Shown: piece by piece, positions 1-64,000 of the stretch
Layout of the letters: each line of letters opens with the position of its first letter
Numbering within the stretch: position 1 is the first letter of the stretch
Source: Thozetella sp. PMI_491
Lineage: Eukaryota > Ascomycota > Sordariomycetes > Chaetosphaeriales > Chaetosphaeriaceae
Assembly: GCA_021432635.1 (NCBI GenBank)
Contig: MU270016.1
Location: 125,608 to 189,607, forward strand
DNA: 64,000 bases
Direction: 5' to 3'
Program-made: the position numbers and the translations under genes
The notes under the pieces: model-generated
Databases searched by the model: none
Told to the model about the DNA's origin: nothing
The model's input: the letters and a program-made list of their open reading frames with translations, nothing else

Positions 1-347
1 AACTGATAGTAACATTGACAGGGACGGTGTCTGCTGGGGAGGGTAAACCGTTTCGGAGGCTGGTGAGGGCACAGCCTCGGGATTTTAACTATTAAGAACC
101 CTTTCTAGCTTGGCTTAGCATGGGTATTTCTGATGAGCTGAAGGCTTTCTTTGAGAGGTATACAATCGAGCTACACAGCAACATTATTTAATAGCAAGAA
201 ACCCTCCAAGCAGACTAGAAGACGTCCTCTGTCACAGGGTCAATAAGGGAGTTGTAACTGTACAGCCTGGCCCGAGAGCGGGCTAGAGCCTTGCAGTTGA
301 CAATGGGTCTACATGACCCATATTACGATTATTTATCTCTATATCTA
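1..347. other. Left-edge intergenic sequence
   Basis: No coding frame with family signal is visible. It lies downstream of the GH89 gene, which ends at 348 on the minus strand, so it should contain that gene's 3' UTR. No repeat or RNA gene recognised. Confidence 0.5.
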
Positions 348-2759
348 TCAAGCATTGAAGACAGAGGGCCACTGGCTGACGACTGAATACAAAACGGTCT
401 GAAGCGCGTCCGGGGTATCGTGCAGCTCGCTCCCACCCGTAGTCTGGTTCACCCAAGCCAGCTCCCACTCCAGGAGACCGCTCTGGAACGCAGTCTGGTT
501 GTAGCTAGCGGGCGGCGTGGCGATAAGATAGTCGACAAATTTTTGCCACCTCGGCAGGTAATAGGTCGACACAAGCCCTCCCCACGACTTGGACGCATAG
601 TCAGAGATCTGGCCTGTCGGCCCCCACAACGTGACTTGGTTGCGGGCCTCGTACTCGAGGAAGTCGGCGACGGCGGCGAAGTCCGGGCTAGACGAGTTAG
701 CTGTCGCCCTGGCGGATTTAATCCAGGTGGACAAGCGGAAGTTCTCGTTCGTCGAAAGCACCGTGTCCAGGGTCGACAGGAGCGCGGTCAGCTTCTTGCC
801 TTGTCTCCGGAGGGCGCACTTGTTCGATGTTTGGTTGGATCCCGTGTATATGGCGATGAGTTGCTCGTACAGCGGGATGAACGCGTTTCCGAGGACCTGG
901 CGCGTCCAGTCAACGAGGTCGTAATCGTATGCCGGGTTTGAGAACAATGAAGGCTCGTCCAGGCCGGCTTGGTACATCTGCCTCCAAGCCGTGACAAGAG
1001 TGGCTGGGTCATAGTTAAGCAGGGTGGGGTGGTGGCCGGTTCGGTTTAAGAGCCCGGACTGATTGGGCACGAGCTCTAGGATGGACTTGGGCACAGCATT
1101 GGCTGCTAGGTGGGTGTTGTTGAATACTGTTGGCCGCGCTATTTCCCAAGCGGCATAAATGCTCTCCGGGAGGGTTAGCCCACTTGCACCATAGCGTGTG
1201 GTCACCCAGTCATAAAAGTAGGTCGCGGTATCGATTGGGTCCTTGTTCCAGGCCTGGCTAAGGAGCAGGTCGTACATGATTTCATTGCCCTCAAGCCCCT
1301 CCATGGAGAGGCCGAAACCGACCACGCTGTTGCTGGAGTTGTCCACAGCCGCGATGGCGTCAATGGTCACATTCATGATTTGGCCGTAAAGGCCCATGTT
1401 GGCGCCGTAGTCGTGCAACTCGCACCAGATCCAGGGCTTGCCATAGAAAGAGCTGGTTCTCTGCCACTGGGGCTGAGACTCGGAAAAGAGATCCAGAATC
1501 AACATATCAGAGTCGACAGCCACGCCACCCAGGAAAGCTTCGATGCGGTCATTAGTCCAGAACGCTGCGCTTGACGAAAACAGCCAGCCCTGCATAACCC
1601 AGACGGCGTCGGGGTCGGCTGCCTTTAGCGACTTCCAAGTGTTCTCGCTCACAGTCTTGAGGTAGCCAAGGTCCCCTGACGCTGGGTTGTTTTCGTTGAA
1701 CTGGTCAAGGGTCCAGAAATTGGTGACGTTGCCGTAGTAGGCCTTCTGCTTGGTGATGACCCTGTCCTGGAGCTGGGAAAAGAGCGGGTCAAAGGGGTCC
1801 AAGAAGGTGTCGCTGGTGAAGCGAGAGGGGAAGGCCTCCCAGTTCGAGCTGTTTGACACATTCGCAGAGGGGAAGACGCGAGAGATGGCCGACGGCACGA
1901 AGCCCGGAAAGGCAGGCAGGATAGGTGTCATGCCAAGCTCGACCATGCGCTGGACAATCTTCAACTGCAGCGAGAACTGGTCCTCGACCCACGACGACGG
2001 CATGGCGCCGCCCCAGGAGCCCTGGATGTTTCCAAAGTGGTTCCAGGCAAGGAAAGCCGGGCCGCTGATGAAGTCCTCGATGTCGGCGTCCGAAAAGCCG
2101 ATATCGCTAAAGACCTCGCCCAGGATCTTCTCAAAACCAATCCAGGCAAGAGGGAGGTTGATGCTGCGGAGAGCCATCCAATCCAGCTGCAGCTCCCAGT
2201 CCTCCCAGCTCCAGAAGGCGCTCGTATATGAGGTGGTGACTGGTGAGCTGTTAGATGCTTGTTATCTCGACTACATCCGCGGCAGAGACTCACCAGTGTT
2301 GAAGTGGTAGCGGTATTGGACTATGCTGGAGCCCACCAGAGGAGTTGCCAAGGCGGGGAGCTCCGGCGGTGCCTGATCTAATTGACTGCCGACGCTAAAC
2401 CACCAAATATCGACGTGAAGCACGTCGGAAAGGTATGCGTGTAGGCTTAGGGGGTTTTGAGTTTAGCTGTGCGTTCGCGGAGGTTAATTGCGCTATTTCT
2501 CAACTCACCCGGTAAGCAACGCGCTCGCCGTGTTGCCTTGCACGAGGATCTTGCCATCGCTCGTGCTGGACACAGTGTAGCTGTCAAGGGACGATCCTGA
2601 GGAGTCCGATGCGTTGGCAATTGCAAATTGAAACGAGGCGGCGTGCTGAGGCAATCGGCGCTGGACAAGCGCCTCGACACCTTTCGTCGATATCGCGGAG
2701 TCGACGGCGGCTGCAACTGCAGCGGTGGCTGCCCAGATGATGAGCTTGACGAAACGCAT
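348..2759 (-). CDS. Alpha-N-acetylglucosaminidase, GH89 (NAGLU-like), secreted
   Basis: Three exons: 2759-2509, 2445-2294, 2239-348, giving 764 residues. The joins restore the continuous family sequence (GLHAYLSDVL across intron 1, HFNTVTTSY across intron 2), and both donors read GTGAGT. Residues 1-18 form a signal peptide (MRFVKLIIWAATAAVAAA). The N-terminal small domain is followed by the catalytic barrel with GPAFLAWNHFGN, GMTPILPAFPG, FNENNP (the conserved acid/base Glu near residue 317), LFSESQP, and MEGLEGNE near 446-456, where the second catalytic Glu of the family lies. The alpha-helical C-terminus includes LWGPTGQISDYASKSWGGL. The length matches human NAGLU (about 740). The enzyme hydrolyses terminal alpha-linked GlcNAc, in animals from heparan sulfate. 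The secreted fungal form probably acts on extracellular or wall-associated glycans; the substrate here is inferred. Many N-glycosylation sequons are present. Confidence 0.93.
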
Positions 2760-4775
2760 GATTGCCTCGTTGGCCGATTGGGTGCACAGCTGCTGGTAGT
2801 GCTGCTCAAGAAGCGCCCAAGTGAGTGAGGGGGGCTCTCAGAAGGCAAATTCGGCGACGACGGCAGTCGCGAGAATACGCGAGCGAGGGCGCTGCCGGGA
2901 AGCGGAGGTCATTTCTTTCTATCTCCACCAGCCCCTCGGGACCCTTGTATTTTTTGATCCTAGTGTTGCTGTTCAGCTAAGGTTAGGCGAAGGAGCACTA
3001 GCAGATAGGATCCATGGTCGCTAATGATGCACCAGCTCCACGTGCGTCATTCGCCGAATGGCAGAGCACCGTTGCCAAGGCCCGCGTCATCGTGCATGTT
3101 AGCGGCAATGGTAGCAGCTTCGGTGTCCAGGTCGGGCGTGGTTTTGCCCTCCGCCTCTAACGGTCTTCTGTTCATAGATCTTACTTCATGTAGCTATACT
3201 GAAGGGACCTACTCTCATTTCGCAATTCACATTTAGGCTTGCATGCTTAAGCCACCGGCCGGGCTCTTTTCACCACGAAGACTGTATCGGCTAGAGCCCC
3301 AAGCGGTAATCTGGGCAACCGGGATCATGGCCCTCTTTATACCCGTGTGTTGCAACAGTGACTTGGTGCCATTATCCTTTCACAGTGTCTCCGTATTGTA
3401 GTTGACAGTTTACTCAATGCTTTTTAAGGTACTTGACGGTTAGCATTGCTAAGAAGTGGAGAATATAGCGGCCGCTGCCGCTGCCGCCAACACCACATCC
3501 ATAGTCGTACAGGACGGGTAAGCATAATGACATGTCTCAGCCACCGGTCTTAGTCTTGGAAAAGATCAAGACACCGACATCGTGCACAAGTGATCGGATA
3601 TAGCCGGATATCGTGTACCGAAGTAATGGGAATTCTGCCCTATCCTAATCCTTGAGCAGATACTGCCGGCTCATTGCCTGGCGATGACCCAAAAGTAAAT
3701 CAAAGATAGTCCATAGCTTCGCACAAGCCATACTCGGTATCCATCATATGAGACCATCGGGATCAGTGAAAAAGCGAGAAGCTAGCATGGTATTGCAACA
3801 TGTGTCCAAATAGAGCTGTAGCTTCGAGAAAATTGTCGGAAATATCATGAGAGCGAGCTTTGCAATTTCTGGAAATGTAAAGGCCATATAAAACACCGAA
3901 CTAGCCGGAGCCAGCCTCAAGGTGCAAGAAATTGGAGATAAGCGATAACTGTGCTCGCGTTAAATCCGCCTCGCAGCATGCGCTAGGTTGGAAAAGGCTC
4001 CAGAGTCTGATTAGCAAAATAGGATGGAATCAAGTGACTATAAGATGAAGGGCCGATACAGTCAGCGTAGCCGCTTGAGAGTGCGACTGATCATTCTATT
4101 GGTAGTTGTAGGCTTGAAGTCCTATTTGAATGGGAAACCTGAAACAACTTCCGGCGGCCGCTTAGGGGAGGATCGGTCCCAGGAATTATCAACTGACTAC
4201 ATTCGCCGCTGTGGAAAGTAGCAGGGCTCACTAATCTCGTTTTCTAGTTAGTATGTACTAAAGTTATACATTCTTACGTTTTTTGCTCACTTAAGTAGGA
4301 TGGATTCGGAAAAGAGACTACCGAATAGCGTCATCTCGTACTGAGTCCTTAAGCCGATTGATGGGCCGATCAATTGGTCCCTTGTGTGGCATAATTCCCC
4401 AGTTGAAACATCTAAATACTGCTACTAAGATTTGGTAAGTAGACTACCGTGGCATCGTGACCATTATTCGTGTAAGCCGCCACTGGGCTTAGTTGATAGG
4501 TACTGCCCCGTTGGTGTCAGCCTGACGACCCCGAATTGACTCTAATGCCTGTCTTGGATCCCACTGTTTACTTATCCAGGGGCACTAATCGAAGAAGCCC
4601 GTATCTTCCATAAGAAACATGCGACATCGCGATAATACAGCAAGCGACGGCGCGAAGATAAATAACGCTAGCATAGACGCCTCTGCTCGGTTAGAAACAG
4701 CTTCCAGTTGTTCACCTCAAAGTTCCTACCAATTGTTATTTCTATCTAACTTTCAAAATCCACAGTACATCAACA
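2760..4775. other. Long intergenic region
   Basis: About 2 kb without a convincing gene. Short open frames, for example 4024-4221 and 4619-4813 on plus, show no signal peptide, domain motif or splice support. A small GCCGCT run lies near 3471-3489. The left part is the promoter of the GH89 gene. Confidence 0.5.
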
Positions 4776-6561
4776 ATGACGCTCGCCGAGGAAGTGGAGC
4801 ACGGACCTCGTAGCATTACCGCGGGGGAGCTCTTTGCGGTGAAAAAGGCCTGCCCTGACTTCAAGGGAGCCTGGGTCATAGGTGACTCTTCCAAAGACTA
4901 TAACTGCCTTGGATGGGCTGTCCAAGAGAAGAGCTTCTTCAACGGGAATTCACACCAGTACATCTACAAGAGCCTTGAGAATGCCACACATTTCCGTGAG
5001 ATATATACGCATCACCTAATATTAGCTTCGGAAGGCTAACGTACGATTCGTCAATCCAGTCAGCAGCAAAGGCTTTGAGCCAACGACTGCCGATTCACCA
5101 GATGCGGTGATCGATGTCTGGGGGCTTCCCGCACCCGACGCAAGTGGGAATGTTGTCCAGCACTTCTCTTTGCGCTACAAGGATGTGTGGACAAGCAAGA
5201 TAGGAGAGTCGGTGCTCCTCGTCCACGATAGAGACCTCGTGGGAGGCGCTGCATACGGACATAAGCTTGCAACGTTCAAGAGGAAGGCAGGCCACGCTCT
5301 CGCCGCGATGATTCCTGTGCAAGCAGAAACCGCGGCGGCAGGGCCACTGGCCGCATCTGAGGAAGAGCTTTCTGCTGAGGATGTTTCTACAGTGCTGGAG
5401 CACGCAAGCCTCGCCGCTTCTTTGCCGGCTTTGGCCGCCCGTGCCCCTGCCCGCCCTGCTGCGAAGCCCGCTCCGAAGCCCGTTCATCCTACGGCCCCGG
5501 CTAAGCCGACTCACACCACGCCACCAGCTAAACCAGCTCACTCCACTACCCCAGCCAAGCCAGCCCCTCCTACCGTCCCAGCTAAGCCAACTCACCCAAC
5601 CGTCCCTGCTAAGCCAACCAACCCAACGAAAACGACCCCTCCCAAGTCCGGTCCAACAAGTTCGCCGGCGACCGCAGCTTTTGCCAAGACCTTCGCGGCG
5701 TGGAAGAAGACTTGGGATTTGCCCGAGGTACAGATATCTTCTAAGTAAGTACCGCACGACCCCAACTCTCGGACAGCCTAGCTAACTCCTTCTCAAGTCT
5801 CAGTGCTTACCGAGCTAGTACGGAATACAAGGCATTGATCAAGCTCGGCGCCGCAATCACGCCACAGCTCGTTGCCGAGCTTTCAAAGGCTGAAAATATT
5901 TTCGTTGTGATTCCCAGTATGGTTCTCAAGAAAATTCCTGAGGGGGAATCCTGGCTAATCTGTTGTAGTCCTTGACTTGAATCCTAATCTAAAAATCACT
6001 AGCCTTGACCTGAACGGCCAGAAGAAGGAGATTATTAGCCAGACCGCCAAGACCGCCCGTAGCACTCAGCACACGCTCGCCGCTTTCAGCATCAAGAAAG
6101 ACAGCGTGATCTCGGCAGGCCTCACGGGCGCGAAGCTGGCGTCTGAGCTCCTGACTGATCCTCTCTTCCAGGCGGTCGTGAAGATCGGTATTGCCGCTGT
6201 CCCCAACATCCTCCAGGCACGTGCCAAGGATGGGTCAACCGGCAAGGCCGTCTGGGAGGCCATGCTGAAGCAGATCCACGCCATCGAGCAGCATGGTGGC
6301 CCTTCCAAGGACCAGGTGCAGGAGTTTGAGCAATGGCTTGCCGGGTATTTGGGCGTTGACATTACCCCGCCGGCGACCGGTAACGCCCCGCCGGCCACCG
6401 ATGGCACTGCCCCGGCCGCCGATGATACCCCTCAGGACAGCAGTGATGCTCCTTCGACTGAGGATACCACCACTCCGACGACTGAAGACAGCCCTTCGCT
6501 GCCCGGCCTGACAGCTAGTCTTGCGGCAATCGGGCTTCCGTCAGCTCCTACCGAGGACTAA
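4776..6561 (+). CDS. Unknown protein: N-terminal NCLGWA domain plus Pro/Ala/Lys repeat linker
   Basis: Four exons: 4776-4995, 5060-5744, 5804-5916, 5969-6561, giving 536 residues. Introns have GTGAGA, GTAAGT and GTATGG donors; CTAAC branch sites precede two acceptors. The N-terminal 110 or so residues contain YNCLGWAV followed by FLSSKGFEPTT, DAVIDVWGL and HFSLRYKDVWTSKIG. This recalls the NC[LI]xWA domain found in bacterial and fungal proteins of unknown function (DUF7689-like; assignment from memory). Residues about 190-270 are a low-complexity linker with repeated PAKPTH/PAKPAH/PAKPTN units. The C-terminal part (AYRASTEYKALIKLG, then LDLNPNLKITSL) is followed by a Thr/Pro/Asp-rich tail. 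There is no signal peptide, so it is probably intracellular. No function is claimed. Confidence 0.8.
5455..5640 (+). repeat. Coding tandem repeat encoding (PAKPTH)n-like units
   Basis: Within the second exon of the gene at 4776-6561, units of about 30 bp encode variants of KPTHTTPPA, KPAHSTTPA, KPAPPTVPA and KPTHPTVPA. The repeats are imperfect at DNA level, and the copy number could vary between strains. Confidence 0.7.
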
Positions 6562-7298
6562 CTCCGCCTCTATATATAAGAGCTCCATACATATTGTTCA
6601 TGTCGTATTACGCGTTTTTCTGTTTCTAAAGGCCGGTCGTCTGCATTTCCCCATGCTTTCCTATTTTGCTTGTCGAGCCTGACTTATTCCAATCATTCCT
6701 GCACCTCATCATTTTATGGCCCTGTCATTACCTATCTACGTCTTTTGTGTCAATTTAGTACCTAATAGATAGAAAATCCAATCCTTTATTTCCAACTAAT
6801 CTATATTGTCCCGACAAGCAAACTAGGAAGCTTATCTGAGATATAACCACCTGGTGGAGTAAGGCTACCTTACCGCTCTTATCAATAAGTGCGAGGACGC
6901 GCCTTCGAGCACCGTCATTTCACTAAACAGGCAGATTCATTCGAGCTAATGTCGAATCAGGGACCGCTAAGCTTTGCACCAGAGTACACTAATGCAACGC
7001 ATTCCTGCGCCACCATAGCTACCCCGCTACCATAAACCCTGTCCGACCCCGAGAGAAGGGCTAAAACGTCATCTAGTGGAGCCGTAAGGCTATCGGTGCG
7101 TAGCATAGCGAGTCACAGCCTCGGAACCGACGGCACGGATGCCTGATACGAAACGCACAGGATGGAGGGAACCTGGGGGCCATAAGCAGAAGACGTAAAG
7201 AAGGTGGCTTGGCGCTGGACTAGTTCCCAACATAAGCTCAACTTGCCCTCCTCCGCCTAGACAACATCCTTGAGTCCTCTCGTGCAGTCAACGTCAAA
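6562..7298. other. Intergenic region between two convergent-free plus-strand genes
   Basis: Holds the 3' UTR of the upstream gene (TATATATAAG lies just after its stop) and the promoter of the next plus-strand gene. No RNA gene or repeat recognised. Confidence 0.5.
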
Positions 7299-9088
7299 AT
7301 GCCTCGGAAGAGCATTCTCGTGCGTGCCCTTGGCACAGGCCTTGGCCTGGCCTCCGAGGCTATTCACAATTCCAGGTCGCGCTCGAGGTCCGGCACGAGC
7401 CCGGCCAATGGCTCCAATTCGCAGGCATCCTCGTCGCAGCAACAGCCTGCAGACGCCCCGCCCGAGTACTACGAGGTCGCCGATGAAGCGACTGCCAACT
7501 CGCTAGTCCGCAGTGGGCAGGCGGAGCGAGTTGTCGATTATGAGGACGAGAAGAAGAGAGGCGGCCTGCTCTCGCCCGAAGGAAAGGGCCAATCCAAGGC
7601 CGCGGAAGCGGGATACCCAGAGGACGATTCCGATTCTGAGTTGGAGGAGGCCGGCCAAGATGAGGCGATCTGGGAGCTCGACGATATGGCGGAGCGTGTC
7701 GCACCACCCGCCTACCAGGAGACCGATCCATCTATTTCCAGTGCCGAAGATTCAGAGGAGGTGAAAGTGAAGAAGAGCGAGCAAATGGTGCGGGACATTG
7801 TCGCATTGGCCGGGCCGCCGCCCCAGCCAGCCTACTCCCTTCCTTGTCCCGTAATCATCCCGCAGAAGCGACCGCGAAACAAGTCGCGAGGGTTCGTTCG
7901 CGCCTATGCACCAGTGCTCGCCGAGTGCGGCATCAGTCAGGATGTATTCCTGAAATTCCAAGACGATTGGTTGAAGGCTTGCAAGGTGAGGAGATTATCT
8001 CCTCTCGGCATTCTGTGTCCGCATAGCTGACTTGCCGGCAGTCCGACCCCTGGATCGAGGTTGTTTTCGTCGCCGCTGGCGTGGTCGGTTTCATCCCCGA
8101 GCCAACGGCTCAGATTGTAAGCACGGTAGTGCAGGTCGTCGCTGGCACGGCCCGGGAGCTGCAATCACGCCACAGGCGGAACAATTTCCTAGACATGATC
8201 AACCAGGACCTCTTCATGCCCCGGGGTCTCTTCGCCATGGTCATGGCATTCAAGGACCAAGTTCCCGGCCAGCAGTCCTCTGGACCTTTAAGCAGACTCA
8301 CAGGAATGCTTGGCCAGAGCTTGGTGTCGTCGGAGCGCCTTGACATCAACCAGACAGCGGCCAAGTACAGCAATCCAGACCCTGAATTGTCCAAGATCAA
8401 GAAAGGCCTGCAAAATATCCGGCTCGCAAGTGGCAAGACGTACGGGCAGCTCGAGCTACCGGAATCAGCTGAGCTTGTCTTCCCTGATCTTGACCGTGCT
8501 GTAGACAAGGAGATGAATGCTGAAGGGAAAGGCAAGGGTACCGCAGGAAGCAGCAACTTCAAGGATAAAATGAAGGGAGCCGGCGAGTTCGTCCAGGATT
8601 ATCTCGATCGACGGGCTCAGGCGCAATATGTGAGTTGCTTTAGCTAGCTGTGAAAGCCATATTCTCTAACACGTCAACAGGCCGCTGAGCATCGAGGCTC
8701 TGCACTTGCCCTCCCCGAATCATCACGAACGCCCTTCCAATCTCGCTTCAGCGACCCGAACCATCCCGCGAATAGCGGCTCCCTGATCGCACTGCTGACT
8801 GGCGGCGCTATCAACCCTGCGGCAAGACGTGAGGCAAAACGAGCCGCAAGAGACGAGCGTAGGGCGGGCCGTCGGGAGTATAAAGACCAACGGCGGATAG
8901 CTCGGGGAAGAGAGCCCCGTGGTCCACGCAGGTCTAGGTCAGCTCGGGGCAAGAGGGAAGGAACGATCAAGAAACTGCTGCAGCAGGATGTGCTATATCT
9001 GATCATCGTCAACATACCGACGGAGCAGGAGGTGCAGAACTCGGTGGCCAGGCTGGAGAGCTCCATCGCTGCTGCGCAGGGCAGATAA
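7299..9088 (+). CDS. Fungal protein of unknown function with MPRGL/YLIIVN motifs
   Basis: Three exons: 7299-7985, 8042-8629, 8681-9088, all phase 0, giving 560 residues. Donors are GTGAGG and GTGAGT; acceptors are GGCAG and AACAG. The first 130 or so residues are disordered, Ser/Arg-rich then acidic. A conserved core follows: DVFLKFQDDWLKA, a hydrophobic stretch VVFVAAGVVGFIPEPTAQIV, QSRHRRNNFLDMINQDLF and MPRGLFAMVMAFKD. The C-terminus has a basic helix (ARREAKRAARDERRAGRREY) and ends with DVLYLIIVNIPTEQE. I recognise this arrangement from many uncharacterised Pezizomycotina proteins but know no biochemical role. The hydrophobic stretch could insert into or associate with a membrane. No signal peptide. 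Confidence 0.88.
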
Positions 9089-9256
9089 ACGGGGCATTCT
9101 GCAGCGACCGAGTATGCCTTATTGTTCTTAAACAGCAGATATAACCGGAAATATTGCGAGGTGGGAATAGATGATTCTAATTCTCCTACATATATACGAT
9201 GCTGTGGAGTTGAATGCCGAAAATACCTAACCAGAAAGACGCCCCCGCTCCCTTGT

Positions 9257-9850
9257 CTATTTTGCTGCGCTGACAACGGCCTGTGCAAAGTCATTACAGT
9301 TATTTCCGTTGACATTGTATATCTTGTGATCCGAGACCCAGTCCTTCCCGGCCTTCTTCGCGGCGGTGATCTTCTTGCTGCTGGTCTCGCCTCCCCATTT
9401 GAGGTTCTGGGCGCTGCTGGCCTTCCAAGTGCGGCTCTTGAGTTCCGTGTCGCCGGGGTCAACGTTGTTCTTGACCATGTGGTACAGCATTGCATTATAG
9501 TCTCGCTTAGTCTTTTGGTTTTTGCCCTTGCCGGTAGTGGTCTCGGTGATCTGTCCGAGAACAGCACCGACGTGCTCAAAACCCAGTTTCTGCTGCAGCT
9601 GTTGCAATTCCGTCTTGGATTCGGCGTCACCATCGCCGACTGCGGCGCCGAGCGGCCATTCAAGAGTGAACCAGTAATAATGGTCCTTCACCAAGCCTGA
9701 GTGCGCCTTGATCGCGGCGGTGTACTCAGGGGTGTCATCGAAAGTGTCACGGGCGGACAAGTAGTCGATCTGTGCGGCCTCGGGATTGGCAACGGGAGTA
9801 GCAATCGCGAGGGTGGCCAGAAAGGCGGATAAGAAGAAAGAAACCCTCAT
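9257..9850 (-). CDS. Small secreted protein with His...NC(N)DFA motif
   Basis: Single exon, 197 residues, starting with the signal peptide MRVSFFLSAFLATLAIATPVA. Mature part: residues about 50-70 contain HSGLVKDHYYWFTLEWPLG, then LGFEHVGAVLGQITET, then a Lys-rich segment and NVNGNNCNDFAQAVV at the C-terminus. A His in a strand followed by a downstream Asn-Cys in front of a helix is the layout of permuted papain-fold (LRAT/NlpC-like) enzymes, so a cysteine amidase/peptidase/acyltransferase fold is possible; this is inference only. Only one Cys is present in the mature chain, so it is not a disulfide-rich effector. A TATATA run on the minus strand lies about 125 bp upstream of the ATG (9974-9979). 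Confidence 0.75.
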   Translation of the reverse strand: MRVSFFLSAFLATLAIATPVANPEAAQIDYLSARDTFDDTPEYTAAIKAHSGLVKDHYYWFTLEWPLGAAVGDGDAESKTELQQLQQKLGFEHVGAVLGQITETTTGKGKNQKTKRDYNAMLYHMVKNNVDPGDTELKSRTWKASSAQNLKWGGETSSKKITAAKKAGKDWVSDHKIYNVNGNNCNDFAQAVVSAAK

Positions 9851-10227
9851 TTTAACAAACTGTGACCGTTGCCAGATATATCCCAGGGGAGGCTATCGGA
9901 GTGGGTTGCTGATGCAAGTGCCAGTGGATGTTAGCTCTTCTTGATTCCGGGTATCTGGTGATTAAGGCCTGACATATATACCCTTTCCTTCATTAGAGGT
10001 CGTAAGACTTTCTCCCATTAAAATTTGCATTGAACCGCAATCTTGATAATTACTCCTTTGTCACCTAGTTTTAAGGCGATCCTCTGGTCAGGTTGCCTGT
10101 GCCTCCCTCTGCTCTGGTGTGGGGATGGCGGCCCGGATCGTAAAGTATGAGACCATCTCAATCCTGCATCCAGGAAGGGCCGAATATTACTTATAATTCT
10201 TTTCTAAACCTCAGCCCAGAATTTAGT

Positions 10228-10466
10228 ATAATTGTTGGAATAGCTGTTCGCAGCGCTGGCGAGCTGTGGAGGATCTGTAGTATTAGGATCCCATTGATCA
10301 CGTGGATTCTTCTTACGTGATCAATGGGAGCATATAAAAGTCGTTCCTGAGCTTATTGGCTCTTAGGAATGATATACAGAAGATAGATACTAATACACGA
10401 TACGGATTTACACAGTTTGTTTGCTTTATTGCTTTACGAGATCTCGTACGCTTACCAAACAATAAT
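10228..10466. mobile_element. Solo LTR of a retrotransposon with 5-bp target-site duplication
   Basis: The element spans 10233-10461 (229 bp), begins TGTTGGAA and ends CCAAACA, with the canonical TG...CA ends. It is flanked by identical 5-bp direct repeats ATAAT (10228-10232 and 10462-10466). A TATAAAAG box lies inside at about 10333-10340. No primer-binding site, polypurine tract or gag/pol coding sequence adjoins it, so the internal part was lost by LTR-LTR recombination. The TGTTGGAA start recalls fungal Ty1/copia LTRs; the family assignment is inference. Confidence 0.85.
10289..10329. repeat. Perfect 15-bp inverted repeat inside the solo LTR
   Basis: Arms 10289-10303 (TCCCATTGATCACGT) and 10315-10329 are exact reverse complements around an 11-base loop. 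It sits directly upstream of the TATA-like box, so it lies in the U3 promoter part of the LTR. Confidence 0.9.
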
Positions 10467-11172
10467 GATAAGCAGGTAACTATACTCTGCATCGCATATA
10501 AGTAGCCTGCCTGGCGAGATTAAATGCCCAGCTTACCACCACCTCTCGAAACACAAGACCGTACTCACAAGTGCTCCAAGAAACTCTGTTATAATTTTAT
10601 ATCGAGCTCAGGCCCGAGCAGAAATGATCGCTCAGTGGCACGCTCACTACAGGTCACGCTATTAGCGGCGGGAGTAGATCTATGAGACATGGTGCTAGGG
10701 TCGTAAGTTCGTGTCTCTAAGTAATGAAAGAGGCCGGTCAGCTAGTGGAGGGGGCGGTGGAATCCTCCTGCGGATTCGATCGGCGGCACGGCAAAAGCCA
10801 GTGAGGCTCATGGTACTTTAAAGTGAGGCTGAGTATTATTTCATTTACAATATATGGTGCCGAGTTTCATGCCACACTTCGCCGCCGGCCCGAGGAAACA
10901 GACCCACTACATCCATTGCCACCTCCTCCGGCTCGGCCATCCTACAATTTCGCTACACCAACTCGTGACACCTCTACCAAAACTCACTCGCGCGTAGACT
11001 AAGCGACAGCCTTGTGGCCACCAAAGTGACTCAGCATCCACCCACCCAATACCACTTCACCGACTGCACTTTTTCGCCAAAGGTGGTTCAGAAACACCGC
11101 TACTTCATACCGGTCAGCCAATATCTTCCTGTGTCACTGAATAACGCTCACCGCCGCCCAACGGAACTCATC
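10467..11172. other. Intergenic region after the solo LTR
   Basis: No gene seen. The reading frame of the next gene is open upstream to about 11014 but lacks an ATG before 11173, so this stretch is probably 5' UTR and promoter. Confidence 0.5.
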
Positions 11173-12771
11173 ATGGACGAGACCTGGCCCAATAATGTCA
11201 TTACGGACTTATTGACTCAGGGCCAGTTGACCAAAGAGTCAATCCTGGAACGTCTGGATCAAGCAATCGAAGGCAGCTATGCCATCCGTGAATGGGAAAT
11301 ACAGGTTATCAAAAGGGTCTTTCAGTCCGTTTGTAACCAGCATGGTCGAATGACAGAGCCTGTCTTTCTCTCTCTTCTCCAGACCAAGGCGGCCTTACCC
11401 AGCTCCCCCGAGGGGATCGAAGCCGGGAAGATCATATTCACCAGTCTTGCCTACCTCGGCGAATTCCCTTTTCCGTCTACTTCCAGCTCAGCTCCCTCTG
11501 GAATTGACGGCCTTTCTCTTACCCAGTTCACTCGGTCTTTGGTATGGCTCTTGCCGGGCCGCCATGCCAGCATCATAGAGGAAGGCTCCGACTCCCGGAT
11601 GCGGACGAAGGCTGACCACCGCCGGCTGATCTTTCAGAGCCTCGCTTCGAGTACTTACCACAAGCCGTACAACCGCGAAAGCGCGAGACAGCTGGCGCTG
11701 CACAACGCATTCGAGGTGAATAAGGAAGAAGACCGCGAGTTCTGCTCCCTAAACCACGACGAGGATGGCGATGAAATTTACCATGATCTCTTGGACGTGC
11801 TGTATTCGACACAAGACATGAACCACCCAGGCATCTCAAAAGTACCACGAGATGCGTTCCGGACTATCGGAAAACGTCTTGCTACAGAAAATAGGTTCTC
11901 TACCCTATACGCCCTTGGCATCCCGACCGAGCGACTCGTAGCCCTCGTCAGGGCACTTCTAGCGTTTCAGTTGAGCCCTGGCGGCACGGTTGTGGACCTT
12001 TCGCAGTATGATGCAGCTGCCAGATCCGTATGCACTGCTTTCTGCGAACCTGAGGAGGTGACAGTTGTGACTTGGCCTATGTTTGATCGCGCATTCAAAA
12101 GCGTTGCGCCATACCTCTTCGATCCTCTCTACCGCATGGTCTCCCTCGCGTTTTTGCAGGAGACAACTACTTTCGATGTGCTGGATATTTCCGATCTACC
12201 GAACGCCCTTGGCAGCGTTCTTACACTGCCGCGGTTGAGCCAGCTCTCCACAGTATACGCCGGGTCCGCATACTTCGGTTGGCTTCGCTGCTTCCAGCAC
12301 TACGAAGGTTCACACCGTCCCTCGGCTGACGCTTTTCTCGATGCAATTGAAAAAGTCCCAGGCGAATCCATTGTCGTTATTTCAGGAACAACAGCTGCAG
12401 GAAAGACATGTACTTTCGGTCTCTTCAGCCCAAAACCCGAGCTTGACGGTTCTAACATACAGACAAACATCATCCAGGATTGTTCTGGTCTGGAACGGTG
12501 CTCGATTTTCCAGCTCGAACCGGCTCAAGACATCTTTAGAGGAACTGTAGGAAAGCCGGGGTGGACAGTTGACAATGGCACGGCCAGATTTGGACAGGGC
12601 AGTGGCGTCATCATGTTGCTTCGACCTGGGCTGCAAATCGCCGAGATTTCTCACCAATTGGCCGGGGTAGACAGTGAAATAATCGTCTATGAACCAAATC
12701 AGTCGAGAGGGAACTGGAAAGAGGTGCTTGAAATCTCGGGAATAGAAATTTGGAGTGAGAGTGAGGTGTAA
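11173..12771 (+). CDS. TLDc-like domain protein
   Basis: Single exon, 532 residues from the first in-frame ATG (MDETWPNN). The N-terminal two thirds is helical, with segments resembling the EF-hand-like/helical region of fungal TLD proteins (VFLSLLQTKAALP, GLSLTQFTRSLVWLL, ALGIPTERLVALVRALLAF). The C-terminal 170 residues follow the TLDc plan: RLSQLSTVYAGSAYFGWLRCF, SIVVISGTTAAGKTCTFGLFSP, SIFQLEPAQDIFR and RFGQGSGVIMLL. The family is linked to oxidative-stress protection and V-ATPase interaction in other eukaryotes; that role is family knowledge, not shown here. The match is moderate rather than strong. GTTAAGKT fits the P-loop pattern but sits where the TLDc strand lies and is probably coincidental. 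No signal peptide, so intracellular. Confidence 0.75.
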   Translation: MDETWPNNVITDLLTQGQLTKESILERLDQAIEGSYAIREWEIQVIKRVFQSVCNQHGRMTEPVFLSLLQTKAALPSSPEGIEAGKIIFTSLAYLGEFPFPSTSSSAPSGIDGLSLTQFTRSLVWLLPGRHASIIEEGSDSRMRTKADHRRLIFQSLASSTYHKPYNRESARQLALHNAFEVNKEEDREFCSLNHDEDGDEIYHDLLDVLYSTQDMNHPGISKVPRDAFRTIGKRLATENRFSTLYALGIPTERLVALVRALLAFQLSPGGTVVDLSQYDAAARSVCTAFCEPEEVTVVTWPMFDRAFKSVAPYLFDPLYRMVSLAFLQETTTFDVLDISDLPNALGSVLTLPRLSQLSTVYAGSAYFGWLRCFQHYEGSHRPSADAFLDAIEKVPGESIVVISGTTAAGKTCTFGLFSPKPELDGSNIQTNIIQDCSGLERCSIFQLEPAQDIFRGTVGKPGWTVDNGTARFGQGSGVIMLLRPGLQIAEISHQLAGVDSEIIVYEPNQSRGNWKEVLEISGIEIWSESEV

Positions 12772-12883
12772 AACGGAGGCAGTGTAAAGTATGCCTGAGG
12801 TGGTTCCCTCCGCAAACAGCAAAATACTATCTACTGCACTTGATGTTTTGCTAAATACGTCGTCTAATCTACGAGTTACCACT

Positions 12884-14789
12884 TTACTCGGCCCTCGATA
12901 GAAGGAAGCCCGAGTTCTGCAAGCTCTGAAATACGCCCGTGGGATCCCACTTCTTCGCAGCAGCCGTCAGTTGCGTCACGCCCTTTGGGCCATATCCCTT
13001 CAGGGGTGACTGCCATGGTGGCGAGTCGTTCATAAACAGAAAGTCAAACAGATTCGAGCGCTGATCTGCAGCAGACATGAACTTCTTTATGATTTCTTGC
13101 GTTTTCAAGAGAGTAAGATCCAAGTCTTTCTCGTCGGTAGACTGAATTACGAGAGCAATCCCTATATATCATAGTCAGTGCCGAAGCCCATTCATTACCC
13201 GAAGCTGACTCTTACATCCATGGGTTTCTGACGGAATATTCATGATGTTACCTCCCGACTCTTGACCTTTCTTCACCGCACTCCTACCGAGTGGCTGGAT
13301 GGTGAAGTTAGATGAGACAGAAGGAGGGAGGCCATTCGTGCCGTCTCGTAGCAACTGGTGCAGCTCCGTATAGAGCTTGGCATCTGGTCGAATGCTCATA
13401 GTTGCCGAGTTACCTCTTCCATGGCAATAGAGTTAGCTGTGCCTTCCTATGACTAGAGGAGGGGCAACGTACTTGAATGGCACAGGCATGAGTAGCATTT
13501 GGCATAAGGTATACTGTGTGCCAAGTGTGGCGGGGATCAGCTCAGCAGTCGGTTTGATGCTCGCAAATGCAGAGAAGACACCAGGTGCGGGTTCTTTGCC
13601 ACGGTACAGGGTTGCCACCACGAACGATGCTGGATCTACGGTTATGAAGAAACCAATTCGGTCATCAGTGTCCATGGCTTCCTGGGTCTTGACAACAGCC
13701 CCCATTACGGGTTCTGCGTCATCGACGCTGTAGGATTTCAAGTTGTACCACAATTTGTAGTCCGAGTGCGTGTAAAGCTCAAAGCGTGTGACAATTCCTT
13801 GGACAAATTAGCAACATTCGCCAACATCCTGGATGCGGATGGTTAAAAATACCAAGGTTGGGGCCCCCGCCTTTGAGGGCAGAGAATAGATCGTGATTCT
13901 GACTGGAGTTGGCCACAACAACCGATGAATCTGCCAAGACGACCTTTACGAACGATGAGCATCTGCAGAGTATGAGAGAAATGGCGTAGGTGATGATCTA
14001 CCTCGTAACTTTTCACATTATCGCATCCCATTCCCCAGTGGTTAGAGAAATGAGACATTCCGCCTAGTTTCCACCAGTAAGCAAAACTCGTACCAGCTTT
14101 GATGCACGGTTGGCAGTGACCCTCACCTCCGAGTAGGAATCCACCAACCCCAACCTCTTTGACCCGTCCACCTACAGCGGTAAGCTCGTGCTTCTCGAGC
14201 TCCCCATAGACGGCGTCCCAAGTCGCTGCTGGGCCTACCGACACAGTTGATTGGTCTTCTGAAAGTGCAATCTTGTTCATCAAGCTAAGATCAAATAGAA
14301 CCCCGGTTGACCCAATGCTGCCAAAACCCGCGTTCTGCATGTGCCCACCGCTCCGGACGGCAAATTTCACATTAAAGAATGTTGCGAGTTTCAGGACTAT
14401 CGCCACCTCGATGGCATTCTGGGGTTTCAAGATGCAACCGGCAGGGAGCCGGCATGCCAATGCCCTGTGAGAGATCAGCCACCGGTAGTCATCTCGATAC
14501 GCTGCAGAGTGTGACGACAAAGCCATGGGCCGACGTACCAATTCTTCTGCCTCGACTCATCGTATCCCTTGTCGGCTGGTCTGAGTACTCGCCCAGAGAG
14601 AATGATATCACTTGCCTGGGCAAGCGCAGCAAGGCCTTCGGATGGAGAACGCCGAAGTAACTCTGCTTGGAGACCATCCAACGATGCAGCATTCTGGGAG
14701 ATCAGGTGACTATAGCTCGATAAGCTATTGCTGTAAAGGCCCTTGAGCTTTTCAAGGACAGCGACTAGATCGTGGGAGAGGAGACCCAT
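12884..14789 (-). CDS. FAD-linked oxidoreductase, berberine bridge enzyme type
   Basis: Seven exons: 14789-14539, 14464-14127, 14063-14002, 13943-13853, 13797-13473, 13415-13216, 13161-12884, giving 514 residues with all phases consistent. The FAD-binding type 4 domain has FAVRSGGHMQNAGFGSIG, where the His of RSGGH is the usual covalent flavin site, then LGGGMSHFSNHWGMGCDNV and SALKGGGPNLGIVTRFE. The BBE C-terminus is present: FLFMNDSPPWQSPLKGYG, KWDPTGVFQSLQNSGF. No CxxxxC-type second flavin attachment is seen, which suggests single attachment. There is no clear signal peptide (MGLLSHDLVAVLEKLKGLY), unlike many secreted homologues. Such enzymes oxidise alcohols, sugars or secondary-metabolite intermediates; the substrate is unknown. 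Its nearest neighbours are a TLDc-like gene and a Zn2Cys6 regulator. Confidence 0.9.
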
Positions 14790-15985
14790 GGCTATGTACT
14801 GTTCGGGTATTGTCTAGATAGTATATTGGTAACTGTAAGCTGAGCTGGACTCACGGATGTTCATGAAAGTGCAAGAGATGAGTATAGTAGAAAAGTGGAC
14901 GGGTAGATACGAACGAGTACAGAGACGTGTCACAATGGGTGATATTTATAGCTTATGTGCGTCTAGGTGCTTGGTAAGATCTATAGGTACACACCGAGGT
15001 CACGGCGTCAGGTCGGAGCCTGTGTTTGGTTCTGCACTTGGCAGGGAACCAAGTGCAGTGTTCCGCTGGCTTACTTGACAGTCTAGTATGGGGCGAAGGA
15101 GCTTCTATCGACCATCCGTGTGGCCAAGCAATTTACAATACCCTGCACTGCGTAAACTAACGTGTTTCGCACACACCCTCCGTTAGCGTATGCGGAGACT
15201 TCCGTGGAGGTTTAGCTCTGTATACGGTCTAGTTGAGGTCTTCACTCAGTTAAGCGGTGATCATATCCCGAAGACACGTCCGATGATGGGCTGGCATTGA
15301 ACAGCCATGCAGATTATCTCGTCGGGCTGAAAGGCTATGTTTCTTAGCGGCCTGCCGGCTAGAAGAAGTGCACAATATCCTAGTTTACACAATATTTGGA
15401 AGTGATGGTAGCATATAAACCGGCAAATAGCACCCAAGCTAATGGTAGTGACGGGGCTAGAAACCAACGTCTTTCTCGTAGCAGAGCAGAAATGGCCGCT
15501 CAACCACGTTCTCCATTGATAGATGACACAAACGTGAATTATAACCAGATGCTAGTCCGGACATAAGTTCTCGTCCGAGAGTCCGGGAGTGTGAAACCAC
15601 ACCCCTTCACGCAATTGGATTGTTCGTCAAGTACATGAGGAAGGTTATTAGGATATGCGCGTTTCGATTGTGCCGCTGAAGTCCCACTCAAGGTCCATCT
15701 TGCGTCTCAACCAATCAGATATCCGCGTATATTCAACCCAAATGGGTTTAGATCGGTATGATGTAATCAGCTCCTTAATCTGAGGGACACCGCTTGGTCA
15801 TCTTTGTCTTCCGTTTTCGTCTTACGCTCTGCTCTGTATATGCTCCTACGCTTCACCTTCGTCCAGGTCGGGCAGACCATCGAAACGCAGGGTTATTTAG
15901 CCCCAACAAACTCCCTGTGCGCGCGAATCTTCCTGCATAACCTCGGTACTTCTCGACTGCCATTTAGGGCCCCTTTATCCAACCA
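14790..15985. other. Divergent promoter region between FAD oxidoreductase and Zn2Cys6 gene
   Basis: About 1.2 kb separates the starts of two divergently transcribed genes. No coding frame with family signal, repeat or RNA gene was recognised. Confidence 0.5.
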
Positions 15986-17935
15986 ATGGAACGCCAGAGA
16001 CAGCGCCGGCAACACACGCGAAGCCGAACCGGCTGCCTGCCTTGCAAACAGCGCCACATACGCTGCGACGAAAAAAGACCTACATGGTATGCTAGCTCGA
16101 TTTCCCCCCTCTCCTAATTATACGCGTCTATTTGTCCTGCGAAGGCACCGGGCTGACCAACGGCCCTCTAGCATCAATTGCCGCATCGCAGCACGGGAAT
16201 GTGACTATGGGCTTCCTGCGCTCCCGCTGCGGGAGCGAAGGCAACAGAAACAGCCGTTTCTTGGTACCGGCCTGTGGAAGCTCCCGAAACCAGTGGTTCT
16301 GGACCCCTTCGACGACTTGCCGATCCAAATGGAGTATCGGTCGCGCGAATTATTCCACTACTGTGAGTACTCAGCTATCGTTTGGCCAACCACTAAGCAA
16401 GCGAGGCGGTTGGTCACTGACCGATGCGTCATAGTCGCCGCAACGCCGTGGGAGGCTGCCTGTTCTAATGGGAAACTCCCCGCGCTCAAAGAGAAATTTG
16501 GCGTCCCGCCATCTTTAGTTCCACTCATAGCGAAGCTCGTTCCTTTCGATGGGCTCAATGACCCGTAAGCCTCAGATTGCCACGAATCTCGGGAGGGAAG
16601 GTCGGCGACAGTAGCATACTGACCCATGTTTACAGCCTTAGGTTAAGCATATATGAGCCGCTTGGGCTGAGAGGTACCATGATGCTAGCCGGGCTGCACT
16701 TTAAATTGATGTCGTATGACGTGGACACCTTTGACAACACATTTTTCTTCCACAAGGGAGAGGCTATTCAGTTCGTCAACAAGGGCCTCGTCGACCAGTC
16801 TGTGAGGTATCGTGCAGGGTTCATGAAGCTCATTGCTATGTTATCGGTGCTTGAGGTGAAATGGTTCACTATCTCCGGGCACTTGCACGCTCCATGCTGA
16901 TCAGTTGTCCTTAGAGTTGCGCCAGAAACTTAGACAATGCCGAGGCTCATATCCAGGGTCTTCTGACATTATTTGAGGTGCAAGAATCGGAGATGGAGTC
17001 GGCTGACGAGGATGGCTCTCATGATGAGGTAGTCCAGCGCTTGTTTGTGATGTAAGTCGTTGCTGTCAAGGGCCAATGGGCTTGCTTCCGCCTAGCTTAC
17101 AGATTGATCCCGGAACAGGGCTCATTTCTTTGTCGAGGCGTTGAGGTGCCGCCGGGTAAATATCAGCACCAAGGAAAACGAAGCTAAGGATGGCCCGCGG
17201 CATGTCCATCTCAGTGGGCTGGGGGACAACCTAGCTGCACTGCGTTTGATGCCAGCATTCCTTTCTCCACTGACCTCGAACTCCGACGTAGACGGGACGC
17301 ATGCAATGGTTAGCATACAGTGTCTGACGCACGTCATTGAGAGGAAGCAGAACACCGCATCATCATCTGCTATCGCCCCTGTGCCACAACATGTTTCAGG
17401 CTTCTGCGAAGGCGCCAATGCCGCAGACTGCCTAGGATGCATGAGTATAGCGGGACTACTACTAGCTTTCACAGTTATCCATTCCAAAAGACTCCCTGCG
17501 AAAGTTGATCCCGTTGGAACTAGGATGCGCTGCTCGTGGTCTAGCTTCGCTATTTCTACGAGCTTTTATCTAAACGCCGTTCTCGGCGTCTGGAACATGG
17601 GTCTATCTTATAAGTCGAGAATCATGACGAGACTACTCGCGATCCACAAGAAAGACATGGAAAGAGTGGAAGCCGGGGCACTAGATGGCACGGTGGCTTC
17701 GGAGATGCTATTTTGGCAAATCTTTGTCGCCGCCTACGCATTGAAATCCACTCCTGCGAAAGAATTTAAGATGGAGAGACAGTTCCTCTATGCAAGTATA
17801 CGAAAGTGGAGTGTAACCACACGGACTGCGCACTGGGAGGATGCCAGGGATGCGCTGGAGAAGATTACATGGCCTAATACTCCATGGGTAGACGAAAGGG
17901 GAAAGAAATTATGGACAGACGCTCTCTGCCCTTAG
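15986..17935 (+). CDS. Zn2Cys6 transcription factor
   Basis: Six exons: 15986-16086, 16172-16362, 16435-16564, 16636-16855, 16915-17051, 17119-17935, giving 531 residues. Every donor is GTATGC, GTGAGT, GTAAGC, GTGAAA or GTAAGT. The first intron splits the zinc cluster: exon 1 supplies GCLPCKQRHIRCDEKRPT and exon 2 supplies CINCRIAARECDYG, which together make the full six-cysteine binuclear cluster. Downstream DPFDDLPIQMEYRSRELFHYF is the segment seen after the cluster in many fungal regulators of secondary metabolism and stress. The remaining 400 residues are helical (GTMMLAGLHFKLMSYDVDTFDN, FFHKGEAIQFVNKGLVD). It is nuclear and should bind CGG-containing sites. It could control the divergent FAD oxidoreductase, but only proximity supports that. 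Confidence 0.88.
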
Positions 17936-17937
17936 AC

Positions 17938-18372
17938 CATGCACGATGGAACAATTTTCGCACAGCCCATCCGCTCGGCCGTACTTCTCGCGCGTCTGGG
18001 TCTTGCAAGAGTAGTGGTGGCATCGAAACACATTATAGCCTGCGGGATCGAATAGACACGTTGTTCGAAGCGCTCGACACTGCAGCTTTTAAGCTAGACG
18101 ACATAATTTGGCGCGCTCCCTTGCTTGTTTATCGGATGAGGCATGCTCTGCCGGAGTTGAAGGACGTTTTTGAAGAGAGACTAGGATATATCCGCAAGCT
18201 GTTCTATTTTCACCATATCTTTTGCCAGGGATTTCCCCCGCGTACAGCATTTCGTCCTTTGGCGTAGATGGGACGCAACAGTCCTGGTTTCCTCAAGGGT
18301 GCCATTCTGACACGCGACTTTGGAACCTCAGACAGACGCGACAAGATATTTACCTTCATCGAAAATGAAGCT
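17938..18372 (+). pseudogene. Broken HET-domain (heterokaryon incompatibility) gene
   Basis: Hallmark HET motifs lie in order but in different frames: ARPYFSRVWVLQE near 17976-18014, VVVASKHIIACGIE near 18016-18054, RIDTLFEALDTAAF near 18050-18090, and TRDFGTSDRRDKIFTF near 18312-18360. A one-base loss after the VLQE codons turns the expected Glu-Val into a stop, and at least one further shift and stop separate later blocks. The upstream and downstream parts of the family are missing. It starts directly after the stop codon of the Zn2Cys6 gene. HET proteins trigger cell death on non-self fusion; this copy cannot encode a working one. Confidence 0.75.
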
Positions 18373-20000
18373 CTCTATTATCGCAAGCGCTGCTGCCTTT
18401 GGGGTCATGCCAATCTTTGCCACTGAGGTCATTTATCTCGTCAATTCGAGAAAGCCCGAGCGAGAGCAAGCACTGCAGGATGAGATGTTTACTGTGTATA
18501 CTCTTACATAGGACCCCTCTAATATGAATGTTGGTTTAACGTCGGGTTATTATCTATCACTCCAAGTAACTAGACAACAACTTTATTCAACTTTATTTAT
18601 AAAATTTTATAACAATTGTGACTATTACTGGATTGTCGCTGTGCTTAGAGAGACTGGGTATAGTATTAGTATCTACTGTGTGAATTTACAGGGGAGGGTG
18701 TGTACGCAACTCAGTTTTGAGGATTGCCAGAGATGAATTACCTGGCATATATTTTCTCTACCAGAAATCGGAATCTCCAATACTGACACGGATATCACGC
18801 GAAACGAAAGGAATGGCCTGAAGAAGGGAAGACAATTTGAGCGATTATGGCATGAAGTAACGTGCACAAGAGGAGTTGCTGTAAATACTTCGCAGTAAAC
18901 AGTTTTGACGCCTTTTAAAAAAAATGTTATTTGCTATATATTACGGAGAGATGTGTAGATTGATGGGGAAAATATGGTGTATCCGATGGTTGAACTTGTT
19001 GCTAATAACAACTTTATTAGAGCCACAAGCCCTTTCAAGTTCAATTGTTTCCTCGTTATGGTCTAGAAATTAATATCATTCGGTTAGATAACTCTGTAAT
19101 TACCAGCCAGTTCTGGAACAATGTCGGTCGCCGCGCCGACGAGATCTCCCGAGTTGCTCTGGTCAGGAAAAACAACTGACGCAGCCATATCATCCATATT
19201 GTTGCGCACAACGGATGGGTTCCAACCTCGGTGATCCAAAAGGAGTTTACCAAGTCCATCAGATCGAATTTTATAAGTTATAAACCAACATGATTGAAAA
19301 GTACAGCGCCAACAACGCTCGTTTCCTTACCCCTGGGATATTGAGATGAGTGGAAAACACATGCTCTGCTGCCCGTCTGTGGAACGACCGAAATCCTTCA
19401 AACTAAATAGGCAACATGTTCGATTTGGGCGACTTTTATACGTAACCTTCCCTATTCGTGGGATTCTGCGCCTATGGGCTTTATTTGGGTTGCGAAATTG
19501 CGCAGTTTCACGAAATCGGCAAGATTACCTCAGTTTGCCAAGCGCCGGTGATACAGTTCGGACAGATGGTGAGGTGACTTGCCTTTGCCATGCGCTCCTG
19601 CCAACGAAAGCTACCAGTAAGCGTCCAGCTTGTCAGAAGCCATGCGCATAGTCTCGATTGGGCCCCAATATTACGGTGCGCTTCTTGCCGTTTGTGTAGC
19701 ATCTCGCAGTCCGGAAAGACCTGACTGAGTCTCGAAACTAGTTTCTCGGTTCACGTAGGGAGACAACAGCGCAGTTTCAGCCAATTAAGGCATTTACAGC
19801 CTAATATATCGGTTACAGGCGCCATTTCTGGTCACATTTCAAAGTGTCACGCAACTAGACTGGCCACCGCACGCGGCCACCGGCGACTTTGCCTCCCAAG
19901 AAGCTATTGGCTTCTCCCAGTGCAACCACCGTGAATTGTAATGGGGTGATTGTAAAGCCAGATGGTCTCGACAGAGCGTCTCCAAAGGCCTCGAGTCGAG
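18373..20000. other. Gene-free, partly AT-rich stretch
   Basis: The part from about 18500 to 19080 is visibly A+T-rich compared with the rest. A plus-strand open stretch near 19082-19168 (RRADEISRVALVRKNN) and the frame at 19346-19651 show no recognisable family. It may contain decayed mobile or HET-associated DNA, but no terminal repeats were found. Confidence 0.45.
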
Positions 20001-20008
20001 TATAAAAG
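20001..20008 (+). promoter_or_regulatory. TATA box of the secreted Cys-rich protein gene
   Basis: TATAAAAG lies 128 bp upstream of the start codon at 20136, at a spacing that leaves room for a leader of about 100 bases. Confidence 0.6.
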
Positions 20009-20135
20009 AACTAGCAATCCGAGTTCAACATGAGTCTTGTCATCATCCAGCAACCATCACAGCTCCTCTCATCCAGCTCCACTCAGTTTCTCAAAGAATC
20101 TTTAGTTCCGCTTAAATCCTTCAAAACTCTCCAAA

Positions 20136-20970
20136 ATGCACGCCGTAGCCACCGCTGTTCTCCTCGCCTCGGCCATGGGCGTGGCCCAGGCTTGCTCGGT
20201 CGTGACTGGAGTCCACGTCACCTTCTACGGCTGGGCGGACAACGATCCCGCGGGCGATGGCGTGGCGTACAACTGCGGTGGTCGCAACTTCCATGCAGGC
20301 GGCACTGGAACCTACGCCAACCCTCTGACTTTTGCCAGTGCTCCTGGCGAGTACAGCGAGTGCGAGATTGTTTATTCGCCTTATCTAAAGAAGTACCTTC
20401 GTATGGAGGATAGCTGCCATGACTGCAGTATGTCGTGTTTTTCTGCTACAACCTTGACCTCCCTTACACCCACTGGGCTCTTTTCCCCGTTGATGCGCAG
20501 TCCTAACTGATGCTACTTAACAGCTACGGACTGGAGCAGTGGCGTGAAGCACATCGACATCTGGACTGGCAACCCGCCCAACTCTTGCGAGCTTGCCCTT
20601 ACCCCTGACGGCTCGCAGAGCGTTGTGCGCGCGCCGCCAAGCAACCTTCCCGTCAACAGTAAGCTCCCGCGGGGTGGGCTTTCGCCGTTGTAGGCTGTAT
20701 CTAACAATGCCTAGGCACTCCTCTGTGGGACGGCAGCAAATGCCGCACGGATACAACTTCTCCTGGTGCTGCTGGCTCCTGCAGCACTCCCTCGAACCCG
20801 ACCTGCCAGACAGGATGCTCGTGGGTTGGTCACTGCATTGGTATGGTTGCACTTTTGATTCAGACTAGCTCCCGTGATTCTAACGAAACCATTCAGGTTG
20901 TCCCTGCCAGACATATGACGACTGCTCGGACAATTATGTCTGCACCAACGGTGCTTGCGCCAGCGCTTGA
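20136..20970 (+). CDS. Secreted Cys-rich protein of unknown function
   Basis: Four exons: 20136-20427, 20524-20658, 20715-20840, 20897-20970, giving 208 residues. A signal peptide (MHAVATAVLLASAMGVAQA) precedes VTFYGWADNDPAGDGVAYNCGG, AGGTGTYANPLTFASAPGEY, ECEIVYSPYLKKYLRMEDSCHDC and HIDIWTGNPPNSCELALTPDGS. I recognise this block from a family of secreted fungal proteins without assigned function. It has the general look of a double-psi barrel or cellulose-associated fold, but this is not established. The last exons encode a compact Cys-rich tail (CQTGCSWVGHC, CPCQTYDDCSDNYVCTNGAC) that resembles a small disulfide-stabilised binding module. A strong TATA box and the short introns suggest a highly expressed, inducible extracellular protein. 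Confidence 0.88.
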
Positions 20971-21189
20971 GCTGGGGCATCAAACCCATTTCCTAGTCTA
21001 GGCTAGTTGGCGACTACGTAGTAGCCATGGGCTTTGTGATGTTGATACATAGGTTTGCGGGTGGGGTTTTCATATTCGTTTGTTCGAGCTAAGATGTCTA
21101 TATATGGTCCTAGAAATTCTGTACATACTTGAAACATTACTGTCACTAACGTTATAGAAGTTTGAAATTGAGCCTTCTTTCACCTCCAA

Positions 21190-21223
<34 letters not shown>
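21190..21223. repeat. Hexanucleotide microsatellite (GTGCCT)n
   Basis: Five consecutive GTGCCT copies followed by a partial copy, in the intergenic space between the secreted protein gene and the S9 peptidase gene. Confidence 0.9.
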
Positions 21224-21406
21224 TGATGTTTTGTTCTGACCACAACCGAAGAATGACTAAGATACCTTCCGCATTCGGCTTAGTCTGTTTTGCATAAGCA
21301 TCTCTGGTACTCCCGGCCCATCGTAAACAGCCGATGGCACGTACTCCGCCTTCCTTCAACATCTAGCATTAGCACAGGCCAAGCTGCTGCAATTGGTATT
21401 GACACT

Positions 21407-23531
21407 ATGGTCATTAAACAGATTGCTCCATATGGCGAGTGGGCGAGCAAGCTGACTGCTGCCGACCTAACTCAGGGCAGCAGAAGCCTGACCAGCCCGC
21501 GGGTCTGCGTAAGTGAGCGTCGATCCCGTCACCAGCTAGAAAACGCAGGCTAATCGCAAGGATCAGCCGCTGTCAGGGAGAGCGTTCTTCCTCGAATCGC
21601 GTCCTAACGGAACCAAAGGAATTGTCGAGGTTACAGCTGAAGGGCCACGACACGTTCTACCCGAGCCGCATAGCGCTTCGACGGCCATGTACGAGTACGG
21701 GGGGGTGCCGTATGCTCTCATCCCCGGAGCTGAGAAGACTTCTCTGCGCATCATTTTCTCAGATGCCAAGGAGCGCTCGCTTAACTTGCTTCATGTCGAC
21801 TCGGGCAAGATACAGCAGCTTGCGCAATCGGACACCCTGCGGTACGCCGACTTTGACGTCCATCCGCACATCGCAGACGGGGACGAGGCGAGCTCCTGGG
21901 TGATCGCGGTGCAGGAGGATCACACCATACCCGACCCAGCCCAAGTGCAAAACTACGTGATCGCCATTAATATCATCACTAAGCAGATCACCAGGGTAGC
22001 TGCGGGCGCTGATTTCTATTCGCACCCTCGTCTCAACCCGGCAGCCACGAAGCTCGTGTGGCGCCAATGGGATCACCCCGGCCTCCCTTTCGAGGACGCA
22101 AAGTTGTTCTGGGGGGACTGGAATGCCGATGGTACAGTCACCGACGGCCACATGATTGTCGGCGAGAGCGGTGACTGCGTGGCTGAACCTAGGTGGAGCC
22201 CAGACGGAGCGCTGTACTTCGGACAGGAAAAGTCCAACTTCCGTCAGCTCTTTCGAAAGCATATTGGGGATTCTGGGTCCCGGCAAATTGTGCTTAAAGG
22301 CTTAGAGGATTCTGAGATCATGGGAGCGTCTCTAGGAGTTCAAGGGTGAGGCTATTTCACTGATTTCTTCGCTTCTTTCGAGCCATGTTTGATGTGGAAG
22401 CTGACCAGCCGCGCTTACAGCGAGGGGTACCTGTTCCTCACAGCGGACACCATCATAGCGGCGCCACTGAGATTCGGCTCCACCAGGCTGGTCCACATCA
22501 ATGTCAATACAGGAGCCTGGAAGGAGATCGATGGCCCCTTCGCCAGCCTCGGGCTCGATGGCATGGCCCGACTCTCGGCTACCTCGCTGTTGATCCTTAG
22601 CAGTGGCTACAGCACGCCACTAGCAGCTTACCGAGTCGATCTCTCCCGCGATTTAGAAGCAAAAATCCATCTTATTCGCCAGGCCGTCGACAACCCTCAA
22701 CCCGAAGCGTTGTACTCAAAGCCGGAGCACATCCGCTTCAAGGCGAAGAAAGGACTCGCGCGCGAGGTTCACGGCTTTTTCTGGCCTCCACACAATCCCA
22801 AGTACATTGGGCCCGTGGGAGATCTTCCGCCCCTAATCATATTATCCCACGGCGGCCCTAGCGGTTTCACCTCTCCCGCTCTACAGCCCATGCCCGGGCA
22901 GTATTATACCAGCCGGGGATACGCCTTCTTCACCCTCAACTACACAGGCTCCACTGGCCACGGTAGGCAATATAGGGAGGCGCTATTTGGAGAGTGGGGC
23001 ATCTTGGACCGTGACGATGCCGCCGAGGCTGTAGCCTACCTCGCTGAGACCGGGCGTATCGACGGGAGGAGGGTAGGCATCGAGGGCGGTAGCGCGGGAG
23101 GCTACAACGTGCTACAGAGCCTGTGCTGGTACCCAGATGTCTTCGCCGGGGGCATCAGCTACTGTGGCGTCAGCGAGATCTCGACGCTAGTGGCCGGCAC
23201 CCACAAGCTCGAGTCGCACTACATGGACGTGCTCATGGACGTCGATGGCAAGAGCGAAGAGGAGAAGGCCAAAGTCTTCGCCGCGCGTAGCCCGCTGCAC
23301 TATGCTCAGCAGATCACATCACCCCTGCTGCTCATCCACGGCGACGCCGACACCGTCGTCCCCATCCAGCAGAGCAGGGATATTAAAAAGAAGATCGAGG
23401 ATAAGGGAGGCGATATTAAGATGATCACTCTAAAGGACGAGGGGCACGTCTTCAGCAGGGCTGACAGTTGGGAACTGATTCTCCACGAGGCAGAGAAGTG
23501 GTGGGCCAAGACACTTCTGAAGAAATTGTGA
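21407..23531 (+). CDS. S9 family peptidase (prolyl oligopeptidase / acylaminoacyl-peptidase type)
   Basis: Three exons: 21407-21508, about 21561-22345 (acceptor could also be six bases later), 22421-23531, giving about 665 residues. The second join (GG|C) puts GEGYLFLTAD in frame. The N-terminal half is a beta-propeller-like region with WSPDGALYFGQEKSNFRQLF. The C-terminal alpha/beta hydrolase domain has PPLIILSHGGPSGFTSPAL, NYTGSTGHGRQYREAL, the nucleophile elbow GGSAGGYNVLQ, the acid in HGDADTVVPIQQS and the base in DEGHVFSRAD. The triad is complete, so the enzyme should be active. No signal peptide is present, so it is probably cytosolic. It should cleave short peptides or remove acylated N-terminal residues; exact specificity cannot be read from the sequence. 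Confidence 0.9.
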
Positions 23532-23715
23532 GGAGAGGTGTGTAAGGCTCTGAGTTACGGTGTCTGTCGTGCGGGAATGACTCAATTTCTGTCGAGAGCC
23601 TACTGTCTTTGAGTAATGATTGTACGTGTTAGAAAACACCCTAATGTCCTAGGAAAATAAAGGTGCCTTACTAGTTGGTTATCGGAACTTAACAATAACC
23701 AATTAGGTGCAGTGA

Positions 23716-24120
23716 TTAGAGGCACCAATCTGCAGACGTGACCACTGACGTATGCACGTCCATGAATATCGATCGGGGAGGGATCAACTTCCGAGTCTGA
23801 CATCTGGATTCCGAGGTGAGATCTTGGCATCCAAAGATGCAGTTGTCGTCCATGATACTTGTCACGGCCAACTGGTCGATGAAACCCTCTGCAAAGAACT
23901 TGAGTGAACCTGTGGCACATTGCCAAGCACGGCGAAGGCTCTCGACTTTCCGAGCCAGTAACACTGATATCCACTTCTTACTGTGTGCCCTGATTGTTGA
24001 TCCGTCGGCTTTTTCGGCTGGCGCGCAATTAACCGGCAGCATCAGTGTATAGAACTCTGGGCAAGGTAACTCCCAGGCTCGGGCGAGGGAGATGATGCAA
24101 ATCGCCAGACATAATATCAT
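23716..24120 (-). CDS. Possible small secreted protein
   Basis: Single open frame of 134 residues starting with a short hydrophobic segment (MILCLAICIISLARA) that could be a signal peptide, then WELPCPEFYTLMLPVNCAP and a Cys-containing C-terminal part (DDNCIFGCQDLTSESRC). No family is recognised and no splice sites support it. It may be a genuine effector-like orphan or a chance frame. It converges with the S9 peptidase gene. Confidence 0.35.
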   Translation of the reverse strand: MILCLAICIISLARAWELPCPEFYTLMLPVNCAPAEKADGSTIRAHSKKWISVLLARKVESLRRAWQCATGSLKFFAEGFIDQLAVTSIMDDNCIFGCQDLTSESRCQTRKLIPPRSIFMDVHTSVVTSADWCL

Positions 24121-24900
24121 CTTGCTGCCAGCTCTTCAGATCAAGTCGAATTACGAATTTTCAGCCTTCCTTTATCTCGACTTTGGGCCGTCTCTTACGA
24201 TTAGCCCCGGAAACGGCGCCTTGTGTTCTAGAAAGGAGTAAAGTTGTTGTGTTCATGCACTCATATGAAGCCGCATCACTGTCGGAAGACGACCTCTGTG
24301 CATAATGTTTGACCCTGCCAAGAATCAGTTTGAAGACAAGAGATGGGTGCCTGAAAGGATTCTACTATGCTCGAGTCAAAGTTGCACGGTTCATTCCGGT
24401 TATTTGATGCAAAGCCTCGACGGAAGGCCTCAAACCAAACTTGGTTGATTGGCCGTGGCGTTCTGTCCAGAAGCCACCCGAGGCTGAGCCGCCCCGTTGC
24501 GTCTGAGTAAGAAAAGGGAATAGAGGCGAGTTGACGATCTTCGAATACCTCGGAGCAAAGTTGCTGTGAATGGTTGGGTCCCAATCAATTTGAGGCTTAG
24601 TATATGACGTGCGACATATACGTGCCGAAGTCACATTCTTTAGGCTGACCTACAGATCACTGTCAGCACGCACACAGCAAAGACGAGGCGAGGATAAACA
24701 ATTGTGGCCCAAAACGCTCAACTATCGCCGACATGGCCTCATGAACAATCAAGCTCGGCATATCAGTAGGCTGACAGCAATATGAGGGAACGGTTTCTAA
24801 GTCAGCGAGCCATGGATGATCATGATCCTTCAATCGGCTTGATACAATGGGCGTATTGACGAAGCTAAGTGACGGCTAAGGAGTGGTTGAAGGACTGAAC
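24121..24900. other. Intergenic region upstream of the 8-Cys peptide gene
   Basis: Two overlapping minus-strand frames at 24276-24634 have no recognisable motif and are not called. Otherwise nothing is seen apart from the promoter of the next gene. Confidence 0.45.
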
Positions 24901-24907
24901 TATATAA
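24901..24907 (+). promoter_or_regulatory. TATA box of the 8-Cys peptide gene
   Basis: TATATAA sits 119 bp upstream of the ATG at 25020 and is followed by a pyrimidine-rich leader ending in TCAAAATG, a good fungal start context. Confidence 0.6.
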
Positions 24908-25019
24908 CAAGCTCTTCTCCAACAAGATTGTGCTCTTTTAGTTCTGCAGCCTACCTCAGCCTACAGCTTGCAACATTACTCTTTCAAATTACAACATACA
25001 ATCTTCTACTCTATTCAAA

Positions 25020-25271
25020 ATGCAGTTCTCTCTTCTCGCCGTCGCGACTTTCATCGCTCTTGCAACTGCGGTGCCCAGCGGACCGTCCCTGGCTCTGCTG
25101 GAGCCCAGGTGTATTGGATCCGGAGGTGAGCCCGTCCTAGCCTCGAATTGTACGTGGTACATGAGACAGAGCTGACCAAAATGATTAGGTGACTGCAGTA
25201 GCGATTTCGGCGGCTGCTGCAGTGGTATCTGTGCTGCGGATCACGGCTGTGGATGTCTAAGGTGCAATTAG
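25020..25271 (+). CDS. Small secreted 8-cysteine peptide, knottin-like spacing
   Basis: Two exons: 25020-25125 and 25189-25271, giving 62 residues. The intron has donor GTGAGC, branch GCTGACC and acceptor GATTAG. A signal peptide (MQFSLLAVATFIALATA) leaves a mature chain of about 45 residues or less. The C-terminal 32 residues hold eight cysteines spaced C-x6-C-x6-C-C-x3-C-x5-C-x1-C-x2-C. The C...C...CC...C...C order is that of inhibitor-cystine-knot (knottin) peptides. Fungal peptides of this form include effectors, antimicrobial peptides and inhibitors; which applies here is unknown. The intron between signal region and Cys-rich region is typical of such genes. TATA box and pyrimidine-rich leader suggest strong, regulated transcription. 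Confidence 0.85.
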
Positions 25272-26256
25272 GACTCGTCCTTGGAACTGTTGTTTCGTTC
25301 TCCTCGATCTCAAAACCGCGAACTAGATAGAAAATGAACACTATATAGGGATTGGGCCAGATCGGTCGCGAAGGCTCCTCCGCTGGTCGTGGAGCAACAG
25401 GTGCTCTAAGCGACTCGTTTAGTATCCCTTCATCTAGAGAAATTGACTTGTTCATTTCCCTATCTCTAAAGACCTATACGACAGGATTCCGACTGCCAAA
25501 CATGCAATGCATCTGCAAATGATGGTCGCTGTCTTATTCAGATACCACTGTAGCGGTAATATTATTCGTGTTGGCCTTAGCAATGGTTCTCAAATGAAGC
25601 TGCAGTTACTGCGGCCCTTTTTAAGCAGGATTGGACAGTTTACCGCAGGCAGTCCCCATATGGAATCAGTTGCAAGCTCAGGTATCCCGGAAGATGCAAA
25701 CAGTGTCAATCTAAAGAGTGTCCGAGTCCCGCAACTATAATACTACATAGCAACGTCCGAGGTAGCTCTAAAGTTGAACGGCTAGCTTTGAGGCGTTGGT
25801 AGTTGTCGTAAGTGCGTTCATAGCCGGTCAGCCCTCTTCAAAGCACTAGGTATTGCAAAGATGTTTTGCCCCTGAACGAATGGTGTATTCTTTAGTTGCA
25901 ATTTAAGGAAGGATGTGTTTGTGCTTGTGCCTGGTTGGATGCCCAAAATACGTGCAGATGCTGTATCCGCTCTTAGGGGACTATATGCGTAGAAGTAGGG
26001 TATCGGATGCCGCGACGCCGGTGCCGATTTGGCCCCCACCGAAGAACCCTTTGTACCCATGATGAGCGAGGCACAGCACAGACCACCTGTTTTTATCGTG
26101 GCTAGCCTTGGATTGAGTACGGAGCGGAGAAAAGGCATTGAACCCTTCGCTGCACAGGACAGTCTAGGTGCTTAGGTTGGTCCCCAGCTGCAGGCCGACT
26201 AGTTCATCTCTCTGGTGCAACCATCTCGCCGCACCCCGTCCTTGTGCGACTAAGGT
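25272..26256. other. Intergenic region upstream of fungal_trans regulator
   Basis: Short frames at 25507-25740 (plus) and 25818-26138 (minus) have no family signal. No repeat or RNA gene recognised. Confidence 0.5.
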
Positions 26257-28975
26257 ATGTCTCAGGCGTCCCCTGCAGCAAGCGACAGGTCGGTCGCCTC
26301 CGCTTCGGCCTCGGCCTCCGAAAAACCCGCGAACCTGGATGCGGGCGGCCCCTCCTCCGACCCTGCAGGTGCGGCACGGCCCCAACTACGCAGCTGTGTA
26401 GTATGCCGTAGTCGCAAGGTCCGCTGCGACAAGCAGTCGCCGTGCTCCAACTGCCGCCGGGCCAATATCACCTGCGTTTTCCCTGCCAGCGAGCGCCTCC
26501 CGAAATGGGCCCGTCGCCACCAGCTCATCGCTAACGAGGCGGCGTCGGCCTCGCGATCCATGCCGCCGCCCGCCGAGCCCGAGGCCAGCCATGTTATGGA
26601 GCGGCTGCAGAACCTCGAGAGTCTCGTCAAGAAGCTGACCAGCCGGCTCGACCAGAGGAATGAGGCCCCGGGCTCCACCGACGGCTCCTCTAAGCCGGAC
26701 TCGCCCCAGAGCGCCGCTTACGAGCGGGACCTCCGGGCCCAAGCCGACAAGCCGGCGCCCACGACAACAGCCAACATGCAGAAGCATTTCGGGAGGCTGG
26801 TGGTCCAGGATTCCAACCAGAGCCGGTATGTGGGCTCCGGCTTTTGGTCTCGTGTTAACGATGAGGTGAGCTGCCTTGCTCGTGATGTTGGCTTACTGGG
26901 CCTCATGGCTAATCGACCGATAGCTCGACGGACTGGAACTGGGTACCTGGGGCCTTGCTGCCCACGACTCTGATAGCTCTGAGGATGAGGGTTTTGCGGG
27001 AATCAAGCTTCCCGATCGGACTCCTCTAGAGCGACATGCCTTCATCTTTCGTCACAACCTGGACATCGCCGCCCCCGACCTACGCGAGCTCCGCCCGTTG
27101 CAATCGCAGATACCCTTCCTCCTGGATGTTTTTGCCGATTCAGTCAACTATTTCTCACAGGTCGTTCACATGCCCACCATCACCAAAATGGTCCGCGGCT
27201 CTCGCGTGACTGAAGGGTCTAATCTCACCCCGGCCAACGAAGCGTTAATGTTCTCAATCTACTACGCGGCTGTCACCTCCATGGAGCCAGAAGACGTGAG
27301 TTTCTCCGTCATTTTTTCCCCCTCTCGATCAACTAACTCAACGCTCCTCTAGGTCCTGAAGAACTTCGGCGCGACGCAGTCGGAGCTCAATCTCAAATAT
27401 CGGCTTGGCTTAGAGTTGGCCTTAGCTAAGGCAGATTTCCTCAACAATCCCGACTTGGTTCTTGTCCAGGCCTTCATTATATTTCTCTGTCTCTTGCGTC
27501 GGCACGAAAGTCCGAGGTTTGTGTGGATGATGGCCGGGGTTTGTATCCGAATGGCCCAGGCGCTCGGCTTGCACCGGGATCCGTCGCATTTCAGCCACCT
27601 AACTCCCTATGAGGCCGAGATGCGGCGAAGAGCTTGGTGGACGCTGTGTACGATTGACGCCAGGGCTTCGGAGGACCAGGGTACCGACCTCACGATTGTG
27701 GGCGGCAGCTTCGATACGATATTCCCGTTGAACATCAACGACGCCGATATCTCGCCCGAGACCACCGAGATGCCAGCGGAACGCCAGGGCACTACAGATA
27801 TCTCGCTTGCACTGGTTTGGTTTCGCATCTGTGAGATATCCAGGAAAATGATGTCTCCTGGCCCTAAGGAGCAGCCTCTGAGTCTTGAAGACCAGAGCCG
27901 TATGCTGGACAGCATTTACGAAGGGATGGAGCGCAACTATCTCCAATACACTGAGTCTGGAAACATCGTGTCCTGGGTTGCCGCAAATATCACCCGCCTC
28001 GTCATATCCAAGATCGCGCTATTCATATACCTCCCCGTCCTCTTCTCCACCCCGGGCGAGCGGTTCTCCGTCGAGATTCGGAACAAGCTCCTGATCGCGG
28101 CGATTGAAGTGGCCGAGTACAACCATCTCCTTAACGCCGAAGAAGACTGCCGCCAGTGGCGGTGGATCTTCCAGACCTACACCCACTGGCATGCCACCGT
28201 CTACCTCCTGATCGAAATTGCCCGCCGCCCGTGGTCACCGATCATTGAGCGCGCCTGGGTTGCACTCCACAGCAGCTGGCTTATCCCATCGCAGCCTAAC
28301 ATGGACAAGAACCTGAGGATCTGGGTTCCGCTGCGCAAGCTCATGGCCAATGCCCGCAGGCACCGCGAGGCAGAGCTTGAGCGGCTACGGGGTGACCCTT
28401 CGGCGCTTGAGGCTCAGGAGCTGTCCGACCGGAACGTCCCCGCCCCTGGTAGCCACGGGCCATTTCCAGCCGAGGAAAGCGAGCGTCTCTTCCGTGAACA
28501 TTGGCTCAGCCTCTTTCCCTCGGCGCAGAATCCTAACAGCCAAGTCAAGGGTCACCTAGTAAGTTCCTCCCATCTGTTCATTATATTGCATGGCACTGAC
28601 GGGACCCAACAGACAGCGCCGTACGGGCATCAGGACCCGTGGTCCACCACAATCAGTGACCCAGCTTTCTTGCCTGGCTTATCGACCAGAGTCCTGGACG
28701 CTACTTCAAACGAGCCGGCGCAAGCACAGACTGGAGCGCCGGCATCAGCCTCATACGGGACACCTTCTACGGCTCCTGCAAGCTGGCTAGGTGGCTGGAC
28801 AACAGGCCCAGGCCTCACGCCGTGGCTATGGGCTGATACGGACCCGAACGTTGAAGTCTTCAACGATATGGATGTCAACATGGAGGCGGTAGAAGATGTG
28901 AACTGGTACAACTGGCTAGAATCGGTGCAGACCATGGAGTCGAACTCAGATCGGGCCAATGACCCCGGGACATGA
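26257..28975 (+). CDS. Zn2Cys6 / fungal_trans transcription factor
   Basis: Four exons: 26257-26865, 26924-27295, 27353-28558, 28613-28975, giving 849 residues. The zinc cluster is at residues about 47-74 (CVVCRSRKVRCDKQSPC, then CSNCRRANITC, sharing the Cys), followed by a coiled-coil-prone linker with VMERLQNLESLVKKLTSRL, which suggests dimer formation. The fungal-specific regulatory domain has FVWMMAGVCIRMAQALGLHRDP and MRRRAWWTLCTIDARASED. The last intron (54 bp, GTAAGT...CCAACAG, CTGAC branch) is a multiple of three without stops, so retention would add 18 residues. The protein is nuclear and should bind paired CGG half-sites. The target genes are not identifiable from sequence; the neighbouring secreted hydrolases and M43 protease are candidates only by position. 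Confidence 0.92.
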
Positions 28976-29164
28976 TAGGATGGAGAGAGAGTGTGGCAGT
29001 ATTTATTTGCTTGATCACTTAGGGTTATTGTGTGAGAGCAGGTTCGGAGAGAGAAATGATTTATGTGAACTCCATGGAATCCCAAATTGTCTCTATAGTC
29101 GCCAACGCCCGTTTCTTCATGATCTATCGACAGCTCCTACGTACCTAACCAAGGGATATGTATT

Positions 29165-30199
29165 TTAATTGCTGGTTGTGTTCTCGACCTGTGCGCCCTT
29201 TCCATATCGAAAGGCGTCATAGCTGTTGTGCATCCGCACAAGTTGGCCAGCCGTAAATCCCTCGTAGCAGCTATCATCGGAATAGTCCATGTAGTTGGTA
29301 ATTGAATCCCGGCCAGGCATATCCGGGCAAGTATCCTTTCCGGCCGGGCAACCGTCTGTCTTGACGGCCTGCGCAGGGGTGTCGTCGATCAAATCGCCCT
29401 TGCCGTTGCACATTCCATCGTCGTCAAACACGTGGAAGAGGCCAAACCAATGGCCCGTCTCGTGAACAGCAGTTACTGTGATAAGTAGAGTAAGTTACGT
29501 GTATGCTTGTGAAACGGTAGTTGTGTCGGTGTCACTTACTGCCCATGTCGAAAGGGGGCGTCCCTCCCGGAAGCGTGCTGGCCTGGATGTGGCACCCATC
29601 CTTGTAGAGACCCTTCTCGAGAACCTCGGAAAAGTTGGATTTCGGAAACTCGCAAGAGCCCGCCAGAACACTCTCGCCGCCGACCAGACCGGGATAGATC
29701 CAAAGGTTCAGTGTGCCATAGTCCCCCTGCCGGGTCGCACGCCAGAAGTCGTCAAATTGAGGCTCTGGACTCTCCACATCTAGATTGATGAGCTTGTCGT
29801 CTGCTGTGCGTGTGGTACCCTGCAGTGTGAAATGGATGTTGGAGGGCGCAAACCTGTGACTCGGAGTCAGCGCTGTCAAATATAAACATTAATTAATTGT
29901 GCATACGCTTTGTTCATCACTTCTACTTGCTCGAACAGCGTCCCGGCCCCGAGGTACTGGTCTTTCGCATCGCTTGGCACGACTGCGTGAATATGTAGTG
30001 GAATGTCGAGGATCGTCCCGTTCCATCTCCGGTACACTCCCATGCCGCGCGCAGACGTCTCTCTCGCTTTGAGGAGGCTCATAGCTGCATGGTCTTGCTC
30101 GGTCGGATTTGTGCTTCCACATCTGAACTTTGGGGATTCCGCCGATGCGAGCGATAGTGGAAGAGCCAAAAGGCTGTATGCGAGCTGTTTGGCATGCAT
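29165..30199 (-). CDS. Secreted M43 (pappalysin-like) zinc metalloprotease
   Basis: Three exons: 30199-29907, 29853-29540, 29475-29165, giving 305 residues. Acceptor choice in the first intron gives AFAPSNIHFTL, as in the family, after a CTGAC branch; the second join restores TAVHETGHWFGLFH. The signal peptide is MHAKQLAYSLLALPLSLASA. The zinc motif HExxHxxGxxH is complete (HETGHWFGLFH) and the Met-turn lies in NYMDYSDDSC. Cysteines in GCHIQAS, MCNGKGD, GCPAGKDTC and DDSC should form the disulfides typical of fungal M43 proteases. It is an extracellular endopeptidase; homologues in fungi degrade host or substrate proteins. Length fits the family (about 280-310). Confidence 0.93.
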
Positions 30200-31417
30200 T
30201 TTGGTGGATTATTAAGAGAACCGGGAGGGTCGAATATCTAGATAGTCACTGGGAGAGCGCCCTGAATGTGTTGCACTGGATGATGTCTGGCGAAAGTAGG
30301 ACCTTGGTTCATTGCGAGAATCTCTCCTTTATAGAGCATTTGGAGTTTCACGACCACATCGGCGCCGTATACAGCGTTCCTCTCGCTGGTGGCCGCCGAA
30401 TAAGCCGAAAAGGGAAGGGCCGCCATCGGGGCTGGTGCTATGGCTGTGCTCGTTGCCAAGCTTCCCTTTTTTGCAAGTTTCCCTAGTTGCCTATGTGCAG
30501 AAATAGTAACTCGAATTAGCGTATCGTAGATCTGCTTATTGATGCTGCCCCAGCCTCAGCCTCTCATCGGCGCGAGCATCGGCGGGATGCCGACGTATAA
30601 TCTCTCCAGTAAGAAGTTTGAAACAAGCGTGCTTAGAACCGGGCATCGTAGGCGAGAGCCAATCAAATCACAAGAATGAAGCCCGCCGCAGCGGATACAA
30701 GAATAAAGAAACAGGCGGCCTGATGAGAAGACCCTCCAATGCACATCACTGGGCCGCGGCCTGTCTGAGACATAGTGCATCATTTCCATACCGTGGCGTG
30801 GCGTGGGAGCAGAAAACATTAGGAGAGCTGGATGCAATGGGGGCTTTTGATGCATAACCCCATCACCTAGCAACAGCATCGATCTGGTGATAACTGTGCT
30901 CTAGTGAGCTCTCTATCGCCCGTGGCGAAACTCCCATTGCTCTAGTTTAGCCCTGGTGGATAAATATGTGTTTCGAGGAGCAACTCCCCGGCCACTTAGG
31001 CGGCCTTGGCTAAGTTGTAAGCTGATGACCATTGCCACCACAGGACATGAGTCTCATTTAGTTACGTCGCACAGGCCTTGTCTCAGCGGCCCTAAAATCC
31101 CGCCTGGTGCCCTCGGCTTCGGTTGCCTCCGACGATGGCCAATCCTAGGTGATTCAGGCTGGGCCCATCAACCTTAAATACTCTCGTCCAGCGACATGGC
31201 TGCGAGAAGGAATAAGGAGAAAACCTCTATGGTCAATCATACGATAGGCACCAACGGATCGCCTAGGAGAGGGAGTCATGGCACTGGTTGCGCTTTGTGG
31301 TAAAGCTGCAACAGCGAAGCGAAGACATGTGACGGATTAAGTAACTAGGCACAGAGTCTAAGCTAACCCATATCTTGCAGCTCCAGCCTGTTGACTTGGC
31401 CTCACTGCTCGAGCATC
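30200..31417. other. Intergenic region
   Basis: About 1.2 kb including the M43 promoter and the 3' side of the tannase-like gene. Frames at 30130-30486 and 30556-30879 have no motif. Nothing else recognised. Confidence 0.5.
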
Positions 31418-32971
31418 TCAAGCGCATGTGAAGCTTTCCGCCTTATTTACGTCGCCAGTTCCACGATACTTGAGCCTTTGCGGGTGTGGGCAGAGATTCC
31501 TGGTAACGGTCACCCCGGCTGTGGTAGTCGTGTTGGCAAACAACGTGGCCGGCTCGACGTTGTTCTCGACCCATTTTACTAAGGGAGTGAGCGGGTCGAG
31601 CGGGTTGGGCCCGATGCCTCCGCTACAGTGGCCAACCCCAGGTGCCAGGTACAGCTTGTAGAACTTGTTGATCTTGTCTTCACTGATGCGCATCCTCGCC
31701 TTCAGGGCCTCTCGGTACCGGATCGTGCCGTTGTGTGGGACGACGGTATCCGCCAAGCCATGGTAGGTGAGCAGCTTACCGCCCCGCCGGCGGAACGCAC
31801 TAAGATCAGGATATTCCGCGCCTAAGAGGGGATCCATCAGGCCCATCGAGCGCATGTACACCTCTTCATACTCCTTGAACGTCATAGTGGTGTTGAGGGA
31901 AGGGTTACGGGTGACAAAATACACAATCCAGGGCATGGCAAGCGCCCAGGGAACTGCCACGGTGTTGCCGTTGGTTGTGAGCGTATTGGCGAGAGTCGAG
32001 AATGGGGTCCCAGGAGCAAGGCCGTACCAGAGGAAATCCCCCTGCGCGGCGCGCGGCCCTTCGAGAATCTTAGCGATGACATTTGCATGCCCTGCAGTCA
32101 CTTCAGTCGGACCTGTGGTGTTTACACAGTTGCTGATCTTGGTGCCAACCAGCTTTTGGAGATCGTACTTGCAGCTCAGGGGGTCAGAGACGAGGCCGTC
32201 TACCGCACCGTCCTGGGGATCACACTGCCGAACTAGCTCAGCCTGGTACGCCTCAAACACACAGTTCGGCGGCGCAACGAGGTTCTCCATGACAATAGAG
32301 GGCCACGAGAGGAAGGTCGAGATGCGAGGCATGTTGACGCCCGGGGCGTGGGCCAGGATGCCGTCAAAATCCTCAGGATAGTTCTCGGCAGTCATGTAGC
32401 CCATCCTGCCGCCAGTCGAGCACCCGGAGTAGTACGCATAACGCGGCCGCACACCATAGAAGGCATGGGCCGAAGCCTTGAGCACAACCGCCATGGCATG
32501 GGCGGCGCGCGTGGCATAGTTCTTGAGCAGTGGAGTGTCCGGCACGCCTGGGGCTTTAATAGTCCACAGGGCACTACCGGCGTCGATTGTGAGGTTTCGT
32601 GTCAGGCCGCCTTCGGTCCAGGCCGAAGCATAGCCCTGTAAGGTAGGCCCGGGCATGTTGGACTCATATCCAGTGTAGAGACCGCCGCCACCGGTGGCCA
32701 TGACCCGCTGGTTCCAGTTGGAGAGAGGAAGCCACACCCAGACGTAGACGACATCCCCGTCCCCGTGCGTGACCGCGACTGTGAGATTGCAGAAGCTGAA
32801 CCCCGGAGTGGACTGGTAGTTCTGCACCACGGTCCCTTTGGTTGAGAGAACCTTGAAGTCTTCGAACTCAGGGAGGGTAACTTTGTCGCAGGTCGCTGCC
32901 CGCGGCTTGAGGCTTGCGCCTTGAGCGGAGGCCACAAGGCTGTAGGTCCATAGGAGTCGTAAGAGCCTCAT
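31418..32971 (-). CDS. Tannase / feruloyl esterase family, secreted
   Basis: Single exon, 517 residues, signal peptide MRLLRLLWTYSLVASAQGA. The mature alpha/beta hydrolase has NQRVMATGGGGLYTG, YGVRPRYAYYSGCSTGGRMGY with the nucleophile Ser of GCSTGG, ENYPEDFDGILAHAPGVNM, the acid in YHGLADTVVPHNGT and the base in APGVGHCSGGIGPNPLDPL. The CS...HC pair, a disulfide that brings Ser and His together in this family, is present. Length matches fungal tannase/feruloyl esterases (about 520). The enzyme hydrolyses ester bonds in gallotannins or feruloylated polysaccharides; which one cannot be told. Several sequons suggest N-glycosylation. It is extracellular and should help plant-material degradation. 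Confidence 0.94.
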   Translation of the reverse strand: MRLLRLLWTYSLVASAQGASLKPRAATCDKVTLPEFEDFKVLSTKGTVVQNYQSTPGFSFCNLTVAVTHGDGDVVYVWVWLPLSNWNQRVMATGGGGLYTGYESNMPGPTLQGYASAWTEGGLTRNLTIDAGSALWTIKAPGVPDTPLLKNYATRAAHAMAVVLKASAHAFYGVRPRYAYYSGCSTGGRMGYMTAENYPEDFDGILAHAPGVNMPRISTFLSWPSIVMENLVAPPNCVFEAYQAELVRQCDPQDGAVDGLVSDPLSCKYDLQKLVGTKISNCVNTTGPTEVTAGHANVIAKILEGPRAAQGDFLWYGLAPGTPFSTLANTLTTNGNTVAVPWALAMPWIVYFVTRNPSLNTTMTFKEYEEVYMRSMGLMDPLLGAEYPDLSAFRRRGGKLLTYHGLADTVVPHNGTIRYREALKARMRISEDKINKFYKLYLAPGVGHCSGGIGPNPLDPLTPLVKWVENNVEPATLFANTTTTAGVTVTRNLCPHPQRLKYRGTGDVNKAESFTCA

Positions 32972-34700
32972 TATGGGTGCTTGGGACAGTTGAGAATGAT
33001 CCCGGCCACTCTCTCCAGACTCCCGCAGCGGGAAGACGACAACATCCCGACTCCCTTATACTCCTGTCCCCGGCTTGAGGATTGCCGAAGAGTCATCTTC
33101 CAAACCCAGTACACAAACTATCATCGTTTCTACTGCCTTGTCTCCGGCATCGCCGAAACAGGTTTGCCGTCAGCTTGAAGGCCCCCTGCCTGCAAAGGAA
33201 GCTCAGCTCCTCGAACCCAACGATGCTTGCCCGCTAGGCCATCGCCTGCAGAATGCTCCACATGGAGTAGGCGGGGTAGTCGGTTATAACTCCTTCCATT
33301 CATTTCGATAGGCGGCCGAAGACTCTAGAGCTAGTTAGCCTGCCCCGAGGCTGCTGGAAAGATGAGGAGGTTGCAATAGGCTAGGGACATTGTGGAGAGG
33401 AAAACCGGGACAATCATACGGGATAAGGCGGGGAAGCGTACGGAAACCCCGCAAGACACATTCTATCCTGCTGCAAAGAAGGCTAAGGACCCAGGTGCCC
33501 AGCCCCTAAAGCCAACGCCGGTAAATGCCAAGGCGAGATCCCATGTGGAGTTTTCTACATTTCTTACTGGTAGCATTGCTGAGTTGGTTCCATGGTCAAG
33601 GCAGTAGGGAAGGTACAGCAAATTTCTTGAGGCTTGCAAGAGGGTAACATGCTCAGGCACTCATTTCCTGTTCTAACATAACATGAAGCAATTCACCTTG
33701 CAGTCCAAGCCTTTCAGGATCTTCGTAGTAAATAGTTTGTTGCGTGAAAGTCACATCAAGGGCATAGAATCTGTATTCTATAAGGGTGCTAGGTAAGTCC
33801 GAAATCGCTTACTGTAGGTATTTTAGGGTGCCCGAATGCAGATTACCGGCCGCCGGGAATCTAAAAGGGCAAAGGTACATAAATTGGCCGTAGGCGATTA
33901 GGATTGAAGACACTTTGAGCGGTCTTAGTTAATACGCTAAACTGGTCTGTAAACAGCTGGCTGTCTATATCGCTCCGGGACGAATACCACGTGGGACCGT
34001 TACATGTCCATGGCCTGCCCTTCCCCTTTATACGGCACATCGCGGTCAATTCAGCGATGCGTCGCTGGATGATGCTATGAGCGCAGGCGCTGTATGTAAG
34101 CATTGGCCTGACCATTGCTTCAGATGGTTTTACAAGGCTCCGAAGAATGCTTAGTTAATGGGAGAAGATTCTGGAGAGCACGCCATGAGGCGAGGAGGCG
34201 CGTGGAGAGAATTGAACCATCAATACGTTGTTATCCGGGATGGTCAGCGTCGTACGGTCTCTTCGCTTCTGTATCACCAGCAACTACTTATCGATGTTGG
34301 ATTACCGAGAAGTTGTAGGCGGGTTTGCAAGATTAGCTTGTTCGATTCCGTGATTCTATACCATCGTGGACCTCTCTCGTGCTCAAGTTTGTCTACGATG
34401 ATTTCTAAGGATGCAAGGGCTCATTGCTGTCCGTAGTCGGGCTAGAGTGCAGCCATATGCCGGCCCTCCTGCGGCCGGCTTGCACATAGGCAGCACTGCA
34501 AGGACTAGGACATGTGCACTGTGGTTTCGGACGGAGGCACTCACTGCTTGTCAGGTGCGCGTGGATGGAAGTGGTCATTCCGGGCCTGATGCGAATCCGC
34601 GGCTGAGCACTTGCAGAAGTTCTTTATTCCGATGAACAGCCACTGCTGCCTGGAAGTATCGGGGATTCGGATAGTCTAGGTAAAAAGGGTTTTGATCACT
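32972..34700. other. Intergenic region without a supported gene
   Basis: Several short frames (33392-33607, 34115-34318, 34411-34635) lack start context, motifs and splice support. A tRNA-B-box-like string near 34341 (GTTCGATTCC) has no matching A box or cloverleaf. Confidence 0.45.
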
Positions 34701-34728
34701 TTTTTTCTCTCTCTTTCTTTCTCTCACC
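34701..34728. repeat. Pyrimidine tract
   Basis: Near-pure T/C run of about 28 bases, upstream of a stretch with several inverted repeats. Confidence 0.7.
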
Positions 34729-34752
34729 AAAGGGGCAAAGATGGGCCACTAG

Positions 34753-34978
34753 CTTTTAGAGGGACGCGCTCTCCGCTTCTTATTACGTGTTGCACCTGAG
34801 GCCTCTAAAAGTTCGGCGATGGTGGAGGCCTTGATTGGTTAGTTCGGAGCTTGCCAATAACTTTCGGCGTTGGGCTTCTCTGCCTCGGCCCTGCGTTTAG
34901 TTAGTGCATTCGGCAGGCTTACCTCATCGCCGAACATACACACTCGCCTTGGTTCCGTGCGGGTCAAACGCCGAAAGT
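34753..34978. repeat. Cluster of interleaved inverted repeats containing CGGCG motifs
   Basis: Three perfect inverted pairs are seen: CTTTTAGAGG 34753-34762 with 34801-34810; GTTCGGCGAT 34811-34820 with 34926-34935; ACTTTCGGCGTT 34860-34871 with 34967-34978. The last two pairs overlap rather than nest. The right arm of the last pair lies within AAACGCCGAA, the motif that is repeated three times in the promoter at 53240-53287. This could be a mobile-element remnant or a regulatory region for the MFS gene starting at 35691. Confidence 0.6.
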
Positions 34979-35690
34979 AGAGTAGGGTTTATCGGCGTAG
35001 GGGCTCTAACATCTACGACGGCGACGCCTGCCTCGTAATCATAGTAGAGGCAATTTGTTTTATTATATAGCACTCAGAATGTGAATATATACTAAACTCT
35101 GCGTTCGGTCAAATGGTACCTGCGGCTGGAGGGAGAGAGCACCTCTGGTCTAACGCTGCACATAGCCCCACAAAGGGACCATCGGGGTTGGCTTGGGAGC
35201 ACACCGAGGGAATGCTAGAGGTTGCGCCATAGCATTGAGGCCCTGCAGCCTGAATTGCGTGCCGAATTGCATATTACCCCATGGTAAACAAAAGTTCTAC
35301 GACCCCTTGAAATGCAAGGATGCGCATGGGTCGTGGACAAAGCTGCGCTGATAGCCATCGCCGAATAATGATGGCTTCCGTCCAGCCTGACTAATTCGCA
35401 GGAACTGGGCCCCCAAAGGTCGTATAATTCCCGATTGGGTCGGAGATAACGGGAGTTTGGTATACGGGAGGCTTGCCATGGGCGTAGGGAACTGCCATGT
35501 ACTCTATCCGCAGTCGGCGTTCAGGAAGAAAGGCATCTTGGAGGATCATATAAGTTATCTTACCTCGCAGCTACGAGCTACACCTCAGGCCCTCTCGTTT
35601 ATCATTCTTGCAAATAGACAGCCATCTCTTGCTTTCTAAATCTCTCCTCGTGCTCCTTTCATTGTTAAAGCTGGCCAACCATCGCCCACC

Positions 35691-37513
35691 ATGTCCGAGA
35701 AGACCGCGACAGGAGCAGCTACGTCCCTGTCGGAAGAATCTAACAGCCCCAGTCAAGATATCCAGGCCCCAAGTGATGCTCACAACGGTGATGTCGTGAG
35801 CACCGGCGGCTTAACATCAGATGCTGGTTCAGTGGCCAAAGGATGGAAGTTCTGGGCCATCCTTCCTCCCTTGTGCATATCAACGCTTCTTGTTGCACTC
35901 GAGAGCACCGTCACTTCCACCGCTCTCCCATTGATTACAGCAGATCTCAAATCTGGCGATAACTATGTCTGGTTCCTGAACGGGTACCTCCTGACCGCGT
36001 AAGTATTTTCTGCTTGCATGACTAGGAGGAGAAGGACAATTTGGGGATTGAAGCTAGTGCTAACATATTAATCTGCAGTACCATCTCCCTTCCTCTCTAT
36101 GGACAGTTTGCCGATGTCTTCGGCCGGCGCTGGCCCACGATCGCCGCCGTCGCTCTATTCGTTCTCGGCAGCGGCATTAGCGGTGGCGCGACTTCAACGG
36201 CGATGCTGATCGCCGGACGCCTGATCCAGGGCCTTGGAGGAGCAGGGATTAACTCCTTCTCTCAGATAATAATATCGGATCTGGTCCCGCTGCGGGAACG
36301 AGGGAAATACATGGGCCTCGTCTTCGCCGTCTTTGGGGTCGGCACAGCGCTGGGGCCGCCTATCGGCGGCATCATTGCCCAGAGCGGTGACTGGCGCTGG
36401 GTCTTTTGGCTCAACATTCCCGTCGGTGGCTTCACTCTAGTAATGCAGCTACTGTTCCTGAAGGTGGAATATACTCAGCGCTCGACGTTCCTGGAGAGGC
36501 TGCGCCAGATCGACTGGGTCGGAAACGCGCTGCTGAGCGGCTCGGTGGTGTCGGTGTTGATCGCCCTGTCCTGGGCCGACACCCGATACCCCTGGGGCTC
36601 GTGGCAGATTATCCTGCCGCTGATACTCGGCGTCGTTGGCCTCGCCGGCTTTCACATCTATGAGGCGTCGCCGTGGTGCGCACCGCGCCCCGCCATTCCG
36701 CCTCGGGTATTTGGCAACCGAACAAGCGCCGTCGGGATGGTGCTCAGCTTCTTTCAGTCTATGCTCATCTACTGGCGTACCTACTTTCTTCCTTTGTACT
36801 TCCAATCCGTCTTGCTCGCCAGCCCTTCGCGATCGGGCGTGCTTCTGCTTCCTACCATCCTGATGGGGATCCCGTCGGCCATCGTGGCCGGCGGCGTGCT
36901 ATCTAAGACCGGCCGATATAAGCCCATCCATTTCTTTGGGTTTGCTATGAACGTTCTGGGGACTGGCCTATTCATCGATTATAGTTCATCTTCCTCGCTC
37001 GCCAAGGTCGTCCTTTACCAAATCGTGAACGGATTTGGAGGTGTCTTGCTTACCTCTATGGTCCCAGCTATCCAAGCCTCGCACCCACAGGCCGACGTTG
37101 CAGTTGTCACATCGACCTGGTCGTTCTACCGGAATTTTGGTGCTATCTGGGGCATCGCAATCCCAGCGGCAATCTTCAACAGCCAGATGGTTCGACAATC
37201 AAGCAGCATCCACGATGATACTGTACAAGAGCTGCTTGGGAGTGGCAACGCTTATGCACATGTCTCAAGCTCATTCATCGCCTCCCTCCCTCAACCATTG
37301 CAAGGAGAGGTCGTTAATGCGTACGGCATCACCATGAGGACCCTGTGGGAAGTATGCTTGGCCTTTACCGTCCTTGCGCTATTGCTTGTCTTTGTGGAGG
37401 CCGAAATCCCACTTCAAAGGACTCTGAAGTCAGACTATCAGCTGGAGGGAGTTAAGAAGCAAGAAGATCAAGAGGCTGCAGTCCCCGCGCCGCCATCTGG
37501 CACGAAGGCGTAG
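35691..37513 (+). CDS. MFS transporter, DHA2-type drug/metabolite efflux pump
   Basis: Two exons: 35691-35998 and 36079-37513, donor GTAAGT, giving 580 residues. A hydrophilic N-tail of about 50 residues precedes about 14 membrane segments. The intron falls after TM1 (FLNGYLLTA), joining to TISLPLYGQFADVFGRRWP, which carries the MFS motif A variant (GQFADVFGRR). Other family signatures: LIQGLGGAGINSFSQIIISDLVP, GTALGPPIGGIIAQSGDWRW, FWLNIPVGGF and LGSGISGG. It probably sits in the plasma membrane and exports metabolites or toxicants by proton antiport. It transcribes toward the AflR-like gene (tail to tail, 258 bp apart) and is the left edge of the putative lipid gene cluster. Confidence 0.93.
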
Positions 37514-37771
37514 TAGGTGCTATCAACACTGAGGAACCTACATAGCATTTTGAAGGGATAAAGCGAAGCTATTATGTGACGCCATGAAGGTAGTCTAGGC
37601 GATGGGCGCGGTGAATAAATTCTGGTGATGGTCGGTTTCTTTGACTTTTTGCTGTTTAAATATTCCTCAAATACGACCATAGAGCCGCCCTCTTGACACA
37701 TAATTGAGACAGTGCCTAGGTTGGCTTCAAATGGGCAACAGGAAGTGTCATTATAGCTCTATTTCCGTCAT

Positions 37772-39058
37772 TTATATCATTAGCGCGACTCGACGGGTCT
37801 TCAAGGACCTTCTAATGTCACGGATCATCTGGTAAGCAGTCTCCTCTCTTGATAGAAGTGCCTTGTGCGACACATCTGGAATCGAGCTCTGTTCCTGCCA
37901 CGGCATCGTTTGCTCGTCCTCCCACCGCTGCTGGCTATAGGGCTTTTGCATGACGGGCATCATTAGCATGTTCAAAACATCCAGAACCTCCTCTACAACT
38001 TCGAGCGTCAAGCGTAGCTTCAGGATTGGATACCCTTCCAAACTAGAGAAGCAGACGCGAAGCGTCAGGAGGGGTAGCTCGGGCACTTTTGAGGTCGTGT
38101 CGGATCCGAGGATCCCGCCCCAAGGAGGCGAGGCGGCCATCGCTGCATCAAACGTCTGCTGGATGGCGCCGAGTCGTGCCGTGATAAGCTCCAGGACGCG
38201 GACGTAGCACGAGTAGATGATCAGGGTAGTGCCAGGGTCGAGGTTTGGTGGACCGCCGGCGAAGCCCTGGCCGGGTAAGTCGCTGCTACTGGTACCGTGC
38301 AGCTCTCTAAGGGCTTGTACAAACTTGACGGCGAGCGTGACAGTCTGGTCGAATCCCCTCTTGACTCGGCAAAAACCGGGAATCCCGGAGGTAGCTATGC
38401 AGTCATCGTTGGTGGGAATGTCTGTAGGGGCTGGAGCGGGGGTATCGTTCATCGCGCTGTTGGCGTGCTCAAACAGCTGCACATTAATCGCGACGAGATC
38501 CTGAAGCCAGTGTGCGGTGCTCCGCTTGAGACGTGACTGACCCTGGGGCCCTTGGCCGGTGTCGTAAGCTGCCGCGATACTACTCATGCCGCTTGGCCAG
38601 TCGAAGCCCGTCGTTGTGTCACTCTCGTCGGATGGAACTGCCGCAGCCTGCGTTGTCTCGTTTCCCGCCGATTGCATCCATCCTTGGGCCTCATCAGCGT
38701 ATGGGAACGGGTGTGGTGATGGCTCGGTCGGCGTTTGGGCCTGTCCACCGAGGCGGTCGCCGAGATGCACGAGGGCATTCGGCGTCATTTTAGTGCCAAG
38801 AACCGACGAATCGCTGGAGACACCGGCTCCACGACCAGGGACGTGTCGCTTCGGGCGCTCACGGCTCACGGCTCCCGTGAGATCTGGCAGTGGCCTACTT
38901 CGGCGGTTTCGAAGCGATGGGCTGGAGGTGCACGGCGTCTTCGCCTTGGTGCAGCGTGCGCATGACCCATTCTCTTCGCGGTGGCAGCTGAGCTTCTGCG
39001 CGTGGCACCGGTCGCAGGCTCGGCGAAGCACTGGATCTTTTTGCGCGCGACCGACCAC
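37772..39058 (-). CDS. AflR-like Zn2Cys6 regulator; start codon unresolved
   Basis: Open frame of 428 residues. The zinc cluster [20 protein letters not shown]...C is followed by a Ser/Pro-rich linker and a helical C-terminal region ([20 protein letters not shown]) as in the aflatoxin regulatory protein family, which controls secondary-metabolite clusters. The boundary at 39058 is where the frame becomes open after a stop; it begins with GTG and no in-frame ATG precedes the cluster. An ATG at 39060 is in a different frame. A small upstream exon ending in GTGAGA near 39146, with a CTGAC branch near 39066, is possible, but the phase does not fit the ATG I can see. Either the start is spliced from elsewhere, or a one- or two-base indel has broken the gene. 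It lies inside the cluster between an MFS pump and the reductase-acyltransferase gene. Confidence 0.8.
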
Positions 39059-39714
39059 ATAACGTCAGTGCATGACCCTAGGATTTTGAGGGGAAGAGGG
39101 AGCAAACCAGGCATGAAAGAACCGATAGATATCTCACGATAGGTGCATGTATGGTGTATGAACGACTTTGTCTGGGGCTGGTCGGCTAGGATTGGATTGC
39201 AGTGCTTAAGCCGGAGGAAGGCCAATGGTCTTGAAGGTGCTTGGTAATTACAAACAGGGCCTCGCGGTAGCGCCGCCCACTAGCCGCCGCCCCCACCAAG
39301 ACGCAATGCTGAGGATATGCTGCTTACCTCTCTATCTACACAAGTGCTCAACATGCAGCATGCTTTCCTGTACCGACATCTACTTACAGAACATATGTAT
39401 TCACCCGAGGTATTGCCCCGCGCGGCAAATCGTCGTCTTTTTAAAGTAACTGGGTAATTATTCGGGCAAGATGCGAGCGTTGCTTGGAGGTCGCATGCAG
39501 TCACACGCAGCTTTCGGTTCTGTGAAGCCTCGCAACACCACACTCTTCCAGTCTAGATTGCAGAACGTCTACTCGTGCGTGCTCTCATTGGTCTCCGAGG
39601 CCACTCTATTGCCAGTTTCATCTTTGAATCGGGCTATGGTCGTCTGCTGATATACCAAATCGATCGCTCGCAAGCACCGGGCCTCTGCGAGAAGCGAGGT
39701 GCTGGCGCTCTAAC
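39059..39714. other. Region between AflR-like gene and reductase-acyltransferase gene
   Basis: Should contain the promoter and any leader exon of the AflR-like gene and the 3' end of the fusion gene. No independent gene is supported. Confidence 0.5.
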
Positions 39715-42111
39715 CTATCCTTCCTCAAAGAAATGAATCCACTGGTTTCTAAGATTCGATTCAAGTATGGGAGAAACCGGATGCTTAGGGCCCGCCGAAA
39801 GTGCTCCCTCGAGCACCGTTGCGCCCCTCTCCTCTAGTCGCCCTTGCAGCCACTTCACGCCGTCAGGCTGCTTCTCCACCTGGGCAAGAGGGCAGTGGCG
39901 CGTGCAGGGGCCGAAATGTTGATGGTGGTGCACGAATGACTCTAAATGGTACGTAGTCACTACTGTGTTTGCCTGAAGTTCCTCTAGGATGTCCCGGGAG
40001 AGCGAGTGCACGTCGGTGTCGGGGTCAAGATCCAGCAGCTTGCCACATTTGATGTGCACCCTCCCGAGCTTCACACGGCCGACGAGCATCTTGCAAACCC
40101 ATCTGAATAAGCCGATAACGTTCATTCGCGACTTCTCGAGCTCCAGAGTCTCCCTTATAAATACGTCCTCTTCTGGAACACGTTCGTAGCTAATTGATAT
40201 TGGTAGCACCTTCAGTGGTTTCCCGGTGCTCTGGAGTGATCGAAGAAGCCCGCGACGCAGGGTCAGGAACTGCCTAGAGCGGCTTCGCTGTCCCTCAGGA
40301 AAGAACATGACGTGCTCGTCTCGCTCCACCAGTTGTTTGACATGGCTATCGAGATTCGGGTCTCGCCGTCCGACACCGCGCTGCACGTAAAATGCACCTA
40401 CTTGTCGTAACAGCCAGCCGAGAATAGGAAGTTTCGAGAACGCGTCCTGAGCGGCTATACACGGAATCTTGACGCTGAGGCCCGGGAAGTGGTAAAAAAG
40501 ATAGGGACAGATCACAAAGTCCACAAAGCTGCGGTGGCTCGGCAGAATCACCAGTTGCCTGTCAGCTAGGCCGGGCTCGTAGCATTCCAAGGCGTTGTAG
40601 AACGATCGCTCATCAAACGTGACCTTCTGGAACATCCGACCCAGAGCCGAGTAGACAATGACAGACGCCATGCGAATCGCCCAACCACCTCTAGAGGTAG
40701 CAAAGAGTCCCATCGTGCTAGGGCTTTTGCCCCCAAGCTCCTCGCCCGCGATTAATCGCTCGGTGGAGGCAGTGTTTTGTTGGCGGGCACGGCGCATCAT
40801 ATATTGCTGCGCCCCTCGAAAGACAAGCTGGATGTAGACATCCACCTCGAAATCGGGCATTTTTTCCTGTACTGTTGGGCGGCTTGCGACGAAGTAAAAG
40901 GTATTCGATAGGAAGTATCCAAATGTCTGGTTCAGCTTCTGAAGCCCTTGGGTGGCCCGCTTCAGCCGCGCCAACCCTCGGCTGTCGCCTGTAAGGATGC
41001 AGACAAATTTCATCAAATAGATGAGTAAATCTTGCCATAGAAACTGTCGGATCCTGGCCAGGAGCGAGTGCTGGAAGTCAAGCCAGCGAACCGGTGTGTG
41101 CTGGAAGTACGAGGCAGCTATCAAAGAAAAGGTTCGGGGCCTGAGGCCTTTGACCCCGGATACGCAGTGTCGAATCTGCAACGAGGATGAAGGCGGTGTC
41201 TCGAACGTCTCATCCACAAGGAATTCGGCGACGAAGTCAACCGGCACGAGATCGAGATCCGTGTCGGGGCGGCTTTGCAGTGCATATAAACTGCCTGTCT
41301 GCATGACCAGGACAACTCCGGCCAAGGCATAGTGGCTGTCCGTCCATGCGGGAAAAGGGCGTTCCATTGCTGCGCCAATGATGCTAGGGCGAACAATGGT
41401 CGTCGGGATTTTGCCGTGCGCATCTGCCAGAACATGCTCCGCGATGCACTTGGAGAGAGTATAGGTGTTCGGGTGTCCGATCCGCCGTAGTATCTCTTGT
41501 TCATCAACAGACCCTGAGGATAGATCTTCCATGAGTTCTTCCGGATTTGACCATGGGCCCAATGGAACCAAGCTCTCGTAGATGTCTTCCAGCCCAGTAT
41601 GCGGCGTCACGTAAGCAGTCGAAGTATATACCAGATGCTCAAGTTGGATACAAGCTCGTGCCAACTCAAGGACGTTTCGCGTGCCTTGCACATTTATCCT
41701 GATGGCCTCGGCAAGTGGTAGGTCAAACTGGACGCAAGCGGCGCAGTGAATAATGTGGGTTATTTCTTGTGATATTTGTTCATAGACCGAAGGATCTAGA
41801 CCAAAGGCTGGCTGCTCCATATCCCCGTAAACAGGATAGACGCATTCAGCCCAGTCTGAAGGTAGATTGGCGAAGCATTCGGAAGAGACGACTTCAGAAA
41901 AGCGACATGTCTGGCGCGGCTCCGCGGCGGTGCCAGGCTTGCTGGACGGGCTGATAGGACGGATAAGAAGGATTACTTTCGCGACACCCAGCTCTTGTCG
42001 CCGTCGAATGAGTCCTTCTAGAACTACTTTGCCCAGAAAGCCAGTCACGCCGGTGAGAAAGAGTGTCTTCTCCGCACCTGGAGACTCCGCCATGGTGCTG
42101 GGAGTCTCCAT
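39715..42111 (-). CDS. Fatty acyl reductase fused to GPAT/DHAPAT-type acyltransferase
   Basis: Single exon, 798 residues. Residues about 15-330 form an NAD(P)-binding fatty acyl-CoA reductase domain: TGVTGFLGKVVLEGLIRR (nucleotide loop), VILLIRP, IIHCAACVQFDLPL, INVQGTRNVLELAR, VYTSTAYV, the catalytic YTLSK (YxxxK) and TTIVRPSIIGAA. A FAR_C-like helical part follows to about residue 440. Residues about 530-740 form an acyltransferase with all four motifs: HRSFVD (Hx4D), GAFYVQRG, FFPEGQRSRSR and LPISISYERVPEED. These are closest in form to glycerol-phosphate/DHAP acyltransferases. In animals FAR1 and GNPAT are separate peroxisomal proteins of ether-lipid synthesis; here both steps are in one chain. 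Predicted: reduces acyl-CoA to fatty alcohol and acylates DHAP or a related acceptor. The end (HFFEEG) is not a PTS1. Confidence 0.9.
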   Translation of the reverse strand: METPSTMAESPGAEKTLFLTGVTGFLGKVVLEGLIRRRQELGVAKVILLIRPISPSSKPGTAAEPRQTCRFSEVVSSECFANLPSDWAECVYPVYGDMEQPAFGLDPSVYEQISQEITHIIHCAACVQFDLPLAEAIRINVQGTRNVLELARACIQLEHLVYTSTAYVTPHTGLEDIYESLVPLGPWSNPEELMEDLSSGSVDEQEILRRIGHPNTYTLSKCIAEHVLADAHGKIPTTIVRPSIIGAAMERPFPAWTDSHYALAGVVLVMQTGSLYALQSRPDTDLDLVPVDFVAEFLVDETFETPPSSSLQIRHCVSGVKGLRPRTFSLIAASYFQHTPVRWLDFQHSLLARIRQFLWQDLLIYLMKFVCILTGDSRGLARLKRATQGLQKLNQTFGYFLSNTFYFVASRPTVQEKMPDFEVDVYIQLVFRGAQQYMMRRARQQNTASTERLIAGEELGGKSPSTMGLFATSRGGWAIRMASVIVYSALGRMFQKVTFDERSFYNALECYEPGLADRQLVILPSHRSFVDFVICPYLFYHFPGLSVKIPCIAAQDAFSKLPILGWLLRQVGAFYVQRGVGRRDPNLDSHVKQLVERDEHVMFFPEGQRSRSRQFLTLRRGLLRSLQSTGKPLKVLPISISYERVPEEDVFIRETLELEKSRMNVIGLFRWVCKMLVGRVKLGRVHIKCGKLLDLDPDTDVHSLSRDILEELQANTVVTTYHLESFVHHHQHFGPCTRHCPLAQVEKQPDGVKWLQGRLEERGATVLEGALSAGPKHPVSPILESNLRNQWIHFFEEG

Positions 42112-43200
42112 TGACGTTTGGATATCTGTCCTTCTCTGTGCCTATAAGTGACAATATAACCTGTATCGCATGGATCACGCTCGTGCCCGATACCACAAGG
42201 GAACCACCTAGCTAGGCCGCCGTGTCAAGAGTATGATCAACTCGCTACGCCCAGATGAGTAACGTACCGGCCGACGCAAGTAATCAAGCCACAAAGCAGG
42301 TACAGAAACGTAAACCAGGAATTGGTTTCTTGAGTCGCTGCGGCTGTCAAGAAAGGCATGCGGATGCCTGCAGGTATAGGATCATAGGTTCAATTGTTGA
42401 TTAAAAGAGACATAGCATCGACGTGGGGGTAGTCCTCGCACACCCGACGTGAGACGACGCCCGAAGGGTCGCAATGTTGAAGTACGCTTTCCCAGGCCAG
42501 AGAGATATGGGCCCAACGCACACGACGCAGCTTTTCTTGCAGCCTCGGCTACTAGCTGCTGTAGTTCTGTCCTGGGCACGGGGACTAGCCAGCCCAGCAA
42601 GGAAACTCGCAGTCGATAGTGCATATTACGCCGTCGGCTCCTAACGTAGCCACGGCTCATTGGGGCTCGGCGGCCACAGTCAGCAACACACTGGCTAGCT
42701 GAACTGTGCAGCGCTTAGGTGCTTTACTTAGTATGTCGACAGGTAGATAGGGGGCCTGCATGGGCTAGTGCACGCATCCTGACCAGACTCCAACGCCCTA
42801 CGACAATGCGATTGGCAGGGTTGCAACCCCTGTCCGCCATATATGCGGGAGGGATAAGTATTTGGCCTTGCCGAGACCAGGGGTGGTAGCCTAATGCAAC
42901 CTCGAACTTTACCGCTGGGTTATGGTGGCGTTAGCGGGTCGAGACCTTGGTGCCAGAGGAACAAAACTCAGCCCTTGTGGTGTGGCCCATCGTATTCACG
43001 GGCGCCCAGACGCCCGGGAGTGTGTAACCACCTCAGCAGAGCGACGCGAACGGGCGCCGGTCTAACCCTGTTTCCGACTTACCTGGCCATCTATATATCC
43101 CGACGTGCCTGGTAGGGCTGGCTTGCAGTTTGCACCGAATATTGGATCGAATTGTCGCCGATTTGCCTTGACACATGCTTACCTACCGCATCGGCCGAGT
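42112..43200. promoter_or_regulatory. Divergent promoter between fusion enzyme and PAQR genes
   Basis: About 1.1 kb between the ATGs of two divergently transcribed cluster genes. A TATATAT box at 43092-43098 lies about 105 bp before the PAQR start. No exact TCG-N5-CGA site was found. No gene inside. Confidence 0.5.
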
Positions 43201-44148
43201 ATGCGAGAACGCCAGAAGCATCCCGGCCACAAGGCGCAAGTCGCCGTGCAAATGACTGCCCCGACACTGGATCGACAGATCGCCCTTGCACTTGCTGCAG
43301 CACGGACGTCTAAGTCGGGCCTAATCTCAATCGCAGACCTCCCGGTCCCATGGCAGTACAATGCCCATGTCATCCACGGCTACCGCTTCACCAAGTCGCT
43401 CTCACATTGCATCCATTCGGTCTTCCATCTACACAACGAAACGTTTAACATTTGGTCGCACCTTCTAGGCTGCCTTTACCTCATCAAGATCCTTTTGTCC
43501 GGAGGACCACTTCTGCACCACGGAGCCGAAGACGGAGCCGAGCTTGTGGGCTTTGCGGCCATTTACTATGTCTACATCGCAGCGGCGGTCCTCTGCACGG
43601 CCTGCAGCGTATCGTGGCACACCATGCGATGCATCGCCTCCCACGACCGCATGTCGTGCTTCTCGTCGCTGGATCTAATGGGCGTTACTACGATGGCTAT
43701 CGCCTCAGTCCTCGTCACACAATTCGTGGCATTTGCCGACGCTCCCTTCTGGTGTTATAGTTATATGGGCGCCACCGCGATGCTAGGTGCCGCGGCGTTG
43801 ACCGCATGCTGGCTACCCATCATGCGGCGGCCCGAAAATTCGTGGGCCCGCGTCCTAGTGTGGTGCGGGTTGGTTGCGCAAGGTCTCGTGCTGCCGGTTG
43901 TCCACCTGTTGTGGTCCAAAGGCGCGCAGAGGGCTGCCGAGGTTTACGGGCCGCTTGTACCCTCATACGGTCCTATTCTCTTTGGCGCTATCATATATGC
44001 CTCGCAGTTCCCTGAGTGCTACTGGCCCGGACGCTTCGACTATCTTGGCGGCAGCCACAACATCTTGCATGTTGCTGCTTTGTGGGCAATTTTACTGGGT
44101 ATTGACGCGCTTAAGAACGTGTACCGGAGCAGAGAGATTTCTTCGTGA
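43201..44148 (+). CDS. PAQR / adiponectin-receptor-like seven-TM protein
   Basis: Single exon, 315 residues from the first ATG (MRERQKHPG); a second ATG at 43252 is possible. Family motifs are in order: PWQYNAHVIHGYRF, HSVFHLHNETFNIWSHLLG, then TM helices, SVSWHTMRC, SLDLMGVTTMAIAS, and near the end FPECYWPGRFDYLGGSHNILHV. These contain the Ser, Asp and three His residues that coordinate zinc in PAQR receptors and related alkaline ceramidases. Family members act as lipid or sterol sensors and several have ceramidase-type hydrolase activity. In this cluster it might sense or process a lipid product or adjust the membrane to it; that is inference. It ends only 83 bp from the convergent MFS gene. 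Confidence 0.92.
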   Translation: MRERQKHPGHKAQVAVQMTAPTLDRQIALALAAARTSKSGLISIADLPVPWQYNAHVIHGYRFTKSLSHCIHSVFHLHNETFNIWSHLLGCLYLIKILLSGGPLLHHGAEDGAELVGFAAIYYVYIAAAVLCTACSVSWHTMRCIASHDRMSCFSSLDLMGVTTMAIASVLVTQFVAFADAPFWCYSYMGATAMLGAAALTACWLPIMRRPENSWARVLVWCGLVAQGLVLPVVHLLWSKGAQRAAEVYGPLVPSYGPILFGAIIYASQFPECYWPGRFDYLGGSHNILHVAALWAILLGIDALKNVYRSREISS

Positions 44149-44231
44149 TATGAGAGGCGAAATTCTCGAAGACTTTGCATCAAAAGTTAAAGCCAGGGGG
44201 GGGCTTGACTCTATCTGAGGTCATCTGTATT

Positions 44232-46019
44232 CTATTCTTCTTGTTTGTAGACTTTGCGGCTCGTTTCCCGAGACCATATGACTAGAACTAGAGCAATACC
44301 CGCCAAGACAGCCATTATAATCCACACAGTTTGGAAGCTTTGCATAGCAATGCGCTGATAGATCTCCACGGTTACTTCGTCTAAGCTGGCGATCATCTCG
44401 GCGCTCTTCTCCGCATCGCGTCCTTTGATAATCACTTCCAGCAGGCCTTGGCGCAGCTCACGCTCCAGAAGCGCGTCCCATCTATTTTGGAAGGCTGTGC
44501 TGGCCACAGCCACGCCGAAACACTCTCCGATGCTTGTGGCGGTCGCGACGACGGCCGTGGCCATGAAGACATCACTCTCGGCGACGGCGGTCTGTGCCAT
44601 GAAGACTTTGCTGATAAAAGGGATACCGCAGCCAGTCCCGAGCATGAGTAGAAGAACGACCCGAAGGCTGACCGGAGACGACTCGTGAAGTGCGGTGAGT
44701 CCACCCAAGCCACCCACTAGGAGCAAGAAAGCGAAGATGTTGAGAGTTTTGTATTTAAGCGTGCGCCCAATGATGTGCCCAGCAATCCCAGCGGCAAGCG
44801 GGAAGGTGATGGTGGCTGGGAGCATCATTACAGCGGCGCCGAGGTATGAGTACGAGCAAAAGGTTAGCTGGGACATGGCACAGTGATTAGCCACGAACGC
44901 GAGATATTCTATAGAGATGATATGGGTTCTTACATAGAGGAAGAAGTAATATGTAGTCGTCCAGACGATCATAGCATGGATGATGGTCATGATGTATGCA
45001 GATGCCGCGGTTGGGCTAGAAAATAACCGCCCGGGGAGGATCGCTGTCGCCTTGGCCACTAGCCGCTCGTACGCGGCAAATAAAAAGAGTCCAGCAGTGC
45101 CGCATACCAATGGGGCCAAAACATTGCCAGAGGACCAGGGATACACGGCATTTCCACTATTCAGGGCGAAAAGAATCCCTCCCAAAGACGCCGTCACAAG
45201 AGCGGCGCCACCCCAATCCGTTCTCTTCAGGGTCGTCCATACCGAATCCTGCCTCTCAGGGACGCGAAGACAGAACGCAAAACCGAAGATTGTAGGTACG
45301 CAGAGCGGCAAGTTGATCCAAAAAATCCTGTACACGACTTAGTCGCCTGCTGCGACGGGGCAAGCCGTCTAAGTTACTCACACCGGCCAGGACACGCTTT
45401 GCACAATCGCGGCGCCACAGAGACCACCAGTGACTAAGGCAATAGCTGCAAATAACGTAAGGATGCCTGTATATTTTGGTCGTTCCTCAATAGGGACTAT
45501 GTCGGTTAGGATCAACTGGATGAGGGCATTGATGCCACCTGTGCCGATGCCTTGCACCTATATCGATGAACTTTTCGTCAGAATGCCCGCTTTTCTTGGC
45601 ACCCGTCTGGGGCTGCGTAATCTCTACCAGGATATGGAGAAACATAGAGCAGGGATAATACTCACAGTTCGAGCAGCGATGAGCCATTGTACATCACGGG
45701 CGGTGGCGCACAGGATGCTTGCAAAAGTGAAAAAGCCGAGGGCGGCAAGCATGCATGTTCGGCGATCTAGGGCTTTGGCGAACACGGCGTACACCAGCTG
45801 AATTACGCTCTGGGCGAACAGGAAAGCAGAGCTGCACCAATATGCATTCGCTGTCGTCGCTTGGAGGCTCGCTGCGATGGCTGGAAGAGTGGACGAGAGG
45901 ATGATCGTATCGAGTGCTGAGATGAAGCAGCATATACAGAGGCACGAGACGACCATGTAAAACGAAGCATTTCTGGCCGGGTACGCGGCCGGAACACAAG
46001 TCTCCGAGGCAGGATCCAT
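44232..46019 (-). CDS. MFS transporter, second pump of the cluster
   Basis: Four exons: 46019-45666, 45557-45382, 45327-44934, 44867-44232, giving 519 residues, phases consistent. Joins restore ARTVQGIGTGGINALIQL and SWPVIFWINLPL, as in DHA2-type MFS proteins. The third intron (GTAAGA...TCCCAG) is 66 bp and in frame without stops, so the unspliced frame reads through; splicing restores the helix ...FFLYLTFCSYSYLGAAVMMLP. About 12-14 membrane segments, motif-A-like FAKALDRRTCML (weaker than in the first pump), and FGVAVASTAFQNRW near the C-terminus. It probably exports the cluster product or a precursor. Its promoter is shared with the divergent desaturase-like gene, which suggests joint regulation. 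Confidence 0.9.
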
Positions 46020-46966
46020 CGGTGCAGTGTACCGCAGATGCGGGGATGCTGCGGGTTCCAAAGCTGAGAGACAGCGACATAGACACGCCGGGTGGGCGAC
46101 GACTAGGTACGACCAGAGCCGCAGTCGTGCCACCCTAGGACCAAGGGCTAGAATATCGAGTGATCCGTATCGAATATAGCGAGCGGAAGTCTCGAGTCAG
46201 GGAGGAGACAGGGGTTGGCTTCGGCAACGGACCTATTCGTATGCAGTGAGAATGGCAACCGCAGGCTCTCTTCCGGTCGAGCGCCAATAGCGCGAGAAAT
46301 GTTGCAGCTCGTTTACAGAACCCTTGGAGACTCCAGCTGACGGAATGATGTCCAATCGCTACGCGTGATAGTCCGAGGTGGTACCTCTGAATGCAGCCTC
46401 TTGGCGGCGCAGTCATGCCTTGCGGAATACTTCGGCCGTGAGATAGGCGCTACTAGAGAATCCGCATGCCCCTCCTGCGTCCTAGATTTTCCTCAAAATT
46501 GGCAGAAACTATATATATATATTAGGAGTTGCGCACCGTACAGAAAAGCATGCACGTCCGATGGCTGCAGCGCCCTGCCTACAGTCCACTACCAGAATCG
46601 ATCGAGCCGCCTGGCCTCGGCAGTGTCGGCACGATGCTCTGAGGCACGCGGCGGGGCTTCACTGGGACGCGAACCCTTTGCTGAGCAGCTGAATCGAAGG
46701 CTGACCACACCCATTACCGTTGGCACAGAGAGGAAGTGTGGGAACCATCCAGTCTGCATTAGTCTAAACCATGCGTAAGCGTTGCATCGTGCTACTGCGC
46801 GTCGACGGACTTAGCTACTATTAAGCCGCCACGATGGGCTGGGGTGCGGCTGTTCGGACAGGGGAGCATTTTGGGCTGATTACTATACTAACACCTTCTC
46901 TGGCACCTCTCCTCGAGAGGTGAGATTTCCCAATTAGTCTCGTGGGTAGACCACTCCACCGCCGAC
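46020..46966. promoter_or_regulatory. Divergent promoter between MFS and desaturase-like genes
   Basis: About 950 bp between two divergent starts. An AT-rich TATATATATAT run lies at about 46510-46521, too far from either ATG to be an obvious TATA box. The plus-strand frame 46365-46778 has no family signal and is not called. Confidence 0.5.
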
Positions 46967-47893
46967 ATGGAGATCGGGCCCCACGAGTCCAAAGAAGAGA
47001 GCGATACCAAAGTCGGGGCAAACGATGGCGCCCCGCACGAACTCGAGGATCATGGTCCTGACCGACCGGCCGCCTTCGCTGCCTTGGAGCTGGCTGGAGT
47101 GGCGGGTTTTTTAGGTCTCGTCGCGAACACGGGGAAGGGGGCTTACATTTCCTTGAGCGGATGCGTAAGCCCGGTTCTGGTCGGCCGCATGGGTATCGCA
47201 GTCGTGCTTGGGATACTGGCCGCCGACCTCGGTTCCGGCATCGTGCACTGGGCCGCCGACAACTGGGGAAGCGGCACCTGGCCGATCGTTGGGCCAGCGT
47301 TCATACAACCTTTCCGCCACCACCACGTTGACCCGCGTGCCATCACAAGGCACGGATTTCTCGAGCTTAATGGCAACAACTTCATTGTTAGCCTGCCGTT
47401 GGCCTGGGTCGCCTCTGCCGTGCTCTCATCCCCGAACGTAAATCCTGATGCAGCTCTGGCGACTGCCAGCTTCTGGCTGTCGTTCGCGATGTTTAGTGCC
47501 CTTACCAATCAGTTCCACTCCTGGTCGCACATGGAAAACCCCCCCAGGCTCGTCCAGGTCCTGCAGAGTGCCAGGATACTCATGTCCCGGAAGCACCATC
47601 ATGTGCACCACATTCGCCCGCACGACCGGAACTAGTCCGTATTCCCTTGTTCTTTATTGCCATTTTCGTCGAATATCGGGAGTATTTGCGCTCCTACTCT
47701 TGAGACATGCTCCGGGTAGCCACATAAACATCCATTTCCAGGAAATTACTAACACTTAGGTATGGCTAGCTGCATTACAACGGGGTGGTTGAATGGTCCC
47801 TTGGCCGCTATCCGCTTCTTTGAAGCCATCGAATGGGCAATTACGGTTACGACAGGGGCAGTTCCCCTTCATGAAAGTCTTGAAAAGGGCTAA
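46967..47893 (+). CDS. Plasmanylethanolamine desaturase-like protein (TMEM189/PEDS1/CarF/Kua family)
   Basis: Two exons: 46967-47634 and 47770-47893, giving 263 residues; human PEDS1 is about 270. Without splicing the frame stops after HHIRPHDRN. Joining TA|C across the intron (GTCCGT donor, TACTAAC branch at about 47747, GGCTAG acceptor) yields NYCITTGWLNGPL, the conserved C-terminal block. Motifs: LAADLGSGIVHWAADNWGS, AFIQPFRHHHVDPRAITRH, ELNGNNFIVSLPLAW, NQFHSWSH and RKHHHVHHIRPHD, the eight-histidine di-iron pattern of the family. Three to four membrane helices; ER-type integral membrane enzyme. Characterised members introduce the vinyl-ether double bond of plasmalogens (animal, myxobacterial) or the plastid trans-3 double bond (plant FAD4). 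It neighbours the reductase-acyltransferase fusion, which supports an ether-lipid role. Confidence 0.9.
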
Positions 47894-48128
47894 ATTGTCA
47901 ATACTTCTACCACGGAAATCGGCAGACAAGGCATATACCAGCGGTCTTTCGGGAAACATACGATCATACCTAGTGCAGATGAAGATGTTTTATAGCGCGA
48001 AGTCAGACATGGTGCTAAGAAAATGAAGAAACCACACTAGCATGACTAGACCTGTACGTACAGAGCTTGCTCTATTCCTCCTACGCCGGCTGCTCAGGCT
48101 CCTGGCCCAACTAAGCCCCTCCGCTTGC

Positions 48129-48740
48129 TCAGACAAGTGGGGTTGCCTTTGGATGATGATCCCTCGTAGGAAAAACGCTCCACGAGAGACAATGCGAAAA
48201 GATGGTGCCTCCCGCCTCAGTGGTATTCGAGCCGCTGTTTAAGGGGCAAGAATTGATGATGGACTTCAGAGTATTTGTGCAAACGTCGGGGACAATAGGA
48301 GGCAGCAGCCGGTTCAGGGGCTCGATGATGATGCTGCTGCACCCAGGCACCAACACCGCTCGGGGAAGTCTCTTCACTCGGACTGCCACGCTCCAGTCCG
48401 TTAAAGGTTTGCCTTGCTGATACACAGGCACCCCGGCCAGATTGGAGAGGAATTGACCCTGTGCGATATGTGTGATGGCTGAGTTGCATAAATGAGGGAT
48501 CGCGTCCAGCGCACTATCGCGGTTGAATGTGATTTCCGTCTTGTTGGAGCACCTGAGACTGCTCTGCAGAGGTATGCCGCCTAGGGAGGCAGATCTCTTC
48601 GTTGGGGTGATAGATGTCATGGTTTGGGGGTCTGGATTGATAATCGCCTGGTTAGTCGCAGAGATCAACGACGAGATTGTAAGGGCCACAAGCCAAAAGG
48701 CTTTGAGGGACCGCCCCCGAGGAGCAAAGATATAGTCCAT
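48129..48740 (-). CDS. Secreted or membrane-anchored protein of unknown function
   Basis: Single open frame, 203 residues. A hydrophobic segment at residues 14-27 (AFWLVALTISSLIS) after a basic start could be a signal peptide or anchor. The rest holds five or six cysteines (LRCSNKT, HLCNSAITHIAQGQF, PGCSSIII, DVCTNTL, NSCPLN) and an alternation of Cys and helix seen in several orphan secreted fungal proteins. No domain is recognised. The very C-terminus (WSVFPTRDHHPKATPLV) is low in order and could lie beyond an unrecognised splice site. It is 235 bp downstream of the desaturase-like gene, tail to tail. Confidence 0.6.
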   Translation of the reverse strand: MDYIFAPRGRSLKAFWLVALTISSLISATNQAIINPDPQTMTSITPTKRSASLGGIPLQSSLRCSNKTEITFNRDSALDAIPHLCNSAITHIAQGQFLSNLAGVPVYQQGKPLTDWSVAVRVKRLPRAVLVPGCSSIIIEPLNRLLPPIVPDVCTNTLKSIINSCPLNSGSNTTEAGGTIFSHCLSWSVFPTRDHHPKATPLV

Positions 48741-49811
48741 TGTGATTCAAGGCGAGATAGTGGCGAGAGATAAAACCCCAAATTCATGGACAGTGATTTG
48801 GTTCTGGCAATGGTCTTGATTCAGGGCAAAAACTAGATGGGCGGACCCTAAAACCACCGTGATATTGCTGGCCAGCTCTTCAGGGTAATCTCACTGCCAA
48901 GGGACGAAGCATGAGACGATGGGAGTGAAGAATTGGATGTTTTGGTGTATCAAGCTCTACTTAAATGTATCCCTCTAGTTAGTAGCGAAAGGTGATGGTG
49001 TTCATCGCCGTAATGGCGATCTGTCCTCCTTCACAATCCTTTCCCAACCGCCGTTGGCACCTACATACAAATGGCTGAAACTAATGGTGGTGGAACTTTA
49101 GACCAACGATGCTAGCTTTTGTTGGCTGTTTCCTCTTCTGGGCCGTGATTCCATTCCTAGAGTTGGTGAGCAACTACACGTGTTGGTAATTTATCTCAGA
49201 TGGTTGCCTGTACTGTGCCATCTAGGATTCGTCTGTCACACAGTTGGTGGCTACTTAGGGCAACCCTTGATTGCTAACAGGTGCCATTGGTGCTTACTAA
49301 CAGCTTAGCCCAGAATAGGATACAATCGGCGGAAATGATCGAGAGTGCAGCATCTCTAAGAGCTTCATGGACAGAGGCTATAGCGGACTAGTCGGTGATC
49401 ACGCCCGGTAACAGAATATTTATTTGCCGGGACTTGGCCAAGACTGCCGCTCTTGAGGGGTTATCATGCGGGGCTCACTACACTAACAAATGGGGTATCA
49501 TCCACGACGGTGACGGTCATTTAACAATTGCCGGGTATCCCCCTCCCAAACTATATTAGCCTGCTTCTTGTAGACGAAGTATTTGCCCTTAAAACAACAT
49601 CGACCAGTTTACTGTCATATAGAACAGACCGACTTCTGCCAATTTACAACATTCGCCTTCATTTAGAGGAGGGCTCAGAAGATAAAAAACAATCTTTGAG
49701 CTAGACAGACTATAGGTAAGCTGTGGTGAGAGGAAGTGATACCTACATCAGGGTGATCATGGGTGTTGCATCTACTGACCTAGGTTTACACAATTGAAAG
49801 ATCCCGGAGCC
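48741..49811. other. Intergenic region upstream of SDR gene
   Basis: Divergent promoter region between the secreted-protein gene and the SDR. No coding frame, terminal repeat or RNA gene recognised. Confidence 0.5.
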
Positions 49812-50738
49812 ATGTCGAAACCAGTTGCCATCGTCACCGGAGCAGCATCCGGCATGGGACGCGCGGTCACTGAGCACTTACTAGACAAGGGCTATCGCGT
49901 CGTCTTGGTCGACATAAATGATATCGAGGGTACAGCTCTTGGCGCTCAGCTCGGGGAAGATGCCATGTTCTGCAGGGCAGACGTTTCCAAGTACGAGGAG
50001 CAAGCGGTGCTGTTTTCTAAAGCCTTCCATTGGGGCGGCGGCCGCCTGGACGTTTTGGCTGCCAATGCCGGTATCGCGGACACACAGAGCCTATATGAAG
50101 AGAATGCGACGATGACGCTAGACGCGAATGGCATACCTCTGCCTCTGGATTTGAAGACCGTTGAGGTGGACCTCACCTCCGTCATACAGGCTCTCTGGCT
50201 CTTTAAATTCTTTGCAAGGCAAAACAAGTCATCCAAGGGGGGGAAGGTTGTCATAACATCGTCTGCTGCCGGATTTTAGTAGGTGCTGCGGTCTTGGAAG
50301 CCGTTCACTCTTCCACGCCTCTCAGCTCGATATAGCATATCGCTAACCCCGGGGTGCGTAAATAGTGGCATGGAGACAAATCCTCTCTATGGCGCCGCCA
50401 AGAGCGGACTAGTCGGACTCACCCGATCTGTTGGGCCCGTCCTGTACAAGCAAGATAGCATCACTGTGAACTGCATCTGCCCGGCGTTCGTTATGACCGG
50501 GCTCTGTCCTCCTTCCATGAGAGATACCTTCCCCAAGGAACATATCACGCCAATGAGCACCATCATCAAGGCATACGATACCTTCTTGCTGGATGACAAT
50601 ATGACAGGTCAATGTGTGGAAGCCAGCCTCGACCACCTGTACTTTCGCGAGCCCCCTAAATGGGCGAACGAGAGCCAACGGTGGCTTGGCGAGGAGAGTG
50701 TCGCCTTTTGGGAGAAGGCTTACCCAACCAGCACGTAA
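49812..50738 (+). CDS. Short-chain dehydrogenase/reductase
   Basis: Two exons: 49812-50278 and 50366-50738, giving 279 residues. The unspliced frame stops right after SSAAGF; the join TA|T (donor GTAGGT, branch GCTAACC, acceptor AAATAG) gives GFYGMETNPLYGAAKSGLVG. The Rossmann motif is IVTGAASGMGRAV, with VVLVDIND after beta-2 (an Asp that favours NAD(H)), AANAG, the Ser of ITSSAAG and the catalytic YGAAK (YxxxK). The active site is complete. Resembles 15-hydroxyprostaglandin-dehydrogenase-like SDRs that oxidise secondary alcohols of lipids or metabolites; the substrate is unknown. It lies just right of the lipid cluster and may or may not belong to it. Confidence 0.9.
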
Positions 50739-51399
50739 AACGTAGAGTCATCAGCTTGCCCCAAAGCAGACACTTACTGCCTAGAAGGGATGTACATACT
50801 TTGCGCCGAATCATCTGAGTAGGGGATAGAGGTACAAAAGGCGTGAAAATATCTTGGGTGCACCGAGGGGGGGTGGACCGGTTTATACGAAGAGCCAAAA
50901 GATCCACGCATCCTCCTGATCGTGAGCTTCCGTACGACCATGGCGACCTGGTTGGTGCTGAGCACGGAATACCGCGGCATTGGCATGGGTACGGGGGCTG
51001 GAGGCGCAGTATTCGCATCACCAAGCGTTTCGAAGCGACTTTAGTGTAGATGTTAGTGGAGTTCATAGTGAGGTACAATCTTATCAATCAATGCTAGACC
51101 TATTTTTTTTACCACTTGAAGGGAGGAGGCGGCGCAGTCATGTCAGCATCAAAATCCATCTCTCCCTCGAGACAGAGGCCAACCAGGTTTGGAGGCTTGG
51201 AAGCCAGCAGACGGCCCTTTGATGCCCCTTTGGCCCGCCACTGGGTAGCGGCCTTTTTCATCTCCACGCTACCAAACAGACAGGACAATATTGTTTAATT
51301 ATCTAAACAATCACCTTCCACCGAAAACCTTGCTCACTAGTACTTTGACGAGCACCTTGCCTATCCATTGTTATTATTAGAGCCAAAGCACCGGCCATC
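50739..51399. other. Intergenic region before a decayed hydrolase gene
   Basis: Overlapping short frames on both strands without motifs. No repeat recognised. Confidence 0.45.
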
Positions 51400-51999
51400 A
51401 TGACGTCTCCTACGCCGCTTGCCTTAGTCCTCATGCCCAGGGCTACTGTCTGTCAAGCTAATTCGAGTGGGTTACCTACAGGCTGAAGGCGTTGGGCCAC
51501 CGTGTCGAGCCCATCCACCTCCAAATCGTGGGCCGCGAGTTTCTCTAGAACAGCGGACGACCGACGACAATCTATGACAATACCGCCTAAATCAGCCGCA
51601 AATAGAACTCATTAAGTCCGGCTACTCCGTAGTGACCGCTGGATCATCCTAAGGTGGGTCTGTCATGACAGAGGCTGCCAACGGCCATTCCGAAGCGGAG
51701 CGCGGGACATCAAGCCGAAATTTCAATGGTGCGCTGATCCGCCTTGTATATCTCGCCAGCCTGCTCTCAACCGCTGGAACCACGTTGTATGGCTTGGTCG
51801 AAGGCAAGAGTCCCGTGCCAGTGAGCAAAACGATCGTGGCCGAAAATCTCGACCCGCCTCCGCCCGAGTTTGCCGGTCAGATACTGTGCTCGGATCTAGA
51901 AGACAAAGAAGAGCAAGTTCGATACGGAAATATGATGGACGTCTTCAGCTCACGTGAATTCTTCAGCCGAGTGAGGTGTTGCTCGGCCGCCGTGAGATA
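51400..51999 (+). pseudogene. Decayed alpha/beta hydrolase gene
   Basis: Pieces of an AB-hydrolase (alpha/beta hydrolase_6 type) appear in three frames: PTPLALVLMP at the start, then FEWVTYRLKALGHRVEPIHL, then ELIKSGYSVVTAGSS, then ALIRLVYLASLLSTAGTTL. There is an in-frame TAA just before FEWV, a TAG after GREFL, at least two frameshifts, and a TAA exactly where the Tyr after the nucleophile Ser is expected (GSS-stop-GG for GxSYGG). The C-terminal part with the catalytic His is missing or scrambled. It is therefore non-functional. It sits between two SDR genes and next to an AflR-like regulator, so it may be a lost member of a small metabolic cluster. Confidence 0.75.
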
Positions 52000-52026
52000 G
52001 AGGATACGTGTCGTGTATACTCAAGC

Positions 52027-53070
52027 CTATGAGCTGGTTTCAAGGATACGTTTGAACTCCGCCTCGGTATGGTTCCAAACCTCATCCACCATTCCTTGCT
52101 CTCTCAACCCGGCGAGTTTCTCTATCACTTCTGGGGAAGCACTTTCGCAATCTTTCCCAATCGAGTACACTCCACTCCCAGCCTTCCCATTCGACCCGAC
52201 AGCCACATTAATGCCATCTCCCAGAGGGACTGCGGTCTCGCTGGAAGTGACGGAGGGGTATCTAGCACTGGTCGCCAGATATACATGCCTCTCACCCGAC
52301 TCTTCTATGGGCACGAACTCCAGCCCCTCAAGCGCCTCCGGTGGCACATTATCCAGAAGCGGCGTTTTCACCGTGCCGGGATAATCGTTCACGATGCTGA
52401 CCTCTGGAGCAGTCCGTGCTAGCGCTTCTAGGCCAAGGGTCACTAGGGTGGTGAGGTGCTCGCGAAGCTCGGGAACCGGAACTCGGCGAGCCTGGTAGTC
52501 GGTTTGGTCCAGCTTTCCTTCATGGCCTCCACCTCCGACGGAAACAATTCGGCGGAGAGAGGGAGTTTTCTGGATGAGCGGGAGAAGATTCTGGATGAAC
52601 CGGATGCGTGAGTAGTAATTCAGTGCTGCTAGTAGGTGGAGGTTCTCCGAAGTTTCTGCCACCGTCGATTAGCAAGTGCATCCCCTCTTTTCCCAAGCGT
52701 CCCTAGATGCCATACCGGTTCGGGACATATCCATGACGCCGCAACTCAGAAATAGCAAGTTCAAAGTCTTCTCCTTAGCCTTGATGTTGTTGCACACTTC
52801 ATCCACGGTGCGGATCAAGCTTACATCCGCCTTTAGGAAGGCGAATTTGCCCTCAGGGTTAAGCGTCTTGCATTCTGCGAGAATTCGGTCTGCGGCATCC
52901 TGAGAGCGACCGACGATGTAAACTTGCGGCTTACGCGCATGTTTCGCAAAAGCCTTGACGCTAGCTTCTCCAATACCACTAGTTCCTCCCACGAAGACGG
53001 CGACAAGGCCGGCGGGCAGGGCGGTGGAGATGAGAGAGTTAGACGTGCGGACTGCTGAGAGAGAAACCAT
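52027..53070 (-). CDS. SDR-family protein without canonical YxxxK
   Basis: Two exons: 53070-52716 and 52655-52027, giving 327 residues. Donor GTATGG, branch GCTAATC, acceptor GGCAG; the join gives SRTETSENLHLL. The Rossmann loop is FVGGTSGIGEASVKAF, then YIVGRS, LKADVSLI, FLSCGVM, and after the join LNYYSRIRFIQNLLPLI and RIVSVGGGGHEGK. The usual YxxxK is not found where expected. This is normal for a common fungal subgroup of SDR-like proteins with DYPGTVKTPL-type endings, whose function is unknown. It is divergent from the AflR-like regulator across a 324-bp promoter and is the most likely direct target of it. Confidence 0.85.
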
Positions 53071-53141
53071 CTTGATCGGTAGCTCGTGAGTGCTTTTCTG
53101 CCAGACCCATGTTTAATCTTTCAATCGGGTGAATTTGATCT

Positions 53142-53148
53142 TTATATA
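53142..53148 (-). promoter_or_regulatory. TATA-like box of the SDR gene
   Basis: On the minus strand the sequence reads TATATAAA, about 75 bp upstream of the ATG at 53070. Confidence 0.5.
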
Positions 53149-53239
53149 CTTCTCGGTCGCCTTGCTCTGCCGTGGAGGACACCGATGAGAGTCTTGGGTA
53201 GGCTGCGGGCAATGCGTGTGCCACTGTCCCGTCACAGCG

Positions 53240-53287
53240 AAACGCCGATTCGTCGAGCAAACGCCGAACGGGGCGCGGGAAACGCCG
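53240..53287. promoter_or_regulatory. Three AAACGCCG direct repeats in a divergent promoter
   Basis: Exact AAACGCCG occurs at 53240-53247, 53259-53266 and 53280-53287, that is at intervals of 19 and 21 bp, about two helical turns. The first two extend to AAACGCCGA. The reverse complement carries the CGG triplet preferred by Zn2Cys6 proteins. The array lies between the SDR gene and the AflR-like gene, so it is a good candidate for an autoregulatory and target-gene operator. Confidence 0.7.
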
Positions 53288-53394
53288 CATGTGCCTCTCG
53301 ACCTGACTAAACCATTTAGTGCTTGATTTGCTGTAGGCTCCATCCCCCAACTCTCCTCTTTCATCGACTCCCTCTGATATGACCTTAAGGAGCT

Positions 53395-54927
53395 ATGAAC
53401 CCATCCGCCACTGCAGCTGCAGCTTCGGCGTCTGCATCGGCCCCTGCATCGGGGTCGGCGCTAGGGGAACCTTCCAACGGTCGACCCGCCGTCGGCAAAA
53501 CTCGCTCGTCTTGTGATCGGTGCCACACACAGAAGCTGCGTTGCGTCAAGCAAAAAGGATCGTCGGTTTGCCAGAGGTGCCTCAACCTGAAGACGACCTG
53601 TCGTTTTAGTCCTCGTGCTCCGCGTTCATACCTCAGGAACCGCCAGCAGGAGGCGGATTCTGGTCTGGACGGCGGGAATGCTCGGCGGCCTTTGCCTGAA
53701 CTTTTGGCTAAGCCTAGCGCCAACTCTGATCTGATCAGCAACGACTTTAGCAATAGCATCTGGCCTTTTGACCCAGGCGAGATGCTAGACGCACCTTATG
53801 AGCAAGGTAAGTCATGTTTCGAAGCCTGGGCCGGCTGTACTTGGAATAACAAGTCGTCAGCAACAGGATTGTACCCGGGCCTTTGTTCTCCCTTACAAAG
53901 CGAGTCCATCGGAATGAAAAGTGCGATGTGGCCCAATATATTTGGCGAATTACATGGTCTCAATTTGCTCGACCTGAACACCTCGGATGGTTTAGATCTC
54001 GCATCTCTGAACGACATAGGAACGAGTAGCTTATCACCAGTCGGCGTATCGGATTGTGGCGGAGAGCTTCAAGCCCGAGAAACAAATAACGCCACAGGTG
54101 CCTCCTCGGCATCTCTTGTTCGGAGATTAGCAGCCCTGAGTGTGAGAATATACGAGTGCACGACGAGCTTTCTCGTAGAGGACCAAACAAATGTTAACGC
54201 CGCAGGCGTTCCCCATCACGGTGCGGGCGAGCCCCAAAAGCCAATCTATATCGATTTTGACGAGCTCTTCCGTCTTACTACAGAATTCATCGATATTTTA
54301 AAATCCCTCTCTGCCGCTAAACTCGATGAAACGTCAAACTTCTTTTCAGAAGCTTCGGAACACACAGCCTCTCATACGCTTCAGTCGCTAGTTTCATACG
54401 ATGAACAGGCGATACAGCCACTCGCAAGCATGAGCTATACTCCTCAAACCCGCCCCTTCTCTCAAATCGACGAAGCTACTATGCTGATGATCGCATCCTG
54501 TAACTCTCGGCTCGTGGATGCCTATATGTCCATATTCAACAGGGTACAAGCCTGCATCGAGCACTCCCGTGTACCTCAATTTGCAGGCAGCTGGGTTGTT
54601 GTTCTCCCAAAACTCCAAGTCGGTCCGGTGGCGCTCCCACCCGTACAGGTTGGAGATAAAATGCCGATATCTTCGAGAGCGCAGTCGTTCATGTACATAA
54701 TTATGGTCACGACTCTCGCGTCCCAACTGTGGGAGCAGCTGGCGGATGTGATGAAAGATGGCGGGGCTGGACCGACTCGCTCCTCATCCGCGGCGATGTC
54801 GTCCCCTGGTTCCCCTTCGCTCAAAGCGATTCGGGACATTATAATGAGTAAAACGGACGGCTTGATGCAAAACATGGAGCTTATTAAAGCTCTAGTTGGC
54901 CGATGGAGCGGAGATGAACCATCATAA
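53395..54927 (+). CDS. AflR-like Zn2Cys6 regulator
   Basis: 510-residue open frame with ATG start. An Ala/Ser-rich N-tail precedes the zinc cluster at residues about 40-68: SCDRCHTQKLRCVKQKGSSVC then CQRCLNLKTTC, typical of the aflatoxin-regulator family. The C-terminal half matches the helical AflR-type regulatory region (MLMIASCNSRLVDAYMSIFNRV, IRDIIMSKTDGLMQNMELIKAL). A 60-bp stretch at 53807-53866 has donor GTAAGT and acceptor AACAG, is a multiple of three and stop-free, so it may be an intron or retained. Such proteins regulate the secondary-metabolite cluster in which they lie. The AAACGCCG array just upstream is a likely binding site. Nearest candidate targets are the divergent SDR and the decayed hydrolase. 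Confidence 0.9.
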   Translation: MNPSATAAAASASASAPASGSALGEPSNGRPAVGKTRSSCDRCHTQKLRCVKQKGSSVCQRCLNLKTTCRFSPRAPRSYLRNRQQEADSGLDGGNARRPLPELLAKPSANSDLISNDFSNSIWPFDPGEMLDAPYEQGKSCFEAWAGCTWNNKSSATGLYPGLCSPLQSESIGMKSAMWPNIFGELHGLNLLDLNTSDGLDLASLNDIGTSSLSPVGVSDCGGELQARETNNATGASSASLVRRLAALSVRIYECTTSFLVEDQTNVNAAGVPHHGAGEPQKPIYIDFDELFRLTTEFIDILKSLSAAKLDETSNFFSEASEHTASHTLQSLVSYDEQAIQPLASMSYTPQTRPFSQIDEATMLMIASCNSRLVDAYMSIFNRVQACIEHSRVPQFAGSWVVVLPKLQVGPVALPPVQVGDKMPISSRAQSFMYIIMVTTLASQLWEQLADVMKDGGAGPTRSSSAAMSSPGSPSLKAIRDIIMSKTDGLMQNMELIKALVGRWSGDEPS

Positions 54928-55050
54928 CCGCCAAATTCGTCCAATGAACTCTCATGGGACAGCATACGATTAATCTCCTGAAGCTCCGGGAAGAGCATAA
55001 TGCAAAGTATTCAAATTATATCCTGCTATACGCCTATTAACTTTCTTTAA

Positions 55051-57527
55051 CTACGGTAGGCTCAAGAAAAGACGTAGCAGAGCAGGGTAATTGGGCGTCC
55101 TGTACTACGGTAAGCAACTGCTAGAATGTCGAGGAACGGCGTATGGTGCTAGTGACTCACCCCAACCCAGTGACAGGATCCCAGCCTGTGGTTACCGGGA
55201 AGCCGTCGGTACCACACCCGGGATTCGACCCGGAGGTAACGTCATTCAGGACCTGGGGGTTGGCATACTAAGAAGCGAAAGTTTAGTTCAAGCAGAGCAG
55301 CACGCGCGACGAGATGGTAGACCTACGAGGGTAGGATTAATGAACCCCACAGTACTCTTGCCGACAGCAAGCCTCTCTTCATTGATACGTGTGATGATGC
55401 CAGCCCATAGAGGAGCTGCCAGAGATGTCCCACCAACTAGCCCAGCCCCTCCCAACCAGGTGATGACATAATTGTCGCCGACGGCGGACACATCCGGGTA
55501 TCCACGCCCATTAATGTGGTACACGCCGCTCGTGATATTCTCGAAACCGGTGAAATCGGTGTATCCCGGGAACGGAAGATCGACCCCGTCAAAGTAGGCT
55601 TGGACAGCGTCCGCTTGGTAGTCTGCCCTGGGGTATATGTTGGAGAAGCCACCACCGGAGGGAAATCTCTTCGTTGCGACTTCGTTCCACCTACAGTGCG
55701 GAGCGTCAGGGTTATCATATGTTTCTAGAACGGTACCGCCAACGGCCAAGACGTATGGGCACGACGCGTCGGTGATCGGGTAGAAGATGTTACTGTCTGG
55801 ACCAGCACATCCGTTGGGGCTTGGATCGCCTGGTGCACTGGCGACACCATTGTCTCCGGAGGCCATAACAACAGTAATGCCTTGCATGCCCAGCTTCATT
55901 ATTTCGCTGCATCTTCGCTGTAGGTAGTACGGCGGGAGATCACCCTCTCCGCCTCCATATGAGATGGATATAACCTTGGTAGCGTTGTAGACGCCGCACA
56001 TCTCCGGCTTATTGTACCCATACGGATTAGGGTAAGGCGGGTCCTGGCATTCGGGGACCTTGCAGTCTCCTGTCTCTCCGTATGCGCTATAGGTGCAGTA
56101 GCTCCCATCAATTGCGTCGTAGAACGCTGTGGCGATTAGCAGAATGCCCGGAAACGAAACCGCCATGTCTCGCCAACGCGGACGACCATGACTTACTGTT
56201 AAAAAAGCCAGCAAAATTGTAGCCCGTTTCATAGTATTGGTCGTCGGTCTGGAAGTTGACAACCTTCTGAGGCCAAATGAGCGGCCACGCGGCCTCGAGG
56301 TCCAGGTTGGCCTCGATACCAACATACTGTGATTGTAGGGCCGCGCCCATAGCACCGTCGATGTTCTTCTCGATCGGATATGTCCCCTCCGGAATATCAC
56401 TGAGTACGCTGTTAACCCTCAACAACATGAATTGTAAGTGGGCAACTGCTTACGGATAAACGTTTGCCCAGTACAGGTCTAGGTCAGAAGGAGAGTAATG
56501 CTGATCTAAGTCCTGAAAGATGCCAAGCTCGTTCCCCGGGGACGCCAGCTGGCCTTTGGGAATCCGATACTGGCCTGTAGCACAGTTAATATTTTGATGA
56601 CCAATATCAATAGGACACGAGGAAAACTTACTCAGAATGCAAACTGGGCTAACAACAGTATCACAGATACTAGCGTTGAACATCCCGCCGTCAGAGGCCT
56701 GTATCGACAACCCATTTGGAAGTGCGGAAACATCAGTATGAAACGCCCTGTAGCCACCACCCTGCGATTCGGAATCGGCTCGGCGGGATTTCTTCAAACT
56801 CTGCCGGGTACCACGCAGCAAGCGAATACCAGGGGTGATATAGTCGATATGCTCTGAGAGATGGCCGGGAATATGGTACTCTTCACATGCGATTCCTTCG
56901 GCCGCCGTCTCAGAGTGTTCAAAGAGAAAGAAGTCGGTATACAGGAGATTTTCAGCTTCTAAAACTGAAGCATCAAACTGAATCCACTAATACCACACCC
57001 CGCGAGGAAGTATAATTAGCCAAGTTTTTCGGCGTCAGTGTTGATGCGTGCACAAACCTGTTTGTTGGTTGACAGCGACAGACGACTGGAATCGATCCCG
57101 GCGGTCTTCAACCAGTCCATGACAGCACCTACCCGCGTCGGGGGTGGAGCAAAGTACTCAAACACTTCTTCGGCGCTCATGTATTTGCCATAATTAGGAG
57201 AAGAAGGATTGGATCTCAAGTATAGGCAGCCATGTCAGTCTTTGAGGTCGGGATCTAGCATCGGCATGAGTTGTAGGCTTACATATCCATCAGCCTATCA
57301 TGGCCGTCCTGGAGATTCGTTTGCTTGAGACCAACCCGCATGGGCATTACCATCCCATGGTCGGCTTTCTCCCTCTTCGTCCATGTTGAAGCGCGCCGCT
57401 CCGGCTGCCGCTCATGAAGGACATGAGACTGTGGCACCTGGCGTTTGGCCACTGGCACATAGGCAGCTGCCGTGAGATCAGCAGAGTAGGCGACAACCAG
57501 CCAGAGTGACAGGCACGTCAACCGCAT
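55051..57527 (-). CDS. S53 sedolisin, tripeptidyl-peptidase type, secreted
   Basis: Eight exons: 57527-57283, 57214-57058, 56986-56632, 56574-56454, 56417-56197, 56126-55327, 55267-55161, 55099-55051, giving 684 residues with every phase consistent. The first ATG after a non-ATG open stretch starts a signal peptide (MRLTCLSLWLVVAYSADLTAAA). The prodomain contains LMDISNPSSPNYGKYMSAEE and STNKQWIQFDASVLEAE. The catalytic domain has IEANLDLEAAW (Glu and Asp of the triad), VISISYGGGEGD, VVMASGDNGVAS, and the nucleophile in VGGTSLAAPLWAG, followed by the Ca-site end LYANPQVLNDVTSG, CGTDGFPVTTGWDPVTGLG and TPNYPALL. The catalytic set is complete, so it should be active at acid pH and release tripeptides extracellularly. 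The gene lies head to head with the subtilase-like gene at 59106, about 1.6 kb away. Confidence 0.93.
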
Positions 57528-59105
57528 GACGGGCTTCTGGTTATGACGTGCAGCCAAATGCGGGCAAATTCAATGGGCGCGAAGTGCAATGGCAAAAGAA
57601 CAAGTATATAAGCAAGGTGGCAGTGTCTGTGCCTAGAGCTGTATGCTAAAGCCAACGAAAACTATCGGCATAATCGGTGAAGGGAAGGCGCCAGTCCCGG
57701 TTCACGAATAAATCACCGTTGCGTAAAGATGTACTGAATACATGCTGCAAGACAAGAGCTCTGCATATCCCTGATGTTTAACCCATGCTTCTGGTTCTAC
57801 GTAATAGCAAGGCTAGACCGGTTCCTAGCTTGGGACCTGCTTTCGACCCCTCTCATGACCACCCGACTGACCCAGGACCTGCCGAGTTCAGCAAGAATAC
57901 CAACTTGCGGTGTTTACCTGGGAATACGGGCCGGGGCTCCTAGTCTCGAAAAATATCCCTAGCCCTAGTTCCTTCTACCTTATCGAAGTGCTGGTCGACT
58001 AGGGCGCGGGGCCGCCTCGAGTGCTCTGTTGCTGCACTACCATAGCAGCTAGACTACACCTGTGTTGTACAGACAATATAGCAAGGATGTAGCTAGCAAG
58101 TCTCCTTCAGCATAATAACGACATTTGGCCAATGTGGCTGGAATTTGGCAGGGGGTAAAATGCTTTAGGAAGGTAAGAAATGTTGTAAATGATAAAAGTG
58201 GCCCGGGCGTACCACAGTAGTGGCAGGCACTATTTATCTATGCTAACTGCCTACCTACTCTCATAGACTTAGTGTGGGAATATGCCAAGACGCGCGGTAG
58301 TAGAAGACTTGTTCATTCACTTAGTTTCAAAAGCTGGAATTCGCAAGGAAGAGAGACGTGCGAGGTCTCTGAGGCTCGTGAATATTATCCCTGATGCCTG
58401 CCTCGTAATACGTAATTGAAGGCTTATCGGACCCCATGTTTATCGGATTTGGCAAGGATAGAGCCTCAGTTGGCGTGACTATTAACCAGGTGCCTTGCAG
58501 CTTCCTGTTAAGGTCCCTGGGCTACTGCACTAAAAATAACGAAAGGGTTACATTTCCCCTCGCATTTCCGATAATTGCCCAACACCCAGCGAGCCTCAAC
58601 TTTTTTCGACAGGTGCGAGTCCGACGTTAGTACACACCGCTAGCTAAGGAGAATGAAAACAATCGTAGCGGCAGCCTAGATATAGCAGCCTACCTCGGTC
58701 TCGGGACGAACTCGGCCGAAGCCAGGCCGCAAATCGGGGAGAGTGGATTGTCCTATCAGGGGACTTTCGTAGACGTGGAGGGGAGCTAGGGTATAGAACA
58801 GGGTTGATCGCAGAGATGGACACCTTGATATGGCAGGTGAGGGTTAGCTTGTTGAACAGTAAGCGGTGCAGGGCTAGGGTCTGGGCAAGTATTGTGTACT
58901 TCGTAACTGCACGCAAGGGTATCAAGCCGTGAGCCTAGGAACACCATATTCCCTATATGTCTGCAGCAATATCGTGCTAGTCGGCGTGAGCGTGCCGTCA
59001 GGAGGCCTTGCCGCTCCAAGAGTCTGGTCTTGAAACAAACATCGACTCTTCAGCGTCACCGGTTGAGCTCCGCAGTGCAAGCTTGCCCGTGACCAAGACG
59101 CTGCC
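57528..59105. promoter_or_regulatory. Divergent region between S53 and subtilase-like genes
   Basis: About 1.6 kb between two divergent protease-family genes. A TATA-like run at 57603-57609 (minus strand) is about 78 bp upstream of the S53 start. No gene or terminal repeat recognised inside. Confidence 0.5.
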
Positions 59106-62100
59106 ATGCGTGTGGACGGCGTTTTTCTCGCGCTTGCCATAGCGCGGACCGCGTGCGCCGGTTTCAAGCCCTCAGTAGTGCCTCGAGATGTTTCTCGAAA
59201 CACGACGGCGAGCAGGAGGTTCATTGTCGAGGCAGCCAGTGTAGGGAAAAGCCCTTCCTCGAAAGTCATCCATAGTACTTACAGCAACTGCAGGGCTACT
59301 CTCTCGAGACCCTCCAGTCTGAGCTGCAGGCACTCTGCGGCTCAGGGGTAGAGAAAATATTCAACTCGCCAATCTTCACGGGAATCAGCATTGAGTGTGC
59401 TACTGGCAATATCGACTCCCTGAAGGCCGTCAAAGCAGCATCAAGCGTCTGGCGTTCGTCACAACGCTCAATCGAGACTGCTGCCTTATCCAAGAGAGAT
59501 ACTCCATCGTCTTCCTTGGACTTTTATGCCGACCAGGTCGCCTCGCCCAATTATACCATTCACCGCTCTACAGGGGTCGAAAGTTTGCACAAAGCCGGGA
59601 TATACGGAAAGGGGGCGCAAATCGCAATCATCAGTAGCGGTGTCTACTATGAACACCCATCCGTAAGTTCCAATTCTAGTAATTTGTTCAGCCATTCGCT
59701 ACCCTTAAGATTCGGCTGTAGCATGTCTAACATTTCTATAGCTGGGCGGCTGTTTCGGTGATGGCTGCAAAGTTGCCGGTGGATACGACTTGGCCGGAGA
59801 CGGCTGTGAGTGATTCTTCGTAGAACTAATCTGTCATGTACGTCTGACATGCGAGTTTTCAGGCTGGCCGGCTGTAGGCTGCCCCCAAGCTCCCGATAAA
59901 GATCCGCTGGACCTTTATGGTTATGGAACATTAGCTGCTGGTATCGTGGGCGGCTATAACCAAAGCTATGGGTGAGCCCCCTCTTCACTCCTATTACCAA
60001 AAACACACTTACAATGTTGTCGAGATACTATGGGGTCGCTCCCGAAGCAACGATCTACGCATATAAGGTTTTTGCTGGAGGGTTTCCGGTTAGTCATTGT
60101 GAATTTCTCCCATGTGGTGTGTTTCTCCGCCTAACTTGTCTTCCGTGCATAGATTGAGACGGATGATGACACTATGCTTGAGGCGCTCCTTATGGCATAT
60201 GACGATGGCGTAAGTATAATTCCCGTTTCCGACCTCTGTCTGATAGCCTGTATTAATTATATAACATGCTAGGCGGACGTAATCACTTGCGCTGCTGGGG
60301 TAGCTGGAGGCTACGAGAATGACGCGCTCTCAGATATTGCCTCCCGCCTCGTGGATGCAGGTGTCATTGTCTCCATGGGCATGGGTGACCAGGGGCTCTT
60401 TGGGGCCTACTACAGCTCGAACGGTGCCTCGGGCAAGAACGTCCTAGCAGTCGCGTCCGTGGAGGCTGATTCCACCCCCCAGGTTGGCTTTAGCGCAACG
60501 GTCAACATTGATGGAGGATCTAAGACGGTCCTGGTGGGATTTGTGGACTGGGTGGCACATGGCATGCCAGTAGAGTTCAACGGCCGCCCGATTATCCCGC
60601 TGACTCTGAACTCAACTGTCGCTGATGACGCCTGCGCACCTCTTCCGAGCAACATCCCGGACTACTCGGAGGCGGTGCCCTTGATACGTCTTGGGGGCTG
60701 CCCCGCCACCACGAAGCAGGCGAATATCGTCGCAGCTGGCATTAAGCACATGATATTCTACTACAACGATGACTCCACTACGTCGGTGAACTACAACTTT
60801 GATGGAAGCTTCATCTTCACTATTTCGCCTGCTTCGGGCGCAGGGATTGTTAACACGTACGTGGCGGGCGGCAACGTCACGGCAAATTACACAACTTTCC
60901 CAGATGCGTACTGGGTGTCAAGGAACTGGCCGCAGGCGAATCAACCGGCTGCGTACTCTGGTTGGGGGCCTCTTGGCGATCTGAGTATCAAGCCAGACAT
61001 TGCTGCCCCCGGCGACCTGATCTACTCGACCTACCCGCATCCGGCCGATAATGGCTGGTACTATGCAGGTGGGACTGAGATGTCGGCCGCCTATATCGCA
61101 GGAGTCGCTGCGCTATACATAGGGAAGTATGGTGGGCGCAAGGTCAACCCGAATTACAACGCGACGGACCTTGTCACACGAATCATTTCCAGCGGCACTC
61201 CGCTCAATTGGTGGGACGTCAACGCGGCACATCCATCAACGTATATCGCACCAGTTTCTCAAGTCGGAGCTGGATTGGTCAACGCGAGCAAGGTGCTCGA
61301 GTATACCACGACGCTGTCTGTCAACAGGTTCGAGCTGAACGACACTCGTCACTTCGAGCGGTACCAGAAGGTGTCGATAAAGAACAATGCGAACGTGCAG
61401 GTAACCTACACGTTCGGGGTCATTCCGGCGGCCGGATTCGAAACCTGGCTGCCAGATAAGTCGCGGTTTGCCGTCTTGGATGACTTGGTCACTATGGAAC
61501 TGAACCCTACTATAACGCTGCCTTCAGGCACCTTCAAGATTTCACCGGGGCAGAGCAAAGTTGCACAGTGAGCAAAGAGAATGCGCTATTCGAAGATGGC
61601 AATGCTAAAATCTGGACAGGTTCAACTTTGCCTACCCGGACTACTCCACCAACTTGCCACTCTACAGCGGTTCTATTATCATCAACTCGAGCTTGGGCGA
61701 GTCACTTACGATTCCATATCTGGGTATGTAACCTAGTAGTCATTTAAGAACAAGCGGCTGGCTAACCTGGGAGCACTAGGCGTGTCTGCCAACCTGCAAG
61801 ATTTCTTTCCTAGTATTTTCTCGCCGGGATATCCCTACATCCTCTCCGGGAGAAAGAATGGCAATATTTCTACCAATCCTAGGTACGATGGGCTCTGTCC
61901 AAGAAACTTAATCGTGTAACCGCTTCGCTGACGTATTCCTTCGTTTTTAGTTGGTCTTTTGACTTATCTCTATCGGCTCAAGACTTCCCCAAGCTACTCC
62001 TCAACGATGTCTGGAGCACGGATGAGCTCCGTTGGGATGTGAGTTCTGCCCTTCATCTCTAACCAGTATTGTCACCTCTCTAAACCAGCCCGGTTCCCTG

Positions 62101-62467
62101 TTAGATTTTTGCATCTGGATACACCGAGAGCATCTGGGTATATCCTCCTGTTGTTGGCCAAAGCAAGTTTGTGGGTAGTGCCACATACTGGGCCTACTCT
62201 GACGATGCATCCTTCTATGACCCAAATAATGGCGAGCTCTTCGACAAAACGGTGCCTTTCCCACTAGTCGGTGTGCCTCGTACACTCAACAATCCGTACA
62301 ACCCAGACCCGGCCTATAGTCAGTTCTGGTGGCTTGGAGGTCTAGCTGACGGCACCACCATCCCTAAAGGCTCGTACGTGATGCGTGTTGCAGCACTCTC
62401 GCCATTTGGAGATCCGACCAAGGCGAAGGACTGGGACATATGGACACTACCATTTACAGTCTCTTGA
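59106..62467 (+). CDS. Subtilase (S8) family protein lacking all catalytic residues: probable pseudoprotease
   Basis: Eleven exons: 59106-59240, 59294-59662, 59742-59805, 59863-59971, 60025-60088, 60153-60209, 60273-61567, 61620-61723, 61780-61882, 61951-62038, 62105-62467, giving 916 residues. The first intron is the least certain. Signal peptide MRVDGVFLALAIARTACA, an I9-like prodomain (RRFIVEAA), then the subtilase core interrupted by a PA domain and followed by a C5a-peptidase-type Fn3 domain (KVSIKNNANVQVTYTFGVIP). The triad positions are altered: IAIISSGVYYEHP has Ser159 for Asp, DLYGYGTLAAG has Tyr210 for His, GGTEMSAAYIAG has Glu535 for Ser. The oxyanion Asn (GNxG) also reads Met near residue 303. 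The frame and splice sites are intact, so the protein is presumably made, secreted and folded but inactive. Confidence 0.88.
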
Positions 62468-63322
62468 GTTGAAGGAGGCGAAGAGATCATGCAGTTACAA
62501 AATAGCTACGTCTTTTATTACAAGATGATGGTTCCTTAGCAAGATCCTATGCCCAAATATAGGCCCCGGTGGTGGCCTGAGAATGCGGTACTTACTTCAG
62601 AGTGTCATGTTACAGAATGCGGCAAGGGCTGCCCTGGGTAGTGTGCCGACAGGACTGTATTCAGGATGAAAGTGTTACATTGACCGGCATAAGAATCCAA
62701 CCAGAGCCTCCATCTCCAGTACATGTTTTCGCACTAAACAGTGTAGTTCAGGGGTGGTCCATTCGCTAGTGAGTGGTAGCGTAGGGTGGCGGCTAGTTCG
62801 GTGCGCAGCCATCTCAAACCGGACCTGCGCCCGGAAGAAATTCCCATCACATTCTCTACGAGTTTGAATGCATTCTTCAGGATGTTCAGCGTAGCGAGGA
62901 TCGCATAGGCTACAAAGAGGCTGTGGGCGACGTAGAGTCATATGCGGGACAAAATGCGCAGCACGTGGCCAATACACACGATGAAGTAGCGAGGAAGGGG
63001 CACGAACAGCCTATAAGCGGCCACCATCGATCTAAGCTAGAAAGCCGCTTGTCCAGCCGTCTCTCTAAAAATATGGAGCGCCGCTGCTATAGCTCCAATT
63101 GTCTTGGTGTTGTGGGGGGCCATCGCGACGCGCTGCATCGTATCCGGCGTGAGTGGCATGGTACCTATGACTCAACAGATCTTGGCCGGCATCGATCCAA
63201 GGATAGCGACACAGTATTGGCAATCCGCATACTAAATATCCCGAGATTGACATGAATGCACATTGAACGTTCTCTGTTGAACATCGCGTAATTGGCATCC
63301 ACCTTATCCCCTTTATGCCACG
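62468..63322. other. Intergenic region
   Basis: Contains the 3' end of the subtilase-like gene and the promoter of the right-edge gene. Frames at 62675-62977 (minus) and 62923-63255 (plus) have no motif and are not called. Confidence 0.45.
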
Positions 63323-64000
63323 ATGGGTAAAGGCAAATCATCCTGGAAGCTCGCGGCGGCCGGGAGAACAAAGGACGCAGCAGCAGGCCAAAAGCTTGCC
63401 GCCGATTCTCAGAAGACAAAGCCGCCACGCTCTGTAGCAGCAATTACTCGCCACAACCGTGAGCTCACATCTCAGCTTAAGGCTCTGGCGAAGACGCAGA
63501 CAAATGAGTCGCCCATACGCTCGCGCGGCGTTGCCTCAGACAGTTCCGACCTGAACACGGGCCTGAAGCCGATTCTCGGCGCGCTGTTTGAGAACATCGG
63601 CCAGATAGACTCGTGTGCCAGCATCGATGTCTCCACGCCGTCCTTGATTGCTGCATGGCTCAGCTTCCTTCCGTCCATTGCCGGCGTTGCCAACATCGGT
63701 CCGTCTGGCAGCTTTGTTGCTGCACGCATGACCTTGTACCTGATGCGGGCTGTCCTTGAAGACCGCTGGGCTAACCGCCGCTTTGACACTCGTAGCGAAT
63801 CCGACAAGCTTGGAGGCGGCAATACCTCCATGCCGGGGACGGATGCAATAAGAGATCGGGCCGCTTTTCTCTTGCAGCTCGATGACTTACTGCTAGAACA
63901 GCTCAAGGCCGTTTGGTCGCAGGGCCGAGGACTTGACGACTTCAAGTGGGTATTCTTCCGATACGAGGTTCTCAAGGAGAAAGGCCAGGATCCAGCACGG
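63323..64000 (+). CDS. Unknown protein, partial (runs off the right edge)
   Basis: An open frame starts at ATG 63323 (MGKGKSSWKLAAAGRT) and continues without a stop to the last base, 226 codons so far. The N-terminal 65 residues are Lys/Ala/Ser-rich and disordered. A more ordered part follows, with LGALFENIGQIDSCASIDVS, LIAAWLSFLPSIAGVANIG, ARMTLYLMRAVLEDRWANRR, FLLQLDDLLLEQLKAVWSQ and FKWVFFRYEVLKEK. GC-rich third positions and absence of stops over 678 bases support coding; the minus-strand frame at 63472-63975 is its shadow. No family recognised, and the C-terminus is missing, so no function is proposed. Confidence 0.7.
   Translation, partial: MGKGKSSWKLAAAGRTKDAAAGQKLAADSQKTKPPRSVAAITRHNRELTSQLKALAKTQTNESPIRSRGVASDSSDLNTGLKPILGALFENIGQIDSCASIDVSTPSLIAAWLSFLPSIAGVANIGPSGSFVAARMTLYLMRAVLEDRWANRRFDTRSESDKLGGGNTSMPGTDAIRDRAAFLLQLDDLLLEQLKAVWSQGRGLDDFKWVFFRYEVLKEKGQDPAR

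Follow-up and report, generated by a model that had tools for sequence, protein, structure and literature searches.

A candidate ether-lipid locus with a reductase–acyltransferase fusion and a PEDS1/CarF-type desaturase in the fungus Thozetella sp. PMI_491

A six-gene locus and its flanks

The window, by which we mean the whole 64,000-nucleotide stretch that was analysed, lies on contig C2 of the 72.3-Mb assembly of the ascomycete Thozetella sp. PMI_491 and contains a locus of six genes at 35.7–47.9 kb. Domain matches and gene models recovered all six where the initial annotation had placed them, in the order MFS transporter (+), Zn2Cys6 protein (−), a fusion of a fatty acyl reductase (FAR) with an acyltransferase, hereafter FARAT (−), PAQR protein (+), a second MFS transporter (−) and a PF10520 desaturase (+). 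The first MFS gene (35691–37513) has an intron at 35999–36057 and matches MFS_1 (E = 2.4e-39) and, as a TRI12-like protein, TRI12 (3.1e-14). Next to it is the Zn2Cys6 transcription factor (about 39064–37772, the 5′ end being approximate), a candidate regulator that had been called AflR-like; this label did not hold up, as Zn_clus (5.4e-5) is the only domain found even at E ≤ 1, with no AflR domain at that threshold.

FARAT is a single intronless ORF of 798 aa (39715–42111, minus strand), and has a common upstream region (42112–43200) with the PAQR/HlyIII membrane protein (43201–44148, plus strand; HlyIII 2.3e-36). The latter matches adiponectin receptor 2 (2.1e-24), and displays SxxxH, D and HxxxH motifs that presumably form the zinc site; counting this gene, the genome has seven PAQR loci. 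The second MFS gene (44232–46019, minus strand) consists of three exons with two GT-AG introns and faces the desaturase gene (46967–47893, plus strand) across another common upstream region (46020–46966). The gene models confirm two divergent pairs, namely FARAT/PAQR and MFS/desaturase, which are separated by 1.1 kb and 0.95 kb, respectively, from start to start. A survey of 39 spaced-palindrome patterns over four upstream regions, with 300 simulations, revealed no convincing shared promoter motif. The top pattern, TCGN9CGA, is present in three of the four regions with p = 0.007 before correction for the 39 patterns and two statistics, and we do not take it to be a real regulator site.

The Pfam scan covered 27 of the 39 listed ORFs of the window (20 flanking), with the outer flanks L051 and L052 lying outside it. 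The scanned upstream flank codes for a tannase, a Zn2Cys6 protein with a Fungal_trans domain, a peptidase and an alpha-N-acetylglucosaminidase (NAGLU; 351–2261, with both domains there), and the downstream flank for a short-chain dehydrogenase (SDR), a Zn2Cys6 protein and subtilases, all of which appear unrelated to the locus. The SDR gene (49779–50735) begins 1.9 kb past the desaturase; it might conceivably serve as an alkyl-DHAP reductase, but resembles a generic member of its family.

The FARAT fusion and its AGPS partner

The fusion proposed for the window gene stands: a NAD_binding_4 domain (1.2e-58) is followed in the same chain by an Acyltransferase domain (1.5e-19), and both catalytic motif sets are there, namely TGxxGxxG, YTLSK, HRSFVDF, FPEGQRSRS and LPISISYERV, which we take to be reductase and acyltransferase motifs. 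A genome search recovered two FARAT genes in the 72.3 Mb. The second (C1:1817371-1819740; L038, L047, L048) is likewise intronless, is 55% identical to the window copy and has kept the reductase and acyltransferase motifs. Upstream of it, 6.6 kb away and beyond an aromatic amino acid lyase, is an acyl-CoA-synthetase-like ORF, while a LysM/chitin-binding GH18 gene lies downstream. The acyltransferase half matches NCBIfam PlsB weakly (82 bits against a cut-off of 610).

Comparable fusions have been described in other eukaryotes. The FARAT of Dictyostelium discoideum (fatA), as presented in PMC7375469, has this architecture and makes acyl-DHAP for ether lipids, and in its knockout the ether storage lipid falls to about 13%. 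Going by PMC7375469 and PMC13256971, this protein and TtFARAT of Tetrahymena both join an N-terminal fatty acyl reductase to an acyltransferase of the DHAPAT type and initiate the synthesis of ether lipids. By these descriptions, rather than by sequence alignment, the fungal protein is the same reductase–acyltransferase fusion, though shorter than that of Dictyostelium (798 versus 1279 aa) and lacking its SKL end. Among bacteria, PMC9131029 describes Myxococcus xanthus MXAN_1675 as FAR1-like plus GNPAT-like and adjoining the alkyl-DHAP synthase (AGPS) MXAN_1676.

We then compared the fungal FARAT with 189 genomes from the phylum of a deltaproteobacterial MAG, which from its gene content is probably Myxococcota. 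With the best five or six candidates per genome scored, at least 20 full-length FARAT genes were found in at least 18 of the 189 genomes, at 37–40% identity to the fungal protein (E from 2.8e-130 to 4.2e-149); further matches cover one domain. In 20 of the 20 full-length genes found, an AGPS gene lies 69–174 bp upstream on the same strand, and these linked AGPSs are 49–54% identical to the fungal AGPS described below. One genome (G191) has a strong AGPS with no full-length FARAT following, and four weaker AGPS-like genes (31–33%) likewise have none. PF10520 is present in 16 of the 18 FARAT genomes (G173 and G182 being the exceptions) versus 105 of the 195 genomes searched across the phylum. 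Our YxxxK pattern, in which a serine was fixed, left the bacterial FARAT rows unmatched. G120 and G127 each have two AGPS–FARAT pairs, which suggests duplication of the whole pair.

In a tree of the acyltransferase domain, the 20 FARAT rows (two fungal, plus 18 of the 20 bacterial genes, two being without a locus) form one clade (100/100) apart from 13 other acyltransferases, which from length and motif we take to be mainly PlsB-type; the bootstrap of this tree was not fully settled, outgroup L124 was off target, the row from the fungus's own genome was partial, and L128 and GNPAT were absent. The earlier reading of FARAT as an ether-lipid enzyme is upheld by the Dictyostelium architecture and by the AGPS adjacency.

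The initial annotation had seen no AGPS in the window and pointed to the rest of the genome, where we did find one clear copy. A FAD-oxidase_C profile search gave 14 matching stretches, among them a 635-codon intronless ORF at C21:96404-98308 (L006), which matches guinea-pig AGPS over residues 75–632 (3.5e-150, 504 bits; 43% identity over 560 aligned positions) and Dictyostelium AGPS at 279 bits, whereas the top-scoring chain under any other name reaches 101 bits. Its best match across the catalytic domains is AGPS, and the SLSHHHGVG stretch is kept. Since no other genomic match to this ORF is full-length or exceeds 28% identity, we count a single AGPS in the genome. The BBE-type enzyme at 12.9–14.8 kb of the window was discarded as an AGPS candidate, its scanned ORF (13846–14556) having only FAD_binding_4 and AGPS lying elsewhere. 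Both AGPS, on C21, and the second FARAT, on C1, are unlinked to the window locus. A pattern scan of the two FARATs and AGPS found no PTS1 or PTS2.

In the AGPS tree the fungal protein groups with bacteria (89/81). In AU tests a single eukaryotic clade was not rejected (p = 0.091), and the fungus with guinea pig gave p = 0.058, so that the bacterial origin that this tree points to is suggestive only. Searches for viral relatives of FARAT and PEDS1, and for plasmid relatives of exon 1 of PEDS1, returned none.

The desaturase: PEDS1/CarF versus FAD4

PF10520 is found in one gene of the 72.3-Mb genome, as two exon matches. Exon 1 (46967–47634, ATG at 46967) alone matches the family at 1.7e-43; a single GT-AG intron (47635–47769) separates it from exon 2 (47770–47893, beginning CITTGWLN and ending in the stop TAA), for a protein of 263 aa. 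The family also includes plant FAD4, and PMC7149458 reports that His131 (CarF 113) is kept in TMEM189 proteins and absent from plant FAD4; published mutants point to eight essential histidines and to His131, Asp100 and Phe118 (mouse numbers). The fungal desaturase has the eight histidines, His131 as a ninth, Asp100 and Phe118. Its residue spacing equals that of mouse from His96 to His131 and is one to two residues shorter later; the spacing equivalent of mouse His215 is fungal His211, and His210 is also a histidine. His131 is present in 31 of 32 bacterial PF10520 rows (31 genes, one present twice). The exception, L134 (G191:C5), has Gly there and looks FAD4-like; a second copy in its genome (L138) is of the PEDS1 type, and an AGPS is present as well. 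At E ≤ 0.01 the sole NCBIfam match of the fungal protein is CarF/plasmanylethanolamine desaturase (1.7e-61), at 208 bits, whereas the equivalog cut-off is 500; with 344 bits, a deltaproteobacterial homologue does not reach it either.

These features bear on whether the fungus might make alkyl ether lipids without a vinyl ether, the PF10520 protein instead desaturating the acyl chain of another lipid in the manner of FAD4. Shared family membership, the sub-threshold CarF score and the motif TRHGF, where most bacterial rows have.HDF or.HDY, are in keeping with such an activity; His131, the FAD4-like look of the one bacterial row without it, and the linkage to FARAT speak against it, and we regard it as distinctly unlikely. 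The fungal protein is thus best classed as PEDS1/CarF-type rather than FAD4-type, with PEDS activity likely from its residues, and the TMEM189/PEDS1/CarF homology proposed at the outset is retained with a sub-cut-off NCBIfam match. A genome search for a YhhN lysoplasmalogenase found none.

A probable ether-lipid pathway and its alternatives

With AGPS identified on C21, the genome codes for the enzymes specific to ether lipids, namely a FAR, a DHAPAT-type acyltransferase, an AGPS and a desaturase of the PEDS type, and all of them appear intact. The intact motifs, the membership of FARAT in its clade and the linkage of FARAT to the desaturase are all features of the Thozetella sp. PMI_491 genome. 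We therefore favour, as somewhat better than an even prospect, an aerobic ether-lipid pathway of the animal and myxobacterial kind, with the window coding for its first and last dedicated enzymes. The N-terminal half of FARAT would reduce acyl-CoA to a fatty alcohol and the C-terminal half would acylate DHAP; AGPS would exchange the acyl for the alkyl chain, giving alkyl-DHAP; ordinary reductases and phospholipid enzymes would lead to a plasmanyl-ethanolamine lipid, into which the PEDS1 homologue would insert the vinyl-ether double bond of a plasmalogen. The clustered FARAT, one of two, probably has a regulation of its own, for which the neighbouring Zn2Cys6 protein may be responsible. These steps and their order, this regulation, and any roles of the PAQR and two MFS proteins, including membership of the transporters in the unit, are what we infer from the gene content.

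The reactions proposed are those of the animal pathway (FAR1, GNPAT, AGPS and PEDS1/TMEM189), but in animals FAR and GNPAT are separate proteins with defined peroxisomal targeting, whereas in the fungus they are fused, with no signal found. M. xanthus, with MXAN_1676-1675 and CarF, has the same three enzymes and CarF-type residues; in bacteria, however, AGPS adjoins FARAT, whereas in the fungus FARAT is near the desaturase and AGPS is elsewhere. Several points weigh against the pathway: this unlinked AGPS, the CarF score below its cut-off, the missing YhhN, the lack of PTS1/PTS2 where the Dictyostelium FARAT ends in SKL, the report in PMC9131029 that MXAN_1676 loss lowered M. xanthus ether lipids only slightly, ElbD doing most, and the statements that fungi lack such lipids.

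How far the remaining genes belong to the pathway is a separate matter. It is quite possible, at a little under even chances, that only FARAT and PEDS1, or not even they, belong together and that the MFS, PAQR and Zn2Cys6 genes happen to lie nearby. The seven PAQR loci and the failure to find a convincing shared motif are in line with this, but the two divergent pairs are not, and a post hoc estimate that assumes uniform placement gives a probability of about 3e-4 that one of two FARATs would come to lie at most 4.8 kb from the PF10520 gene. At the other extreme, the locus might be a small secondary-metabolite-like cluster, in which FARAT, PEDS1 and PAQR make a lipid or modify one, MFS proteins export it and the Zn2Cys6 protein controls it, while the C1 FARAT and AGPS serve the membrane. 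The grouping of a regulator with two MFS genes and divergent promoters within 12 kb would fit this, as would the second FARAT elsewhere, but AGPS is single and unlinked, so that the clustered FARAT must share it; moreover, fungal genomes abound in MFS and Zn2Cys6 genes and the promoters yielded no convincing common motif, leaving this improbable. The initial proposal of a joint ether-lipid gene set accordingly stands for the FARAT and desaturase enzymes, and less well as a self-contained unit: with AGPS and the second FARAT on other contigs, a self-contained cluster is a weaker description than a pathway with two dedicated genes linked.

Contamination of the assembly by bacterial sequence was also considered, given that FARAT and AGPS have their closest relatives in bacteria (prokaryotic genomes alone having been searched) and that both are intronless. 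We reject it as highly improbable: GT-AG introns interrupt PEDS1 and each of the two MFS genes, and the FARAT copies lie among fungal-type genes on large contigs (2.0 and 3.1 Mb). A more speculative scenario, which we hold to be doubtful, is that the AGPS–FARAT pair, and perhaps PEDS1, was gained from bacteria and FARAT then duplicated, one copy joining the desaturase in a regulated, exporter-bearing, inducible plasmalogen or vinyl-ether cluster operating outside peroxisomes.

According to PMC9131029, PMC13256971 and PMC7149458, fungi are without plasmalogens or ether lipids, and PMC10329083 calls plasmalogens specific to animals and bacteria; the wording "save some" in PMC9131029 implies that isolated fungal lipid reports exist. 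Among the open-access matches listed, none had a title or abstract that reported a filamentous fungus with FARAT, AGPS or PEDS1, which is weak evidence for novelty. The gene set is real, and we read it as a probable variation on an established pathway, in a kingdom supposed to be without it. In other ascomycetes, PF10520 proteins carry the annotation "Kua-ubiquitin conjugating enzyme hybrid localisation", and the pathway would suggest re-annotation of such proteins and of FAR–acyltransferase genes in other fungi. Finding FARAT, AGPS and a PEDS1 bearing the diagnostic residues in one fungus makes the supposed fungal absence of these lipids directly testable; if the pathway is real, it would be a eukaryotic route with two early steps fused and no visible peroxisomal signal, and would connect the fungal and myxobacterial ether-lipid genes.
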